Of a stretch of DNA of 64,000 nucleotides, positions 1-64,000 are shown piece by piece. The notes under the pieces were generated by a model. That model worked only from the letters and a program-made list of their open reading frames with translations, ran no database searches and was not told the origin of the DNA. Origin of the DNA: Lichina pygmaea (taxonomy: Eukaryota > Ascomycota > Lichinomycetes > Lichinales > Lichinaceae); assembly GCA_963422465.1 (NCBI GenBank), contig OY730170.1:4316379-4380378 (forward strand), written 5' to 3'. Each line of letters begins with the position of its first letter. The first letter of the stretch is position 1. The translations under genes and the position numbers were made by a program.

Positions 1-1433
1 GCGAGCGCGCGCTGAATGCCCGGTGGAAGAGCCGGCGAGATTAGCTCCGGGACCGCCTGCTTCGCGGCCTCCTTCTCGACGGCCGGCGCGACAGCCGGCG
101 AGCGCGTCTTCGGGACCGCTTTCTTCGGGATGCCGGCGGCTGAGACCGGCGGCTTCCTCTTCTTCGCTTCCTGCTTCTCCTTCTCCTTCTCTTCCTGTTC
201 CTTCTCGACGATATCCATCAACTTCTTGAGGGCGTCGCTGTGAGTTATTTTAGCGCCGGATTTCTTCCCGGAGCTCTGAGAGCTCTGAGGGCTCTTGGTG
301 ACCCTGGCGGGGTTCTTCGGCGACGACTCCACCGCCTTGGCCTTGTCGGCGCCCCGCTTCGGCGGCGTGTTCTTGGGCGTGCGAGTATTCTTCGACGACG
401 ACTTGGTTGCCGGCGACGAGGTGTTTTGGAAAGTACCGTTGTCCGAGACGGTTGTGCTCTCGAAGCGCGCCACCTCTGGCAGAGCGGCCGATCCCTCGAC
501 GTCGTCGGCGAGCCGCACATCGCCGGCGCGTCTCGAGCGTTTGATGGCCTCTCTTTTGGCGGCGGCCTCTTTCTTGGCCGCTTCTCTCTTGGCCGCTTCT
601 TCCTCCGCCGCCTTTTCCGCGGCTAAGTTCTTGAACCATTCTTCCGCCTCCGCCTCGGCCTCTCTCTTCATATCCCTGCGGGTCACTTCAGCCAGCGTGG
701 CAGTGAAGAGGTCGAGATCGTGAGCGAAGCGGAAGCGTTCCTCGAGGGGAGGAAATTTTTTTGAACCCGTCTTGGCCGGAGCCGGACGCTTCTCCTCAGC
801 CGCGGAACGACGATGGCGCTTCATGTATTCTGCCAATGAGATTTTGTCTCTCCAGACCATACCCGGCGGCGGCGGCGGGGTTTTGCTTCCGTCGTCGACG
901 GGGCCGAAAGGCGGACGAGCAGCCATGACCTGCTCCTGGTCCTCGGTCACGGCGGAGTGCTTCTCGCTTTGTGCCTGTGGCTGGTGTGGCTCCGGCACGT
1001 CGTCCTTGGTGAGATCGATAACCTGGTTGCCTTCCACCTTGGACGGTGAAGCGTTGCCATCGTCGACGTGGCCGAGAGGCGGACGAGCAGCCATGACCTG
1101 CTTCTGGCCCTTGGTCACGGCGGAGCCCTTCTTGATTTGGGCCTGTGGCCCGTGTGGCTCCGGCACGTCGTCCTTGGTGAGATCGATAACCTGGCTGCCT
1201 TCCACCTTGGACGGTGAAGCGTTGCTATCGTCGACGGGGCCGAAGGGCGGACGAGCAGCCATGACCTGCCCCTGGTCCTCGGCCACGGCGGAGCCCTTCT
1301 CGCTTTGTGCCTGTGGCTGCTGTGGCTCCGGAATGTCGTCTGTGGTAAGATCGATAACCTGGATGCCTTCCACCTTGGACGGTGAAGCGTTGCTATCGTC
1401 GACGGGGACGAGCTTCGGGATCTCCGACGACAT
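1..1433 (-). CDS. SIM-repeat protein, 5' part (runs off the left edge)
   Basis: An open frame of 477 codons runs leftwards from the ATG at 1433 with no stop before the window edge, so the C-terminus is missing. Residues of roughly the first 170 form three tandem 56-residue repeats (period exactly 168 bp; the VIDLT codons recur near 1349, 1181 and 1013). Each repeat reads VDD-NASPSKVEG-QVIDLT-DD-PEP and ends near QVMAARPP. VIDLT followed by acidic residues is the classic SUMO-interacting motif seen in SUMO-targeted ligases. After the repeats come a short proline stretch, a conserved-looking helical segment (FRFAHDLDLFTATLAEVTRRD), a long E/A/K-rich coiled region, and a Ser/Lys/Pro-rich basic tail with NLS-like KKRKPP. 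I do not recognise the family. Poly-SUMO binding in the nucleus is an inference from the motifs. No RING finger is visible in the part present. Confidence 0.75.
   Translation of the reverse strand, partial: MSSEIPKLVPVDDSNASPSKVEGIQVIDLTTDDIPEPQQPQAQSEKGSAVAEDQGQVMAARPPFGPVDDSNASPSKVEGSQVIDLTKDDVPEPHGPQAQIKKGSAVTKGQKQVMAARPPLGHVDDGNASPSKVEGNQVIDLTKDDVPEPHQPQAQSEKHSAVTEDQEQVMAARPPFGPVDDGSKTPPPPPGMVWRDKISLAEYMKRHRRSAAEEKRPAPAKTGSKKFPPLEERFRFAHDLDLFTATLAEVTRRDMKREAEAEAEEWFKNLAAEKAAEEEAAKREAAKKEAAAKREAIKRSRRAGDVRLADDVEGSAALPEVARFESTTVSDNGTFQNTSSPATKSSSKNTRTPKNTPPKRGADKAKAVESSPKNPARVTKSPQSSQSSGKKSGAKITHSDALKKLMDIVEKEQEEKEKEKQEAKKRKPPVSAAGIPKKAVPKTRSPAVAPAVEKEAAKQAVPELISPALPPGIQRAL
930..1433 (-). 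repeat. In-frame triple tandem repeat, 168-bp period
   Basis: Three consecutive copies of a 168-bp unit encode 56-residue repeats, each with a VIDLT SIM. Copies are nearly identical at the nucleotide level and the period keeps the frame, which suggests recent duplication or homogenisation. Confidence 0.9.
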
Positions 1434-3084
1434 GATGATGGTGATCCGACGCGTTCGACGATGGACGGAGAGTCGAAAGCGGATATCGAGTCAGGGATCA
1501 AGGGGCACTCGAGAAGCAGACGGTGCAAAGATAAAGGTCGAAGAGCGCTTGACAGCAGGATGGTTTAATCAGCTCGGACGAGCAAAGACTTGATGAACAA
1601 GGCAGACTTGGTTGATTGCTATCGAAGCTGAATACTATGTTCTGCGTGTGGTGGAGGAGGAAAGAAAGAAGAAAAGGGGGGGGCGAGAAGAGCCGGCGGG
1701 GTTTTTTATATGATGTGTTATGTCTCGTGGGAACCGTTGCGCAAATAGAGCCAGTGTGGTATTATCCTCCTGCCCTTGCCCTAGGTCCGACAATGAGTCT
1801 GCCAGCATTTCCACATGCTTCCCCACCGGCACGCGAAAGTGGAAAGGTGTCAGCAATGGTTCTCGTGACAACACCAGGGAGGTCAATGACGAGGCTCGTT
1901 CCAAGAGTATAGTTTGATACATGCGAATAGAACCTATTGTGTTCTGACCGGCCAGCTACCATCGCATTCAAGTCATCAACGAATCATTCTATCGCGCCTT
2001 ATGGTCCTCCTAATCCTCCGCCGACCAATTCTACGCTCAGCTGCCCGCTCCACAGCCACACCGACGCTGTGGCGACGGCAGCGTTGATCCAGCTGGACCA
2101 ACAGTCTCCAACGGTCTCTCATGATGTCATTGAGACCAATGATATCAACGGTCTATATATTCAAAAGGGTCCGCACGGCCTCAACAGGATGAACGGTCTG
2201 ACGGCTAGGATGCCGCTGGCAGCGCAAGTGCCATCCTCGTGTCGTGCAGTCTCCAGTGGTATACTCCCGGCTGTCTGGCAATATCAATCTCGTCTCCATT
2301 TCTTCCTTTTGTACATACGTTTGTATGTACGACTTGCGGCAGCATACTATGAGGTCCAAAGAGGGTTTGAGTTTGGCCAATATGTGAGGTAGATCTTCGG
2401 GCTAATCAAAGATCTGCCGCACTCCCTGTCCTTACCGATGCCGGCAACTGACTACCGGTACCGTAAGCGGGCTGACAGCGGAACCTGATTGCCAGGCCCC
2501 CCCACCCCATACTCCTGGCAGCACCACCAACGGCGCAGGCGGGAGCAGGGGGTATGCCTCGTAGGGCGGCTCTGCCGGAGAACATCACAGAAGCGAGTGC
2601 GTCGTTACACAGAACAGACGATCAATCTGCGAAGCATCAGCCCTTGCTGACCATGTCACTTCTGAGAGCTTGACAGACGGGCCATCTTCCGCTCCGATAG
2701 TCGATCCATGAAGTCAGGCCTCGACACTCCTGGGTCAACTCGGAACACCAGCACATGCAAAGGGTCTCCAGCCAATATAATGAGCATATCCATTGTGAGA
2801 AGACATCAGGGTGATTATCTTTCTGGTGTGGAATCTTACAGGTACCTTCGTATGGAGTGCGTTTCGAATACGTACGAGTACTTGTACGAGTAAGCTCTTT
2901 CAACCCTCGGTGAGGCTCTGCAAAGTCACGTGGATACCATTAGTCATACAGCCACGCCCAGTGCACGTGACCTCTCAGCCCCTATCTTCATAAACTCTTC
3001 GTGGCCCTGAAGATTCGCTCTGTTCCCAAAAGAAAAAAACGCCCCGGCTGCCTTTGAAGGCCACCAAAATGAAAATTCCCTTCC
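1434..3084. other. Intergenic, no supported gene
   Basis: Short overlapping reading frames occur here on both strands, but none shows family resemblance, consistent splice signals or coding-like composition. The first few hundred bases upstream of 1433 should contain the promoter of the SIM-repeat gene. I see no clear TATA box. Confidence 0.5.
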
Positions 3085-3179
3085 CTCTCTAACAGGGAAT
3101 CGAACCCTGATTACCAGCGAAGCCAGAGTTCTGAGAACTGCATTGACAGGCTGGAGTGCTACCATTACACCATTAGAGA
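3085..3179 (-). tRNA. tRNA-Asp (GUC) with a 24-nt intron
   Basis: Read on the minus strand, the sequence folds into a complete cloverleaf. The acceptor TCTCTAA pairs with TTAGAGA, the D stem is GTGT/GCAC with a GG-containing loop, the anticodon stem CCAGC pairs with GCTGG, and the T arm is CAGGG-TTCGATT-CCCTG. The anticodon loop is CTGTCA plus C, giving anticodon GTC and C38, as is typical of tRNA-Asp. A 24-nt intron (3120-3143) sits at the canonical position after base 37. The discriminator base at 3085 is G, which fits Asp. A run of four T follows the 3' end (3073-3076), as expected for Pol III termination. Confidence 0.9.
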
Positions 3180-3354
3180 CGATTGTTCGAAGAGGCTCAG
3201 AACTCTCATGAAGGAGAATGAGGATAGCTGGATATTTGTCTATCCTTGGACTTCTAGGCTGGGGGTGGTTTACTAAGAGCGTGATCCAAATGTGACGAAT
3301 TCTCCATTGGTACGCTATGAGATACCTTAAAACTCAAGGTACCATAACGTCGAG

Positions 3355-3365
3355 CAGTGAAGACG
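3355..3365 (+). repeat. Left target-site duplication of the non-LTR element
   Basis: CAGTGAAGACG occurs here and again, identically, at 6801-6811, directly bounding the retroelement. An 11-bp perfect direct repeat of this kind is expected from target-primed reverse transcription. Confidence 0.85.
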
Positions 3366-3410
3366 GGCCTGCAACGACTCGAACCTCCACGTGGTGCAGG
3401 CTGGGAACCT

Positions 3411-4480
3411 CGGGGCAGTCGATGGCGGGCGGCTTCCCAGGCTGCTCGTAGTCGCTGCACCGAGAGCTAATCGAGTCACCGGTCGAGCTGCTGGTGTTGC
3501 GGAGCGACGGGCCACCGGAGGTGTCGCGCAGGCACCCTAGACGCCCCCGTGAAACAGCTACAGCAGAACAGAGGACTGCGACCAAGCTTGGGAGATGAAA
3601 ACCACCCGACAGACGACTACCGTGTACGCTACGGCCCGAAGCCAGGCCCACAGCTGGTGGATGTGAAGTCTAGGCGTCTGATAGGGCACCTCTGGAGTAG
3701 TCGAGAGGAGTTCTCGTCACGTCACCCTCGTAGCAGAGTTTCCAGCTAACGTGTGAGGATCTGCTAGGGGGGGAGTGGCCTTGGCACCGCGGTGTTGTTA
3801 ATCGAACGGGGACCACCTGTTAAAGAAGGAGAGTGGTCGTACGAGGAGACATCGCCGCTCCAGTGCCTAAGGGCCGTGTGATAGCCAAAGTGCTGGCTTG
3901 ATGGTTTTGCCTAAGGCCTTGGCACGAAGTCTCTTCGTACGATCCACAATCTGGGGCCAGGGGACTGGGTTATCTAGTGGGCCAACAGGTGCAACCGGGG
4001 CCCCACAGGCGACAGCGGACCAAGGAGAACTCCTCCCTACTTGGTTAGTGGGCTGGAAAGGCGGCCCTGCAGGTGCTGGCACGGCCTGCAGGGTCTGTAA
4101 GGCCTGCGAGGCATGGTCGGCCTTCGTACGAGAGATCTGCGAAGGTAACGCGAAACAGTTAACAACTGCGAGGCGTGGCATATAATGGCAGTGACGGAGG
4201 TAGGGCCTGGGCCTACTACGAGACTGTCTATATGGCCCGAGAGGACGGATGCGCATGCCGGTTCGTACGGAGTGCAGGCTTAGGCTGCAAACAACAAGCT
4301 CAGGGAGCAAACTACAGTTGGAGCGTGGGCTCTGGGCTGGTGACCCAGCGCTCCGAAGCAGGATCCCAGGGGTGAGCACGTACGGCGGAGTGCAAGAGAC
4401 CTCGGGACTGTGGGAAAGCGTGGTAGAGACCCTGTGGGGGGGTGCCAACTCTACACTATGTTCTGGCATAGTACGACTGT
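3411..4480 (+). repeat. 5' monomer A of the retroelement
   Basis: This is the first of two tandem copies. The landmark GATGGC at 3421 recurs at 4492, and GGCATA at 4465 recurs at 5541, giving a period of 1071-1076 bp with high but imperfect identity. Bases 3366-3410 upstream do not match copy B. Near its 3' end (4458) the copy carries an ATG equivalent to the gag start, followed by only about 27 sense codons. Confidence 0.85.
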
Positions 4481-5556
4481 GGCGGGGCAGCGATGGCAGG
4501 CAGTCTCCCAAGCTGCTTGTAGTCGCTGCACCGAGAGCTAATTGAGTCACCGGTCGAGCTGCTGGTGCCCGTGGAGCGACGGGCCACCGGAGGTGTCGCG
4601 CAGGCATCCTGGACGCCCCCGTGAAGCGACATCAGCAGAACAGAGGACTTCGACCAAACTGGTTACGAAAACCACCCGACGGATGTCTACCGTGTACACT
4701 ACGGCCCGAAGCCAGCCTTGCAACTGGTGGATGTGAAGTCTAGACGCCCGACAGGGCACCTCTGGAGTAGACGAGAGGAGTTTTCATTGCACACCCCCTC
4801 CTAGCAGAGTCTCCAGGCAGCTAATGCATCGAGGATCTTCTAGGGGGGGAGCGATGTCTGTACCGCGGCGTTGTTAATCGAACGGGGACTACGTGTTAAA
4901 GAAGGCGAGCAGGTGGCACGAAGGATTTCCGCCGCTCCAGTACCTAAGGGCCGTGTGATAGTCAAAGTGCTGGCTTGATGGTTTTGCCTAAGGTCTTGCC
5001 ACGGATTCTCTTCGGGCCACCTACAGACCGGGGCCAGGGCACTGGAGGTTCTCCAGTGGGCCACCACGTACAACCGGGGCCCCACAGGCGACAGCGGGCA
5101 GACGGAGACTCCTCCCTACTTGGTTAGTGGGCTGGAAAGGCGGTCCTGCAGGTGCTGGCATGGCCTGCAGGGTCCGTAGAGCCTGCGAGGCATGGTCGGC
5201 CTCTGTACGAGAGATCTACAGAGGTAACGCGAAACAGCGAGAGCTGCGGGGCGTGGCATATAATGGCAGTGACGGCAGTAGGGTCTGGGCCTACTACGAG
5301 ACTGTCTATATGGCCTGAGAGGACGGAAGCGCATGCCGGTCCGTACAGAGTGCAGGCTCAGGCTGCAAATGACGGGCTCAAGGAGCAAACTGCAGTTGGA
5401 GCGTGGGCTCCGGGCTGGCAACCCGGCGCTCCGAAGCAGGACCTAGGGGTGAGCGTACACGGCGGAGCGCAAAAGACCTCAGGACTGCGGGGAAGCGTGG
5501 CAGAGACCCTGCAAGGGATGTCGACTCTGCGCTATGCCTCGGCATAGCTCAACTGT
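4481..5556 (+). repeat. 5' monomer B of the retroelement
   Basis: This is the second tandem copy of the ~1.07-kb monomer. Its last part contains the ATG (5534) that opens the gag frame, so the first gag codons belong to the repeated unit. By analogy with mouse L1 and other elements with monomer arrays, the monomer probably holds the internal promoter. That role is inference. Confidence 0.8.
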
Positions 5557-6556
5557 GGCAAAGAACGAGCTGGAGCAGTCAACAGAGTGGCTGGCCAGTA
5601 TTGGGAAGTCGGCGGAGGTATCCCGACGAGTCTACTCCGTGCTGGTCCACGGAGTCAGGGCCAAGTCCATCGATGCAGAGCAACAGCAACAGGCGATCGA
5701 TGTCCTCACCCGGCAGAACCGTACCCTACACCCAGGACTCGTGATTGTGAAAGTGGCGTGGCCTCGGGCAGCACAAGGAAAGGACTACTCATCGCTAGTG
5801 GTGGATACCTACGAGCCGGCAGCAGCAAACCGAATACTGGACGAGGGCATTGTCGAGGGAGCGGATGTCAAGACATGCGAGATCTACCATCGCAACCTAC
5901 GATTGCGGCAATGTTACAAGTGCCAGCGATACGGCCATGTAGCGACAGCATGCCGTGACCTACAGTGCTGCGCCCACTGCTCTGGCCAACACGACACCCG
6001 ACAGTGCAGAGTCTCAGAGGATCCAGCCCGGGCCCGCTGCGGTGCCTGCCATCAACGAGGACACAAGGCGTGGGATAAAGCCTGCACCACACGTGACAAG
6101 GAGCTCAACCGCCTCACAGCTGCAAGGATGGCAGCACCCGGACGATTTCTAGTACCACGGGTGGAGACACAGGGCGACAAGTGCTTGCACAACAGCAGCA
6201 ACAGCAGCAACAGCAGCAACAGCAACGGCGACATCAGCGCCAACGGTGACAATAGCAGTGGTGGTGTCGACAACACCCCCAGCCCCCCCAGCCCACCACC
6301 ACCACCCCCCGCGCGGGCTCCTGGTGGGAGGCGCCCACGCAGCAGTGACGGGGATGGCGATACGCGCAGCAGCAGCACTGTCCCCCCTACTGCACCAACC
6401 CGAAAACGACGAGGGCGGGTGAGGACACAACTGCCCGGCCAACGTACAATCACGATGTCACAGCTACGCAGCTTCGCAGCAGCAGCAACACCACCTCCAG
6501 CAACAGCAACACCAGCAACACCAGCGGCCTCCACAACCCCTCCTCTTCCTGAATAA
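5534..6556 (+). CDS. Retrotransposon gag-like zinc-knuckle protein
   Basis: This is a 340-residue open frame. Residues about 15-120 contain the conserved Tad-type gag segment (WLAS, VLVHGVR, LHPGL-IVKVAWPR, YSSLVVD, ANRILDEGIVEGA). Three consecutive CCHC-type zinc knuckles follow at about 130-190: CYKCQRYGHVATAC, CAHCSGQHDTRQC, and CGACHQRGHKAWDKAC. The C-terminal third is low complexity, with an (NSS)n run, a proline stretch and basic patches. Tad1-family ORF1 proteins are usually longer at the N-terminus, so this is either N-terminally shortened or started inside the monomer repeat. It should bind element RNA and form the ribonucleoprotein. No reverse transcriptase accompanies it. Confidence 0.8.
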   Translation: MPRHSSTVAKNELEQSTEWLASIGKSAEVSRRVYSVLVHGVRAKSIDAEQQQQAIDVLTRQNRTLHPGLVIVKVAWPRAAQGKDYSSLVVDTYEPAAANRILDEGIVEGADVKTCEIYHRNLRLRQCYKCQRYGHVATACRDLQCCAHCSGQHDTRQCRVSEDPARARCGACHQRGHKAWDKACTTRDKELNRLTAARMAAPGRFLVPRVETQGDKCLHNSSNSSNSSNSNGDISANGDNSSGGVDNTPSPPSPPPPPPARAPGGRRPRSSDGDGDTRSSSTVPPTAPTRKRRGRVRTQLPGQRTITMSQLRSFAAAATPPPATATPATPAASTTPPLPE

Positions 6557-6800
6557 GGAATCTCGAGGTTTCTGCTGCTACAGACCTCCTTTCTTGTTCA
6601 ACCGTTATCCCAGCAGTTTACCGTCGCTAGAGACGTGTGGGACAATAAGGTTTTTCGCCCTTTGGGCCCTGGAGCCTAGAGGTCTTGATCTTGCAGCTCT
6701 AGGGCCCAGAGGTTTTCCTTGTTACACAGCTACACAGTGTTCCCGGCATAGTCTAGCAGTAGCTAGTTCTGAAACGGAGTAGGAATACCATACCATACCA
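6557..6800 (+). other. 3' UTR and TACCA tail of the retroelement
   Basis: This noncoding tail of the element ends in a short run of TACCA repeats (about 6786-6800) immediately before the right target-site duplication. Short tandem tails instead of poly(A) are known for several fungal non-LTR elements. Confidence 0.75.
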
Positions 6801-6811
6801 CAGTGAAGACG
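6801..6811 (+). repeat. Right target-site duplication of the non-LTR element
   Basis: CAGTGAAGACG is identical to 3355-3365 and directly follows the TACCA tail. Confidence 0.85.
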
Positions 6812-7497
6812 TTGCGAAGGCCTGGTTAATCGATCGATGGGTTGCTCGCTCGACGATCCCTGAATAATCTTTCTCTACTACATCGTCTCTGTCCTTACCA
6901 CTTGACACTCATGACACTCTATAAATGGACTGCGAAATCAATCAGAGTGTTACTAGAATGTACGGACATGGATACGGTGACACACACAATCCGATGTGAC
7001 TGAGAGAAGTGAAGCCTATATGATTGAAGAGCGATGTCAAGGCCAACGAGTCATGGGCCGGCAAAGCCGCACCGATTCGACGGCATCGGGCCTGAAGCGG
7101 TCGATGTCTGCGCTCTTTGCTACTTTGGGAAATCAATGTGACAGAAGTTTGACGACGTCAACTGTCGGCGTTTCCTGTACGACCAGTGAGTCATGCATCC
7201 CGATTCTCATGCGTAAACGCCAGTGTTGCACCCGACCTTCGCCATGCTCTCTTGGTGATGACATAGAATACCCATTGTCCGTTTGCCTCTTCATGATATA
7301 TTTCTTCAGACTGACGGGAAACCTGAGAGATTAGAAACTTGACATCAGTGAAGATGATGGTTAAGAGATGAGATATGCAGAGCAATTCCTCCTGTTGACC
7401 GATTTATATCCAGAGATTGATGCCAACAACTGGAACTATGCTGTGCTCAACCGACCCGCAAACGATATCACAGACGCGAGTTCTCGAGTAGAAGATT
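6812..7497. other. Intergenic, nothing recognised
   Basis: This AT-richer stretch lies between the retroelement and the 3' end of the XRCC4-like gene. The reading frames are short and unsupported. Confidence 0.5.
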
Positions 7498-8786
7498 TTA
7501 CAGCTCGTCGTCATCGTCGTCTGTCGCGGTCTCGTCCCCGGAAATCGCGCTCGGCTCCGCAGCCTTCGTGAATGGGTCAGCTGCTCGAGGGTCGTTCGAG
7601 GTACCGCCGGTGCCCGGAAAAGGCAGTTCACGTCGAGGAGGCGGATCAGCACGCTGTTGCCGGGGCTGTGATTGTCTCGTCTCGGATGCTCGAGGTTCAA
7701 CGAGCTTGTCTTTCTGGGTTGGAAGAGTTGGAGGCCTCGGGTCGTAGGCTTCAGACTCCTCCTCTGCCGTCTCCTGGTCGGACGGTTCTGGGCTGTTTCG
7801 AGATGAGCCCTCGTTGGTATCGGTATCGTTCGCATCGTCAGCATCCGACCGTCCAGGAGACGAAGAATCCCCACTCGCGCCAGCCTTTCGCTTTCTCGGC
7901 CGCGACGGACGATCCCCTCCAGAGGCGGTCGACATGACATCTAGAAGCTCATGTAAATACAAGTCACCCAGAGACTACTACGTCAAGCAGCTGTCGTCGC
8001 TCACCGTCCTTGCCGTCCAGCTTGACCCGATCCAGAAGCCGCTGTTGCTCTCGGATTTTTCTCTTCTTTGAGTTTAGGAGCGCCTGAAACCTCCCGAGCA
8101 CAACATTCTCGTGCTCGTCCTTGGCTTTGATCAGTTCATCTAGATGTCGCGTAAGCTCTGCGATCGATTCGTCATGGCACTTTGCGCGTGCAGCAAGAGA
8201 TGCCTTCTCATCCTCGGCCGCCGCGACCGCCTTCGCGGCCTGGCCAGCCCAGTCGAAGAGCTCAATCTCTTGAGCTTGGTTATATTGCAGCGGAATGCTT
8301 CCAAGCCTTTGCTACGTCGGAGTGGATCCTTCAGCGGCCCGGTCGAAAAGAGTCATAGAGCCCGATTCTCGTACCGTGATTCCTCCAACGTTCTTGCGAA
8401 TTGTAATGATCATCTCCTCGGCTTCCGCGACAGTAGCCATCAGCTCGACTCCCGTCGTCTCCTCTGCGCGGCGCTTCTCTCCGGTCCTAGGGAGCATGGA
8501 CCACGAGACCACCTGCTCCCATTCGTCTTCTGGGCCATTGTAGTTCTTGGCTCGTATCTTTGCCAGGTGTGCCTTTCTTACTTTTGATCGCCGTGTCAGC
8601 TCAGATCAGTCATATCGACGCTCTAGTATCAAGCTCACTGGACCCCACGTATGGGCACGTCCCTTCCGTCCCGACCAACTTGAGGTCTAGCGGCGACGGG
8701 CCGTCACGTGTCACCTGAACTAGCACGAACGAATCTTGACTCCCCAATGCTTGCGGAATTCTCAAAACCCGCGAAGCCTCTGCCAT
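7498..8786 (-). CDS. XRCC4/Lif1-like NHEJ protein
   Basis: I assemble four exons: 8639-8786, 8375-8580, 8005-8311 and 7498-7940. The introns are 58, 63 and 64 nt with GTGAGC, GTACGA and GTGAGC donors, and all phases agree, giving 367 residues. The N-terminus (MAEASRVLRIPQ, FVLVQVT, SPLDLKLVGTEG, AKNYNGPEDEWEQV) and the central part (IRKNVGGITQRLG, IELFDWAGQA) match the XRCC4 head domain. A coiled-coil stalk follows, ending in FQALLNSKKRKIREQQRLL. The tail is Ser/Pro-rich with a basic RPRKRK NLS and an acidic DDDDDEL terminus. XRCC4/Lif1 is the obligate partner of DNA ligase IV in non-homologous end joining. The gene is divergent from the Byr4 gene. Confidence 0.85.
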
Positions 8787-9741
8787 GTCGACTGGACACG
8801 TGCTTATCACTTTGTAGAATCGGCGCAGCCGTGACCGACGATCAAACAATCGATAGCTCACCGGCGCATGCGACGCCCCGCGCGGGGCAGACGCGACTAC
8901 AGTCACACGCGAATATAATGACTCAGCATTTAGTCAGCCGTCACCCCCCCAGCCTCTCGCTTACGCTGCCGAAAATGGCAAGGCGCCGGGTAGGACACGA
9001 ATCACGCCCCAGCCATTTTCTTTGGCAAGCGCGAGAAGGCGATCGTCAACGGGAAAAAAGAGCAGCTTTCAACCTCATCTTCATCCTTTCCATCTCTCAC
9101 CTGCAATTCGCCCTCTTCCGGCGACGTCGTCGTCGACCTTCGAGCGTCGTAGGTCGCTCATCCGCTCTTTCGTCCATATTACCCATTGGATAGAGTTCGA
9201 CTTCAACCCCCCTGACGACGCTGAGTAAGGCGACCGGCGCAAGGTCCCTTCCCTTTTTGACAGTCGCGACTGCCAACTCGGCAAGAATGGCTTGAATCTC
9301 CAGACGACAACAACAGACCCCGCGGTAAGGTGAGTACACAAGTTTTCCGCCCAGCTGGCTTCTGTTCTCATTCTCTCATCGTCCGCTTCGCTTTTGATTC
9401 ACTTTCTCGATCGTCTAAGCTTCTGTTCTCGGCTTTTGCACTCTCCCGCTTCCTTCACAACCGCGAAGATGCCTTGTCTTGCTCTAATTCTCACCAGGAT
9501 TCTCTGTAGGCTACCCATTATCGGGCCCTATTTCGGATACTTCCTGCTGCCGACGATATCGGTCCGAGTCCGGGTCTATCGGTACTGGCCGGACGGGCCA
9601 CCTCGACGGGAGGAAGTCGGGACAGTGAGGTCTACGGAAGTCGAACCTGTTGCCCGGAGCTCGAACGCAATCAAACATGCGATGAAGACCTTGAACAAGA
9701 ACGAACCCCTCGCCGAAGACACGACGACGAATAAGCCTCTC
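8787..9741. promoter_or_regulatory. Divergent promoter region (XRCC4-like / Byr4)
   Basis: This 950-bp interval separates two start codons facing apart, so both promoters must lie here. GTAAG/GTGAG donors near 9324 could start a 5'-UTR intron of the Byr4 gene. A frame open from 9394 joins the Byr4 frame without a stop, so part of this interval could be coding. Confidence 0.45.
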
Positions 9742-12458
9742 ATGGCAGGTTCGAACAAAGACGACGTCGAATGCTGGGACGACGATGAAGATCTCCAGCT
9801 TGATCACGTTCCTCTCGCGGCCAAAGCTGTCGTTGCCGATGATTTTGAACAAGACCTCGAGTTCCCTGAGGATGATGCCCCCCTCAGGCTCTCCACCCGC
9901 GAGGAGCCGCCACGGCCATCGACCAATGTGGTCGACGAATTTGAGGATTGGACGGAAGCCAGCCTGGGTACCAGGCATGGCGGTACCGGCCGTGGCGCCC
10001 GCTCTCCTCGCAGCTCTTCGTTCTCGGCCATGAGCCCCAGCCTGTCCAGCTCTTTCACCGTCGAGAGCGAGGATGAGGGTCTGGGCGGCCTCGTGCTTCC
10101 CGAGGGTCCGCTGAACCTCGGCGGCTTGCTCAAGAAACGCCAGGAGAAGACCATTGTAGAAAAGCTCGATCAAACGAGCGAGATTCAACCTGTCGGTGAG
10201 ACACCGGATCAGACTGACATCTCGGCCGACGACGACTTCTTCGCCGGCATCGACGTTGGCGACGGCGACGTGTTCGACTCGGCGAAACCGACGTTGAATC
10301 GGAACATCAGGCACAAGGCACCAGGATCAAGCAGCTCACCTCCTCGAGGAACGACCGTGAATCTGGCCTTCCTGAACAAGGCCCAAGCGGCGACTTCGCG
10401 CATCCCGAGGTTGGTGAGCGCTACGGACCGTATCGGGTCGACCTTGGAGCGTGTGGCCGAGACCGGCGCACCCGCGCCGAGCAACCGCCGACCTCCTTCC
10501 CGCCTCGGTGGGCCATCGACGCAGCCCTCGTCAGCATCCAATATTCCGCTGCCGTCGACTCCATCGCGCTCGGCCGCGGCGCCGCCTTCGACGAAACCCC
10601 GTGAGATGCGCAGCCGGCCGTCGACGGCCTCGCTCAGACCGGAGCCAACGACAACCAGCACCCAGCTTCTCCGCGTCAAGCGATCTATGCCGGCGATGCG
10701 CGCCGCCCCTGCCGTCCCAAGTAAGGCGCCGGCAATCCCGCCACGGCCTCCGACGAGGCAGGATCATGGCGGCAGCCGCGGCGCCATCCCCCCTCGACCC
10801 AAGACGCCCGTCGACCGCAGCGGCGCCGAGTCTAGCCTGGGCTTGATGTCCAGGCGGTTCCCGTTCTTGCCCGCTGGCCTGGCCGGCGCCCGATCGCATC
10901 ATATCGCGACGAAGGGTGCGCGGAACTTCCGCCGGCATGATTCCGAGTCTTCCGCGACCGCCATCGAGCCGCCCACGCGATCCGTGTCTCGGGCCGGCGC
11001 TCCCTCGCACTTCCCCCATCGCTCGCCCAGTCCTCACCGTCGGGACGGCGTTCCGGAGACACCCTCCCGCGATGCTGCCGGTAAACGCACGCTCGTGCAG
11101 CCGGCCAAACGTCGATTCTTTGGCGATGGCTCCGAGTTGGAGATCTTCGACGATCTCCCCACGTCGACGGCGGCCGAGAGCAAGTTCATCAAGGCGCCCT
11201 TGGCCCGCGGCGCTCCTCGGTCGACGCGGGGCAGGCTTGGCCTGTCTCCTCTGACGGAGACGACCAACGACAGCGTGCCCACGTCGTCGACGACGACGAC
11301 CGGTCCGACGGCTCAGTCGTCTGAACCGATGGAGACACCCGTGCCAGCCACTCCGCGTCACGAGAACACTCCTCGTTTCGCTCGGGATACGTTTGCGAGT
11401 CGAGCTGCGCGAGAGCAGCGCTCTGGGCCGGTAAGCGGTCTGCCCATGCCGGGCTTTGGTGGGAATTGGAAGGCGCAGATGGCCGTTCGCGGGGCGGTCG
11501 GCATGAGCATGGCCAGCACCGCTCCGCCCCTGGCGCGCGTCAAGAGGCGGCGTGCCGCCGCGCAGCAGAAACCGCATCTCATCAAGCCGCTGGGCGACAA
11601 TCACAACCTTGCGAAGTGTAAGCAGATTCCCGGCAGCTTGACCGTCTACCTTCTCTTTCGACCCCGAGGCATGGCTAACCACTCGATACAGCGGTCAAGG
11701 GAATGCAGTACAATCCTGACACATACAGATGGGAGGGCAACGAGAATGCTTTGACGCCGTTCGATGGGCCGTCACCGCCGTCCGGACACACGGCGGCTTC
11801 ATCCTCGTCCTCGCTCGGTGTATTCTTGGGTCAGGCTCCGCCGCCGACGTCGATGGGCCTAGGTGCTGGTGTGGCTCCGTCGAAGATTGAGATGCCCACG
11901 GCTCAGCGTCCGGCGTTGATCACCAACAGCAATTTGGCGTCGCCGTCGGTGCAGGTTGTCGGTGGCATGGTGTTCGACCCGGTACGTATGTGCTGGTTGA
12001 AGCACCAGCAGCAGACACACAGCGGCCTTCAATCCCCAACGACCTCGTCAAACTTGCACGCGCCGACGGACGACGGCGAAGAGTCCGATCCGTTCGCGGG
12101 AGTGGACGACCTCGAAGAGGGCCTCATCGCGAGCCGCAACCGCAAGGCCACCAGCCAGGATCCCCAGTCGCCTCTGTCCGGCTGCGGATCGACGCAGCCC
12201 GAGGGAGGCTCCATGACGGGGGCCGCTGCGGCGAGCGGCGCACCCGGCAACACCAGTGGTGGCACGGCCGCGAACCGCGCCAACGACGAGTGGCTCGTCG
12301 GCGAGGAGTTCGATGTCGGGCCCGAGTTTATCCGTCGGCAGCGCGACGAGGAAGGGCGCTGGTCCGGCAAGATTGGTGCCTGGATGGGACCGGAGCGACG
12401 CGCGGACGACGAAGAGTGGCGGTATGCCCTGAGGAAGATGGTTGCTGGGTCGACGTGA
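9742..12458 (+). CDS. byr4: Byr4/Bfa1-like scaffold of the septation-network GAP
   Basis: Two exons (9742-11617, 11692-12458) are joined across a 74-nt GTAAGC...ACAG intron with a GCTAAC branch site, giving 880 residues. Family marks are the N-terminal VECWDDDEDLQ box, the SSSFTVESEDEGLGGLVLPEG segment and the ADDDFFAGIDVGDGDVFD box. The conserved C-terminus starts at KGMQYNPDTYRWEGNE and continues with GGMVFDPVRMCWLK, SDPFAGVDDL and FDVGPEFIRRQRDEEGRW. Byr4/Bfa1 binds the Bub2/Cdc16 GAP and inhibits the Spg1/Tem1 GTPase at the spindle pole body, restraining mitotic exit and septation. The middle is long, Pro/Ser/Arg-rich and probably disordered. The frame is open back to an ATG at 9394 (116 more residues), but that part looks unlike the family, so I start at 9742. 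Confidence 0.85.
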
Positions 12459-13186
12459 CCTCGTTCGCTTCTCTGATTCTCGGTTTCTTCTGTTGGGGGA
12501 TTTCCCCATCTTTGTCTCGCTCGTTCTCCTGTTCTCTTTCCTGTCTCTCTTCCATCGTCTGAGCATTTCGCGGCGCACGTTGGGATGCGATGAGATGTGG
12601 GCAACGATGGGACCATTGTGGGCAGTGGCGTTTTCTATTCCGTCCTTTTCTCTCCCGTTCATTATTGGCGATCCCACCGACCGTCATACCCTCGACGACA
12701 GCGTTTCCAAACACTCTTCTCATTCACTATGATGATCGTCGTCGTCTTCATCAATAGCAGGCATCCCTCTTTTCTGTCGTTCCTATCCATCCTACTGACT
12801 CTTTCTATCCTCAGTGGTTGTTTTTTTCATTCCCTTCTCGTTTCTTCCTGTACATATTTTCCTCTCCTTCCGTCTCCTTCTTTCAGTACCTCTATCACGA
12901 TGAACCAAGACACATACAATAGCAATGACAATGACGATGACGATGGTACCTCAGATGACACCTGTGCTGATGACAGCAGCTATGGTCGACCGTGGTGATG
13001 ATCGTAAGTGGCGGGTATGTTGGACGCCAAAGCAAGATTTACCCTTGAGCCAGTGAACAAACTTGAAACAAACCTCCTCCTTCCCCTCCGCAGGACTCAA
13101 GCGCACCAATCAATCAAGCAAAGCAAGAAGTCACGTCTCTCTATCTGTCCTTTCATCTCTAGACTAATCGAAGGAGTACGCAGCTC

Positions 13187-13247
<61 letters not shown>

Positions 13248-14333
13248 ATCTCTCCGCAGTTACTCCCGTACCCCTCACACCCCTCACAGCCCCTATCCCG
13301 GCACGCCTCCATGCCCTCATGAGTCCATACTCCGAGCGTAGCACAATCCCATCCCATCCCATCCCATCCCATCCCATCGCGAGTACTATATCCTATACCG
13401 TACAGCCCACCCACTCATGCCAACTCCCAAATCCCATAACCTACCAACTGCCACAGAACCATCCCACGAGCACCGCGCAGAGATGGAGTATCTACTGACT
13501 ATTGGTTGATGCGTGATGCTTGATGCTTGATGCTTGAAGCTTGATGCTTGAAGCTTGATGCTTATGGGCGGTGTTTAACAGAAGATGGGGGGGGGGGGGG
13601 GGGGTGGCAGGGGAAAAAAAGGCAGGGAACGGACGGAAGGGAGCCGGAGAAGGGATGGGATGAATAGGGTAGTGAATTGGAGTCATTTAGGATGGACAGT
13701 GTTTGAGATGAAGAGCGAACAGCAAAGTACGGCATGCGTGGCCAGCCAGAGATGTCGGATGGGAACTGGATTGGGTATGAGAAGTACTGTCTGATCATGA
13801 GTATGAGAGGCACTGACTGCCTGAGGGCCCACTGACTCTGCAGCGTTCCAGCACTGGCGGCACATACACTACTCATGGGATGGTGCGAGGGCTGTGACTC
13901 GTCCGAGATCAAGATCTGAAGATCGCGCTTCAAAGACTAGAACCGAGATCAAGATCTAGATCGAAAGATCAACGCCTTGGGAGGAAATCAGACGATGTGG
14001 AATAGGAGAAAATCTACCTTGGCTACGAGACGGACAGGTTGAAGCAATTGACTTTTTTACAATCGATGATTGTCTACTTTGGGGGGGACTGGGGGCTCTT
14101 TTCCGGTGGGACTTTTACGATCTTGGAGGGTTGCATGTGTGTGTCTGTTTTCGTATGGCTTTTTGTGCATGGCTTCTTGGATTGGTTGTGCGGTGATGAG
14201 AAAGAGACAAGGGAGAGGGAGAAGGAAGAGGACGAAAATGATGAAGACAAAGATGAAGAAGATGAAGAAGAGAAAGAGAAGATGACAGACAGAGACAGAT
14301 GGACGACAAAACTCCTTGCGTAAGCGCATGTTT
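12459..14333. other. Convergent 3' intergenic region with simple repeats
   Basis: This lies between the 3' ends of the Byr4 and ERD2 genes. It holds CT-rich UTR-like sequence, a (CT)27 tract, a CCCAT array (about 13347-13378), degenerate GATGCTT repeats (about 13509-13562), an 18-G run (13587-13604), repeats of AGATCAAGATC (about 13903-13970) and a GA-rich stretch at 14200-14300. No gene is supported. Confidence 0.6.
13191..13244 (+). repeat. (CT)27 microsatellite
   Basis: An uninterrupted CT dinucleotide run of 54 bases in noncoding DNA. Confidence 0.95.
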
Positions 14334-15811
14334 TTATACCGGTAGCGCGAATTTCTTGCCTTTCCAGACCCTGAGATTGTTGGAATTTTTTTGGGTTAGT
14401 TTTGGTTGAGTGCAGGAGTGAAGAGGAAGGAGGATGGAGGATGGAGGGATGGAGGAAAAGGAAAAGAGTGGGACGTTGAGAGGCCAGTCGAGACGTTGCA
14501 CGAGAGAGGAGAAGAGAAGAGAAGAGAAGAAAAGACGAGCACCCACTTGGTGTAGTAGATCCAGAAAAAGTCAGAGTACAGCACCGTCTGGATGATGCCG
14601 GCGACGACGGCGATCGGATCGCCGCGGTGCTCGGCCCAGTGCTGGTCGAAGACGTAGCGGTAGATCCAGTTCGGGATGTAGAAGGCGCGGTAGGCCCCGA
14701 GCGCGAAGAGGTAGTGCGTCGTGATCGTCTCGGCCTCGCCGGTGCGCTGCAGCAGGAACAGCTGCGGCAAGATCGCGACCGACTCGAGCCAGATCGAGAA
14801 GGCCCAGAGGATCTGTTTGGAATCGAACGTTCCACGAAAGATCGTCAGCCGAACGCGGATCCCGTTCCGCTGTGCACTGCGTTTGGTCGCACGCCGGGTC
14901 GTCACCGGTCCTTGACGGACCGGCTGTTGGTCCTCTCATGACAGAAAAGGGGAAACGGTCTGCTGAGACAGAATCGAAAAATGTCGACGAAAAGAAAGAA
15001 AGGAAGAAATAAAAATCCCCCCGGGGCGGATATACCTCGTACGGTGTCCATTTGTAGGGGAAAAGAACTGCCAGGACGCCGCTGGCGCCGAGAAGATATT
15101 CCACCTTGAAGGTGTCGAGGCTCAGGTCATGCGTTGGGCGGTAGTCGTTGAGCATCAGGTAGATCGTGTACGCGGACGAGCCGATGAAAATGATCTTGAA
15201 GGTGGTGTTGTAGGCCGAGTTTGTGAACGTCCAGAACAAGTCTGTTTCAGAGCAGGACCGCGTACAAGTCAGCCTCTCCACGAAACAACTTCCGACTCGC
15301 TGCATGTCGTCGTGGGTGACCTGCTGGGGCTGGAGTACGTCGACCATGCCTGCGAGAGCTACCTCAGACAAAAGGGACATCAGAGACTCACCCAGATATC
15401 GCGTCGCGTACACTACGAAATAGAGCGTCTGCGACTTGAACGATATGCCCGCACAGCTCTGTAGAAGAATAAGCCGATTGAGCGCGTTGCGCATTCGAGG
15501 AGGATGCTCCACGACCGTCTGGCCGGAGCTCTATTTCGGGACCGAGAGCCAGGTGCGGTCGAGCAGACGGAACACATTGCCGTGCCGAGATACTTGCGCG
15601 TCGTCTCCGAAGACGGAAGGGGGTCGCAACTCACGTTCGACGACTTCATCTTCGCCAGGAGAATGAAGACGGAGAGCAGATGGGAGAGGTCTCCTGCAGA
15701 ACGTGTTCGAATCAGCACGGTTCGAGCTCTTTCTCCGCCGACAGAGCAACAGTCGGGGAGGGGAGAGATGGGCAGGGTTGGCGACCAACCCAGCAGCCGA
15801 AAGATGTTCAT
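14334..15811 (-). CDS. ERD2: ERD2 family ER lumen protein-retaining (KDEL/HDEL) receptor
   Basis: There are six exons: 15790-15811, 15635-15693, 15392-15458, 15036-15241, 14547-14812 and 14334-14370. All phases agree and give 218 residues, against 219 for yeast Erd2. The protein starts [22 protein letters not shown], continues with [25 protein letters not shown], and ends [15 protein letters not shown], all family signatures. It is a seven-helix Golgi membrane receptor that binds K/HDEL signals of escaped ER proteins and returns them in COPI vesicles. The basic KKF tail is the retrieval/sorting region. Intron 1 uses a GTTGGT donor, and intron 5 runs through a pyrimidine-rich stretch. The 22-nt first and 37-nt last coding exons are easily missed. 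Confidence 0.95.
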
Positions 15812-17022
15812 CTCGGCGTTGGTCCGCAGCGGGTCGTGCCCCAACAGGGCAGCGACCCTGACACGTAGGACTTGTTGGATCTCTTCTAGGCTTTCCGGTG
15901 AGATTGAGTTCCCAAGCTCGGTCGACCGACAACAATCAATTCCCCTCTCAAGTAGCCACTCGAGCGCGCGACGCGAGTGATTCTGCCCTTTTAGTCGTCG
16001 TTGCCGTTGCAGTTGTCGTGGTCTTTACTCTTGCAATCGCAATGTGGCGTGGAGACGTACTGTACTCGTACGTCACGTACGTAGCCACGGCTTGTTGACA
16101 CGCAGCCCCAAAGTGCTGGTCCGACGGATCTTCTGTTTTTCCGCTGGCCGCCCGATCAGATCGACGTTCTGGAAGTCGTACCCTCGTACGGAACGTATGT
16201 ACAAGCGCATTTGGCGACGTCGTCCAAGCGAGACGATGTGCCTACTAACCGTTCAAGTTGGTCGCCCTACGTAGTAATACGTACGAGTATGTACGTAACG
16301 TACCCGTGCCATGGGGGGTATTACCCCCCCATGGCTCGCAGGGTACGCAGGGGGGCTTGCAGCCGCTATGCGAGACACCTCACAAGTCAGTCCCACATGA
16401 AGACTTACGTACTTTCGTACAAGGATAGCAAGCGTCTGCGGGGCCTCTGGGGCTTAATGCGCGGGGCAGTGGGGGCTTACCGTTAGCCAACATTACTCAA
16501 CGCTGCAGAATTGTACCGGTCCAAATACTCGGGCTCATCTCGGAATCCCATCTTAAGCAGACGAGCATTCGCACGCATGCGGTATGTTCGTACACCTCGT
16601 GCAGGGAGGAACGCTGCTCGTGCATTAGGGGCCCTCACTTGATGTGATTGACCGTGATGGAACAGCCGCGGCAAATCCAGGGTATAGGCATCGTGTGCAC
16701 TCGGGACAGTAGCTCATGGTCCAGGCCAAGGCACTCCTGTTCATCACCTTTGCACAGAGTCTAGCTGTGTTGACACGTATGGTACGTACGTAGTGGGAAG
16801 GGTCTCCGCCATGGTGAGACCAGACCTTCAGACATCACATGACAGATGGCAGCAGTGCTCCGGGAGCTGGTATCGAACAATCGGTGCCCTCGAGATCATG
16901 CCAGATGTGTTCATGCAACTTGGTTGTAGCACGTCAAGAGTGAGGGCTCGAGAACCACTGCTTTGCCGCAGATGTCTAGCGACTTCTCCGGCAATCCTCG
17001 AGATCGATTGGGACACGTCAGA
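15812..17022. other. Intergenic, GTAC-rich, with a G/C-run palindrome
   Basis: No gene is recognised. GTAC/CGTACG words cluster at about 16040-16080, 16190-16310 and 16780-16795. An inverted repeat lies at 16309-16334. Confidence 0.55.
16309..16334. repeat. Near-perfect palindrome CCATGGGGGG / CCCCCCCATGG
   Basis: The left arm CCATGGGGGGTA and right arm TTACCCCCCCATGG are inverted copies differing by one extra C. They could form a hairpin or be a dyad protein-binding site. No terminator-like context is visible. Confidence 0.7.
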
Positions 17023-18135
17023 TCAGGACCGATCGTTCTCGTCGAATTTGTCGCCCCAGAAGCCACGGTGATGCTTCTGCCGCCCTGCCTCAGCAATCTC
17101 CTGGATCTCGTCCGGTTCCAGAGTGAAGCTGGCAGCGTCCAGGTATTCCTTCATACGCGCCTCCTTGGCGCTGGTTGTGATGGGAAGAATGTCTTGGTCG
17201 ATGCACCATCGCAGAGCAATCTCGCCCTCGGTGACTTTGTATTTCCTAGCCAGGCGAGAGTAGATCTCATCGACCGGTCCTGGCCGGGCCTTCGTGATCG
17301 CCGTCAGGGGCCCGTAGGCGCTCGTTGCGATCTTGTGCTGCTTATGGAAGGCTAGCAGGTCCGGGTGCTGCAGGTACGGATGATACTCGATCTGATTGAT
17401 GGCGGGAGGGGCCGTCGCCCCTTCCAGGGTGGCCTTCAGCTGCGCGGGGAGGTAGTTGGACACACCGATCGACCTTGCCTTGCCTGAAAGCTTGACTGCC
17501 TCCATCGCGGACCATGCCGTTCTCAAGTCCTGGTCGCTCTTGGCGAAGAATGGCTGGTGGATCAAGTATCTGTAGGAACCACGAAACTCCCTCAGAGCCC
17601 AATCTCCAACCAGGAAAGGTCACCGCCAAATGCGGTCGATGAGAGACGTACAGATCAACGTAGTCCAGTCCCAGCCGCTGAAGACTGGCGTCGATTGCCT
17701 TGGGGATGTCGACGACGCCACGATTCACTTTGGACACCACATAGAGCTGCTCTCGAGGCACGCCGCATCCTTCGATGGCGACGCCCAACTCTGGCTCGGT
17801 GCCATACACTGGAGCCACACCGTCAGCACTCATATGATCGAAGCTGTGGCGAAGGAGACGGATGACGAGTGTCCCTGCTTACCTTCGGCACCGTCCAGAT
17901 GCCGATATCCCAGCGCAATCGCCTTCTTCACCGACTCGACCAGCTCGCGATCGATAGACTGATCCCCGGATCTTTTGAACCAAGCAGTCCCTGTCCCGTA
18001 GCCTAGCTGGTGGACGAAAGCCCAGGTCAGCCGATGACGAGCCCATCGCCTTGCGGCCGGGCCGATCTGGTTGCGTTCACGTACCATCGGGATGCGGTGG
18101 CCGTCCGACATCGTCAACGACGGTATCGACGCCAT
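17023..18135 (-). CDS. Aldo/keto reductase
   Basis: Four exons (18085-18135, 17883-18006, 17652-17808, 17023-17569) join in consistent phase to 292 residues. The catalytic tetrad is visible: Asp in GYRHLDGAE, Tyr in VYGTEPELG, Lys in YVVSKVNRG and His in LIHQPFF. NADPH-site features include ARSIGVSNY, INQIEYHPYL and the C-terminal PITTSAKEARMKEYLD. The size and the LGYGTGTAWFK start fit the AKR3-type fungal reductases that reduce alpha-keto carbonyls and similar substrates. The actual substrate cannot be read from sequence. No biosynthetic cluster surrounds it. Confidence 0.92.
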
Positions 18136-19105
18136 GGCAGTCGGACTCGGACAAGCACTGCCTGTACGGTACGTTACCTACAGCTTAACGCCGTATCTGA
18201 TGACGAACTTGACGCCTGGTGGCTCGAGCGAGTGCCGTTGGAAAGCGCATTGAACTTCCGAATCAGTCTAGGGCCGGGAATGCGGTGACCAACCGGCCTA
18301 GACCAAGCAAAAGGCGTTGACAGCGTTGGCGGCGGCAGCAGCTGCTCGACCGTGGTCAGACGATCAGCGTTGTCACCGCTCGGAGCTCGGCCTCGGCGTC
18401 GTATTCGACTGATAACGTCATCGGCGCTCACAGGTCCCCGTACCCCACACCCCCTAGTCCAACTAGAGCGGGCATCACCACTTTGAAGGGTGTGCGCAGC
18501 CTACGCATCCGGCTCCTAAATCCCTGGGCTTCTTTCAGCCATCAGGATCCATGGGGCTTTCGTTCGTCCGATCGCCTCCAACAACCCGGTAGGAGGCAGT
18601 GAACACTTGCAGTACGGTACAATACTCTAGCCTCTGTTTCCACGTGGCCATCGAGGTATTGGCCCGACTAACCTCGATGATGTCTTGACGAATTCAACAT
18701 TCCTGCCGATAGTCCATGCAGTATGTACGAACTACCGCTTCTCGAATGAGACGTCAGACGTCATGTGTGACCGTAGATTGACTGACTGAGGATCATAGGC
18801 TCTTCTTGACGTGCCAGGACTCTCACGATTGACCAACTATCATATGGGTCGATGAACATGTGGATTCCGGTTTCCACGCGCAACGCCAATTTCTTCTCGA
18901 GTGCCACCCAACAACGCCGTATGACGCGCCTGACATGGTGACGCAAAAAGTGCAATGTTCTAAACATCGGAACTGCCCCGCAAGGACCCAACCCATGCGA
19001 AGCGTATGCAGTATCGAAGTTCTCCTAGCCCCGTGGTGCAGCGCTACCAACCGTGCCATCTCATGTTGCGACACCGACTTCAGGAAAGCCCGAGGCCCTC
19101 GACCT
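18136..19105. other. Intergenic, nothing recognised
   Basis: The open frames are unsupported. This stretch contains the region upstream of the aldo/keto reductase start. Confidence 0.5.
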
Positions 19106-19532
19106 TCAATTCCTAGGGCGTTTTGGTGGCCGGCTCATGCGCCTATCATAACGAGCCCCGTTCATTTTCTGGCACTTGGACTGGCAATAGAGGAGCTCGA
19201 GTATGCAGGCCTTTTGGATCGGGTAAGAGCGATGTTAGCCGTACATCCATTGCGTGCCGTTCAAGGTCAATCGAGTCTCGCTCACCTGGGCAGGTATGTT
19301 GGCGCAGATAGCTCCTGTTTCGCAGGGGCAGCTGCCACCGAGACCAAGACCTACAGATGCCAGATGGATCAGTTCAGACGCTCTGATCGTCAGGGCAAAC
19401 TGCAGGGTACCAACTCTGCTCAAATACTTGTATGTCTCGATCGATCGGCTCTGATTTCCTGTAAGGGTCCACGTAAGGTGACGCTGCGACCATCGTGGTC
19501 AAGGCAGCCATGACCAAGGCAGAGAGACGCAT
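19106..19532 (-). CDS. Candidate small cysteine-rich secreted protein
   Basis: Three exons (19415-19532, 19286-19350, 19106-19210) joined across 64- and 75-nt introns keep frame and give 95 residues. The first 18 residues (MRLSALVMAALTTMVAAS) form a clear signal peptide with a likely cleavage after AAS. The mature part has six cysteines packed within about 35 residues in the order C-x-C-x5-C-x7-C-x6-C-x3-C, beginning GGSCPCETGAIC. A basic RRMSRPPKRPRN tail follows. Intron 1 would use a GTTGGT donor, also seen in ERD2 here, and intron 2 uses GTGAGC with a GCTAAC branch. I recognise no family. Small secreted cysteine-rich proteins in fungi include effectors and antimicrobial peptides, but no function can be assigned. 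Splicing is hand-derived. Confidence 0.5.
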
Positions 19533-20072
19533 CCTGATCGTAAAACTAAAGTGGCGATGGAGATGTTCAGTCGAGCCCAAGGTATAGTACGGCGCAGCAA
19601 TCTGCGGCAGTCGACGAATCGGTTTTGCGACGGCAGGCGATCAAAGAAGAATCGCAGAGATCAGTCCCGAGTCAGACGCTCTGAAGGACCGCTGTGGAAA
19701 CTGGCTGGATATTTATGCTTCGTGACCCCTCGCCGGACGAGCGTACAGGCACAAGGCGGATACGAACCGTCTCCTCGGCGGACTGAGATACCGCGCGACC
19801 ATAGACTTCGACAGTCCATGGTGTTGGAGCGCTCCGAGCATGCACAGGGCCTAGGCAAATTTCACCTGCCTTGGCGGATACGAAGCCGGATCAGTTCGGT
19901 GCAAGCACCGACAAGGAGTAAGTTGTCGTGGGTGTACGGGGCGTACAACCGCACCTCATGATCACGATGGATCAGCAACATGGCTCGAGAAACGAGAGCT
20001 GCATGTCGAACGGCGAAGCGAAGCCGCAGCCGGTCAACCCCTGCGTAAGCTAGCCCTATACATATGAAGGTT
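19533..20072. other. Intergenic, nothing recognised
   Basis: This is the upstream region of the small secreted gene. No supported frames or strong motifs were seen. Confidence 0.45.
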
Positions 20073-20532
20073 CATTTCAGATGTACGGTACTGTAGTGCG
20101 GCCGAGAAATTTTTGGTGGTCTTATGAATCTTGATACATTGAGTCGAAATTCTATATCCTTGGTGTCCTTGCTTGATGAGAATGTAGGAACTGAACTTAT
20201 AGACAAGGTCAATAACTACACCCATTAACCTGGTATAGTCTAGGATGGCTACTCTTAGGTGCATCCTGCATGTATTCATCCTCTAACTGCTGGGAATCCT
20301 TCAGGTTGAAGCCTTGTTCTCAGATGTAGGTGTATGAATGGCTATGTATCTTCTGCCAGAGAAAGCACATGGATCTGCTCTCCAATCAAGTAGTATCTCT
20401 TTGTCATCACATGCATAGGTTGAGGACAGACGGAGAAGATATCGAGAACTGAAAATTCTCACTATTATAGACTAACCACCAAAAAAGTCATGAGGCTACC
20501 AAAATTTCTACGGCCGCACTACATCTGAAATG
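20073..20532. mobile_element. MITE-like element with terminal inverted repeats
   Basis: The left end CATTTCAGATGTA...GTGCGGCCG-AGAAATTTTTGGT (20073-20117) is inverted at the right end (20496-20532). The left arm carries about 10 extra bases (CGGTACTGTA). The ~380-bp interior is distinctly AT-richer than its surroundings and has no transposase frame, as expected for a nonautonomous DNA transposon. I see no clear target-site duplication, so the outer limits are uncertain by a few bases. Confidence 0.6.
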
Positions 20533-21584
20533 GACAGAGGTACGTACTGTACGTATCTCGTGGGATGCGATAAGTATCGCAACGTACGATAGCCGGCGCC
20601 AACAACGGTCTGCGTGACTACCGAGTACGTACGTATCTTCAGCGATAGTATTGAGATTGATCAATTCTGGCGGCTTAACATTCAGCTCCGGGGTGTGTAG
20701 AATTCCGTCGCTTATCGCGAATAGCGATACGAATTGCCTCGAACTATAGATTCTGTGGGCCACTACGTAACGTACTTCGTACCGTGGTAAGCCCTAACGG
20801 TACGGAAGGACGTGCATCGTCTATCCAAGCCGAGACGTTCGTGTTGCTAACGGTGGCGAAGCCGAAGGTTTCGTACGTACGTATTGATCGAGGAGTTGCG
20901 GGCCGGAAGAGGACAGACTTTCAGTTCCGGTCACATGCGGTAAAGGCGATTATCCGTGGCGTTCACGATATGACAGCTGCTCTATGATGTAAGATGCGTG
21001 CGTCTCTCTCAGACCTAGGTATGCAAACTCGATTGGGAACAATGTACCGACAAAAGTCGAGGAAGACTGATGATGTCAGTTCTGGATGAGACTTACTAGT
21101 ACAGTGCTGAGTCAGCATTGACTTGGATGAGGCTCTGCTGTGTGGCCACCGAGGCTGTCTGTCCCGCCGTGGCACTACGTTACGTAATACGTACCGGCAG
21201 GAAGTTACCCGTCGTTGGCCGTTGTGTCATAAGTTATATTTGAAGTGGTTCGACTCCACTTGGCGCTAGTCTCGGTAGCTCAAATGCTTCGCTTCTCTCC
21301 TGTGTTACGGTACGGTACGGTACGGTAAGTGATTAGATAAGGTGCCGCAGCTCGCCCGGTCGATACCAAGTCGGCTCACGTGAAACATGGACCGTGTACT
21401 TCCGTACTTCGTACTCGTATCATGTCCATCGGATTTCATCGTCGGGTCGGAGTTGGCTGGTATACCGCAGCAGTACTCGCAAGTCTGGTGCGAAGGCTAG
21501 AGCGTTGCAGACCGCACGTACGTATCACAGTACATGACTTACAGCGTCGCCATCGGAGATCGCTACCGTAGCGCTGTTCTCTGA
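20533..21584. other. Intergenic, GTAC-rich, upstream of SelO
   Basis: Many GTACGTA-type words occur (about 20537-20650, 20765-20885, 21170-21200), and a TACGG array lies near 21308-21327. No supported gene. Confidence 0.5.
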
Positions 21585-24138
<2,554 letters not shown>

Positions 24139-24150
24139 AGCCGGGGTGGT

Positions 24151-24233
24151 GGGGGGGGGGGGGGGGGGGGGGGGGCCGGGATGGGGAGAAGGCCGGGATG
24201 GTGAAAGGGGGGGGGGGGGGGGGGGGGGGGGGG
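24151..24233 (+). repeat. Paired poly-G tracts just after the SelO stop
   Basis: Two G homopolymers (25 and 27 Gs) are separated by 31 bases that themselves hold short G runs. They start 13 bases after the SelO stop codon, so they are probably transcribed and could form G-quadruplexes. Confidence 0.8.
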
Positions 24234-24889
24234 CCCGGGGCGTAGGGGCCAAGGTGCCGAGACCAGAGCTCCATCTACAGTATCCCATCTACACCTTTCA
24301 AAAATCTTTCGATTCTGAAATCTTTTCATCCGTTCATCCTTCCTGGATGATTCATACTTCCCGGAATGTTCGTACAGTACTTCCCCGGATGGTTCATCAT
24401 CCTTCCGGACAGTCCGTACAGACTGTTGACTCGCGTACAATCTCCGATCCTATCCAGGGGGGGGGGGGGGAAGAAAGAATGATTGATATGACAGTAGTAG
24501 CCAAGCGCCGTTCAAGTGAGTGACGAAAGCCATCTCTATATTTTGTGAGTGTGTGTGTGCCATGGGTATTCTGAATTCTGCTCCTACTCCTGCTCCTTTC
24601 TCCTATCCTGCTTTTACCTTTACTCCTCGTCCTTCCACTCCAACCTTCACTTCTACTCCTGCTTCTCCTTCTTCTTCTACTTCTACTTCTACCGTTCGTT
24701 CCTACTCCCTATGTACTCCGTACTCCTCCTCCTCTGTCTCTAGAAAGGTCAAGTTTCATGAGAATTTAGAAAAAATTGTTTTGTCTTGGGAGAAAAGGAG
24801 GGAGGGAGGATGGGAAGGAGTGGATGGGAAGAGAGGGTTGGGAAGAAGGGAAAGGGGGGGGGGGGGGGGGGGGGGAAGCTGTACTGTAG

Positions 24890-25006
24890 GCAAAGAAGGA
24901 GGGAACAGAAGGGGTACATCCCGGTAACTTACGAGTACTGTACTGTACGCAAAGAAGGATGAATAGAAGGGGTACAGCCCCGTAACTTACGAGTACTGTA
25001 CTGTAC
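24890..25006 (+). repeat. 59-bp tandem duplication
   Basis: Two adjacent, slightly diverged copies start at GCAAAGAAGG (24890 and 24949), each ending in GAGTACTGTACTGTAC. Confidence 0.8.
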
Positions 25007-25830
25007 TGTGCAGTAAGTGTCTCCGACTACCCGCCGGGTTTACTTGTACGGTACCTTTCGGTAACAGTACCTTGGCTCTACAGGCACTGTACCGTACGAA
25101 TTTGCTGTATGCACTGTACGAGTACTCGGAAGCAAAAAGTTCTTCTCCGTGCTTGGTTGCTTTCTTGCCGAAGCTGCTTTGGTTCCTTGCGAAGAACATG
25201 GTTCTTTTTCTACCATACGGTGATCACTCCCCCACACTGAAAGTACAAAGTCTGGAGGACTGGCTTCTTGTTCAGGCGGGCGTATTAGGATTCACATCGT
25301 AGATTCATATCAGATGTGCAGAGTAAATGAAGATACCACTTCAAAAGACGCTGGGGGCCCGACACGGCTACGACGGGACTTGGACTGCGTAGTCCGCGAC
25401 GGCCGCGTCGTGGGCTGGGGATCCCCCTTTCGGCTACGGGAGCGTGGCTGGGACGTTTTCGGGCCGCTGCGGTGGTTGGTGGAGGCTGGAGCCGAGGAGG
25501 CAGGTACGGTGCTTGCCGTGGTATGCGAGCAGGGACTGGGACGTCAGGGTGGAGCTGGTACGGTATGCGACGTACCGTACCGGCGAGACGGGATCGTGTC
25601 GCCGGGTTCTCCGTATCTTGGGACGAGATGGACAGGACGATGGAGACGAAGATGGAGAGGCGAGGATGGGTGGCCCTCGAGCAGTTTCCATTGATTCCGT
25701 GCGAGCAAGTCGACAGCCGTACTCTGAGCAGGCGCATCGGAGCAACGGCCGATGCTTGCCGAGAGCCGCCAACCCATCCTACCGTCGGCATCGAAGCTGG
25801 ACGAGACGTCTGGCCGTGGGCGACCGTGCA

Positions 25831-27183
25831 TCAGATTCTGCGTCTCTTCTTGTTCGACCTTTGGTCTTCTTCGTAGACGCGCTTCTTCTGCATGATCTCG
25901 TCGATGAGCGGATGGTTGTGCAGCGCCTCCTCGGCGGCGCGGTGGCTGGCTTCGTTCTTGTTGAGGCCCTCGCCTCGGCCCAGGAACTGTCCGTTCCAGC
26001 CCCAGCCGGTCAGGCGGACGGCGATGTAGAAGGTGTGCCTGCCCTCGAACGACTTCGGCGGATACTCCTCGACGTACTCGAGCTTGCTCGCGGTCGACAG
26101 CAGCTTGACCGCCAGGTCTTGCTTGCTGCTCGACCCGATCGGCTTGCCCAGCCGTCCGATGTTCTCCGCGAGCTTGGGTGCCCAGAGCTGCCGCAGCCAG
26201 ATCTCGGCCGTCGGCAGACCGCTCGACGCCCAGAACGACGTCGTCGGGCCCGCTCGACCCGTCACGAGAGGCGTCCCGGAAGAGCCGTCGAGAACGACGG
26301 CGGCGACGTACGCCTCGAAGACATCCGCCATCAGCTTCACGTCGTGCACCGACGAGCCGGCGTGAAACCGCGCAGGGACCTTGAGACGCTCGCCGAGGCC
26401 GTACGCCTGGGAGTAGCCGGCCAAGGTGTGGTTGTTGACGAGCAGCTCGCGGCACTGCGAAAGCTTTCCCGGAGACAGGTCCGGATGGCGCTCCAACACG
26501 AACCGCGAGCAGATGCACTCGATGAAGGCATCGCCCAGGAACTCTAGCTGCTCGTAGCTCATATCAGCGCGCATGTTGTTCCCGTCCGACAAGAATCCCT
26601 GATGCGTGAAGACCTTGTCCAAGAGGCTCGCATCGCGGACGAGCGGCAAGGGCGGCAGATCACCCCCGCCTGTTGATCTGGACGCCGGGGAAGACGACGA
26701 CGGCGACGCGACCGCTCTCGACGGCAACGGCATGATTGCTCTAGGCCGAGCCGGCTGAACCGGCCGAGCCGCCGTCGACGGAGGCTGCTGGGTTTCAAGG
26801 TACGCCGACAGCGACTGGAGAAACCTGGCCGCCTCCGCCGCCGGATCCGTGACCTGCTTTGTATCACTCATCGTGGCTCGCCCGGCCTTCGGACCGGCTT
26901 GCAATATATCGACCAAGGCCGTCTGAAGCTCGACCAGTTTTTCCAGCGGGATTGGATCTGAATCCACGGTGCTCCTTGGACTGATCGTCACCGAGCCGCC
27001 ATTCTGGACCTGCTGCGGTGAGGAGTTCAGAGCAGCGTCTACCTGGCGCATGGATCAGTCCAGGAGCAGTAGCACGATCAAGACTGCAGGTATAACGACT
27101 GAGGGCCAGAGTGATACCTTGGCCTTCTTGCCCGCAGAGCCCTGCTGAGAGCCGTGCCCGGGAGTATCTTTCCGTTTCGCCAT
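25831..27183 (-). CDS. Ribonuclease III (Rnt1/Pac1-like)
   Basis: Exon 1 (27118-27183) encodes MAKRKDTPGHG...GKKAK. A 75-nt intron joins it to exon 2 (25831-27042), giving 425 residues. The RNase III signature YEQLEFLGDAFIE lies at about residues 185-197 and a second catalytic segment, MADVFEAYVAAV, at about 240-251, so the acidic metal-binding residues (Glu189, Asp193, Asp242, Glu245) all appear present. A double-stranded-RNA-binding domain follows near the C-terminus (FYIAVRLTGWGWNGQFLGRGEG-NKNEASHRAAEEAL). The tail NKKRRRI and the N-terminal KRK suggest nuclear location. Rnt1/Pac1 cleave stem-loops in pre-rRNA, snRNA and snoRNA precursors. One catalytic domain and no helicase or PAZ rule out Dicer. 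The gene is divergent from mS33. Confidence 0.9.
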
Positions 27184-27557
27184 GGTGTACCGGTCGCCGC
27201 GTCGGCACACGTTACCGGTGCTCCCTTGACGTTCGCGGGGGATCTTTGGCGGGGGTCATCAATTCCGAAACAGAAGGTCAAGGAGGTGGGCGTCGTTATA
27301 ATTCATGAGTCGTGGTAGGCACATTCGGAAACCGATCGCGATGCCGCCGTGGCGGGCCACGACCCGAGATTGACTTTCCCAGATGACTAAGCACGCCCGC
27401 GCTACGATAACCGGTGCCCATCGTAGTGCAACATTAGTAAGCACGTCTCGCGGTTATCGCGATTAATGAGCGCGCGGTTGTCTCAGGTCCAACGTCAGGT
27501 CGTCGATCCCAACGCGCACACCTACTTCACGAATCAGCGCAGCATAGCACCAACATC
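27184..27557. promoter_or_regulatory. Shared divergent promoter (RNase III / mS33)
   Basis: This 374-bp interval lies between two start codons facing apart and must hold both promoters. No TATA box is evident. Confidence 0.5.
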
Positions 27558-28121
27558 ATGACGGTCCCCCGGTCACGCATCCTCGATCTCGTAAAGGTAG
27601 GTGGTCTAGTAGCGTCTGTGCCGCCGCCGGCCATCGCTAGCACGAGGGTTGACCGCCAGGGCTTTAGGTCCAATGCCGAATCTTCGGTGCCACCTTCAAC
27701 CCAGACCGGCTACGCCTGGGCACCAAGATCTTGCGTCAGCGGCTCAAAGGCCCCACAGTCGCCAGCTACTATCCTCGAAGACTCATCACACTTAAGGACA
27801 TCCGTAATCTCATCCCAGGAATGGACACCTGGGACGAGAAGGAAGAGGATCGGCTCGAAGGCCTACAACAGTGCGTCCCTCAGCCGACGATAGGCTTCGC
27901 TGTCCCCGGCCATTCACTCCCCGCTGTTCGAAGTTGCACCGCTAACGCCTGATCATCTGGCACGCAGGCTGAGATCTAGGGGCAAGGGGCCGCCCAAGAA
28001 GAAGCGGACCGCGTTAGGTAAGAGGCCCGCTGGATACAGGGACGGTCTGCCTCGAGTCAGGCGCTGACAGGCCCTTCTCTTTGCCGTGGCAGAATACAAG
28101 AAAGCCGGACGGCGGAAGTGA
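27558..28121 (+). CDS. RSM27: Mitochondrial small-subunit ribosomal protein mS33 (Rsm27)
   Basis: Four exons (27558-27596, 27668-27870, 27968-28017, 28093-28121) give 106 residues with matching phases. The protein begins MTVPRSRILDLVK, continues with VQCRIFGATFNPDRLRLGTKILRQRLKGP and YYPRRL, and ends with the family hallmark RSRGKGPPKKKR followed by EYKKAGRRK. Length and motifs match the mS33 family, a component of the mitoribosome small subunit head. The introns are 71, 97 and 75 nt, the second with a GCTAAC branch site. Being so short and split, the gene is easily missed. Confidence 0.9.
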
Positions 28122-30036
28122 TGTGTCGACGATCCGAAGAGACCGCAAGAGGTAGGTGCCGGCACGTTTCACTGTACCTCTCCCTGCGAAAATGTACCGT
28201 CGAGGACCGTCATCTGCCCCGCCGTTTTGGAACGTCTTCGACCCCGACATTCATCGAATCAATCCCGACGTCCCATCTCGTCGGCTTATCGATGCACAGA
28301 CCGAGGTCAGAGCACAAGGACGATGACGTGACGCTCGTTGTCCGTCCCGGACCGGGATCTCCACGATGCATGAGCGTCGACGATCGATCAGGAGGGCGCT
28401 GGACCGGTTCCCATCCCCGATTGGCCGTTCTAGCTTACCCTCAGGCGCCCGGCGATCCGTTGCCCGCGGTAGCCGCCGTAGCCGCGATGGCGGCTGTTGT
28501 AGCCTCGGTCGTGCTCGGTGTCGCTGCAGCCGGGGACCTGGCCGCCCCGCAGCGAAGCTGTCGTCGCGATGATGTATGTATCGGTGGAGGAGTATGTCGA
28601 CGGCGGCTCATCAATTCATGTCATTCCGATGCGGTTTTCTTCTGCTGTCTCCCACGTCATGACTCAATGACGATCGTTGTGTGGCCACGTAAGCAGCATC
28701 GGTGACTGCGGCGCCTCGTTCCTCTCTCTCCAGGCCGGTGTGCACGGCAGCTTTGGGGATCGTTCACGATCGCTCTTGCCGCCTCGGCCCATCGAGAGCA
28801 CCTGCCGAGAGGCCCCTCCATCGCCCAAGGCCAGGCAGGATGGGACCTATTGCGGAAGGAGGAACTCCCCCCGTTTCTCCCTACGTCTTGGCTGCCCCAC
28901 CGCCCGTATCGAGCGGTGCCACCCGTGGCGATCGAAATCTACTGCTGCCCTCTCCTTTGGAGTCTTCGTCGTGTCGTGCCCTCGTCTTCTGGCCACGATC
29001 GGCTCGCCGAGATCGGAGATGGGGTGCCCGACGACGAACAATCGACAGTTGGACGGGGCCGATCAGACCGATCGGCCCATCTCACCGCCTTGGGTACGCC
29101 AGCGGGCATTCTCCCGTTGCCGCCTTCCCCACCTGCTTCCCACGCCGGAGCGAGACCGGCCGGGAGGGAGGACGATCCTCTGCTCTGCTACCCCTGCTCC
29201 ACCGCGCTCTCCCTTCCGATGACGCCTCCCTTGCTCAAGGCCGGTCCGCGTATATAAGCCCGTCATTCCCACCCACCTCGGACGACGTCCCCCTCTCCTT
29301 CATCTCCACCACTCCACTCTTTCCCGGACGCCGTTCTCCGCTCTCCATCCGGTCGTCCCTTCTCCTTGTTCCTACTCTCCTTGTTGTCCGCCGTCTCGTT
29401 CCCTTGGATTGGGCTTGACGTGCCCTCCCCAAGGAGAGAAAGCCATCGCCAGACATATACGCCAACTACGTTTCAGAAGGGTCCTTCGTCCTGTCTTCTA
29501 GTCAATATATAGTCCGCTTTGTCGATCGTCTCCTTCTCCGGCCTTGTCGATTCGTTCTAATATCTGGTCGATATATCTGAGCCTTTTGTTTGGCTGCATC
29601 CTGGTCGCATGCCAGCTGCGGCGACCTTGACGTAAGAGCTCGGTGCCTGCGTTGAACGGTCCTTCACGTCACGCAAACAGAAGATCATCTTCCCTTGGGC
29701 CATCGCAAGCCCTAAGAGGCCTTGCCCTTCGGAGCAGGTGATGTTGGCGCGTCCGCACTTTCCATCTAATTCGAAAATTGCCCGGCTGTCCTCTTAATTG
29801 GCTCCTCTTGTTGTCCCTCTGCCCCTCACACCTCTCCCCCACAACCCACCTTTCCGTTCGTACCACCCTTCACACGCCTCGTTGCATCGACGTCAACAAC
29901 TGCACTTGATCCAACCGCTCGTCGTACGAGCCTCTCTACCGTTCTCTGCTTTGCCGGATCATCGGCTGGCTTCGTCAAGACTTCCATAGCTCTACGGTCC
30001 TGGGAGTGTGTCCTTGTCGCCCACGCGCACCCTTGC
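28122..30036. promoter_or_regulatory. Long promoter and leader region of the Puf gene
   Basis: About 1.9 kb with no supported gene. A TATATAAG box sits at 29251-29258, followed by pyrimidine-rich sequence to the Puf start at 30037. This pattern suggests a transcription start near 29290 and a long, CT-rich 5' UTR of about 700 nt, possibly with introns. The open frames at 28677-29418 have no family resemblance. Confidence 0.5.
29251..29258 (+). promoter_or_regulatory. TATA box candidate, Puf gene
   Basis: TATATAAG is followed by a CT-rich tract, as is common at fungal transcription starts. Confidence 0.5.
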
Positions 30037-33000
30037 ATGGTATCTCACCCGGCACTGGATCACCAAGTCGACATGGCGGCGGCCCTGCCGAATGGCTCTC
30101 CGTCCGCACGGGCGAGAGCGACGAACCCATCGAGAGCCGATGGCAGTGGCTCGTCGAGAAACACTATGGACATTGTCAACGAGATCGGACGGGCGTACCG
30201 GGTATGTTTGCGTCTGATTCTGGCGACTTGGTGGTCTTTGTCCTTGGGCCCGGGGACCCTGCTCACTGTCGCGCGCAGGAGAGCCGTGCTGCGGCCGTCA
30301 ACGACACCGCTCCTGATCCGCTGATGTCGTCCAAACTGGCCAACCAGTCGAACCGCATCGCCGCGTACAAGGTACGTCGGTTGCGTGCTTCCTGAGCGCC
30401 TTCTCCGCTGCCCCACCTCGGCCCACTCCGCTCCCGACGAAGCCATTCCCCTTCCTCGGTCGTTCCCGGGACGTTGCTTCTACCACTCGACGTTCGCTGA
30501 CGGTCGTGGAAGCAAAAGATGGAACACGCGGGCAACAACGCTGAGAACGGCGGCCCCCTGGCCGAGCCCATGAATCGTCTGTTGGCCCAACTCGCTCAGC
30601 AAGAGATGATGCTGCTCAATCAACGTGACTCGTTGGCCGCGACCGAAGCCGCCCGTGTCAAGACGGACGGGCTTGCGCACCCAGGCAAGCACCTGACCTC
30701 CTCGAGCGACGGATCGCTCTCGAGGACGCCCGCGTCGGACTCCTTCGGCGACGACGTCGACGACACCGACAAGGAGGACGTGCGTCATCTGAGCAACGAA
30801 GAGGTCCACGAGATGCTCCGGCTCAAGCGCGAGCTGGCGGAGGCCAACGACAAGATCGCCCACATGGACCGCGAGCTCTTGCAGACGCGCATCACCAAGG
30901 ACAGCATCGACCAGGTGCTGGCCTCGCCGTGCGAGCGGGATTTCCCCGAGCCCGCCCAAGTCAGCGACCGCACGATTGGAAACCTCCAGGGCAGACTCAA
31001 CGCCGCGATCCGCGGCCCGCGTCCGCCGCCGACGCGTGCGACCCAAACCTGGGGTGGCGCTGGTGGCGCTGGTGGCGCTGGCGACGCGGCGTCGGATACC
31101 GCCGTCGTGAGCGCGCCCTACGCTAGGCACTTCGCCATCTGGAGCAACCCGTCGGCGGGCGGCACCCCCCAAGCAGCGACGACGCCCGCCGTCGGTGGCG
31201 GCACCGGTGCAGGCGGCATCTTGCCGGCTCGCGACGCCGCCAACGGCTGGGGCGAAGGTCCTGCCCGCGCGCCGCTCGGTCAGGGCGACGCGCCCAACCT
31301 GCCCGTTCGACCCGCCTTTTCGACGGTGCCATCGATGCCCCGGCACCCGACACCCGGCCTTTTCAACGCTCCCGGCTTCGTCGGCGACGGCCGCGGTCCC
31401 ACGAACCAAGTGAACCAGATGAACCCGATGGGCGGCCTTGGCCCGTACCCGACCGGTCCGATGTCGCGCCGTCCGCAACCGCCCATGGCACGCGGCGGAA
31501 ATCCGTTCAACCACGGCCATCCTGGCAACATGGGCAACCACGGTAGCATCGGAAACATGGGCAACATGGGCAACATGGGCAACATTGGTCAGACGGGCCA
31601 CATGAGCAACCACGGTGGCGTTGGAGGTATGAGCAATATCGGTTGGGGCTATCGGAACGACGTGGTCTACCAGGACGGCATCGTCTCGCCCTCGCCCACG
31701 CCCATGTGGCAGCAACAGTCGTTGATGCCGCCGGCACCGTCTTATCACCGTGGCTCGAGCGTTGGTTCCGCCCTGTCGCCGATGGCGCCGGAATTCACGA
31801 CGCTGCAGCCGCAGTACAACAACTCATGGAACAGCTGTGCGGTGAGTCGAAACATCCCCCCTCCCCCCTCCCCCCTCCCCCCTCGTTCTTTTTCTCCTTC
31901 GGCTTTCTCGCCGCCCTCGGTGATCGAGGCCTTTTCTTTTGCTTCCCCTTCTCTTCACTCACGAATTAGGTCTGTTCGCCCGCTAACGCGCCGCAGAAGC
32001 CTTCGCCGACGCAGACGTACGTTTCGCCCTGCGAGCCTCTGAACTACCGGCGCCTTCTCGAGCGCACGGTCAACTGCGATTGGAGGTACATCGTCGACAA
32101 GATCGTCTGCAGCAACGATCAGCAGGCGTCCATCTTCCTGCAGCAGAAGCTGAAGATGGGCACAGCCGAGCAGAAGTTCGACATCGTCGAGGCCATCGTG
32201 TCCCAGGCCTACCCGCTCATGGTCAATCGCTTCGGCAACTTCTTGATCCAGCGTTGCTTCGAGCACGGCACGTCCGAGCAGGTCGTCTCCATCGCCAACG
32301 CCATCCGCGGCAACACGCTGAAGCTGAGCATGGATTCGTTCGGATGTCACGTTGTGCAGAAGGCCTTTGACTGCGTGCCCGAGGACTACAAGGCCGTCAT
32401 GGTGCACGAGCTGCTTCGCCGCATCCCTGAGACGGTCGTCCATCGCTACGCCTGTCACGTGTGGCAGAAGCTCTTTGAGCTGCGCTGGAGCGGCCCACCG
32501 CCCCAGATCATGAAGTACGTCAACGAGGCGCTCCGAGGCATGTGGCACGACGTGGCCCTCGGAGAGACGGGCAGTCTGGTTGTGCAGAACGTCTTTGAGA
32601 ATTGCCTCGAGGAGGACAAGGTAGCGATCCCCGTCTGTTCCCCCCGGAGAATCCTGACCGCCCGCTGACGTGCGTCTGCCCTCGCACAGCGCCCTTGCAT
32701 CAACGAGGTGCTTGCGAGCATCGACATCGTCTCGCGCGGTCAGTTTGGCAACTGGTGCATCCAGCACATCTGCGAGCACGGCATGCCGGCCGACCGCAGC
32801 CGCGCCATAGATCACATCCTCCGCCACGCGGCCGAGTACAGCATGGACCAGTTTGCCTCAAAGGTCGTCGAAAAGTGCCTCAAGATTGGCGGGGTCGAGT
32901 TTCTCGAGTGCTACCTTGGTCGCGTGTGCGAAGGTCGCCCTGACCGTCCTCGCATTCCCCTGATCGAGAGTGGGTCACCCCTTTCCCCCCCTCCTTCTGG

Positions 33001-33348
33001 TTTCGTCCGGGTCGGATGGTTGACACGCTTGCCCTCAACAGTTGCCAGTGACCAGTACGGAAACTATCTCATCCAATGGATTCTGATCAACTCCAACCCG
33101 CAACACCGCGAGATTGTTGCTTCGCACGTCCGGTGGGTGTTGATTTGCTTTACCGAGCCCTATTCTACACCCTGTACAAGCTGACGGTCGAGAGCAGCAA
33201 GCACATGGTGTCTCTCCGAGGCTCCAAGTTCGGCGCCAAGGTTGGAATGCTCTGTTGCAACCCGGCCTATGCTACCCGCCCTGGACCCGGTGTCGGTCCT
33301 TTCATGAGCCGTTTCGGCCCTGGCCGTCTCGGTCCGGCCTACCGCTAA
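30037..33348 (+). CDS. Pumilio (PUF) family RNA-binding protein
   Basis: Seven exons (30037-30201, 30279-30371, 30519-31841, 31997-32620, 32690-32969, 33042-33132, 33198-33348) give 908 residues with consistent phases. The N-terminal half is disordered, with a coiled segment near NRLLAQLAQQEMMLLNQRDS and an N/M/G-rich run (repeated NMGN, 31528-31605). The C-terminal half holds Puf repeats, recognisable by RFGNFLIQRCFEHG, SFGCHVVQKAFD, YACHVWQKLFEL, ETGSLVVQNVFENC, GQFGNWCIQHICEHG, QFASKVVEKCLK and DQYGNYLIQWIL. It resembles the Jsn1/Puf1-2 type of fungal PUF. PUF proteins bind 3'-UTR elements and recruit deadenylation or decapping factors. The start could also be the ATG at 30073. An antisense frame of 422 codons is a shadow. 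Confidence 0.9.
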
Positions 33349-34677
33349 GGAGAGGAGGCGTCGAGCTATTGGCCTTTCGGTAGACGTCTCACTCGCCTGG
33401 CTGTCAAGTCAAGCCCTTTTCGACGGCCGCCGTCTCGTCCTCCGCTCGGCACGCCCATGGCCTTTCCGTCTTCACTCGCCAGCAGTATCGCCCTTCACGT
33501 ACCCTTCATCTTTCGGCCGGCACCTTCTCGGGGCGCCAATTGACACGCGAAGAGCGTTCTTCACGCGTCATCGTCTCATCCGAGCTACATGAGCCTTCTA
33601 CTCTCGCCCTTCATCACCGTCTCAAACTACGGCTCGCACATCCTTTGCTATCTCTTTCGAATCGGTATCACACATGAGGTATCTGTCTGACGGCGTGCGG
33701 GTGGCTGGGTGAAACCGCAGCGACGATATACTGGAGTTGGGCTTGGCTGGCTTGTTGGAGGGATTGGACTGGACGGAGATGGATGCCTCCCCTCGATGAT
33801 TGGAGTTTGGCCTCACGGGCTGCGTCTTCGACCTGCGTCTTTCTCTTCCTTTCCTTGTCTCTGTCTCGCCGTCTTGCCTATTGCGCCTTGTTCGCCCTTT
33901 TTGCCCATATTCTTGCCCTTCTGCCCTTCTTTTGCTCCTGCCTCGATCTGCTCTGAGTTGGTCTTCGCCCTCCCTGCGCTTCTCTTGGCGACTGCCTTTC
34001 TTTGCCTGTCCCTATTCTCCCTTTCACTTTCCTTGAGTCCCCATTGGGCACTGCCCATTCACATCAACTTTGTCTCAGCGTGCTTTGCACTTTTGAATTC
34101 CCATTGAATCTCCCAAATGGCCCCTCTCTTCTTCCTTGATCGTGCTCTGCCCAGCTTTGTTTCACTCTCAGTCTCTTTTGCCCCCTATCCCTTCCCACTG
34201 CCCCGTGCTCTGCCTATTCTCGATCTCTACTTCCCTTGCCCTGCCTTTGATATCCGTCCGTTTGCCATCACCTATACTCTTGCTTACACCCTGTTCCATT
34301 TCTGCCGAGATGTCATCCCGTTTGCCATTATCGACGGATGCACCCTGGCCTCGCTTATATTCTTTGTTCTCTCTGGCTCAACTTTACTATTCCTGTACAA
34401 TAGATATTTGCCTCTCTGGCTGACCTGCCTTGCTTTATTTACAACACCTAGCATATATTACTTCTTTGTATATTACAATGCAACTCCTTAATACGTGCAA
34501 CAGTCCGAATTGGGGCTGTTTCATCTCATGGATCTTCTGGCGACAGCAATCGGTACCAACTATCCATCGGAACCAGCACAAAGAAACTTTCCACAGGCTT
34601 GAGACTGTGATCCACCAGCTCAGACTCCGTTGACCCAAGGACGTCGCTTCCCAGACCCGCCCCTCCACTTCCGCCTC
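33349..34677. other. Convergent 3' intergenic region
   Basis: Pyrimidine-rich sequence between the Puf and PEX39-like stop codons. A hydrophobic 124-codon frame at 34117-34491 reflects CT-rich composition and is not supported. Confidence 0.5.
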
Positions 34678-35701
34678 CTATCCCTCTTTCTGCATTTCCC
34701 AAGGCTTCTTTCGCTGCTGCTCCACGCTCCGGCTTCCTTGACCCTCGAGCACCGTGTTCGGGATCTCCTTGACGCCGGGAATCGGCGCATCCGTCTTGAT
34801 GAGGTCTACAATGTGGGAGAAGGACGTCGGAAACGCGGCCGAGGACTCGGCCACCGCCCCACCGGCCAGATCGGGCTTCGACGCCGGGCCTATCGCCTCT
34901 GCCTTCGATGACGGTGACGATACCGATGACGAAGTGGCGTACACGCCGGTGATCGCTGGGTTTACATGCTCCGTGTTCGGGCTTGGCCCAAGCTCTCGTC
35001 CTTGCCCGGACTCGCTCTTGGCCACCGAAGATGTGCTCCCGTCATCTTCTCGTTGTCGACGCCAGGCCATGTACGCATCATAGTCGATCGACGTCTGATG
35101 TTTTCTATCGCCGCGGCGCAACTTGCCTTCTTGTCAGCTCGAGGAAGGCCCATCCAACAACTACTTTGCCGCCACCATCACTACGAGGAAAGCGGCAGGT
35201 CCAAGTTCAGGCTTCTTTCAGTTTGTAGCTGAGAGGGTGGGGAGAAAGGAAAATCCCTGACGAAGAAAGGCACGTGTTGAATAAGACAAGGGCCCGGGGG
35301 GATATTTGCCTGGCGTAGTAGAAGCACCTCGCTCGTGACGTCAAGACCTCCGTTCTCTCCGGCGACGAGACAGATGCGAGGACCGTCTGTAGTCCAGCCT
35401 AGTCGTGAATTCAAGAACGTCTCAATATCAATCTGAACATGTTGTCTTCCTACATACTAGCCTAGATAGGTATGGGTACAACACTCCTCGTACGTACAAG
35501 TATGAAGGAGCGACTCGAAAGGCAGGAAAGAGCAGGGAGCGGTGCCGGTCGTTGACTGACCTGAAATTCCTCATCTCGACTCCACGGATATGATTCCAAC
35601 TGTTCGAAGATCGTCTGCTGCTCTGTTCTTTCGTCTTGAGACACCCCCTGCGATGAGGACCCGGTAGACGATGGTTCCGGTGCGAGTGGTAGCGTTGCCA
35701 T
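34678..35701 (-). CDS. PEX39: PEX39-like peroxisomal import factor (KPWE protein)
   Basis: The conserved C-terminal exon (34678-35121) has FSHIVDLIKTDAPIPGVKEIPNTV and ends in RKKPWEMQKEG. A proline-glycine motif followed by a basic KPWE is the signature of the family of yeast Yjr012c and human C6orf226, recently named PEX39, which assists PEX7-dependent (PTS2) peroxisomal import. Upstream I propose exon 1 (35561-35701, MATLPLAPEPSS...LESYPWSRDEEFQ) and exon 2 (35310-35432), giving 235 residues in phase. The exon 2-3 junction is uncertain: it would use a GC donor (CAG-GCAAAT) or a GT donor 18 nt further upstream in the exon, and the acceptor is also tentative. SIDYDAYMAWRRQRE precedes the linker. 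The family call rests on the C-terminal motifs. Confidence 0.65.
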
Positions 35702-35956
35702 GCTCGATCGACAATGGCCTGCTCCTGAACTCCAGGGAGGACCGGGTACAGTAGGGTACCGTAGTGCTGAATCAGCAGAATCTTCGATACGCACGCGTGA
35801 CACGTTCAGGCACGGTAGCCCAGCACACGGTACGAAGTACACAAGTTACGTAACCGATCAAGCCAGCCACAGCTGGTCCAAAACTCATGGACGGGTAACC
35901 AACCACTGAAGGAAGTAATTAGTCCCATAACCTTTGATTCAAGCGTGCCGTAGCCG

Positions 35957-36148
35957 CTATTGCTCGGGCGGAGCCTCATTCGTTTGAGCCGCTTCTTTCA
36001 AAATCAAGCGCTTGTAGCCCAGCCACGCCAGCCTTACTGGTAGCCGCGTCGCCCTCATCATGATCATGCTACCGATCACATCAGGGCTGTCACTCTTCAC
36101 AGTGTTGTCGGACCGAATACAGTCTCCGCTCTGACTCTTCTCATTCAA
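35957..36148 (-). CDS. Possible small hypothetical protein (3' exon)
   Basis: A 63-codon frame ends GSMIMMRATRLPVRLAWLGYKRLILKE... and stops at 35957. A 3' splice site (GTGACAG) sits about 20 bases upstream of the frame's ATG, so it may be the last exon of a small gene whose first exon I could not place. I recognise no family. It could equally be noncoding sequence between PEX39 and LSm14. Confidence 0.2.
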   Translation of the reverse strand: MNEKSQSGDCIRSDNTVKSDSPDVIGSMIMMRATRLPVRLAWLGYKRLILKEAAQTNEAPPEQ

Positions 36149-36549
36149 CGCCTGCCAAAGATTCTGTCACGCGCGTGAATCCAACTCCGAGGGTCAGACA
36201 TCCGGCGAGAGCATCATCGAGGGAGCATACTGGTAGAAGGTCAGCATGCTCTTCGCAGTCGTGCTCGACTTTCGACTGTTTTCTCATGCTGCTCCAGACG
36301 TCAGATCGCCACCGGCTACGTTCGTATCAACGACCCTTTTACTACACGGCAGCCGCGCAGATATCCTTTTGTCGACTGCGGCTTCGCCCGACTCTCGGTC
36401 AGAGAAACTTCCAGCCTATGCTTCATCTCCCGATCAAACCCCCTGGAAAGTCCTCAGACTCTGCGTACGATCAAGAGGATCCGCTGGCACTGTATCTATC
36501 ATCACCCTGCAGGCCTCTCGAGCGTCTGCGGACCTAGGCGGCTGAAGCC

Positions 36550-38917
36550 ATGATGTCCGAGTACATAGGGTAGGCAGCCCTGGCATCTGCATTTCTATAA
36601 TTGGAGGTCTTGGCTGACATGGTTTGTAGCGCTCGCATCTCGCTCTTCTCGAGAAGTGATATTCGGTGCATGAACCCTAGTGCAAGGCGTCTTTGATGTT
36701 ACAGGCTATTGACTGCGCTTGGGTCGCGTAGATACATCGGCATCCTACATGAGATCGACTCGGAGACTTCCACGGTCGCCCTGGAACAGGTCATCTCGTA
36801 TGGCACCGAGGGTCGTCGTGGAGTCCCGGACGAAGAGATCGCGGCGACGGAAAAGGTGTACGACTACATCGTCTTCAAGGGGAGCGATGTCAAGGACTTG
36901 ACCATCCTCGAGCCGCCGCAAGCGAAGCGGCAGCTGCCGCAGGTGCCGGACGACCCTGCCATCATCGAAGTAAGTGGTCGGCCGTACGCACACCCTGCTG
37001 CCTCGGTCGTCAGCCGCTGTATCGTCTATGATGAAGACATCGGATGTAATTACACAATTCCGAAAGCGCATACATTCCTGTGGAGAGTCCCGTTGCCTTC
37101 CTTCTGACAAATCCTTTGACATCAAACACGGTTGTTGAGAGAAGTTCGTCCGGGTTGAGAGGCGCTGACAGCGACTTCCGTGACAGAGTGGAAGCCGACC
37201 GCCGCCCGCACCTGCCCCCGCGAGGAACCAAGAGCAACTTGTACCCCCACCTCAACAGCCGCAACCGGGACCATCTCACTTCTCGAATCCGAATCCGAAT
37301 CAGATGTCGATGCCGTATATGTACCCTTCTTTCCCGGGCCAACGGCTGGAACATCCCAACATGCAACATGCGCCGCCTGGTCAGGGCTTTCCGGGCATCC
37401 AGTTCGGTCCGCTTCCGACCTGGTATCCCCCTCCGCCTCCGGCCCAGACTTTCCCTCACATGCACCGCCCGCTCCCGAACCAGGGGACTCCCTTCCACCA
37501 GGCCCTTCTTCATCAGCAGAGGCAGCACCACCAGCACCACCAGCAACACCAACAACACCAGCACCACCAGCAACACCAGCAGGCATCGACGCCTGGACGG
37601 GCCGGGGTCGCAGGAATTATGGAGCCGAAAGCAGGGCCGTCGGCGCAATCCCCGCACGGCGTGCAGCCCACTGCACCTGAGCCGACGGAGCCTATCGCGA
37701 AGGATCTGACTCCACCGGCGCAAAGTGCGCCGACTCCGCCCGTCGACACGAAGCCGAGTCCAGCGACCGCCCTTGCTTCGGCTGCTCCTCAGGCTTCCAA
37801 GGCCCTACAGGCTGCCGTCGCGCCTGTGGTGCCAGTCACAGCCGCCCCGGTCGGCAGGGACGCGCTCATCGCGCACGCCGTCGCCGTGCCCAACCTGGGC
37901 GCGAAAAGGGCAGCGGCTCCAAAGGAGCCGCTGCAGACTAGCTCCAACAACGCCAACATCAAGATCGACGAGACAAAGGGCCAGTCTCGCCCCGGAGCCA
38001 CCAACCCGTCCTTGCACAACGCAACGCTCGCGGCGACGGCGGCCGTTGCGGCTGCCATGGCCAAACTACCGCCTCCTCCCGGGGCGAAGCAGCAACTTGG
38101 CAACCAGCATCAACAGCCGCAGCAACCGCAGCAGCAGCAGCTCGGTTCACAGCAACAAAATCAGACGGCTCTTGACGAGGTGACCCGGAAAGTGAGCGAC
38201 TTGAAGACGAGTGACGGCACGAGGCAGCCTCGCGGCGGCGGTGGCCCATCGACGGCCTCGTCCCGCGGTGGCCGTGGCCGAGGCGGTCATCATCAACCGC
38301 CGCGCAAGGTCGAAGTGCCGACGACCGACTACGACTTCCAGTCCGCCAACGCCAGGTTCAACAAACAAGACCTCGTCAAAGAAGCGATCGCGACGGGGCC
38401 TCCCATGAACGGGCCGTCCTCAGACGACAGAGCCGCGGCTGCCAGCAGCGCCACAACCAACGGCGGCGCGTCCGACGCCGACGCCGACGCCGACGTCGAC
38501 GTCGACGTCCCGATTCCGGCCCCGGTGCCAAGCTACAACAAATCTACGTCCTTCTTCGATAACATCTCGAGCGAATCCAAGGACCGCGAAGACACAACGG
38601 TGCCGCGACCGGGTGGACGTGAGTGGCGCGGCGTCGAACACCGAAAGAACCTTGAGACGTTTGGTCAGAGCAGCGTCGACACGGGCTACCACCGCAGCGG
38701 TTTCCGTGGCGGTGGGCGCGGACGAGGCCGAGGGTACGGTGGTCGTGGACGCGGCGGTCGTGGTGGTGGGTTGCATCATCGTGGCAACCACGGCGGGCAT
38801 GGTCACGGTGATGGCCGTGGCGGTAGTGTCGGTGCCGGTGGGCGATACCGCGGAGATCATCATGCTGCAGGCCAGGCGCCTGCCAGCCGTGCGCCAGCCG
38901 TGGCAGCAAGTACTTGA
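36550..38917 (+). CDS. LSm14/Scd6/Sum2 translational repressor
   Basis: Exons 36550-36569, 36630-36665, 36732-36969 and 37187-38917 give 674 residues in phase. The N-terminus (MMSEYIGARISLFSRSDIRYIGILHEID) is the LSm14-type Sm fold. The middle is Pro/Gln/His-rich low complexity. A DFDF-like box (DYDFQSANARFNKQDLVKE), an FFD box (YNKSTSFFDNISSESKDRE), a TFG box (REWRGVEHRKNLETFGQ) and a long RGG-rich C-terminus follow in the family's order. Scd6/LSm14 represses translation via eIF4G and promotes decapping through Dhh1/DDX6 and Edc3-type contacts in P-bodies. The first two coding exons are only 20 and 36 nt. The polyglutamine/histidine stretch at 37520-37580 is unusually long. Confidence 0.92.
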
Positions 38918-40459
38918 CACATGGGCACATTACCGGTGACCGCGACGGTGACAATCGCAATCAAAGGTCGCCATCGCAGTCACTCTTACAGTCACGACCA
39001 TGGAGCTGAATAATTCTAATGCAACAGCCTCCAAGATGCACTGGACATCAGACAGCACATCCTTCTGTCTCTCCCCTGTCATCTCCGACTCTCTCTGTCC
39101 CTGCCCATCTATCTTTTTATCATATTTCATTTTTGCTGCCCTCTTCTCTAATTTTGCTCTTCTCTCGCCTGTCAATTCCTCATGCTCCATCTCCCCTTAC
39201 TCCCTGCTGCACGTACAGTGTTTGTTCTCGCTGGTCTCAGGAACAAGAAGTATGTGGCGACAGCTTGATATTGTGTTTTTACCCTTGTCTGCTCTGTGTG
39301 CTTTGTCTCTGATGTGCTTGTGGCTCTTACTGGGTGCTTTGTCGTGTTCGGTGCCTGTGGCTTTCACTGGGTGTGCTCTGTTTTGTGTTTGTTGCCTTTA
39401 AGCTGTGACCCCTATCATGCAGATTCGCTTTCTATAAACAAATGCTGTCATGGTGATTATACTGGAGTTGTGTTTTGCGGAGTACAGTAGCACCCACACA
39501 GCCCTGGAGTACGAGTATCCTGTCACAGGGATTCAGGGTTGATGTTCTTGTTGTACATGAAATAGGGACATGACTGAGCATAGCAGTATCATGTACGATG
39601 GCGGCGATGACGATGCGACGGGAAAGTCGGAGATGGATGGCCTAGGTCATGACTAACCTATGACTAAGACCCCTGACCGGTGGATCCCGCCATCGAACTG
39701 CTACCGTATTGGTCATGAAGACGTTCAAGGGCATACGTAGATGAAGATGCATGGATTGGAGTGTAGGTGCTGGGCGCCTGGATGTCTTGACGCTTAGTGC
39801 CTCGTAACACTGTTTTGTTGCAGCTCTTCGGTACGGTACGGTACTATTACATACCTACAGTACGTAACGTACCTCCTGACTTACCTACAGTAGCCTCCGT
39901 AGCGTAAGCGATACCACGGTGGAAGCTAATTGATAGCTCTACACGCAACGGCCGACATGGACACGAAAGCCGAAGACACATCGTCAGTCGGGCCAGTTGG
40001 CAGCCAACTGCACTTCCATCTCGACAGCACGATACCCACGTACGTATGGTACTGTACATACGGAGGATATGAGTACTTCCGTGCCATCGACATACGAGTA
40101 CACAATCTCGCTGTGCGTAGCCAACGCGCGCTCAAAAGCTCCTAGCTTTCGAGAACACGAGCGGAGACTTTCCTTTGGATAGGTGCCAACACCGGAATAC
40201 GATGCGAACAAGACATCTATCTAACGTACGGACGCTCTCACTGGAGCATAGTACAAGAGCTGCTATAGCATACCAGTACGTTACGTACAGCAAAGCTCAT
40301 CCGCTCCCTCGTGTCCGTGACCGAGCACTGAGCGTATAAGAATGTCTTTGTGGACCGTCCGAGGCCCATCACCCCAAAGCCTTGCTAGCTCCCCCCTCCC
40401 GGCGTCGCCGTCGTTGGTTCACCATCGGAGGAGAGAATCTTCCGAAAGATCTACCAACG
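38918..40459. other. Intergenic, UTR-like then GTAC-rich
   Basis: 39000-39490 is CT/TG-rich and resembles a 3' UTR. 39830-40290 is dense in GTAC words. No gene is supported. Confidence 0.5.
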
Positions 40460-41248
40460 ATGGCCGTCATCACTCTCTACTTTCGGTCTCTGCTGGTCTT
40501 CCTGATTGGCTTGTCCAGCCTCGTCCAGGGAGGATCGCTTCTGCTTCCACGCGATCCTCAATCGGTGGCCAAGCCTGTGCGGTTTCCGGGGTCCTCTGCT
40601 GATAGCATCGCCCAAGCAAGCTCCGAAGCAGAGCGGCAACCCTTTCGAGGCTTTGGTTACTTGAGGGTCTGGACTGGTTTCGGCCCCAGATTCTTGGAGG
40701 TTTTGGATATGGGGTTCCGCCCCGTCGGCTGGCTCAACAAAAATGGGGAATGGACCTTCGATATCAAGGAGCGAGGAGTCTTCAACGGGGCGGCCAGCAG
40801 TAAGTCGACACAGCGTCTCCCCCGAATTCGCCGGCGATCTCCGTCGTCGTTGCTTACGCAGCCTTCTCCCATGCGTGCAGAGGCACCTTACGGCGTCGAT
40901 ACCGCTCTTATCAGATCCGAAGTTGGGATGTGCTTCATCTGGAAGGAGAACAATCGTCGGTTAGACTGCCCAAAGATGCCAGAATCGGTACGTCTCATCC
41001 GGACGATCCTAATGTCACATTGGGCCCTCGTGGCATATGAGCTGACATGAGAGTCCCTTCAGTTCGAACCCAACAGTAAAATTGGCGACGCCATCCGTGT
41101 CGAAGGAGACAAATTCGTCCAGGCGTTTAGAGCTTCAAAACGACCTACCAAGGGGAAACTGACATCACCCGTGGTCTTGACCGCTCTCGACGGGTTTCCA
41201 ACAGGCAGGAGGGTCGTCATACAGTGGGTGCCTGCTGACAAGGAGTGA
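40460..41248 (+). CDS. Predicted secreted protein, unknown family
   Basis: Three exons (40460-40799, 40881-40987, 41063-41248) with GTAAGT and GTACGT donors give 210 residues. The start at 40460 yields a signal peptide (MAVITLYFRSLLVFLIGLSSLVQGG), whereas the upstream in-frame ATG at 40382 would bury it. A mature segment RGFGYLRVWTGFGPRFLEVLDMGFRPVGWLNKNGEWTF and later VGMCFIWKENNRRLDCPK (two cysteines) look folded. No catalytic motif or known family was recognised. The protein is likely extracellular. A role as an effector or wall protein would be guesswork. Confidence 0.7.
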
Positions 41249-41464
41249 GCGAGGGCCAGTCCGAGCTTGCTACTAGGTCTGGAGTCACAAGAAGGAGAAG
41301 AGTCTTCGTGAACGTACAGTACGTACAGCACGTATGTACGCATGCCTCTGTCAGTTGCCCGGCGCAGCTACTGCAGCAAGAGACTTTTTTCTTGCTCAAA
41401 GCTCTTCTGTGCGGTGACGACGACGACGACGACAGCAACGACAACGATGACAACGACGACAACG

Positions 41465-41495
<31 letters not shown>

Positions 41496-42792
41496 TCGCG
41501 ACGTACGCGGACAAGCATCCTGATTACTTATTGAAAATGCAGTACCCAAGGGCCCAGAGGGCCTAGCCGCGCCGTTCCCTCCAACCCCAACAAGCTTTTG
41601 TTCATCAGGAAGTGTCATCTGTATTTAGAAAAGAGAAGGGGGCTTTCCTTGTGAGGAGTAATGTTTTTAAGAGAGAGATCAAGAGTCACTTTGATATCTG
41701 GCGTCGTATTTGGAAGAATACATTTCAATGGAGTGGCGGACAATGAAGCAACTCAGCTGCTGCTGTCCAGGCAACTAGCACCTCAGACGACTTTGTTCCG
41801 GCTGCCGGGTGCGTCTGCCTCGTATCCTTCGTCACAGCACAGGAGGAGCGTCATATCATCGAGTCGTTCGATCCAGAACCAAGTGTGGGCCAAGTGGCGT
41901 CGAAGCACCTCGACGCACCACCTCGACACACACACAAGTACCACTAAAACCGTACGGCATGCACCACTACACACACACACACACACACACACACATGCAC
42001 AAGCACCTCCTCCCAAAAGAATAGAACTTGTCAACTACCACCAGCGAGAATAACCTTCTAATCTTGTCGTCGATAATGAACACGAGCCCTCGAGTGGCAA
42101 AGTATCCCCCCCCCCGAGGAAGGAAGGAGGCGCGGTGTCGGTCTTTGAACACATGTTTCTTCCCGCATGTCTTGGTGTGTCTAAAGGCTCTTGATGTGTT
42201 TGAACGGTCTTGGTGTCTTTGAACGGTCTTGACGTGGTTAAAAGGTCTTGGTGTGCCTGTAGAGTTTGGTGTGTGTCTGAACGTCAGGATGCACGAAGGG
42301 TTACCGGTACATGGCATCGGCCTCGCGACCGCACCGGTAATTTGTTTGCGTAACTCGACGCCCTGGAAGAGGCCTCCTTCTTCTACCACGCCACTTTGGC
42401 GTCGGTGGACTTGGAGCAGCGAGGAGTTGTTCTTCGTTTGCTGCTGCGGAGAAGGAGGAGGAGGAGGAGGAGGAGGAGGAGGAGGAGGAGGATCATGTCT
42501 TGGTCTTGCTCCATACTTGAATCATCGACTTTGAATATGCCCTGGTGCCTCTTGTAGATTGGAACGTACACATCGATGACTTGGGTGACAGATTTTCGGT
42601 AAAGTGGTGTTGCAGATTGGCTGGCGGGTATATGCTGTCGTCTCTGTACAGCATCTCCGAGGCAGATGCAAGGTATTGACTACATTTTCTTCGTTGAGGT
42701 CTCGGATCACATTGCCGAGAGGACATGCTAGACGGTTGAGAGTTGAAGGAAAGGTGATGATGCTTGAACCAAGAGAATCCCACCTCACATCG
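41249..42792. other. Convergent intergenic region with simple repeats
   Basis: This holds a GACAAC/GACGAC tract (about 41416-41505), a (CA) tract (about 41971-41995), a 10-C run (42106-42115), three or four ~20-bp degenerate GGTCTTGGTGT repeats (about 42170-42265) and a (GGA)n tract (about 42451-42491). No gene is supported. Confidence 0.6.
42451..42491 (+). repeat. (GGA)n microsatellite
   Basis: About 13 GGA repeats in noncoding DNA between convergent genes. Confidence 0.85.
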
Positions 42793-43901
42793 CTATCTGT
42801 GTGTCCATTCGGGTTTCTTCTTCTTCTCGGCGAATGCAGCCATACCTATGAAGAGGCTTGATGTTAGTGGTGCATGATACGCCAAAAGATTGAGAGATGA
42901 CACGACAGAAGTTGAAATGCTCTCCGGCAGCCACATACCAATCTTCTGATCCTGACTCCCAAACAGCGCGTGAAACAGTCTTCTCTCGTAGTCCACACCT
43001 TCTCTGAGGCTCGTCTCTTGGCTCTTGTTGACCGCTTCCTTGGCAGCCTTTGTTGCGACTTGGCTGTAGCCGGCGATCAGCTCGGCGGTGCTGATGGCAC
43101 CCTCGACGCACTCGTCTGCCGTGTCAAAGACCTTGGCGGCCAGGCCCCACCGCTCCGCTTCGACGCCACTGATGTTTCTGCCCGTCAGGATCAGCTCCAT
43201 GGCTTTGCTCTTGCCGATCGCTCGCGTCAGGCGCTGGGATCCACCGGCACCCGGGATGATGCCCAGCTTGATCTCGGGCTGCCCAAAGACAGCCGAGCCG
43301 GAGCAATAAACGATGTCCGCCATCATCGCCAGCTCACATCCACCTCCGAGAGCGTAACCGTTCACCGCGCTGAGCAGGGGCTTTTTGAAATGCGTCACCA
43401 GCTCCGACCAGGTTTCAATAAAGTCGTCTGTATAAGCATCTGCGAAGGTCTTCTGGGCCATCTCCTTGATGTCGGCTCCGGCTACGAGACCACTGGTCAG
43501 CCATGCTCCGAGTTTCTGGCCGCAGGGCGACCATACCGGCAAAGGCTTTAGCGCTGCCAGTAAGTACTACTGCTCCGACACTCTTGTCGTAATTGAGCGA
43601 CTGGAGTGCTCCGTTCAGCTCCACCATAAGAGGAGTAAACAGCGCGTTCAGTGCCCTTGGTCGGTTGAGCGTGACTACCAACGTGCATACCCTCCAATCA
43701 GCTGAGAGGCTCTACCAGGTATTGTGGACTTGACAGATTGGTGCCGCCAGACATACCGAGTCCTACACCTGGCCTGGGATGCGACACCAAGATATGCTCG
43801 TACGCGGCAGAGCTTGTGGAGGACGACGAGCGTGAGGATAAGCCCCAGGCACATCGCAATTGCTGCAAGGCCGATGGCCGAAGATAGACGTGCCTCATCA
43901 T
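42793..43901 (-). CDS. Enoyl-CoA hydratase, mitochondrial type
   Basis: Four exons (43757-43901, 43537-43674, 42939-43481, 42793-42845) give 292 residues in phase. Residues 1-35 (MMRHVYLRPSALQQLRCAWG, then a Ser-rich stretch) look like a mitochondrial presequence. The crotonase fold follows: VTLNRPRALNAL, FAAGADIKEM with the oxyanion-hole region, GYALGGGCELAMMADIVYC with the first catalytic Glu, and FGQPEIKLGIIPGAGGSQRL with the second. It ends MAAFAEKKKKPEWTHR. Both glutamates are present, so true hydratase activity (trans-2-enoyl-CoA to 3-hydroxyacyl-CoA) in beta-oxidation or branched amino-acid breakdown is likely. There is no obvious C-terminal PTS1, which favours mitochondria. Intron 2 is only 55 nt. 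Confidence 0.92.
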
Positions 43902-44715
43902 ATCTGGGTGGAGATTGATGTCACAGACTCAATGTTGACAGTAACGGTACCGTACCGTATCGCACGCAGCTGATGAATCGCTTCTCGACTGTCACATGCG
44001 CTCTTGTGTCATCGTTGTGCAGTCTCCCGTCGCGATCTGGGACTGCACCAAATAGGGATCATCGTAGTGTTTTCATAGCGCAATACCAGCCGGCGCAACC
44101 GTATATACCGTCACGTCTTTTGTACGTACGGTATGTACGGTAGTACCACCACCGTGTGAATGTATCAGGGGTCAACAAGCACGCTCTATTCCTCACAAGT
44201 CCAAGTGATGATCAAATCTTACCAGGAGGACTACAACGTCAAAGAGATCTCCCCATCTCTTCCAAGCCTCTAGTGGTAGGTACATACTCTAATCATGCAC
44301 TTGGGTAAAGTACCTCGGAGAGCTTCTCCATGCTTAGTCAGCCTTCGTAGCCTTCATACTGTGGCGTCGGCTCAAGCCCTCGCTAGGGTTCAAGACACAT
44401 AATACGTGCCTCCTGAGCATACAAAGACGTTGTCTTTTCATCATGTACTTTGTCAAAGAGATCTTTGATCGCGATGAAGGAACCCTCGCGTCTCTTTATC
44501 CTTCAACAAAGCTGGCTTTGTATACGTGACCGTCTTTCATCTTGTCTGAAAGATCAATGTGACCTTCTACTTGTCGAAAGGATGGTACAAAGGTTATATA
44601 AACAGGAGTCGCCCTCGACTACAATGTCTACACATCACGCTCTCTCTCCTCTCCTTTGGTCAATTCTTCCTCGCTTTCTATTTCGTGGAGGCTGGTTCTC
44701 CGGTATCTTGACCGT
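43902..44715. promoter_or_regulatory. Intergenic between divergent genes
   Basis: This separates the enoyl-CoA hydratase start from the gene at 44716. A TATATAAA box lies at 44595-44602, about 115 bp before that ATG. GTAC-rich sequence lies at 43940-43960 and 44120-44150. Confidence 0.5.
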
Positions 44716-47034
44716 ATGGCGAGTCCCAACAGTCAGGATAATTTTCACTCGGTGCTGGACACCTATCTACAGGACGTGCCAGGTGCTGACATCGACGAGC
44801 CTTTCATATGGCCGACGGAGCTGGCTCCAGACGAGGGTCTACTACCTGTGGAAAGCGCGGGAGTGGGCGATACAACGCTTCCACCAGACGTGACTATGGA
44901 AGACCTCCTCAACACGGATTTTAGTGATTTCACAGGTCCCCGCTTGCAGGGTAGCGATGAGCTTATTGGCCCTCAGGTGGAGCCAGCTACCGCGACGCAG
45001 CCCTTAACAGCACCCAGTCTCGATTTCAATCTGGATCCCGATGTATCTCACGTGTCTGACCAGCCCCCTGTGCCGTCGACTGCCGCCGGTACCGAGTCCC
45101 TTGATCCACTCTTTACCGAAGACCTCACTCTGCCGGCTACAATGGACCTCACGGCCCCTTTCTCATACCCATGGGCCAATACTGCTGTGGCTAATCCATA
45201 CAGTCGACCTACCTCTCCGACAAACTTCTCTACTACTATTGACCAGGGACTGCCAGATCTCTCAACGATTCTGTCACAACCTCCTCTCCCTCCAATCACT
45301 GGCTCAAACGAGATGCTGCCAGCTTTCTCAGCCACTCTGCCACAACCTTGTATCTCTCCGGTCACTGGCTCAGATATCCAAGCAGGTTCGACGCCATTGG
45401 TGCCCACAAAGCCGTCACTGGTGCCGACAAAGCCCTGGATCCGGATCAACTCTACAACGCAAGGAAAGAACCGGCGGTCGGCTAAGATTGAGACGTTCGA
45501 CGCAGGTCGGGTCTATCAGCAGCTTCCCAGCGCCCCAGATGCTTGGAGCGACTTCCGGTATACTCGTGAAGGGGAGCTTGCTGAAGCCGAGACCTACAGT
45601 GTTGCGCAGATGAGAAACTATCTCTTGAACCACCCCTTGAATACTCATAGGCCCGATGGAGAGAACCGACTAAGACTCTGGATCCAGCGCTCTCCAGCTG
45701 ATTCAGCAAGACGATATCCAACGAGCACTTCATCACGGTGCCGCTTTGCAGCATGCTTCGCAAACGGCCACCGTATCCTTGCTGGCCACTATCGAGTCTG
45801 CTTTGACGAACAGAGCTGGAGTCGCCAGAACATTGACCCATACACCAACGCAGGGTACGTTCATCTCTTCTGTCTTGAGAAGCTGATGGATCTTCCGCAG
45901 CTCATCCGACATTGCAACTTCATTGCGGACAACCGAACCCTTCCATCTGAGCCTGTGGGTGTCAATCGCATGAGCCTCGGTGGCGGGACTGTGTTTCGTA
46001 CGGCACAACGCTTCATCAGCGGTTGTCGAGAGAACAGTATGCCTACCTTCATAGCTCGCTTCATGCGAGGGCTCAAGCAAAAGGGCCATGACTTGACTGT
46101 TGATGGCACACTGACGCAGCTCCTCAACATTGCCAAGCTCATCGAGGAGCCCCAAACTCGGGCTCGTCAAAGAGAACAACGAGGCACATCGACAAGTCTC
46201 TTTGACCACCATCTCGGTAATCTGATCAAGATGAACAAGAAGAAGGGACAGAAACGAACTCTCCCTTTGGACGACAGCGGGGATGATAGCTCTGAGAAAA
46301 CCGTGGTGGCGCCGGCAGAGCCGGAGCAGCAACCAGCAGAAGAGCCTCGGACAAAGAAACGTAAGTTGTCCAAGAACCAGGAGCGCGACAAAGCCGGAGC
46401 CTTGGTGGCACCGGCAGAGCCGGAGCAGCAACGAGCAGAAGAGGCTCAGACAAAGAAACGTATGTTGGCCGAGAACTCCGAGCAGGACAACGAGGCAGCT
46501 CGCACGATAGCAGAAATTGCATTCCGCAGGCTCTTCAAGGGGAATTTACCGCAAAGAAGATCCCGCAGCAGTTCAGTAGCCAGCCGCCACCTCCGAAACC
46601 CCCCTGACTCTTCTATCTCATCAACACCGCCCGCATCTGCTTCAAGCAGTCCTCCGCCGCAAGCTGATGTTGCAGTCCCATCCATCGAGCCGATCGAGGT
46701 CATCTCTAGCTCACCCCAGCGTGAGGAACGTGAATCAGCACCTTCTCCATCACCCCACGCCGCTGGGTTTGCACATGCAGTTTCAATCCCGAGCACTCGA
46801 AGGTCAAGCGCTACAAACAGCTTGTTTAGCTTGGGAGGGAGATCTCAGCGGTCTATCAAGACTGAGCGTACCGACGAAGATGATGACGTAGATGAGAATC
46901 GTCGAGGAAGTAAGAAGCGGCACAGAGTATTGGGAGGGTGTTCACGATTTTCTCTCAAGACTGAGTGTATTGACGAAGACGATCTTGAGATGGATGAGAG
47001 TCGTCGAGGAAGGAAGAAGCGGCGCAGAATATAA
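44716..47034 (+). CDS. Fungal Cys/His-domain protein with tandem repeats and SUMO motifs
   Basis: The protein has 772 residues from the ATG at 44716; an in-frame ATG at 44656 would add 20 residues. Residues 1-230 are acidic and Pro/Thr-rich. The conserved core (about 255-490) has LNTHRPDGENRLRLWIQRSP, SSRCRFAACFANGHRILAGHYRVCFDEQ, YTNAGYVHLFCLEKLMDLPQLIRHCNF and ARRFIS-like RTAQRFISGCREN. Spaced Cys/His residues suggest a zinc-binding fold. I recall this core as common in uncharacterised Pezizomycotina proteins. Next comes a 33-residue tandem repeat (VAPAEPEQQ-AEE-TKKR, 46303 and 46402). The C-terminus is duplicated: IKTE-x-x-DEDD-RRG-KKRHR, then LKTE-x-x-DEDD-RRG-KKRRR, each a sumoylation consensus plus acidic patch and basic NLS. 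It is probably nuclear; the function is unknown. Confidence 0.75.
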   Translation: MASPNSQDNFHSVLDTYLQDVPGADIDEPFIWPTELAPDEGLLPVESAGVGDTTLPPDVTMEDLLNTDFSDFTGPRLQGSDELIGPQVEPATATQPLTAPSLDFNLDPDVSHVSDQPPVPSTAAGTESLDPLFTEDLTLPATMDLTAPFSYPWANTAVANPYSRPTSPTNFSTTIDQGLPDLSTILSQPPLPPITGSNEMLPAFSATLPQPCISPVTGSDIQAGSTPLVPTKPSLVPTKPWIRINSTTQGKNRRSAKIETFDAGRVYQQLPSAPDAWSDFRYTREGELAEAETYSVAQMRNYLLNHPLNTHRPDGENRLRLWIQRSPADSARRYPTSTSSRCRFAACFANGHRILAGHYRVCFDEQSWSRQNIDPYTNAGYVHLFCLEKLMDLPQLIRHCNFIADNRTLPSEPVGVNRMSLGGGTVFRTAQRFISGCRENSMPTFIARFMRGLKQKGHDLTVDGTLTQLLNIAKLIEEPQTRARQREQRGTSTSLFDHHLGNLIKMNKKKGQKRTLPLDDSGDDSSEKTVVAPAEPEQQPAEEPRTKKRKLSKNQERDKAGALVAPAEPEQQRAEEAQTKKRMLAENSEQDNEAARTIAEIAFRRLFKGNLPQRRSRSSSVASRHLRNPPDSSISSTPPASASSSPPPQADVAVPSIEPIEVISSSPQREERESAPSPSPHAAGFAHAVSIPSTRRSSATNSLFSLGGRSQRSIKTERTDEDDDVDENRRGSKKRHRVLGGCSRFSLKTECIDEDDLEMDESRRGRKKRRRI
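46303..46500 (+). repeat. 99-bp in-frame tandem repeat
   Basis: Two copies of a 33-codon unit with high nucleotide identity inside the gene at 44716. Confidence 0.8.
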
Positions 47035-48709
47035 GCAGAGGAGCTGTGAGCCTTTCCCACAAGGTTGGTAGACGTCACTAAACTTGTGGAGGGTTTACGA
47101 GGTCCTGCTGCGGAAATCTCTCAGCATACTGGCGTGGAAGATACACGACATTGTGGAAAATCTTTTGTACAGTAGCAAGTTATCTTGGTATTGCGACGCA
47201 CTGTTAGAGCAGATATTTCGCAGAGCTAATGAAAATCTCTACGCATCATCCACTTCGGCGCGTGCAGAGATTTTTGCAGCCTGATCTCCTACAGATAACC
47301 CTAGACCATCAAGGGCGAGTAAAGCGAACAAAAATCCAGAGGGATAGATTGGTTATCAAAGAAGAAGGGGTCATAGTTAAACAGAACAAAGGTAGGCAGA
47401 ATAAAGAAGTGATGATTCTCTTATGCTTGTCCAAGTCACTACGGTCAGCTTGATTCTTTGAAGCTGATGGTGGCAACAAAGAGGGTGTTACAACAGCGGA
47501 ACTGAATACCTCTGAAAGCAAAAACTAACACGCAAGGCTGTACTCCCGTACGCTGTTGAAATCTAACAATCTAATCTGCCGTGACGACACTTCCGCCGTA
47601 TACGTGTGATGCCCTTGTTGCGGGGATTCCTTTGATTTAATACAGCATCGATCAAACTTGTTTTAGAGAAAATGCAACTGTGAAGATTTCTGGTCAATCT
47701 GGGTACAACTTGATAGTAGTAGTCTAGTGATTCCTTAACAGCGTTGAGCACGTGTTTAATAGCCTTGTGTGGGCTAGCAAACTATCAAAGGGCGTCGACA
47801 GAGCAACACTGGAGAGACTCAACAGTGTTAACCAACAGTCAAACATTCGAGATGACAGTGAAAACAAAGACATGCATAAGTGCAGGGCACCAGGCCCAAA
47901 CCCACTCACAGCCCCCCAGAGACCTACCAAGATCCTCATCAGGTGGTGTAAGTGGAAGGGCTCCTGGCTGGAGTTGCAACATCTTGCGAGAGGATGTCGC
48001 AAAGGGTGTGGGCCTTAGCCCATGTCCAGGTGGAAGCAACGCCGACCGAAAACAGTACAAGCAATCCGCAGAAGCCAAGGATCCAGACGCAAAGCCGAGC
48101 TTGGCCACCGCGGAAAGATGGGAGATATTGTGGCGCAACTGGGAGGTAGCTAATATGGAAGCTAAAAAGTCATGCGTTGACATGACTTGACGAGACAAGA
48201 TGAGCAGATGTTTTATGCGCAGACTGACGACACTGTAATCATCAAAGCGCAGGAAGAGACAGAGATGGCGATGGTTTGTACAAGTGGCCTAGTTGACACA
48301 GCGCGGTTGGTGAAAGACCAGTTTCTGAGACACATGGGTGGTACCTCTACTGCAGGACCACTTGTTAGGCCCATGATCGATGTCCTAATGAGAGTGCCTT
48401 TCGTCCATTGTCACAAAGGACTTTTGATGGGTGACAGGCACATGGGCTACTCGTGCTCGTGATTTCGTAATGCACGTGATTTGTGCCTCGGCCCATGTGT
48501 CAATGCCGGTACTTCAGTACGGTAACGTGATCTACTACGCATGCGGTTCTAAAGTACGTTCGGTACTTACCAGTGCGATATATAAAGGCTCCATGTAGAT
48601 CGAATTGCAAGTAAACATCCCATATCAGCATTCTGCATCGGCATCAATACCTAGAGCATCATTAGATTCCTCTATCCATCATATCTTTCATTGACTGCCA
48701 CAACCCAGA
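47035..48709. other. Intergenic, AT-richer, upstream of the Atg37-like gene
   Basis: The reading frames at 47744-48198 on both strands lack family resemblance. A TATATAAA box at 48579-48586 lies about 125 bp before the next start codon. Confidence 0.5.
48579..48586 (+). promoter_or_regulatory. TATA box candidate of the Atg37-like gene
   Basis: TATATAAA lies 124 bp upstream of the ATG at 48710 and is preceded by GTAC words. Confidence 0.55.
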
Positions 48710-50025
48710 ATGTCCGATCCGGTAGGTGAGTTGGCAGCGCCTCCCTTGACCTAGATCGATCTTGCTATCTTGACTCAGCAAGTATGTCTGACATATGGCG
48801 ACGTACCAATCTCAGATCGGGTATTTGACTATGCGCTCAATATGGTGCAACGAATGCCTGTTACCGGAGGGGTCAGACCGCCGACCACAGTTAGATTGCG
48901 GCTTTATGGGCTGTACAAGCAGAGCATGGGTAGGTGCATCATGATCTAGACATCCGGAACGACCGGTCAGTGCGTTTCATTCGAGGCTGAGGCTGTGCTC
49001 AGAGGGGGATGTGGTGCCGAGTGCGGATAGGCGTACAGAACCAGGAGGCAGCTCGGACATTGAACAGCAGAAGTGGTAGGACCTGCTGCGCCAGCGACGC
49101 TTGATCAAGTCCATGTGCTCACAGGCTTGTCTCAGGCATGAGTGGAGCTCGCAGCGTGGTCTCTCCAGGACAGAGTCCAAGAGACGATATATCTCCCTTT
49201 TGATCGAGACAATGCAAATATACGGCAGCGCCTCCCCGTAAGTGGGTCGTGTCCCAACGCTGATGCCGATAGCTCTACCACGCGGTGCTGATGACTCTCT
49301 CGGATAGCGATGCGCGTGAGCTGATATCGGAGCTGGTGTATATGTGGGACCTAATCAGATCCATTGATCCATCCACTACGTCGTCGCCGACACATGTGCC
49401 TCAAACGTCGGACGTACCGGCTGGTAGCGGTCCTGGGCTGCAATCCAACGACTCGCCGATGCTCATGCTGTCTCCCAACTCGGAGCAAGACGGAGAGGAC
49501 GATGACGAGGATGAAGGTGATGAGGATGAGCAATACGAGGACGCCCAACAGGGCGAGGGGATCGACAATCGCGCCATAGACCAACGTGGTGGCCACGACC
49601 GAAGCACAAAAATGACGCCTTTACAAAGAGAAACCGCTCAGACGCCTCGCCGTTGGCGACGAAGAGTTGAAGACGCGTTAGCAAGGCTCACGGTCGAAGT
49701 ATCGGCTCTGCGCGAACAAGGCAGCATCGAGTACGACCAGCGCGACAGCGGCACCATGATCATCCCGCGGCGATGGCTGTGGATATTCAGGATCGGAACG
49801 AGTGGGAGAAGGAGAGGAGCTTGTATCTGGAGGTGGGTGGTGGGTCGCATCTGGGCTCTGCTGAGACACCTGGCCATCGATCTGGTCCTTGTGGGACTGC
49901 TCTACGCCTGGATGAAGAGACGACGAGATGAAAGATCGCAAATGGTCACAGGGATCGTCAAAGGGATCATCATGGAGCAGGGCCGGAAGCTGCGAGCTAG
50001 ACTCGGTAGACAACAGCAGCGATGA
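48710..50025 (+). CDS. ATG37: Atg37/ACBD5-like acyl-CoA-binding membrane protein
   Basis: Five exons (48710-48721, 48779-48929, 49003-49075, 49136-49237, 49308-50025) give 351 residues in phase. Residues about 10-110 form an acyl-CoA-binding domain: VFDYALNMVQRMP, RLRLYGLYKQSMEGDV, KWHEWSSQRGLSRTESKRRYISLLIE. The central part is acidic (EDDDEDEGDEDEQ). A coiled-coil stretch (RRWRRRVEDALARLTVEVSALREQ) is followed by one C-terminal membrane helix (LLRHLAIDLVLVGLLYAWM) and a basic tail. This order (ACBP domain, coiled coil, tail anchor) is that of peroxisomal Atg37/ACBD5, which binds long-chain acyl-CoA and supports pexophagy and ER-peroxisome contacts. The first exon has only 12 coding bases, so automated calling may start too late. 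Confidence 0.85.
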
Positions 50026-51298
50026 CCTGTTGTGTTTAGTGTGGCATGAAGATTTGAATGGCGGAATTGTCGAAATGTGTACATATATGTATCGTACGTA
50101 CGTACGTATTACCAGACCGAACAGCCCACAACCACCGCATGCGCACCGATTCTGCAAGGATCTACAAACATGCGCCCGAAAGAACCTTCAACGGTGTGGT
50201 TCCACATACGTACGAAGTAACCTTGACGAGCCAGGTCAGTGGCTCAGTCTCGGTACGTACGTAACGTACCTACATACGTACAGTACGTTAAGCTAGACTC
50301 CGATCAATAGTGACGTCCCGTCTGCCGCTTGTCGAGCAAGGCTCGATGACGTAGGCAGAGTCAAACACATTGACGCGCATACTAAGATACATAACTAGTG
50401 GACGCAACGTACACGACGGACCTTCCGAGACGATACGAACATACGAAAGGTCAACTGTCACTGTCAGCAGCCTTTCCCCAGGAACCCGACATCGACGCCA
50501 GGGGGCGTACCTCTGGATTTATCTCGACCCGATCAGCCGGGAGAAATGGGGGTCGAGACTGGAGCGCCCGGTGTGAGTGCACTTGGGTCGACTTCTTCTG
50601 TCCATGTTGCTCGATGGATCCACCCTCTTGTTTTCGTGTACTTCTAGAAGGTGGAGATGTTACTGTTGTGATGATGTTGGTGGGGGGGGGTTGGTGTTGC
50701 TTGCGTTGCTGTCGTCGTCCTACGGTACCGTACGGTAGCGTCTCTAAAGAGAACTCGGCTCTGCGTGACGATGCCATGTATCTTGTTTTCATGTTCGAGA
50801 AAATGTCTTTGGAGATGGTTGTCACTCTTCACGCAGAACTGCGGTGAGAGTGCTGTGTTGGGGTCGATGCAGGTTATTGTTGCCGTTCCCGGCTATGTGC
50901 TTCGCCATGCTTCCTTCTCGTGCTCCTCTTTCAGGGCGTGCTGGCATGGTGCTAGGGTTATACCATCCTCCCCTTGCTTGACACCCTTGCTCAACAGTTT
51001 TACCGGGTCATATCTGATGTTTCTTCATGGAGGAGGAGGATCTTGCTCTCGCGATCCCACAGATCGACATGCTTCGCGCCATCGCGGTGCCGTTTCCTGG
51101 GTTGGGCTCCTTTTCTTATTTCAGTTCGGCCTTCCGACTAGTTCGTATGTTGGTAGCTCCTGGACTATCAAATGATCTCTCTTTGGCTCGCCCTTGCCCC
51201 TCTTTCGCCATCTGCGGGGGTGGTTTCTCGGAGTGACGTGGATTGATTGATGAATTTCTCTCGACCTCGAGAGTCGTCATCTGAATGACTTTCCTGTC
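50026..51298. other. Intergenic, GTAC-rich
   Basis: Dense GTACGTA words occur at about 50090-50115 and 50205-50295, and a 9-G run at 50682-50690. No gene is supported. Confidence 0.5.
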
Positions 51299-52404
51299 AT
51301 GTTCATTGCCACAAGCTTTGCTTCTCTGTATCTACTACTTGCGGGAAGATTCGGATCGGCTGTTAAGCTGAGTGGACATGAGCTACGGCTGATATACACT
51401 TTATAGAGACCTTCTCCCGGCGCCGACCAACTCGAAAGAGACCGGCACAGCAGCCTCACCTGAAACAATAGCTAGCCCTGAGGTTGGACCAGACTATGCC
51501 AATCTGAGCAGAGAAGAGAAGCTGCAGGCTATCCTGGGCAATCTGAAAAGGCATCATGACCAAGTCAGGTATGTCCTGCTCTTCAGCTCGCATGCTACCC
51601 ACATCGCCCTTCAGACTTGCTGTATCAGGTGCTCTGCGCTCGGAGTTCGCACATTAGAACCATACCGGTGGGAGAGGGACAAGGAAAGTTCTGAAACGCA
51701 GTCTATGATGTGCCAGATGCAACATCCTTGCCCAGGCCCTCAGGAGGAAAGAACAGATAGAGTCGAGCAGCTATGCCGAGTCTTGGCTGCACAACGAGAA
51801 ACTCGAGGCGTCGGAGGGACGATCTGGGCGTGATGCAATGGATTGGGACATGGACGAACCTGGACCGGAGCAAGACGAAGCTAGACGGCAGGAAGAGGCC
51901 ATCGTCAAGTGTCTCAAGACCGTTTGGGATCCTAGCAAACCCATACCCCATCTTCCCAGCTCCATGACGACGGCGGCGCCCGGCAGCGCCCCTTTGGACT
52001 CGTCCGGAAGAAAGCAATCACAGCCTAGCGAAAGACATGTTGAGCTGGTGCAGGATACCATCAACATGCTGGAATCCTACGGCGAACAGGCCGAGGAGGG
52101 CCTGGTCTACTACCGACGCGCGATGGAGCGGTTGGCTGGAACATCCATCTCGACAAACGCAGGGGCGAATAACAGCGCGGGCACGACTCCTACCGCCACC
52201 AGTCCCGTGACCGGCGCTTTCTTCTCGAGGAGCTCTGCGTTTTCCGAGAGCGCTCGCGGTAATGCGGTTGGCAGCCCAGGCACCAGAAACACGGCAGGTG
52301 CATCAACAGCCGAGACTCCTCGAAGAGATTCCGGAGCCGCCAGAGGGATCTCGGCAGTGGCCAACGAATACGATGCCAGTAGAGATCCTCGGCTGAAAAG
52401 ATGA
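51299..52404 (+). CDS. Unknown coiled-coil protein
   Basis: Three exons (51299-51327, 51407-51568, 51717-52404) give 292 residues in phase. The first is a 29-nt exon (MFIATSFASL) spliced to DLLPAPTNSKETG. Charged helical segments (SREEKLQAILGNLKRHHDQV, LAQALRRKEQIE, EEAIVKCLKTVWDPSKPIPHLP, RHVELVQDTINMLESYGEQAEEG) suggest a coiled-coil adaptor. The C-terminal 100 residues are Ser/Thr/Ala-rich and end SRDPRLKR. I do not recognise the family. No signal peptide or membrane helix is visible, so it is cytoplasmic or nuclear. Exon 3 could start 18 nt earlier or later within the frame. Confidence 0.55.
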
Positions 52405-52846
52405 CTTCAACAAGCGTGGAAGAGGAGTAGATCGTGCTACATACGTACCGTAGGGCGGAGTGGGGTCGGATACGTGTATCAGTACGTTATTATCCAAGAG
52501 TGTCCTTCGTCAGGTCGTCAGATTTCCGAATCAGTCGTTCTAGCGGCTAGCTGTCCTCAAGCGTCCAGCGTGATCCTTCCAGAACAGTGATCTCGTCACT
52601 ATTATGCGTAAGCCGAGACCGATATCGTGATAAATAACTCGACGGTCAACAAGTGCCTTTTGGCCCCTCCTCTCGACACCTCCAGGCTTTAGACTGCCTT
52701 CCCCCTTGGACAGAGCTATTTGTGCTGCGTGTCGTGCACTTGTTGTTTGAAGGGCTTGAGAAATGTCGAGGTGATCAAATGAGCGGGAAAATGGAATGTC
52801 GGAAACAATGGATCCGCCCCGAGTGCGCCTGTTCCATCTCAACTGA
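52405..52846. other. Short convergent intergenic region
   Basis: 442 bp between the stop codons of the coiled-coil gene and the secreted-protein gene. No feature was recognised. Confidence 0.5.
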
Positions 52847-53740
52847 TCATGGCCGGATGGGCCTCATGACCTTTCCGCCCAACTTCGGCCCGCGACCTGG
52901 AGAGGGCATGTCGGCTCGTCCTTCCCCGGGCCCGACATACTTCCAGGCCTGCTTGGCCAGGTCAGGACCGACATCGGCAAAATTCCAGGTATCGGGGGGT
53001 CCCCGTTCGATGTTGTAGTCATTCGGATTTGGCCGCTCGTAAACTTTCTTGAAGTCGAAATCCCGCACGAGTTTGTCGGACAATAATTCTGCTACCCCTT
53101 CGCCATCGGGGAAGTACTCAGTCCATCGCGGTCTATTCTCATATTCCTCCAGATCTTTGCGTCTCTTCTCCTCCTTTATTGTTTCGCCGATGTATCCTAC
53201 CTTCGTGTCAGCGTTAGCCGTTTCCCATGCGCTGCATATCTTCCCCCATTCTGCGACGGTGTCTGGGCCGGGTTGTTCCCAATTTTCATAATCAAGTCGG
53301 TCGTTCTTGATCTCGTCGAACTTGCGCCGCTGGTTTTGATCACCTGCCTCAGCGATCGTGCAGACTATAGGCTGCCAAGGGTGTCGGGATGGACCAACCT
53401 TCCGTCTGAGGCAACGCTTTATACTGCTATCGGACCATAAAAAGTTTCGGAGCCTGCGATGCCCATCCCCAATCATGTCGCGTACGTCCTGGATGATGTC
53501 ACGCTTGAGTAGCCGGCTCTGCGAGTGTCGCGACGCCACCTTGATATCTGTAGCGGGACGGTGGTCATGAAGACGTAGCTCCGGCACGACTTCACATTGT
53601 CCTCTTGGTCCACTGATGCCACAGCCCAGTTCAGACCGCCAGATATCCTCTGGAGAGTCCTGCAGCGGTAGACCCACTGCAGTGGCTGCCAGCCAAAGAG
53701 GAAGGAGAGAAAACAGAGACTGCATGACAACAGATGGCAT
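52847..53740 (-). CDS. Predicted secreted protein with a Kex2-like site
   Basis: This is a single exon of 297 residues from the ATG at 53740. An upstream in-frame ATG at 53827 would place 29 residues before the signal peptide, so I prefer the internal start. MPSVVMQSLFSLLPLWLAATAVG is a signal peptide. A dibasic RLLKR-D site near residue 78 looks like a Kex2 processing point. The remaining region is rich in charged and aromatic residues (YENWEQPGPDTVAEW, RPRWTEYFPDGEGVAEL, YERPNPNDYN) with few cysteines. No family is recognised. It is likely extracellular; any effector role is speculation. Confidence 0.65.
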   Translation of the reverse strand: MPSVVMQSLFSLLPLWLAATAVGLPLQDSPEDIWRSELGCGISGPRGQCEVVPELRLHDHRPATDIKVASRHSQSRLLKRDIIQDVRDMIGDGHRRLRNFLWSDSSIKRCLRRKVGPSRHPWQPIVCTIAEAGDQNQRRKFDEIKNDRLDYENWEQPGPDTVAEWGKICSAWETANADTKVGYIGETIKEEKRRKDLEEYENRPRWTEYFPDGEGVAELLSDKLVRDFDFKKVYERPNPNDYNIERGPPDTWNFADVGPDLAKQAWKYVGPGEGRADMPSPGRGPKLGGKVMRPIRP

Positions 53741-54988
53741 GTTTGTGGAGGTGATGCGATGTAGTCTCCGGAGATGACCAATCCATCTCTCGCAGTCGAC
53801 AGAGAGATTGGATGATGGAGCAACCAAACGGGAGGCCGGCTACTGAAGAAAGAGAAGGAGGCAGCCATTTGGATGAAACGGCTAGAAAACCGTTGCAGCC
53901 GCAAGGCGAAGCGGCCTCGTGTTCGACCTTCGTATGGGATGACAGCTGTGCATACGTACGTGCGTACGGCATCGGTCCAAGTGAGGTCGAAGTCAAACCC
54001 CTTGTTTGAACAAGGGCTGTCACATACGAGGTTTCTGAGGCAAATGATGCCGGTGGAATACGGACGTTCTTCCGTACCGTACGGTACTTATTTCCCTGAG
54101 ATACTACTATTCCAGGTCCCTGGCGGCACTCCAGCTTCACGCCGGCCTGTCGAAGGCACAGAGGAGCATTCTCACCCAGGTCCGCACTGGTAACATTGGG
54201 CTTGCAGGCTTCCTGTGCAAGCGGCGTGATCCCTGAGAGCACGTGGAGGCCTGTGGCAGACGACCCCCACTATTGATCTCCAGGTGCCCATCTTGCGTCT
54301 GCAGCCCCCCGCCGGGCTGACGGTGTGGATCCTCCGCCTTGGTCTCCTGTCTCACTCCTCCAGGACCCTGGACGAGTTTGAGCTGCCTCGAGATAGGAGC
54401 GAGTTTTGGTGCGCACCGCGGGGGAGTTTGTTCGCTCTCACGGTCACCTGACCGACTACGGTGTGTTTAGCGGGCTGAATCCGGACCACAAGCTCACGTG
54501 ACCCAAAGGTCGTTGTTACCTGTCTTTCATAGAGTTCCCGCTGGTTGTCGCGATGGTCTACGGAACGTACAAGCACCTTCGTCTACATCTCCTTCTGGAC
54601 GTACGAGGACAGTACGTAGCGTGCCGATACCACTACCAGTAAGTTTGCGGCTACGTTTACTGTTCCACTGACAAATCACTACTCTGCCATTTACGTACGG
54701 GAACGGCAAAACCGTTGCCACCGGTTCAAGGCACACAGTAAGAATGATTACCAATACCACTACCAGTCCTCGTCTGTCCGTCTCTCTCCGTCTGTCTTAT
54801 CTGTCTGATTACTCTGTCCATACCGTGAGCACTCTTGTCCGCGCGGCGTTGGTGCCTGAGACTCGCGAAATCGGAGAAGAGGAAACCTCGTACTGCCTTC
54901 GAGCATCGGGCTGGTTTGCTACCTATCGCTCTTCCATACTCGTCCCTGGAGACGTCGGGCCTCTCGAACGCGGCAGCTCGCAAGGAAC
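53741..54988. other. Intergenic between divergent genes, GTAC-rich
   Basis: Promoter region for the secreted-protein gene (-) and the WLM gene (+). GTAC words occur at about 53953-53975, 54070-54090 and 54560-54615. No further gene is supported. Confidence 0.5.
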
Positions 54989-56233
54989 TTGCAGGCAGCA
55001 GGACATATGCCTACATTCGGCGCAGGAGGCTTCCACCCTCCGCCGCTGCCATCGCCAGCATCATCGGCATCACCCCACCAGCAGATTCCTTGCGAACCGC
55101 CCGGATCCCCGTCTTCTCCTTCGGGCTCGGCCGCCGAGGATGCCGCGCACGATGCTCTCGTCCTAGAAATCCATCATCGCGGCCAAGTCCTCAGGTACTC
55201 GTTCCCGGATGATAATGTCACCATCACCGATCTCTCACAGCGGGTGCACGAGAAGCTCTCAATACCGCCTGAGTATCAAAGATACATGATCACGCCGAAG
55301 GTTGGAATGATCAAGCATCCCTTCCCACACCCAGACATGTCTCTGGCGGGTTTTGCTGGCACTACCCCAGAAGGCGGTGACAGCAATAGGAGACGGAAAA
55401 CCAAGATCGTGCTGTTTGGAGCCACGACTTTGGAAGTGAATTCCCTATACGCATCCAATCAGGAACGCAACTCAAGGACAATAAATGGCCGCCCCTTCAG
55501 CCTTCCACGTCCTCCCGCAAGACCCAGCATCCGACACCGAGTGACTCGTCGCACAGTTGAAGAGTCGACCTATACTTTCACCACTCTACGACCGCTCCCG
55601 TACCTGCCCAAGCCGGAGCGTTCCGTGGCCTACCTAGCCCGTCTACGAGACGACCCGGGCATCAAAGCGGCGATGCGATCGCACCGATGGACCGTCCCGC
55701 TACTCACCGAGATGGACCCGGCCGAGCACACGACCCTCGAAGCCCGCACCCTGGGCATCAACCACAACCATGGCGAGGAGATTGGGCTGCGGCTACGCAC
55801 CGACGCGTACGACGGTTATCGAGACTACAAGACGATCCGCAAGACGCTCTGCCACGAGCTGGCACACAACGTGCACGGCGGCCACGGCCAGGACTTCTGG
55901 CGGCTGTGCCGGGAGGTCGAGCGCGAGGTGGACCAGAACGACTACCTCGCGCGCGGCAGGACCGTCGGCGACGAGGAGTACTATACTCCTCCTGATCAGG
56001 GCGGCGCGTCTGAGGGTAACGATGGACGTGTCAATGGAAATAGTTGGTACGGGGGCGAGTACGTGGTCGGTCGAGGATCGTCTGTTGCGGGAGGACCGTC
56101 ACGACAGGCACAGCTAGAACTCGCGACAGCAACGATAGCGGCGCAGACAGCAGCAGCCGCTACCACGACTGAGAACCCAGACCTCCTCTCGCGGAGGGAC
56201 GCTGTGGCACATGCCGCCGAGCAAAGAAGACTC

Positions 56234-56274
<41 letters not shown>

Positions 56275-56287
56275 AGAAAAGGAGTAA
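54989..56287 (+). CDS. UBL-WLM domain metallopeptidase (Wss1-related)
   Basis: A 432-residue frame with no intron needed. Residues about 55-155 form a ubiquitin-like domain (LVLEIHHRGQVLRYSFPDD, PPEYQRYMITPKVGMIKHPF, KIVLFGAT). The WLM domain follows at about 215-330, with the zinc motif HELAHNVHGGHGQDFW (HExxH plus a third His) and upstream LEARTLGINHNHGEEIGLRLR. The C-terminus has a run of 14 glutamines from CAG repeats. WLM proteases such as Wss1 and SPRTN-like enzymes process DNA-protein crosslinks and sumoylated or ubiquitylated complexes. The UBL-WLM arrangement matches the fission-yeast metalloprotease fusion. The start could be the second ATG at 55007. Confidence 0.85.
56236..56272 (+). 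repeat. CAG repeat coding polyglutamine
   Basis: About a dozen CAG codons near the 3' end of the WLM gene. Likely length-polymorphic. Confidence 0.85.
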
Positions 56288-57492
56288 GAGCGCCAGAGTC
56301 AACGCCATGAGCGTGAGCAGGGCAGAAGAGAAGAACAACGATGAACGACAGCGATGGGCGTTTGAGGAATGCCTACTATCACTTTGCTTCTTGCACCACT
56401 ACAATGTTACTTTAATATACGCATCGTCATAATACTGGTAGTACTTACTTGTGTTCCTGCCCAGTCACCGCGACTACTTCCCCACAGTCCAAGCCAGTCC
56501 TGAGAGAGAACTCTTGTAGCTGTGACAGGACACTTGTGTTCAGATTGTCGGGGGGCTTTTTTGAGAGTGGTCCTTGACTTTGGTGCTTGACTGTAGCATT
56601 TGAATGTAGCACATGACTGCGGCACATGACCGTGGGACCTAAGTACGTACAGTAGGGCTTGATATCTTCAGAGACGGGTGAGTAGCCAGGAACTCTTGAG
56701 TGTAGAGACGAGTGAGAAGTTGACCAAAGGACTTGAGGAGCACTCTGGGACACTCACGCTGCAGCCAGCCGCGCAGCGCTACCATCAACATATCATCATC
56801 ATCATGGACACGGAACAGACTGGAGAGGTGGGGAACGAAAAAGAAAGAAAGGAAGAAAAAGAAGGGAAAGAAGGGAAAGAGGGGGGGGGGGGGGGTGGGG
56901 GGGTGGAGGTGGGAAGATCCCCACGGGGAAAATACAAAGTGGCAAGGACTGGACTACCGGTACAGTACAGCTGGCAAGTGCAAGAAACTGCTAAAAAAAT
57001 TTATACTGTACACATTGCAAAGCACTGAAAAGATGGCAAAGCACAGGACAGAACTACAGCGGCACGACCCAAGTCTGTGTAACACTTCCTGTACAAATTC
57101 AACCTCAGGTCGTTCCAGGGAATCAATATAGCATGTTGGCTTTCTGCTGCCACATGGTGATGAATTGGTCGCATCACTTATGAAAATGACGGTCGACAGC
57201 TTGTAGAGTACCGTACGGAAGTACTTGCGTACGCAGACTTGAGTCGTGACACTGTACACGTACTACACAAGTGGCAAGCATAAGAATCACCCTACAGGTG
57301 GCAAGCTCAAGAATCAATGTACAAGTGGAAAGCAAGGGGAAAACCAAAAAAAAAAACAAGAGCCACGAGTGACGAGAAGAATGGTATTAAAAGCCACAGG
57401 CGACAAGAAGCGGCTGTATCGGGAGGAACATCGGCTAGCGATCGGTGAAGATTAGGAGCAGTGAGAGACCAAAGAGAAAAAGGGGGTGGGGC
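56288..57492. other. Convergent intergenic region
   Basis: A 15-G run (56881-56895), degenerate short repeats (TGACTGTAGCA-like at 56580-56630, AAGTGGCAAGC-like at 57270-57340) and GTAC words near 57210-57235. No gene is supported. Confidence 0.5.
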
Positions 57493-60400
57493 TCAGACTC
57501 CGACACCGTGTCCTGCGCCACCTGCAGAACTGAAGCTGCCGCCTCCACCGTAGGCGCCGACCCCGACTCCAGCTCCGCCGGCATTCGCAGCCGGAGAGCT
57601 GAACGAAAACGTGCCACCATCGCCACCGTTAGTCGCTGCGGTTCCGGTTGCAGTCCCCGTCGCGGCATTGCCGTGGCCGGGAGCATGGGTAGGCCTCGTG
57701 ACCATGAGCCGCAGCTGGGCGGCTTGTCGCGACAACGTCAGGATGCGATCGAGGGCTGGATCGTGCACGTCCTGCATACGTTCTGTCGGCACTTGGACCG
57801 ACATCGTCTCGAGCCGTTCGATGACAACGCTCATGATGCGGGGCACGTGGTCCCTGATCTCGTTGTTCTGAGGCGGCAGGGATGGAAAAAGTCAGCGCAG
57901 ACTTTTTCGTTGGGGGGGGGGGTTCGATGGAGGAGGCTGAGGAGCACTCGTGCCCCAACTCGCACGGCGAAAAAAACCCACCGTCGGATCCAAAAAGGCC
58001 AGACAGTACTCCATCCACGACAACCGTTCGTTGATCTCCAGCTGCAAGACCGATCCTACCGTCGCCGTGACGGAGAGCAGCACCAGAGGCGACAATGTCC
58101 GCAGGCAGATCGGCCCGGCTCGAACAAAGACTTGGCGGAAGATGGCATCCTGTCCGGATGATTGCAGCCACTGTAGCGATCATCGACGTCAGAAGACTGT
58201 TGCCGCGGTAACAGTTGCAGTGGTGGAACGAACCTTGATGAATGCAGCCTCGTAGTTCCCGCGTCTCATCAGGGCCGCGGTCGCCTCGAGATCAGACGCA
58301 ACCGGTTGACTTCGCCCCGGCTCCGCCGATGGCTGGGGCGGTGGCGGCTGCACCGCGGGTCTCGAGGCAGCTGCATTCGCCTGCGTCGATGTAGTTCTGC
58401 TCGACGCTGCTCGGTTCGACTGTCTCTTCGGCTGCGACTGCGCCTGTGCCTGTGCCTGTGCTTGCTGCTGCGGCGGTCGCTGCTGCCGGCTCCCGCCGGG
58501 AGTCTGTCCTCGAGGCTCGTCGGGCTCGCCTTCATCACGACCCCGTCGTTGCAGCTTGAGGATCTCTTGCTGGAACTCGGCTTGCACCGAAGCCATGCGC
58601 GACACGGTGCGCGTGAGACCATGGACGAGCTCTTGCAGATTCTCAATCTTCTCGCTATCGCCCTGAGCACGTCCTTCAAGCCGGTCGATCTGCCGAGCGA
58701 CGCTGCTTTCCATGTCGCTGGCCATCTCCGGTAGCGTCACCGTTTGCAGCTGCTGCAGCACCGGCGACAGACCCGACCTGACGAGCGCGACGACCGCAGA
58801 TTCGACTCGGCCCGCCACCTGTTCCGTCACGAGCTCGGACACGGCCCGGGGCATGTCCACATCCCGCATGGCCTTGCGGACCGACTCCGGCATGGACCTC
58901 GCGACCTGGGCCGGCACCAGCTGACGCAGCTGATCCCGTAGCGTCTCGGTCAAGGCTTCCTCGCAGACTGTGGCCGTGACGTCCTTGATGGCGGGGACGA
59001 CGGCCTGTCGGAGGCCCTGCAGAATGATCCGAGAAAGCGCCTTTTCGACATTCTCCGTCAGCGTACTCGACACGAGGCGGAGCACGGCGTCCATCTTGGC
59101 ATCCCCGGCTGCTTGCTGGATCCGCTGATCGTCGGAAACGCGACGATAGAGCCTGTTGAACTCGGTCGAGATGACCTTGTTGAACTCGGTCGAGACGGCT
59201 TTCTCGATCTTGCGCACCTCCTTTTCGAACGTGTCGGCCGAGATGCCGACGTTGGCGTTGGGAGGCGTGTCGGCGACCGCCGGCGTCGGCTGCTGCGACG
59301 ACTTGACCGGCGAGCCCAGGGGCTGGCTGGCCGGGAGCAAGCCAGCTCGGCCCGTCTGGGGAGCAGCATCGTCCTTGCTCGGCGCGGAGAGGTCCTGTGC
59401 CTTCGACCGTTGGCCTGTCTGGCTGGGGCGAGCCCCGACTGCCGAGAGGGGAGTCCTGGCGACAGAGTCATCGTTGCTCCGACCCGCCGTGTCCCCCGCC
59501 CCAGCTCGCCTTTTCTTCTTCTTCTCGGCCTTATCGGGCAAGATGGCGGCAGCGGCGACTTCGTTGGCTTTGTTGCCGGCGGTTTCTCGGGCCGCGTCGC
59601 TCTTCTGGTCCGCCTGAGCCGGCGTAGGCAGCTCCGAGACTTTGGATGTCGACGTTGCCTCGACCGACCGAGCCGAAGACGGTCCCGCGCCCTGACCTGG
59701 GCCAAGTTTTCTCGGCGCCTCGTTGAAAGCGTCACGATCGCCCTGGGTCGACGTCGCATCCGTCATCGATAGCGGTAGTGTCTGGTACCGGAGCACTTCC
59801 AGCTCGGCCAGTCCTTCCTCGATCGCGTCCACCGGGTGGAGGACCCTGCCATCCTTGACCCATCCAAGGTCCTCGGGTTTGACGCTGATGCGGCTCACGC
59901 CTTTGGAATGCATGACGTACAGCTCGAACAGGAACGCGCCCTCCCCATCCGGCGCTGGCGACGCCGGATGGGTCAAGATGGCCAAGCTGCGTAGCCGTCC
60001 CTTGGACGCCAACGAATACTCCCTCAGGCCCACGATGATCGCTGTCGAGTCGGGCTTGCACAGCTGCGGGTCTCTCTGGCCGAGACACTCGAAGTACGTT
60101 GCCTGCGACATGGGCTGCACCGCGTATCTCGGCGAAGACAAGGTCAGATAGTAGATCGAGTTCCTTCCCGGATGACCCACGACGACGGTACCCGAAGCCG
60201 GATGGAAGGCGATGCTGCATTGCGCGTTCGAGTCTTCGTCGTAGGGAAGACGGAGCTCTTGCACGGCTCTCGCCAGGGCGAGGTCCCACAGCTGGAGCAC
60301 GTGATTCCGTTTCATGCCCAGCAGCAGATACCGCTGAGCGGTTCCTTTGCCGAACGGCTTGAGCTTGTCGACGAACATGATCGAGCATGGCGCCGCCGAC

Positions 60401-62985
60401 TCGCCCGGAAATCGTACGGTGTACGCCGCCATAGGCGTCTTGATCTCGATGGGCGCCGTCTTCGACACCACCGGCGCGCCGATGCCGTCCTTGGGCTCGT
60501 CCAACAGCCGTCGGATGTCCCAGACCTTCATCCGTCCGACCCGGTCGACCGAGACGATCGTCGTGTCGTCCTCGCTGAAGGCGAACTCCTGGCCGGCTTT
60601 GCCCGTCGCGATCTTCCGGCATCGCTCGCTCAGGTACTTGGTGGTGTCGACGACCCGCCTCTCCGGGTCCTGCAGGAAGCGAGGATTCTGCGCCACCGAC
60701 GGCCAGACCACGTAGATGGCCTTGCCTCGTCCGAGCGCGAAGAAGCGAGGGTGTCGAGAGCTCTTACGCACGCGAGTGTCCGGATGGCCGGTGTCGAGGC
60801 CCTCGTCCCGAGGGAGATGTGGCGGGAAGATGAGCCCAGAAGATTCGAGATCTTCGGTGGCCCACGCCTGCTCGTCGACGCCGGACATGTCGGCCCAGTA
60901 GACCGAGCTGCTCGAGCCCATGCCGAAGACGGCAGCTCCATCGTCCGACAGCGACCCGGAGGGGCCCATCGAGCACAGCACGTTCGTGATGCGATCCTCC
61001 GATCCGCCAAACACTTGCTTGTCTCGGCCGTCGTCCTGTCGGATGATGCGGAAGCCGCCATGCTTGACCATGGCGTACGTGATCCACTCCTTTGACACGG
61101 CGACCACGGTCTCGTCGGCTGGATCAGCCTCCTTCTTGAAGCGCGCAATCGCGAGGACTCGGTCCGGTCTCAGCGGGATGGCAATCTTCTTGGTGGGGTC
61201 GATCGTGAGGCAGGTAAACGGCTTCATCGGAAAGTTATGGACGTGGACCACGGAGCCGTCCTCGTCGGCGGCACGGTCCTCGCCCTCCGAGTCGGTCCGC
61301 ACCGGGTGCTTGCCCTCACGGACGGAGTGATTCTGGGCGACGTCGCTGGTGGCCAGGTGTGGCGATCGATCCCCGTTGGTCATCCCGGTGGAATTCGCAT
61401 CGGCCGTTTCCTTCCCGTCCGTCGTCGTCGCGACAGTCTCCAGAGCCACCTCCGTACTGGCGCCGAGGATGTTACGCTCGGCCGCTTCAAGACGTTCATC
61501 GCCTGCGGCCCCTTGAGCATCTTCCTGATCGCCACTGTCTTCATGCTCAGACTCGCTCTCGCCCTTGCCAGGCTCGGCAACAACGTCGGCGGCCTCGCCG
61601 GACCGGTCCGCCTTCGCCAGAGCCTCCTGAACCTGTCGGCTCACTTGCGCACCGACTTCGCCCACTGCCTCGGCGACGGTCTCGGGGCTCTTGGTGGCCG
61701 GGGCAGTTTGCGTGGTGGAGGTCTCGATGCGGCCACGAGCGCTCGCCGACGGGCTCGGACGCCGGTCCGACGTATCCAAGACCCCTTCTTCATTCGGCGT
61801 GCCCATCTTACGTCGCGCTGCGACATGGGCCGGCTCAGGAGAGGATTCTTTGCTCCTCCTTTTGGCGTCGCCGGCTCCTAGTCCTTCGGCCACGGCGCTT
61901 CCGGGCCGCTTCAGGATATTGTAGGCCGGAGGGGGAGGTGCCGCCGCCACCGTCGCAGCAGCAGCAGGACTGCCGGACGAACCCGGTCGACCCGCACGGC
62001 TCCGAGCACCCGTTCCAAAGGGAGACACGTAAGTGAAGACGGTCCGCGGATCCTTCTGCCTGGACGGCGGGGTGGCCCCAGGGGTTCCTTTTCGATGAGC
62101 ACGGGCTTCCGCGCGACGGTCTCGACGATTTTGCTTCTCGGCGCCGCGTTCACGGTGTCGTTCCTCCTCGGCGTGCTTTGGCTCGGCTGGAATCCTATCT
62201 TCCAGAGCGGTGTCCGCCAGACCACGTGCTAGGCCATCTACTGCCGCTTGCTCGGCTGACAGTGGTGCTGGGCTTGACCTCTCCGGCGCAGGGCTTCTCG
62301 TGGGAGCATCAACCTCTCGAGACGGTCTCGCTTGACTCAAGAGCCTGAGAAGGAGGTCTTGCGTCTGCGGATCCGTGACCGAGGCCTCTGCCATCCGCGA
62401 CCTGCTGTCCTCGGGACGGTCCTGGGACGGCACATCCTCGGCCTGCCCCCGTACGTCACCCGCCTCCTGCTGCGTGGACTGCTGGATGTCCGTCGAGGAA
62501 GCCGGAGCTGCTTGAGCCGGAGGTGTCGATGCCGGCTGAGCGAACTTGAGTAGGTTGAGCAGGTTCGATGTCCGGTCCGAGCTCGGTGCCGGCATCCTCA
62601 AGCCAGGCGACGCCGTCGTCAGAGTCATGCCAACGGGGCTCATCACCGCGGACGCGTGACGCGGTTGAGGACCGGTCGGTTGCGGGGATTGAACGGGCGA
62701 TGAGACCGTCGCCGGGCGATAGCCGGTCAGAGGATCAGATGAGCGCGGGCTGGTGTTTCGCCTGGGTCCTAACGGGAGCGAGGCAGCTCGGGGGGTGGTC
62801 ATCGGAGACGCAAGTCGCTGTTGGAACTGTTGTTGCTGCGGGTTGAATGGCTGAAATGTACCGTGGGTGGGGCTGTTTGATTCACCACCGGAGAAGCCTC
62901 CATCCGAAGTCTGTCTGCGCAGTCTTGCCAACAGAGATTCCACCGGCTCGGTCCTAGGCGTATCGACGCCGTTGGATGAGTCCAT
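57493..62985 (-). CDS. EDC4/Ge-1-like mRNA decapping scaffold
   Basis: Exon 1 (58234-62985), exon 2 (57982-58170) and exon 3 (57493-57867) give 1771 residues in phase. Residues 1-580 are disordered. A WD40-like beta-propeller spans about 587-1060 (PFTCLTIDPTKKIAIPLRPDR, VVAVSKEWITYAMV, VVSVDRVGRMKVWDIRRLL, HVLQLWDLALARAV). A long Ser/Ala/Lys-rich linker and helical coiled segments (about 1260-1480) follow. The Ge-1 helical domain lies at the end (RRGNYEAAFIK-WLQSSGQDAIF, SPLVLLSVTATVGS, INERLSWMEYCLAFLDP, EIRDHVPRIMSVVIERL). EDC4/Ge-1 (Pdc1 in fission yeast) scaffolds Dcp2-Dcp1 in P-bodies. The introns are 63 nt (GTTCGT donor) and 114 nt; the second contains an 11-G run on the + strand. Confidence 0.9.
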
Positions 62986-64000
62986 GTTCGCGGTGGCGGT
63001 CTCCTTCGACGTACGCCAAGCGCGGTCAGTCCTGTCTGCAGGGCGTCAGTCCGGTACTGCGTTGGGGATGTCTGAGCCTTGGGCTATCTCACAATCTCAA
63101 CGTTCGAGCTGTACCAAGCTGGAGTTGTGAAGGTTCCAAGCTTCAAGCGTCAAGGTCCGAATGCAGCAGGAGCACCTGGACGTCGACAAGTCGACAGCGG
63201 TACCCTGGGGATCGCAGCAGACGCAGAAGATCAACGATACCCAGTGGAGTACTTCCGTAGAGTGTTGAGTCTTGTGCTTTCGTATGGTAGTTTATTGTTC
63301 CTGATCGATCAACGTGTGCGACTTCTGTGGCTAGATTGACCGGGGGTGAAGAAGGATGTGGCTGGAAAATTGGTTCAACCAGCTGCATGGGCCACCTCCC
63401 CATACGGGTACTCCTTACCTCAGCAAGGTCTCCAGGACTTTGTGCAAGGTGGGGTATATCGCAGAAGTTATGGTACATGGCTTCGCTTCTACGGGCGAGA
63501 CTTTGTGAGAGTTGGCGCAATTCCTCAGTTTGAGCCGCATGCAGATCTGGAGATGATGTATGCTTCGCCGTCTATATCACCACAAATTGTCGCAAGTCTT
63601 ATGATAATGACAGCTTCATATGCGGCTCAATAAAGTCTCGATCCGGCATCGTAGAAGTCACCGGCAATGTACCAGTGATGCGCACACAGACTGATGACGT
63701 AAGCGAGCTCGGCGAAAGTGACTAAGAACTGACTAAGCGGCTGCCGATGTCAAGCCACGTGTGGCATCTGGCTTGAACGTCCAAAGGATTCGGTGGCTGG
63801 TTCATGGAAGTCTTGCCGATAGCTTACATCACCGGCGGTTGCCACAGACGCCCGCGCAACAATTCCCACAGTCGAGCTGCTGTATCCTAGCAACTCCACC
63901 TAGTCAACCGATATTGACTGATTACCTCCACATTGGGCCCGTTGGGCACGCAAAGGCAGCGAGTGCGACATCCCTTGGGTGGCCAGTGAGCAGTATGCTA
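62986..64000. other. Region upstream of EDC4, no supported gene
   Basis: This holds the EDC4 promoter and further intergenic DNA. Frames such as 63346-63633 have no family resemblance. A gene starting beyond the right edge cannot be excluded. Confidence 0.45.

What the first reader, a model, noticed from the sequence alone, without database searches (positions are those of the whole stretch)
3355..6811. Complete gag-only non-LTR retroelement with perfect 11-bp target-site duplication
Both ends are defined by CAGTGAAGACG, yet between them there are only two monomers, a zinc-knuckle gag and a short 3' UTR with a TACCA tail. No endonuclease or reverse transcriptase is present. A mobile element carrying only gag recalls HeT-A of Drosophila and would depend on another element's enzyme. 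It may be a distinct nonautonomous family in fungi or a one-off internal deletion.
Basis: partly seen in the sequence, partly recalled or inferred. Interest (0 to 1): 0.8.

Follow-up and report, generated by a model that had tools for sequence, protein, structure and literature searches.

The report
Double-jump chimera with HDV-like ribozyme cap
This stretch is not one complete mobile element: it looks like a three-part copy made when a reverse transcriptase jumped from the RNA of a gag-only retroelement onto two copies of a 1.1-kb non-coding RNA that begins with a self-cleaving-ribozyme fold, which would explain why these composites start at exactly the same base.

Summary
In detail: 11-bp target-site duplication, two ~1.1-kb monomers, zinc-knuckle gag, short 3' UTR with TACCA tail, no RT. 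The reading as one complete gag-only element does not. (1) The gag part is 5'-truncated; relatives carry a ~495-aa gag starting ~6 nt after the element's 5' end. (2) The monomers ("M") are not the gag element's promoters. M's start occurs 240 times in the genome. In 39 of 40 fetched places M starts at the same base; all 40 end at GTGG, followed by some 35 different junctions: 32 truncated LINEs, 5 gag pieces, 2 undetermined, 1 solo M. M's first base is the predicted cleavage site of an HDV-like ribozyme. This resembles Magnaporthe MINE chimeras (1.1-kb WEIRD RNA + truncated LINE); the window copy is best read as M-M-gag, made by two template jumps. (3) A gag-only family is real: copies of several ages share the gag-to-3'UTR structure, 7 of 9 tested have duplications, and gag dN/dS is 0.21-0.25 between open copies. 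Gag-only families share a covarying 3' hairpin with RT-bearing "LINE-C", the likely enzyme donor. Ribozyme activity, transcription and homology of M to WEIRD are untested.

The parts
3355..3365 (.). left copy of the target-site duplication CAGTGAAGACG
3366..4482 (+). M1: full-length copy of the ~1.1-kb non-coding RNA (base 4483, C, is ambiguous between M1 and M2)
   Evidence: 38 other M1 places at 96-99% identity; same start in 39 of 40 fetched places, same GTGG end in 40 of 40
3366..3477 (+). HDV-like ribozyme fold; predicted cleavage just before 3366
   Evidence: Rfam RF00094, 36.1 bits, full model, gathering 50; P1, P3, P1.1 paired in all of 22 aligned copies; own descriptor hits the window only here
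4483..5558 (+). M2: a second, ~85% identical type of the same RNA, lacking its first ~45 nt
5559..6556 (+). 3' part of the gag ORF of a gag-only element, 5'-truncated (frame of the 340-aa ORF 5534-6556)
   Evidence: gag residues ~200 onward of L003
5906..5956 (+). CCHC zinc knuckle (weak match, residues 125-141)
   Evidence: PF00098, E 0.0035, 17.8 bits, below cut-off 20.8
6557..6800 (+). 3' UTR and (ATACC)n tail of the gag-only family
   Evidence: 40 of 40 scored candidates (54 in first look) match, 76-100%
6743..6777 (+). 3'-terminal hairpin shared with RT-bearing LINE-C
   Evidence: compensatory changes in 18 aligned ends
6801..6811 (.). right copy of the target-site duplication

Best explanation
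The 3,435-bp insert is a tripartite chimeric retrocopy made in one target-primed reverse transcription event. A LINE enzyme, probably of the LINE-C lineage, nicked the target and began copying the 3' end of a gag-only RNA. It left that template inside gag, jumped onto the 3' end of an M2 RNA, copied it to about 45 nt short of its 5' end, jumped again onto the 3' end of an M1 RNA and copied that to its true 5' end, which an HDV-like ribozyme had set by self-cleavage just before GGCCTGC. Repair left the 11-bp duplication. Shown: the three-part anatomy, the duplication, the recurrent M ends, the many different M junctions, the conserved ribozyme fold, the gag-only family, and the 3' hairpin it shares with RT-bearing LINE-C. 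Inferred: self-cleavage, the order of jumps, and which enzyme acted.
For: M is followed by 37 different sequences in 40 places (first 12 nt, leading Cs ignored; about 35 sites if those within 1-2 nt are merged): 32 LINE ORF2 in sense, 5 gag, 2 undetermined, 1 solo M. Duplications of 12-16 bp flush with M's start in 12 of 19 places whose expected 3' end was in hand. Copies that share a junction are not closer in M than average, so they are mostly separate events. Two more M-M tandems have a 5'-truncated downstream unit. HDV fold at M's first base.
Against: The HDV match is below Rfam's gathering score (36-41 against 50 bits). In P2, pair 15/108 is broken in 7 and 11/112 in 5 of 21 distinct copies. 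No flush duplication in 7 of 19 places (L014, L015, L031, L044, L045, L046, L051). Three fetched copies L041, L051, L053 and some pairs share a junction, which alone could mean spread of one chimera; L028/L029 are fairly close in M (1.4%, 16th percentile). No M source gene was found. No RNA data.
Confidence: 0.82

Rival explanations
1. A complete gag-only element whose two 5' monomers are its own promoter repeats.
For: The three parts sit inside one flush 11-bp duplication. M2-type units are joined to gag in two further places, L004 and L014.
Against: Sampled gag copies with a full N-terminus begin ~6 nt before the gag ATG with no monomer. L004 and L014 join M to gag at other points. M is mostly joined to LINE ORF2.
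Confidence: 0.04
2. The M-LINE and M-gag joints are made at the RNA level, by ligation (ribozyme-made 5'-OH and cyclic-phosphate ends are ligase substrates; recalled) or trans-splicing, before reverse transcription.
For: In LINE-A contexts the base before the joint is T in 26 of 27 cases read (L019 unclear), which could be a cut-site preference.
Against: No AG acceptor before the joints. The M RNA would need a defined 3' end anyway. The 5'-truncated inner M in M-M tandems fits jumping more simply.
Confidence: 0.1
3. A one-off internal deletion of an RT-bearing copy.
For: One distant gag-only element, L065, is an internal-deletion derivative of LINE-C.
Against: Copies at 92, 90, 76, 75, 73 and 73% identity span the gag-to-3'UTR region, and 7 of 9 tested have their own duplications.
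Confidence: 0.02
4. M is the 5' UTR of one (perhaps lost) autonomous LINE, and the chimeras come from jumps between that LINE's RNA and others.
For: HDV-like ribozymes cap the 5' UTRs of R2 and some other non-LTR elements (cited in PMC3636483, passages).
Against: None of the 40 fetched M places was seen joined to an intact ORF1-ORF2 unit; M's end is always GTGG and the partner differs. L047 is a solo M.
Confidence: 0.08

Closest known systems
MINE chimeras of Magnaporthe grisea (WEIRD RNA + 5'-truncated MGL LINE; one tripartite WEIRD-MgSINE-MGL), PMC2104539 (parts 1-3 of 5 read)
   Same: 5' part is a full-length ~1.1-kb non-coding RNA (1113 nt there, 1117 here), 3' part a 5'-truncated LINE, same orientation, 10-20-bp duplications, junction hot spots, a tripartite case.
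   Different: Here a gag-only element is a partner, the middle unit is a second M, a solo M exists, and an HDV-like ribozyme sits at the 5' end. The GCC*A/U junction motif reported there was not seen as such. Sequence homology to WEIRD was not testable.
Gag-only half elements: HeT-A and HTR of Drosophila (PMC10088271, passages); HAL1 of mammals (recalled)
   Same: gag kept, RT lost, dependent on another element's enzyme.
   Different: Here dispersed in a genome with ordinary TTAGGG telomeres, no promoter-bearing 5' UTR (about 6 nt), donor inferred from a shared 3' hairpin.
HDV-like ribozymes at the 5' end of R2 and other non-LTR elements (cited in PMC3636483, passages) and variant HDV ribozymes of fungi (PMC5640933, passages)
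   Same: Nested-pseudoknot fold; in R2, self-cleavage frees the element RNA from its cotranscript, comparable to the exact start of M.
   Different: Here the fold caps a separate non-coding RNA, not a coding element. PMC5640933 has no occurrence of 'retrotranspos' in its main text.

Membership tests
MINE-type template-jump chimeras | full-length ~1.1-kb non-coding RNA as 5' part | tested here: met
   M1, 1117 nt, same ends in 39-40 of 40 places
MINE-type template-jump chimeras | 3' part is a 5'-truncated LINE-type RNA, same orientation, variable junction | tested here: met
   32 LINE ORF2 and 5 gag partners of 40; 37 different junction sequences
MINE-type template-jump chimeras | whole composite flanked by one target-site duplication | tested here: met
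   window 11 bp; 12 of 19 others 12-16 bp, one of these a solo M
MINE-type template-jump chimeras | junction motif GCC*A/U | tested here: not met
   base before the joint is T in 26 of 27 LINE-A contexts; gag joints differ
MINE-type template-jump chimeras | sequence homology to WEIRD | not testable with these tools
   no WEIRD sequence at hand
HDV-like ribozymes (RF00094) | P1, P2, P3, P1.1, P4 with the C before P2' | tested here: met
   97.1% of cells paired in 22 aligned copies (21 distinct) against 24-37% for slid versions; G-C to A-U change in P2 in 4 M2 copies
HDV-like ribozymes (RF00094) | score over Rfam gathering cut-off | tested here: not met
   36.1-40.8 bits against 50
HDV-like ribozymes (RF00094) | self-cleavage | not testable with these tools
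   needs RNA
gag-only non-LTR elements (HeT-A/HTR/HAL1 kind) | a family with gag, no RT, and duplications | tested here: met
   7 of 9 copies with duplications
gag-only non-LTR elements (HeT-A/HTR/HAL1 kind) | the window copy is a complete member | tested here: not met
   gag 5'-truncated at ~residue 200
gag-only non-LTR elements (HeT-A/HTR/HAL1 kind) | telomeric location (HeT-A) | tested here: not met
   window copy at C2:4.32 of 5.46 Mb; other copies dispersed
promoter monomers of a LINE 5' UTR | monomer belongs to one element family | tested here: not met
   partners differ from place to place; gag copies with a full N-terminus lack it

The most novel reading that the evidence does not exclude
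M is a ribozyme-capped RNA that spreads as a 5' hitchhiker: it seldom starts reverse transcription itself (one solo copy in 40) but is added to the 5' ends of other elements' insertions by template jumping. The ribozyme would restore the exact 5' end from any read-through transcript, and a fixed 3' end would be the landing site. WEIRD of Magnaporthe may work the same way. It would be a retroposon whose main route of spread is template jumping.
Probability: 0.3. Interest if true: 0.82.

Novelty: new variant of a known kind. Interest (0 to 1): 0.62.

Why it matters
It offers a testable cause for the full-length 5' part of MINE/WEIRD-type chimeras: a self-cleaving ribozyme could set it. It also shows a lasting gag-only, RT-less LINE family in this (apparently fungal) genome with a likely enzyme donor, linked through a covarying 3' hairpin, and provides some 240 starts of the captured RNA for the study of template jumping.

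Tried and rejected
Rejected: one-off deletion; monomers as promoters of the gag element; M as a head-to-tail array cut by successive ribozymes (two loose pattern hits, not followed up); chimeras spread mainly as units; splicing (no AG before the joints); the one RT near a 3' motif, C4:815968, which lies in a nested element that reads as Ty3/gypsy type by eye inside a gag-only copy.

Led nowhere: an M source gene (three of the 40 scored places were not fetched); a solved-structure hit for a 1,598-aa window ORF (none at E 1e-10); a full-length LINE-C (the copies fetched are 5'-truncated); naming the organism. Genome searches score only 40 to 150 candidates, so absences are weak. The cross-check used 100 of 284 motif places and 150 of 1,791 RT candidates.

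Not used: M's 3' end and the gag/LINE-C 3' end share GGCATAG, perhaps by chance. M1's 3' end does not fold better than shuffles (z -0.31).

Full report
What is there. The window is C2:4316379-4380378 of a 32.47-Mb, 8-contig genome. CAGTGAAGACG stands at 3355-3365 and 6801-6811; between lie two ~1.1-kb repeats, a 340-aa ORF with a weak CCHC match, and a 3' UTR ending in ATACCATACCATACCA. tblastn of a 1,083-aa LINE ORF2 has no hit in window 1-9000. The duplication is flush with boundaries set by other copies.

The gag-only family. A search with gag plus 3' UTR gave matches over nearly the whole query at 92, 90, 76, 75, 73 and 73%, and one at 97% and 94% in two blocks (40 of 92 candidates scored). 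Against L003, six copies (L001, L002, L005, L008, L009, L011) begin at one position, 6 nt before the ATG of an ORF starting MSSDKTDF or close to it; L007, L012 and L013 begin within 4 nt of it; L006 and L010 are shorter. Of nine copies tested for duplications, seven have one of 10-17 bp (L001, L002, L005, L007, L008, L009, L012), some a few bases from the aligned start; L003 and L006 have none. The L003 gag is 495 aa. LINE pieces near these copies lie upstream of gag or in antisense (L001, L007, L013), none between gag and 3' UTR. Gag thus seems to have been kept by selection in a lineage without RT, and many sampled copies have since decayed.

Further gag-only elements. L065 (46% aa to the window gag) and L066/L067 (41 and 40%) also run from gag to a 3' UTR with no ORF2 match in sense between, except for the remnant in L065 described next.

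The enzyme donor. A 29-nt 3'-end pattern occurs 284 times (up to 3 mismatches; reversed control 0). Crossing 100 listed places with 150 scored RT places gave one neighbour, a nested LTR-type element. Of five motif places fetched, L075, L076 and L078 hold the ORF2 end of a GC-rich LINE, here "LINE-C" (26-37% aa to the LINE-A ORF2), and L077 and L079 share its 3' UTR. L100, L101 and L102, with RT, end in the same motif; L100 and L101 match the end of the window 3' UTR at 79-80% over 63 and 49 nt. L065 keeps ~36 codons of the LINE-C ORF2 end and matches 309 nt of its 3' region at 76% (E 1e-57), so it is an internal-deletion derivative of a LINE-C-type element. The common end folds into a hairpin in 18 aligned ends (not all in hand): two pairs show GC 11/AU 7 and GC 11/AU 6; 14 double-changed cells against 5.0 in shuffles (0 of 500); 98.9% paired against 20-49% when slid; pairs with double change 3 against 1.8 (17 of 500); further pair types are fewer than in shuffles, 5 against 7.0. 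LINE-C is the likely donor lineage; that its protein acts on gag-only RNA is inferred.

The monomers belong to something else. M (3366-4482) is 96-99% identical in 38 other places (40 of 389 candidates scored). I fetched 40 distinct places with M (38 of type M1, two of type M2; L024 repeats L016). In 39 the match starts at the same base, in L045 one base later; all 40 end at GTGG. The next 12 nt differ in 37 of 40 (leading Cs ignored); merging L028 with L029 and L041 with L051/L053, which lie within 1-2 nt, gives about 35 sites. Thirty-two run into LINE ORF2 in sense (L015 and L016 are the references themselves, and L038 is a weak, late match), five into gag (L004, L014, L019, L050, L052), two (L023, L027) are undetermined, and L047 is a solo M inside a LINE with a 16-bp duplication, the empty site being visible in L016. 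Of 20 further stretches around M2 ends, 18 match the LINE references (L089 only ~290 nt downstream); L083 resembles L027 and L098 matches nothing in hand. M's 26-nt start occurs 240 times, reversed control 0.

The composites insert as units. Duplications of 12-16 bp flush with M's start were found in 12 of 19 places whose expected 3' end was in hand (L004, L016, L017, L021, L025, L033, L037, L041, L043, L047, L049, L053; not L014, L015, L031, L044, L045, L046, L051). Copies with a shared junction are not closer in M than average (70th to 99th percentile), except L028/L029 at the 16th, so recurrent use of hot spots fits better than spread of one chimera. Among 39 M1 copies, window included, 611 of 705 differences from the majority are C>T or G>A, 539 of 705 at CpG sites, as if copied from one source and decaying.

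The window copy is M-M-gag. Its M2 lacks the first ~45 nt, and its gag begins ~200 residues in. Two more M-M tandems, C4:3398265-3400248 and C5:3624874-3626830, have an upstream unit intact over the query and a 5'-truncated downstream unit, as expected if the enzyme leaves one M RNA and restarts at the 3' end of another.

A ribozyme fold at the start of M. Rfam's HDV model matches window 3364-3480 over its full length (36.1 bits, gathering 50; E 0.011 for 4.4 kb, 0.00054 for 221 bp) and M's start in all five other loci tried (36.7-40.8 bits). The first base of P1 is the first base of M. In 22 aligned copies (21 distinct) P1, P3 and P1.1 are always paired. P2, a pseudoknot not marked as paired in the Rfam model, changes from G-C to A-U at 16/107 in four M2 copies. 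Covariation score 0.039 against 0.027 in shuffles (0 of 500); double-changed cells 5 against 1.5 (1 of 500); pairs with double change 2 against 1.3 (187 of 500, no signal); the slide by -1 scores 0.052 with 32% paired. P2 is broken at 15/108 in 7 and at 11/112 in 5 of 21. A descriptor that I wrote after seeing the sequence hits the window only at 3366 and nothing in 1.28 Mb of first-order Markov sequence. Cleavage is not shown.

How it most likely works. A LINE enzyme starts on the gag-only RNA, leaves it inside gag, lands on the 3' end of M2 RNA, leaves that, lands on M1 RNA and reads to its ribozyme-made 5' end. After GTGG comes C in 28, T in 11, A in 1 of 40, a hint of one-base pairing at landing. 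In intact LINE contexts the base before the joint is T in 26 of 27 (my reading; 14 of 41 rows gave no context). The M1-M2 joint in the window fits this (intact M2 reads CT|CGGGG); the M2-gag joint does not (GCAG|C).

Literature. PMC2104539 (parts 1-3 of 5 read) describes MINE: WEIRD RNA joined to 5'-truncated MGL, 31 copies, no solo WEIRD, one tripartite element with a 14-bp duplication. PMC5640933 (passages) reports 230 variant HDV ribozymes in 26 fungal species. PMC3636483 (passages) cites HDV-like ribozymes of R2. PMC10088271 (passages) names gag-only half elements. No paper in the listings was seen to join HDV-like ribozymes with MINE/WEIRD or with fungal non-LTR elements; most listed papers were not opened, and the library lacks most subscription papers.

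Limits. Template-jump chimeras and gag-only elements are known kinds; the ribozyme cap on the captured RNA and the gag-only partner are the new parts, so I call it a new variant of a known kind.

Noticed in passing
window 3085-3179 (-): A tRNA-Leu (CAA) gene lies 176 bp from the insertion site; whether insertions favour tRNA genes was not tested.
   Followed up: no
L097 (C6 end) and L098 (C1 start): An M2-LINE copy runs straight into TTAGGG repeats at the end of C6, and an M2 copy lies 540 bp from the CCCTAA start of C1: perhaps healed chromosome ends.
   Followed up: partly
L048 (C4:305930-307630): M is flanked on both sides by similar but not identical LINE sequence, so a chimera seems to have inserted into another LINE copy near the matching position.
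   Followed up: partly
L001, oriented 2608-3314: This gag-only copy sits directly behind the 3' end of a LINE-C copy.
   Followed up: no
genome-wide: Many LINE-A copies keep a 1,083-aa ORF2 without stops, which suggests recent or present activity.
   Followed up: no
L017-L053 M copies; gag copies: Decay is mostly C>T/G>A at CpG in M, and stops inside gag copies are mostly TGA: a sign of CpG methylation or a related process.
   Followed up: partly
window 4446-4483 and 5522-5559: Both M types end in a hairpin with one compensatory end pair (A-U in M1, G-C in M2) and a short tail; it may mark the RNA's 3' end, but M1's fold is no better than shuffles.
   Followed up: partly
L074 (C4:811600-820200): A gag-only copy of the L067 type is split by a nested element that reads as a Ty3/gypsy type.
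   Followed up: partly
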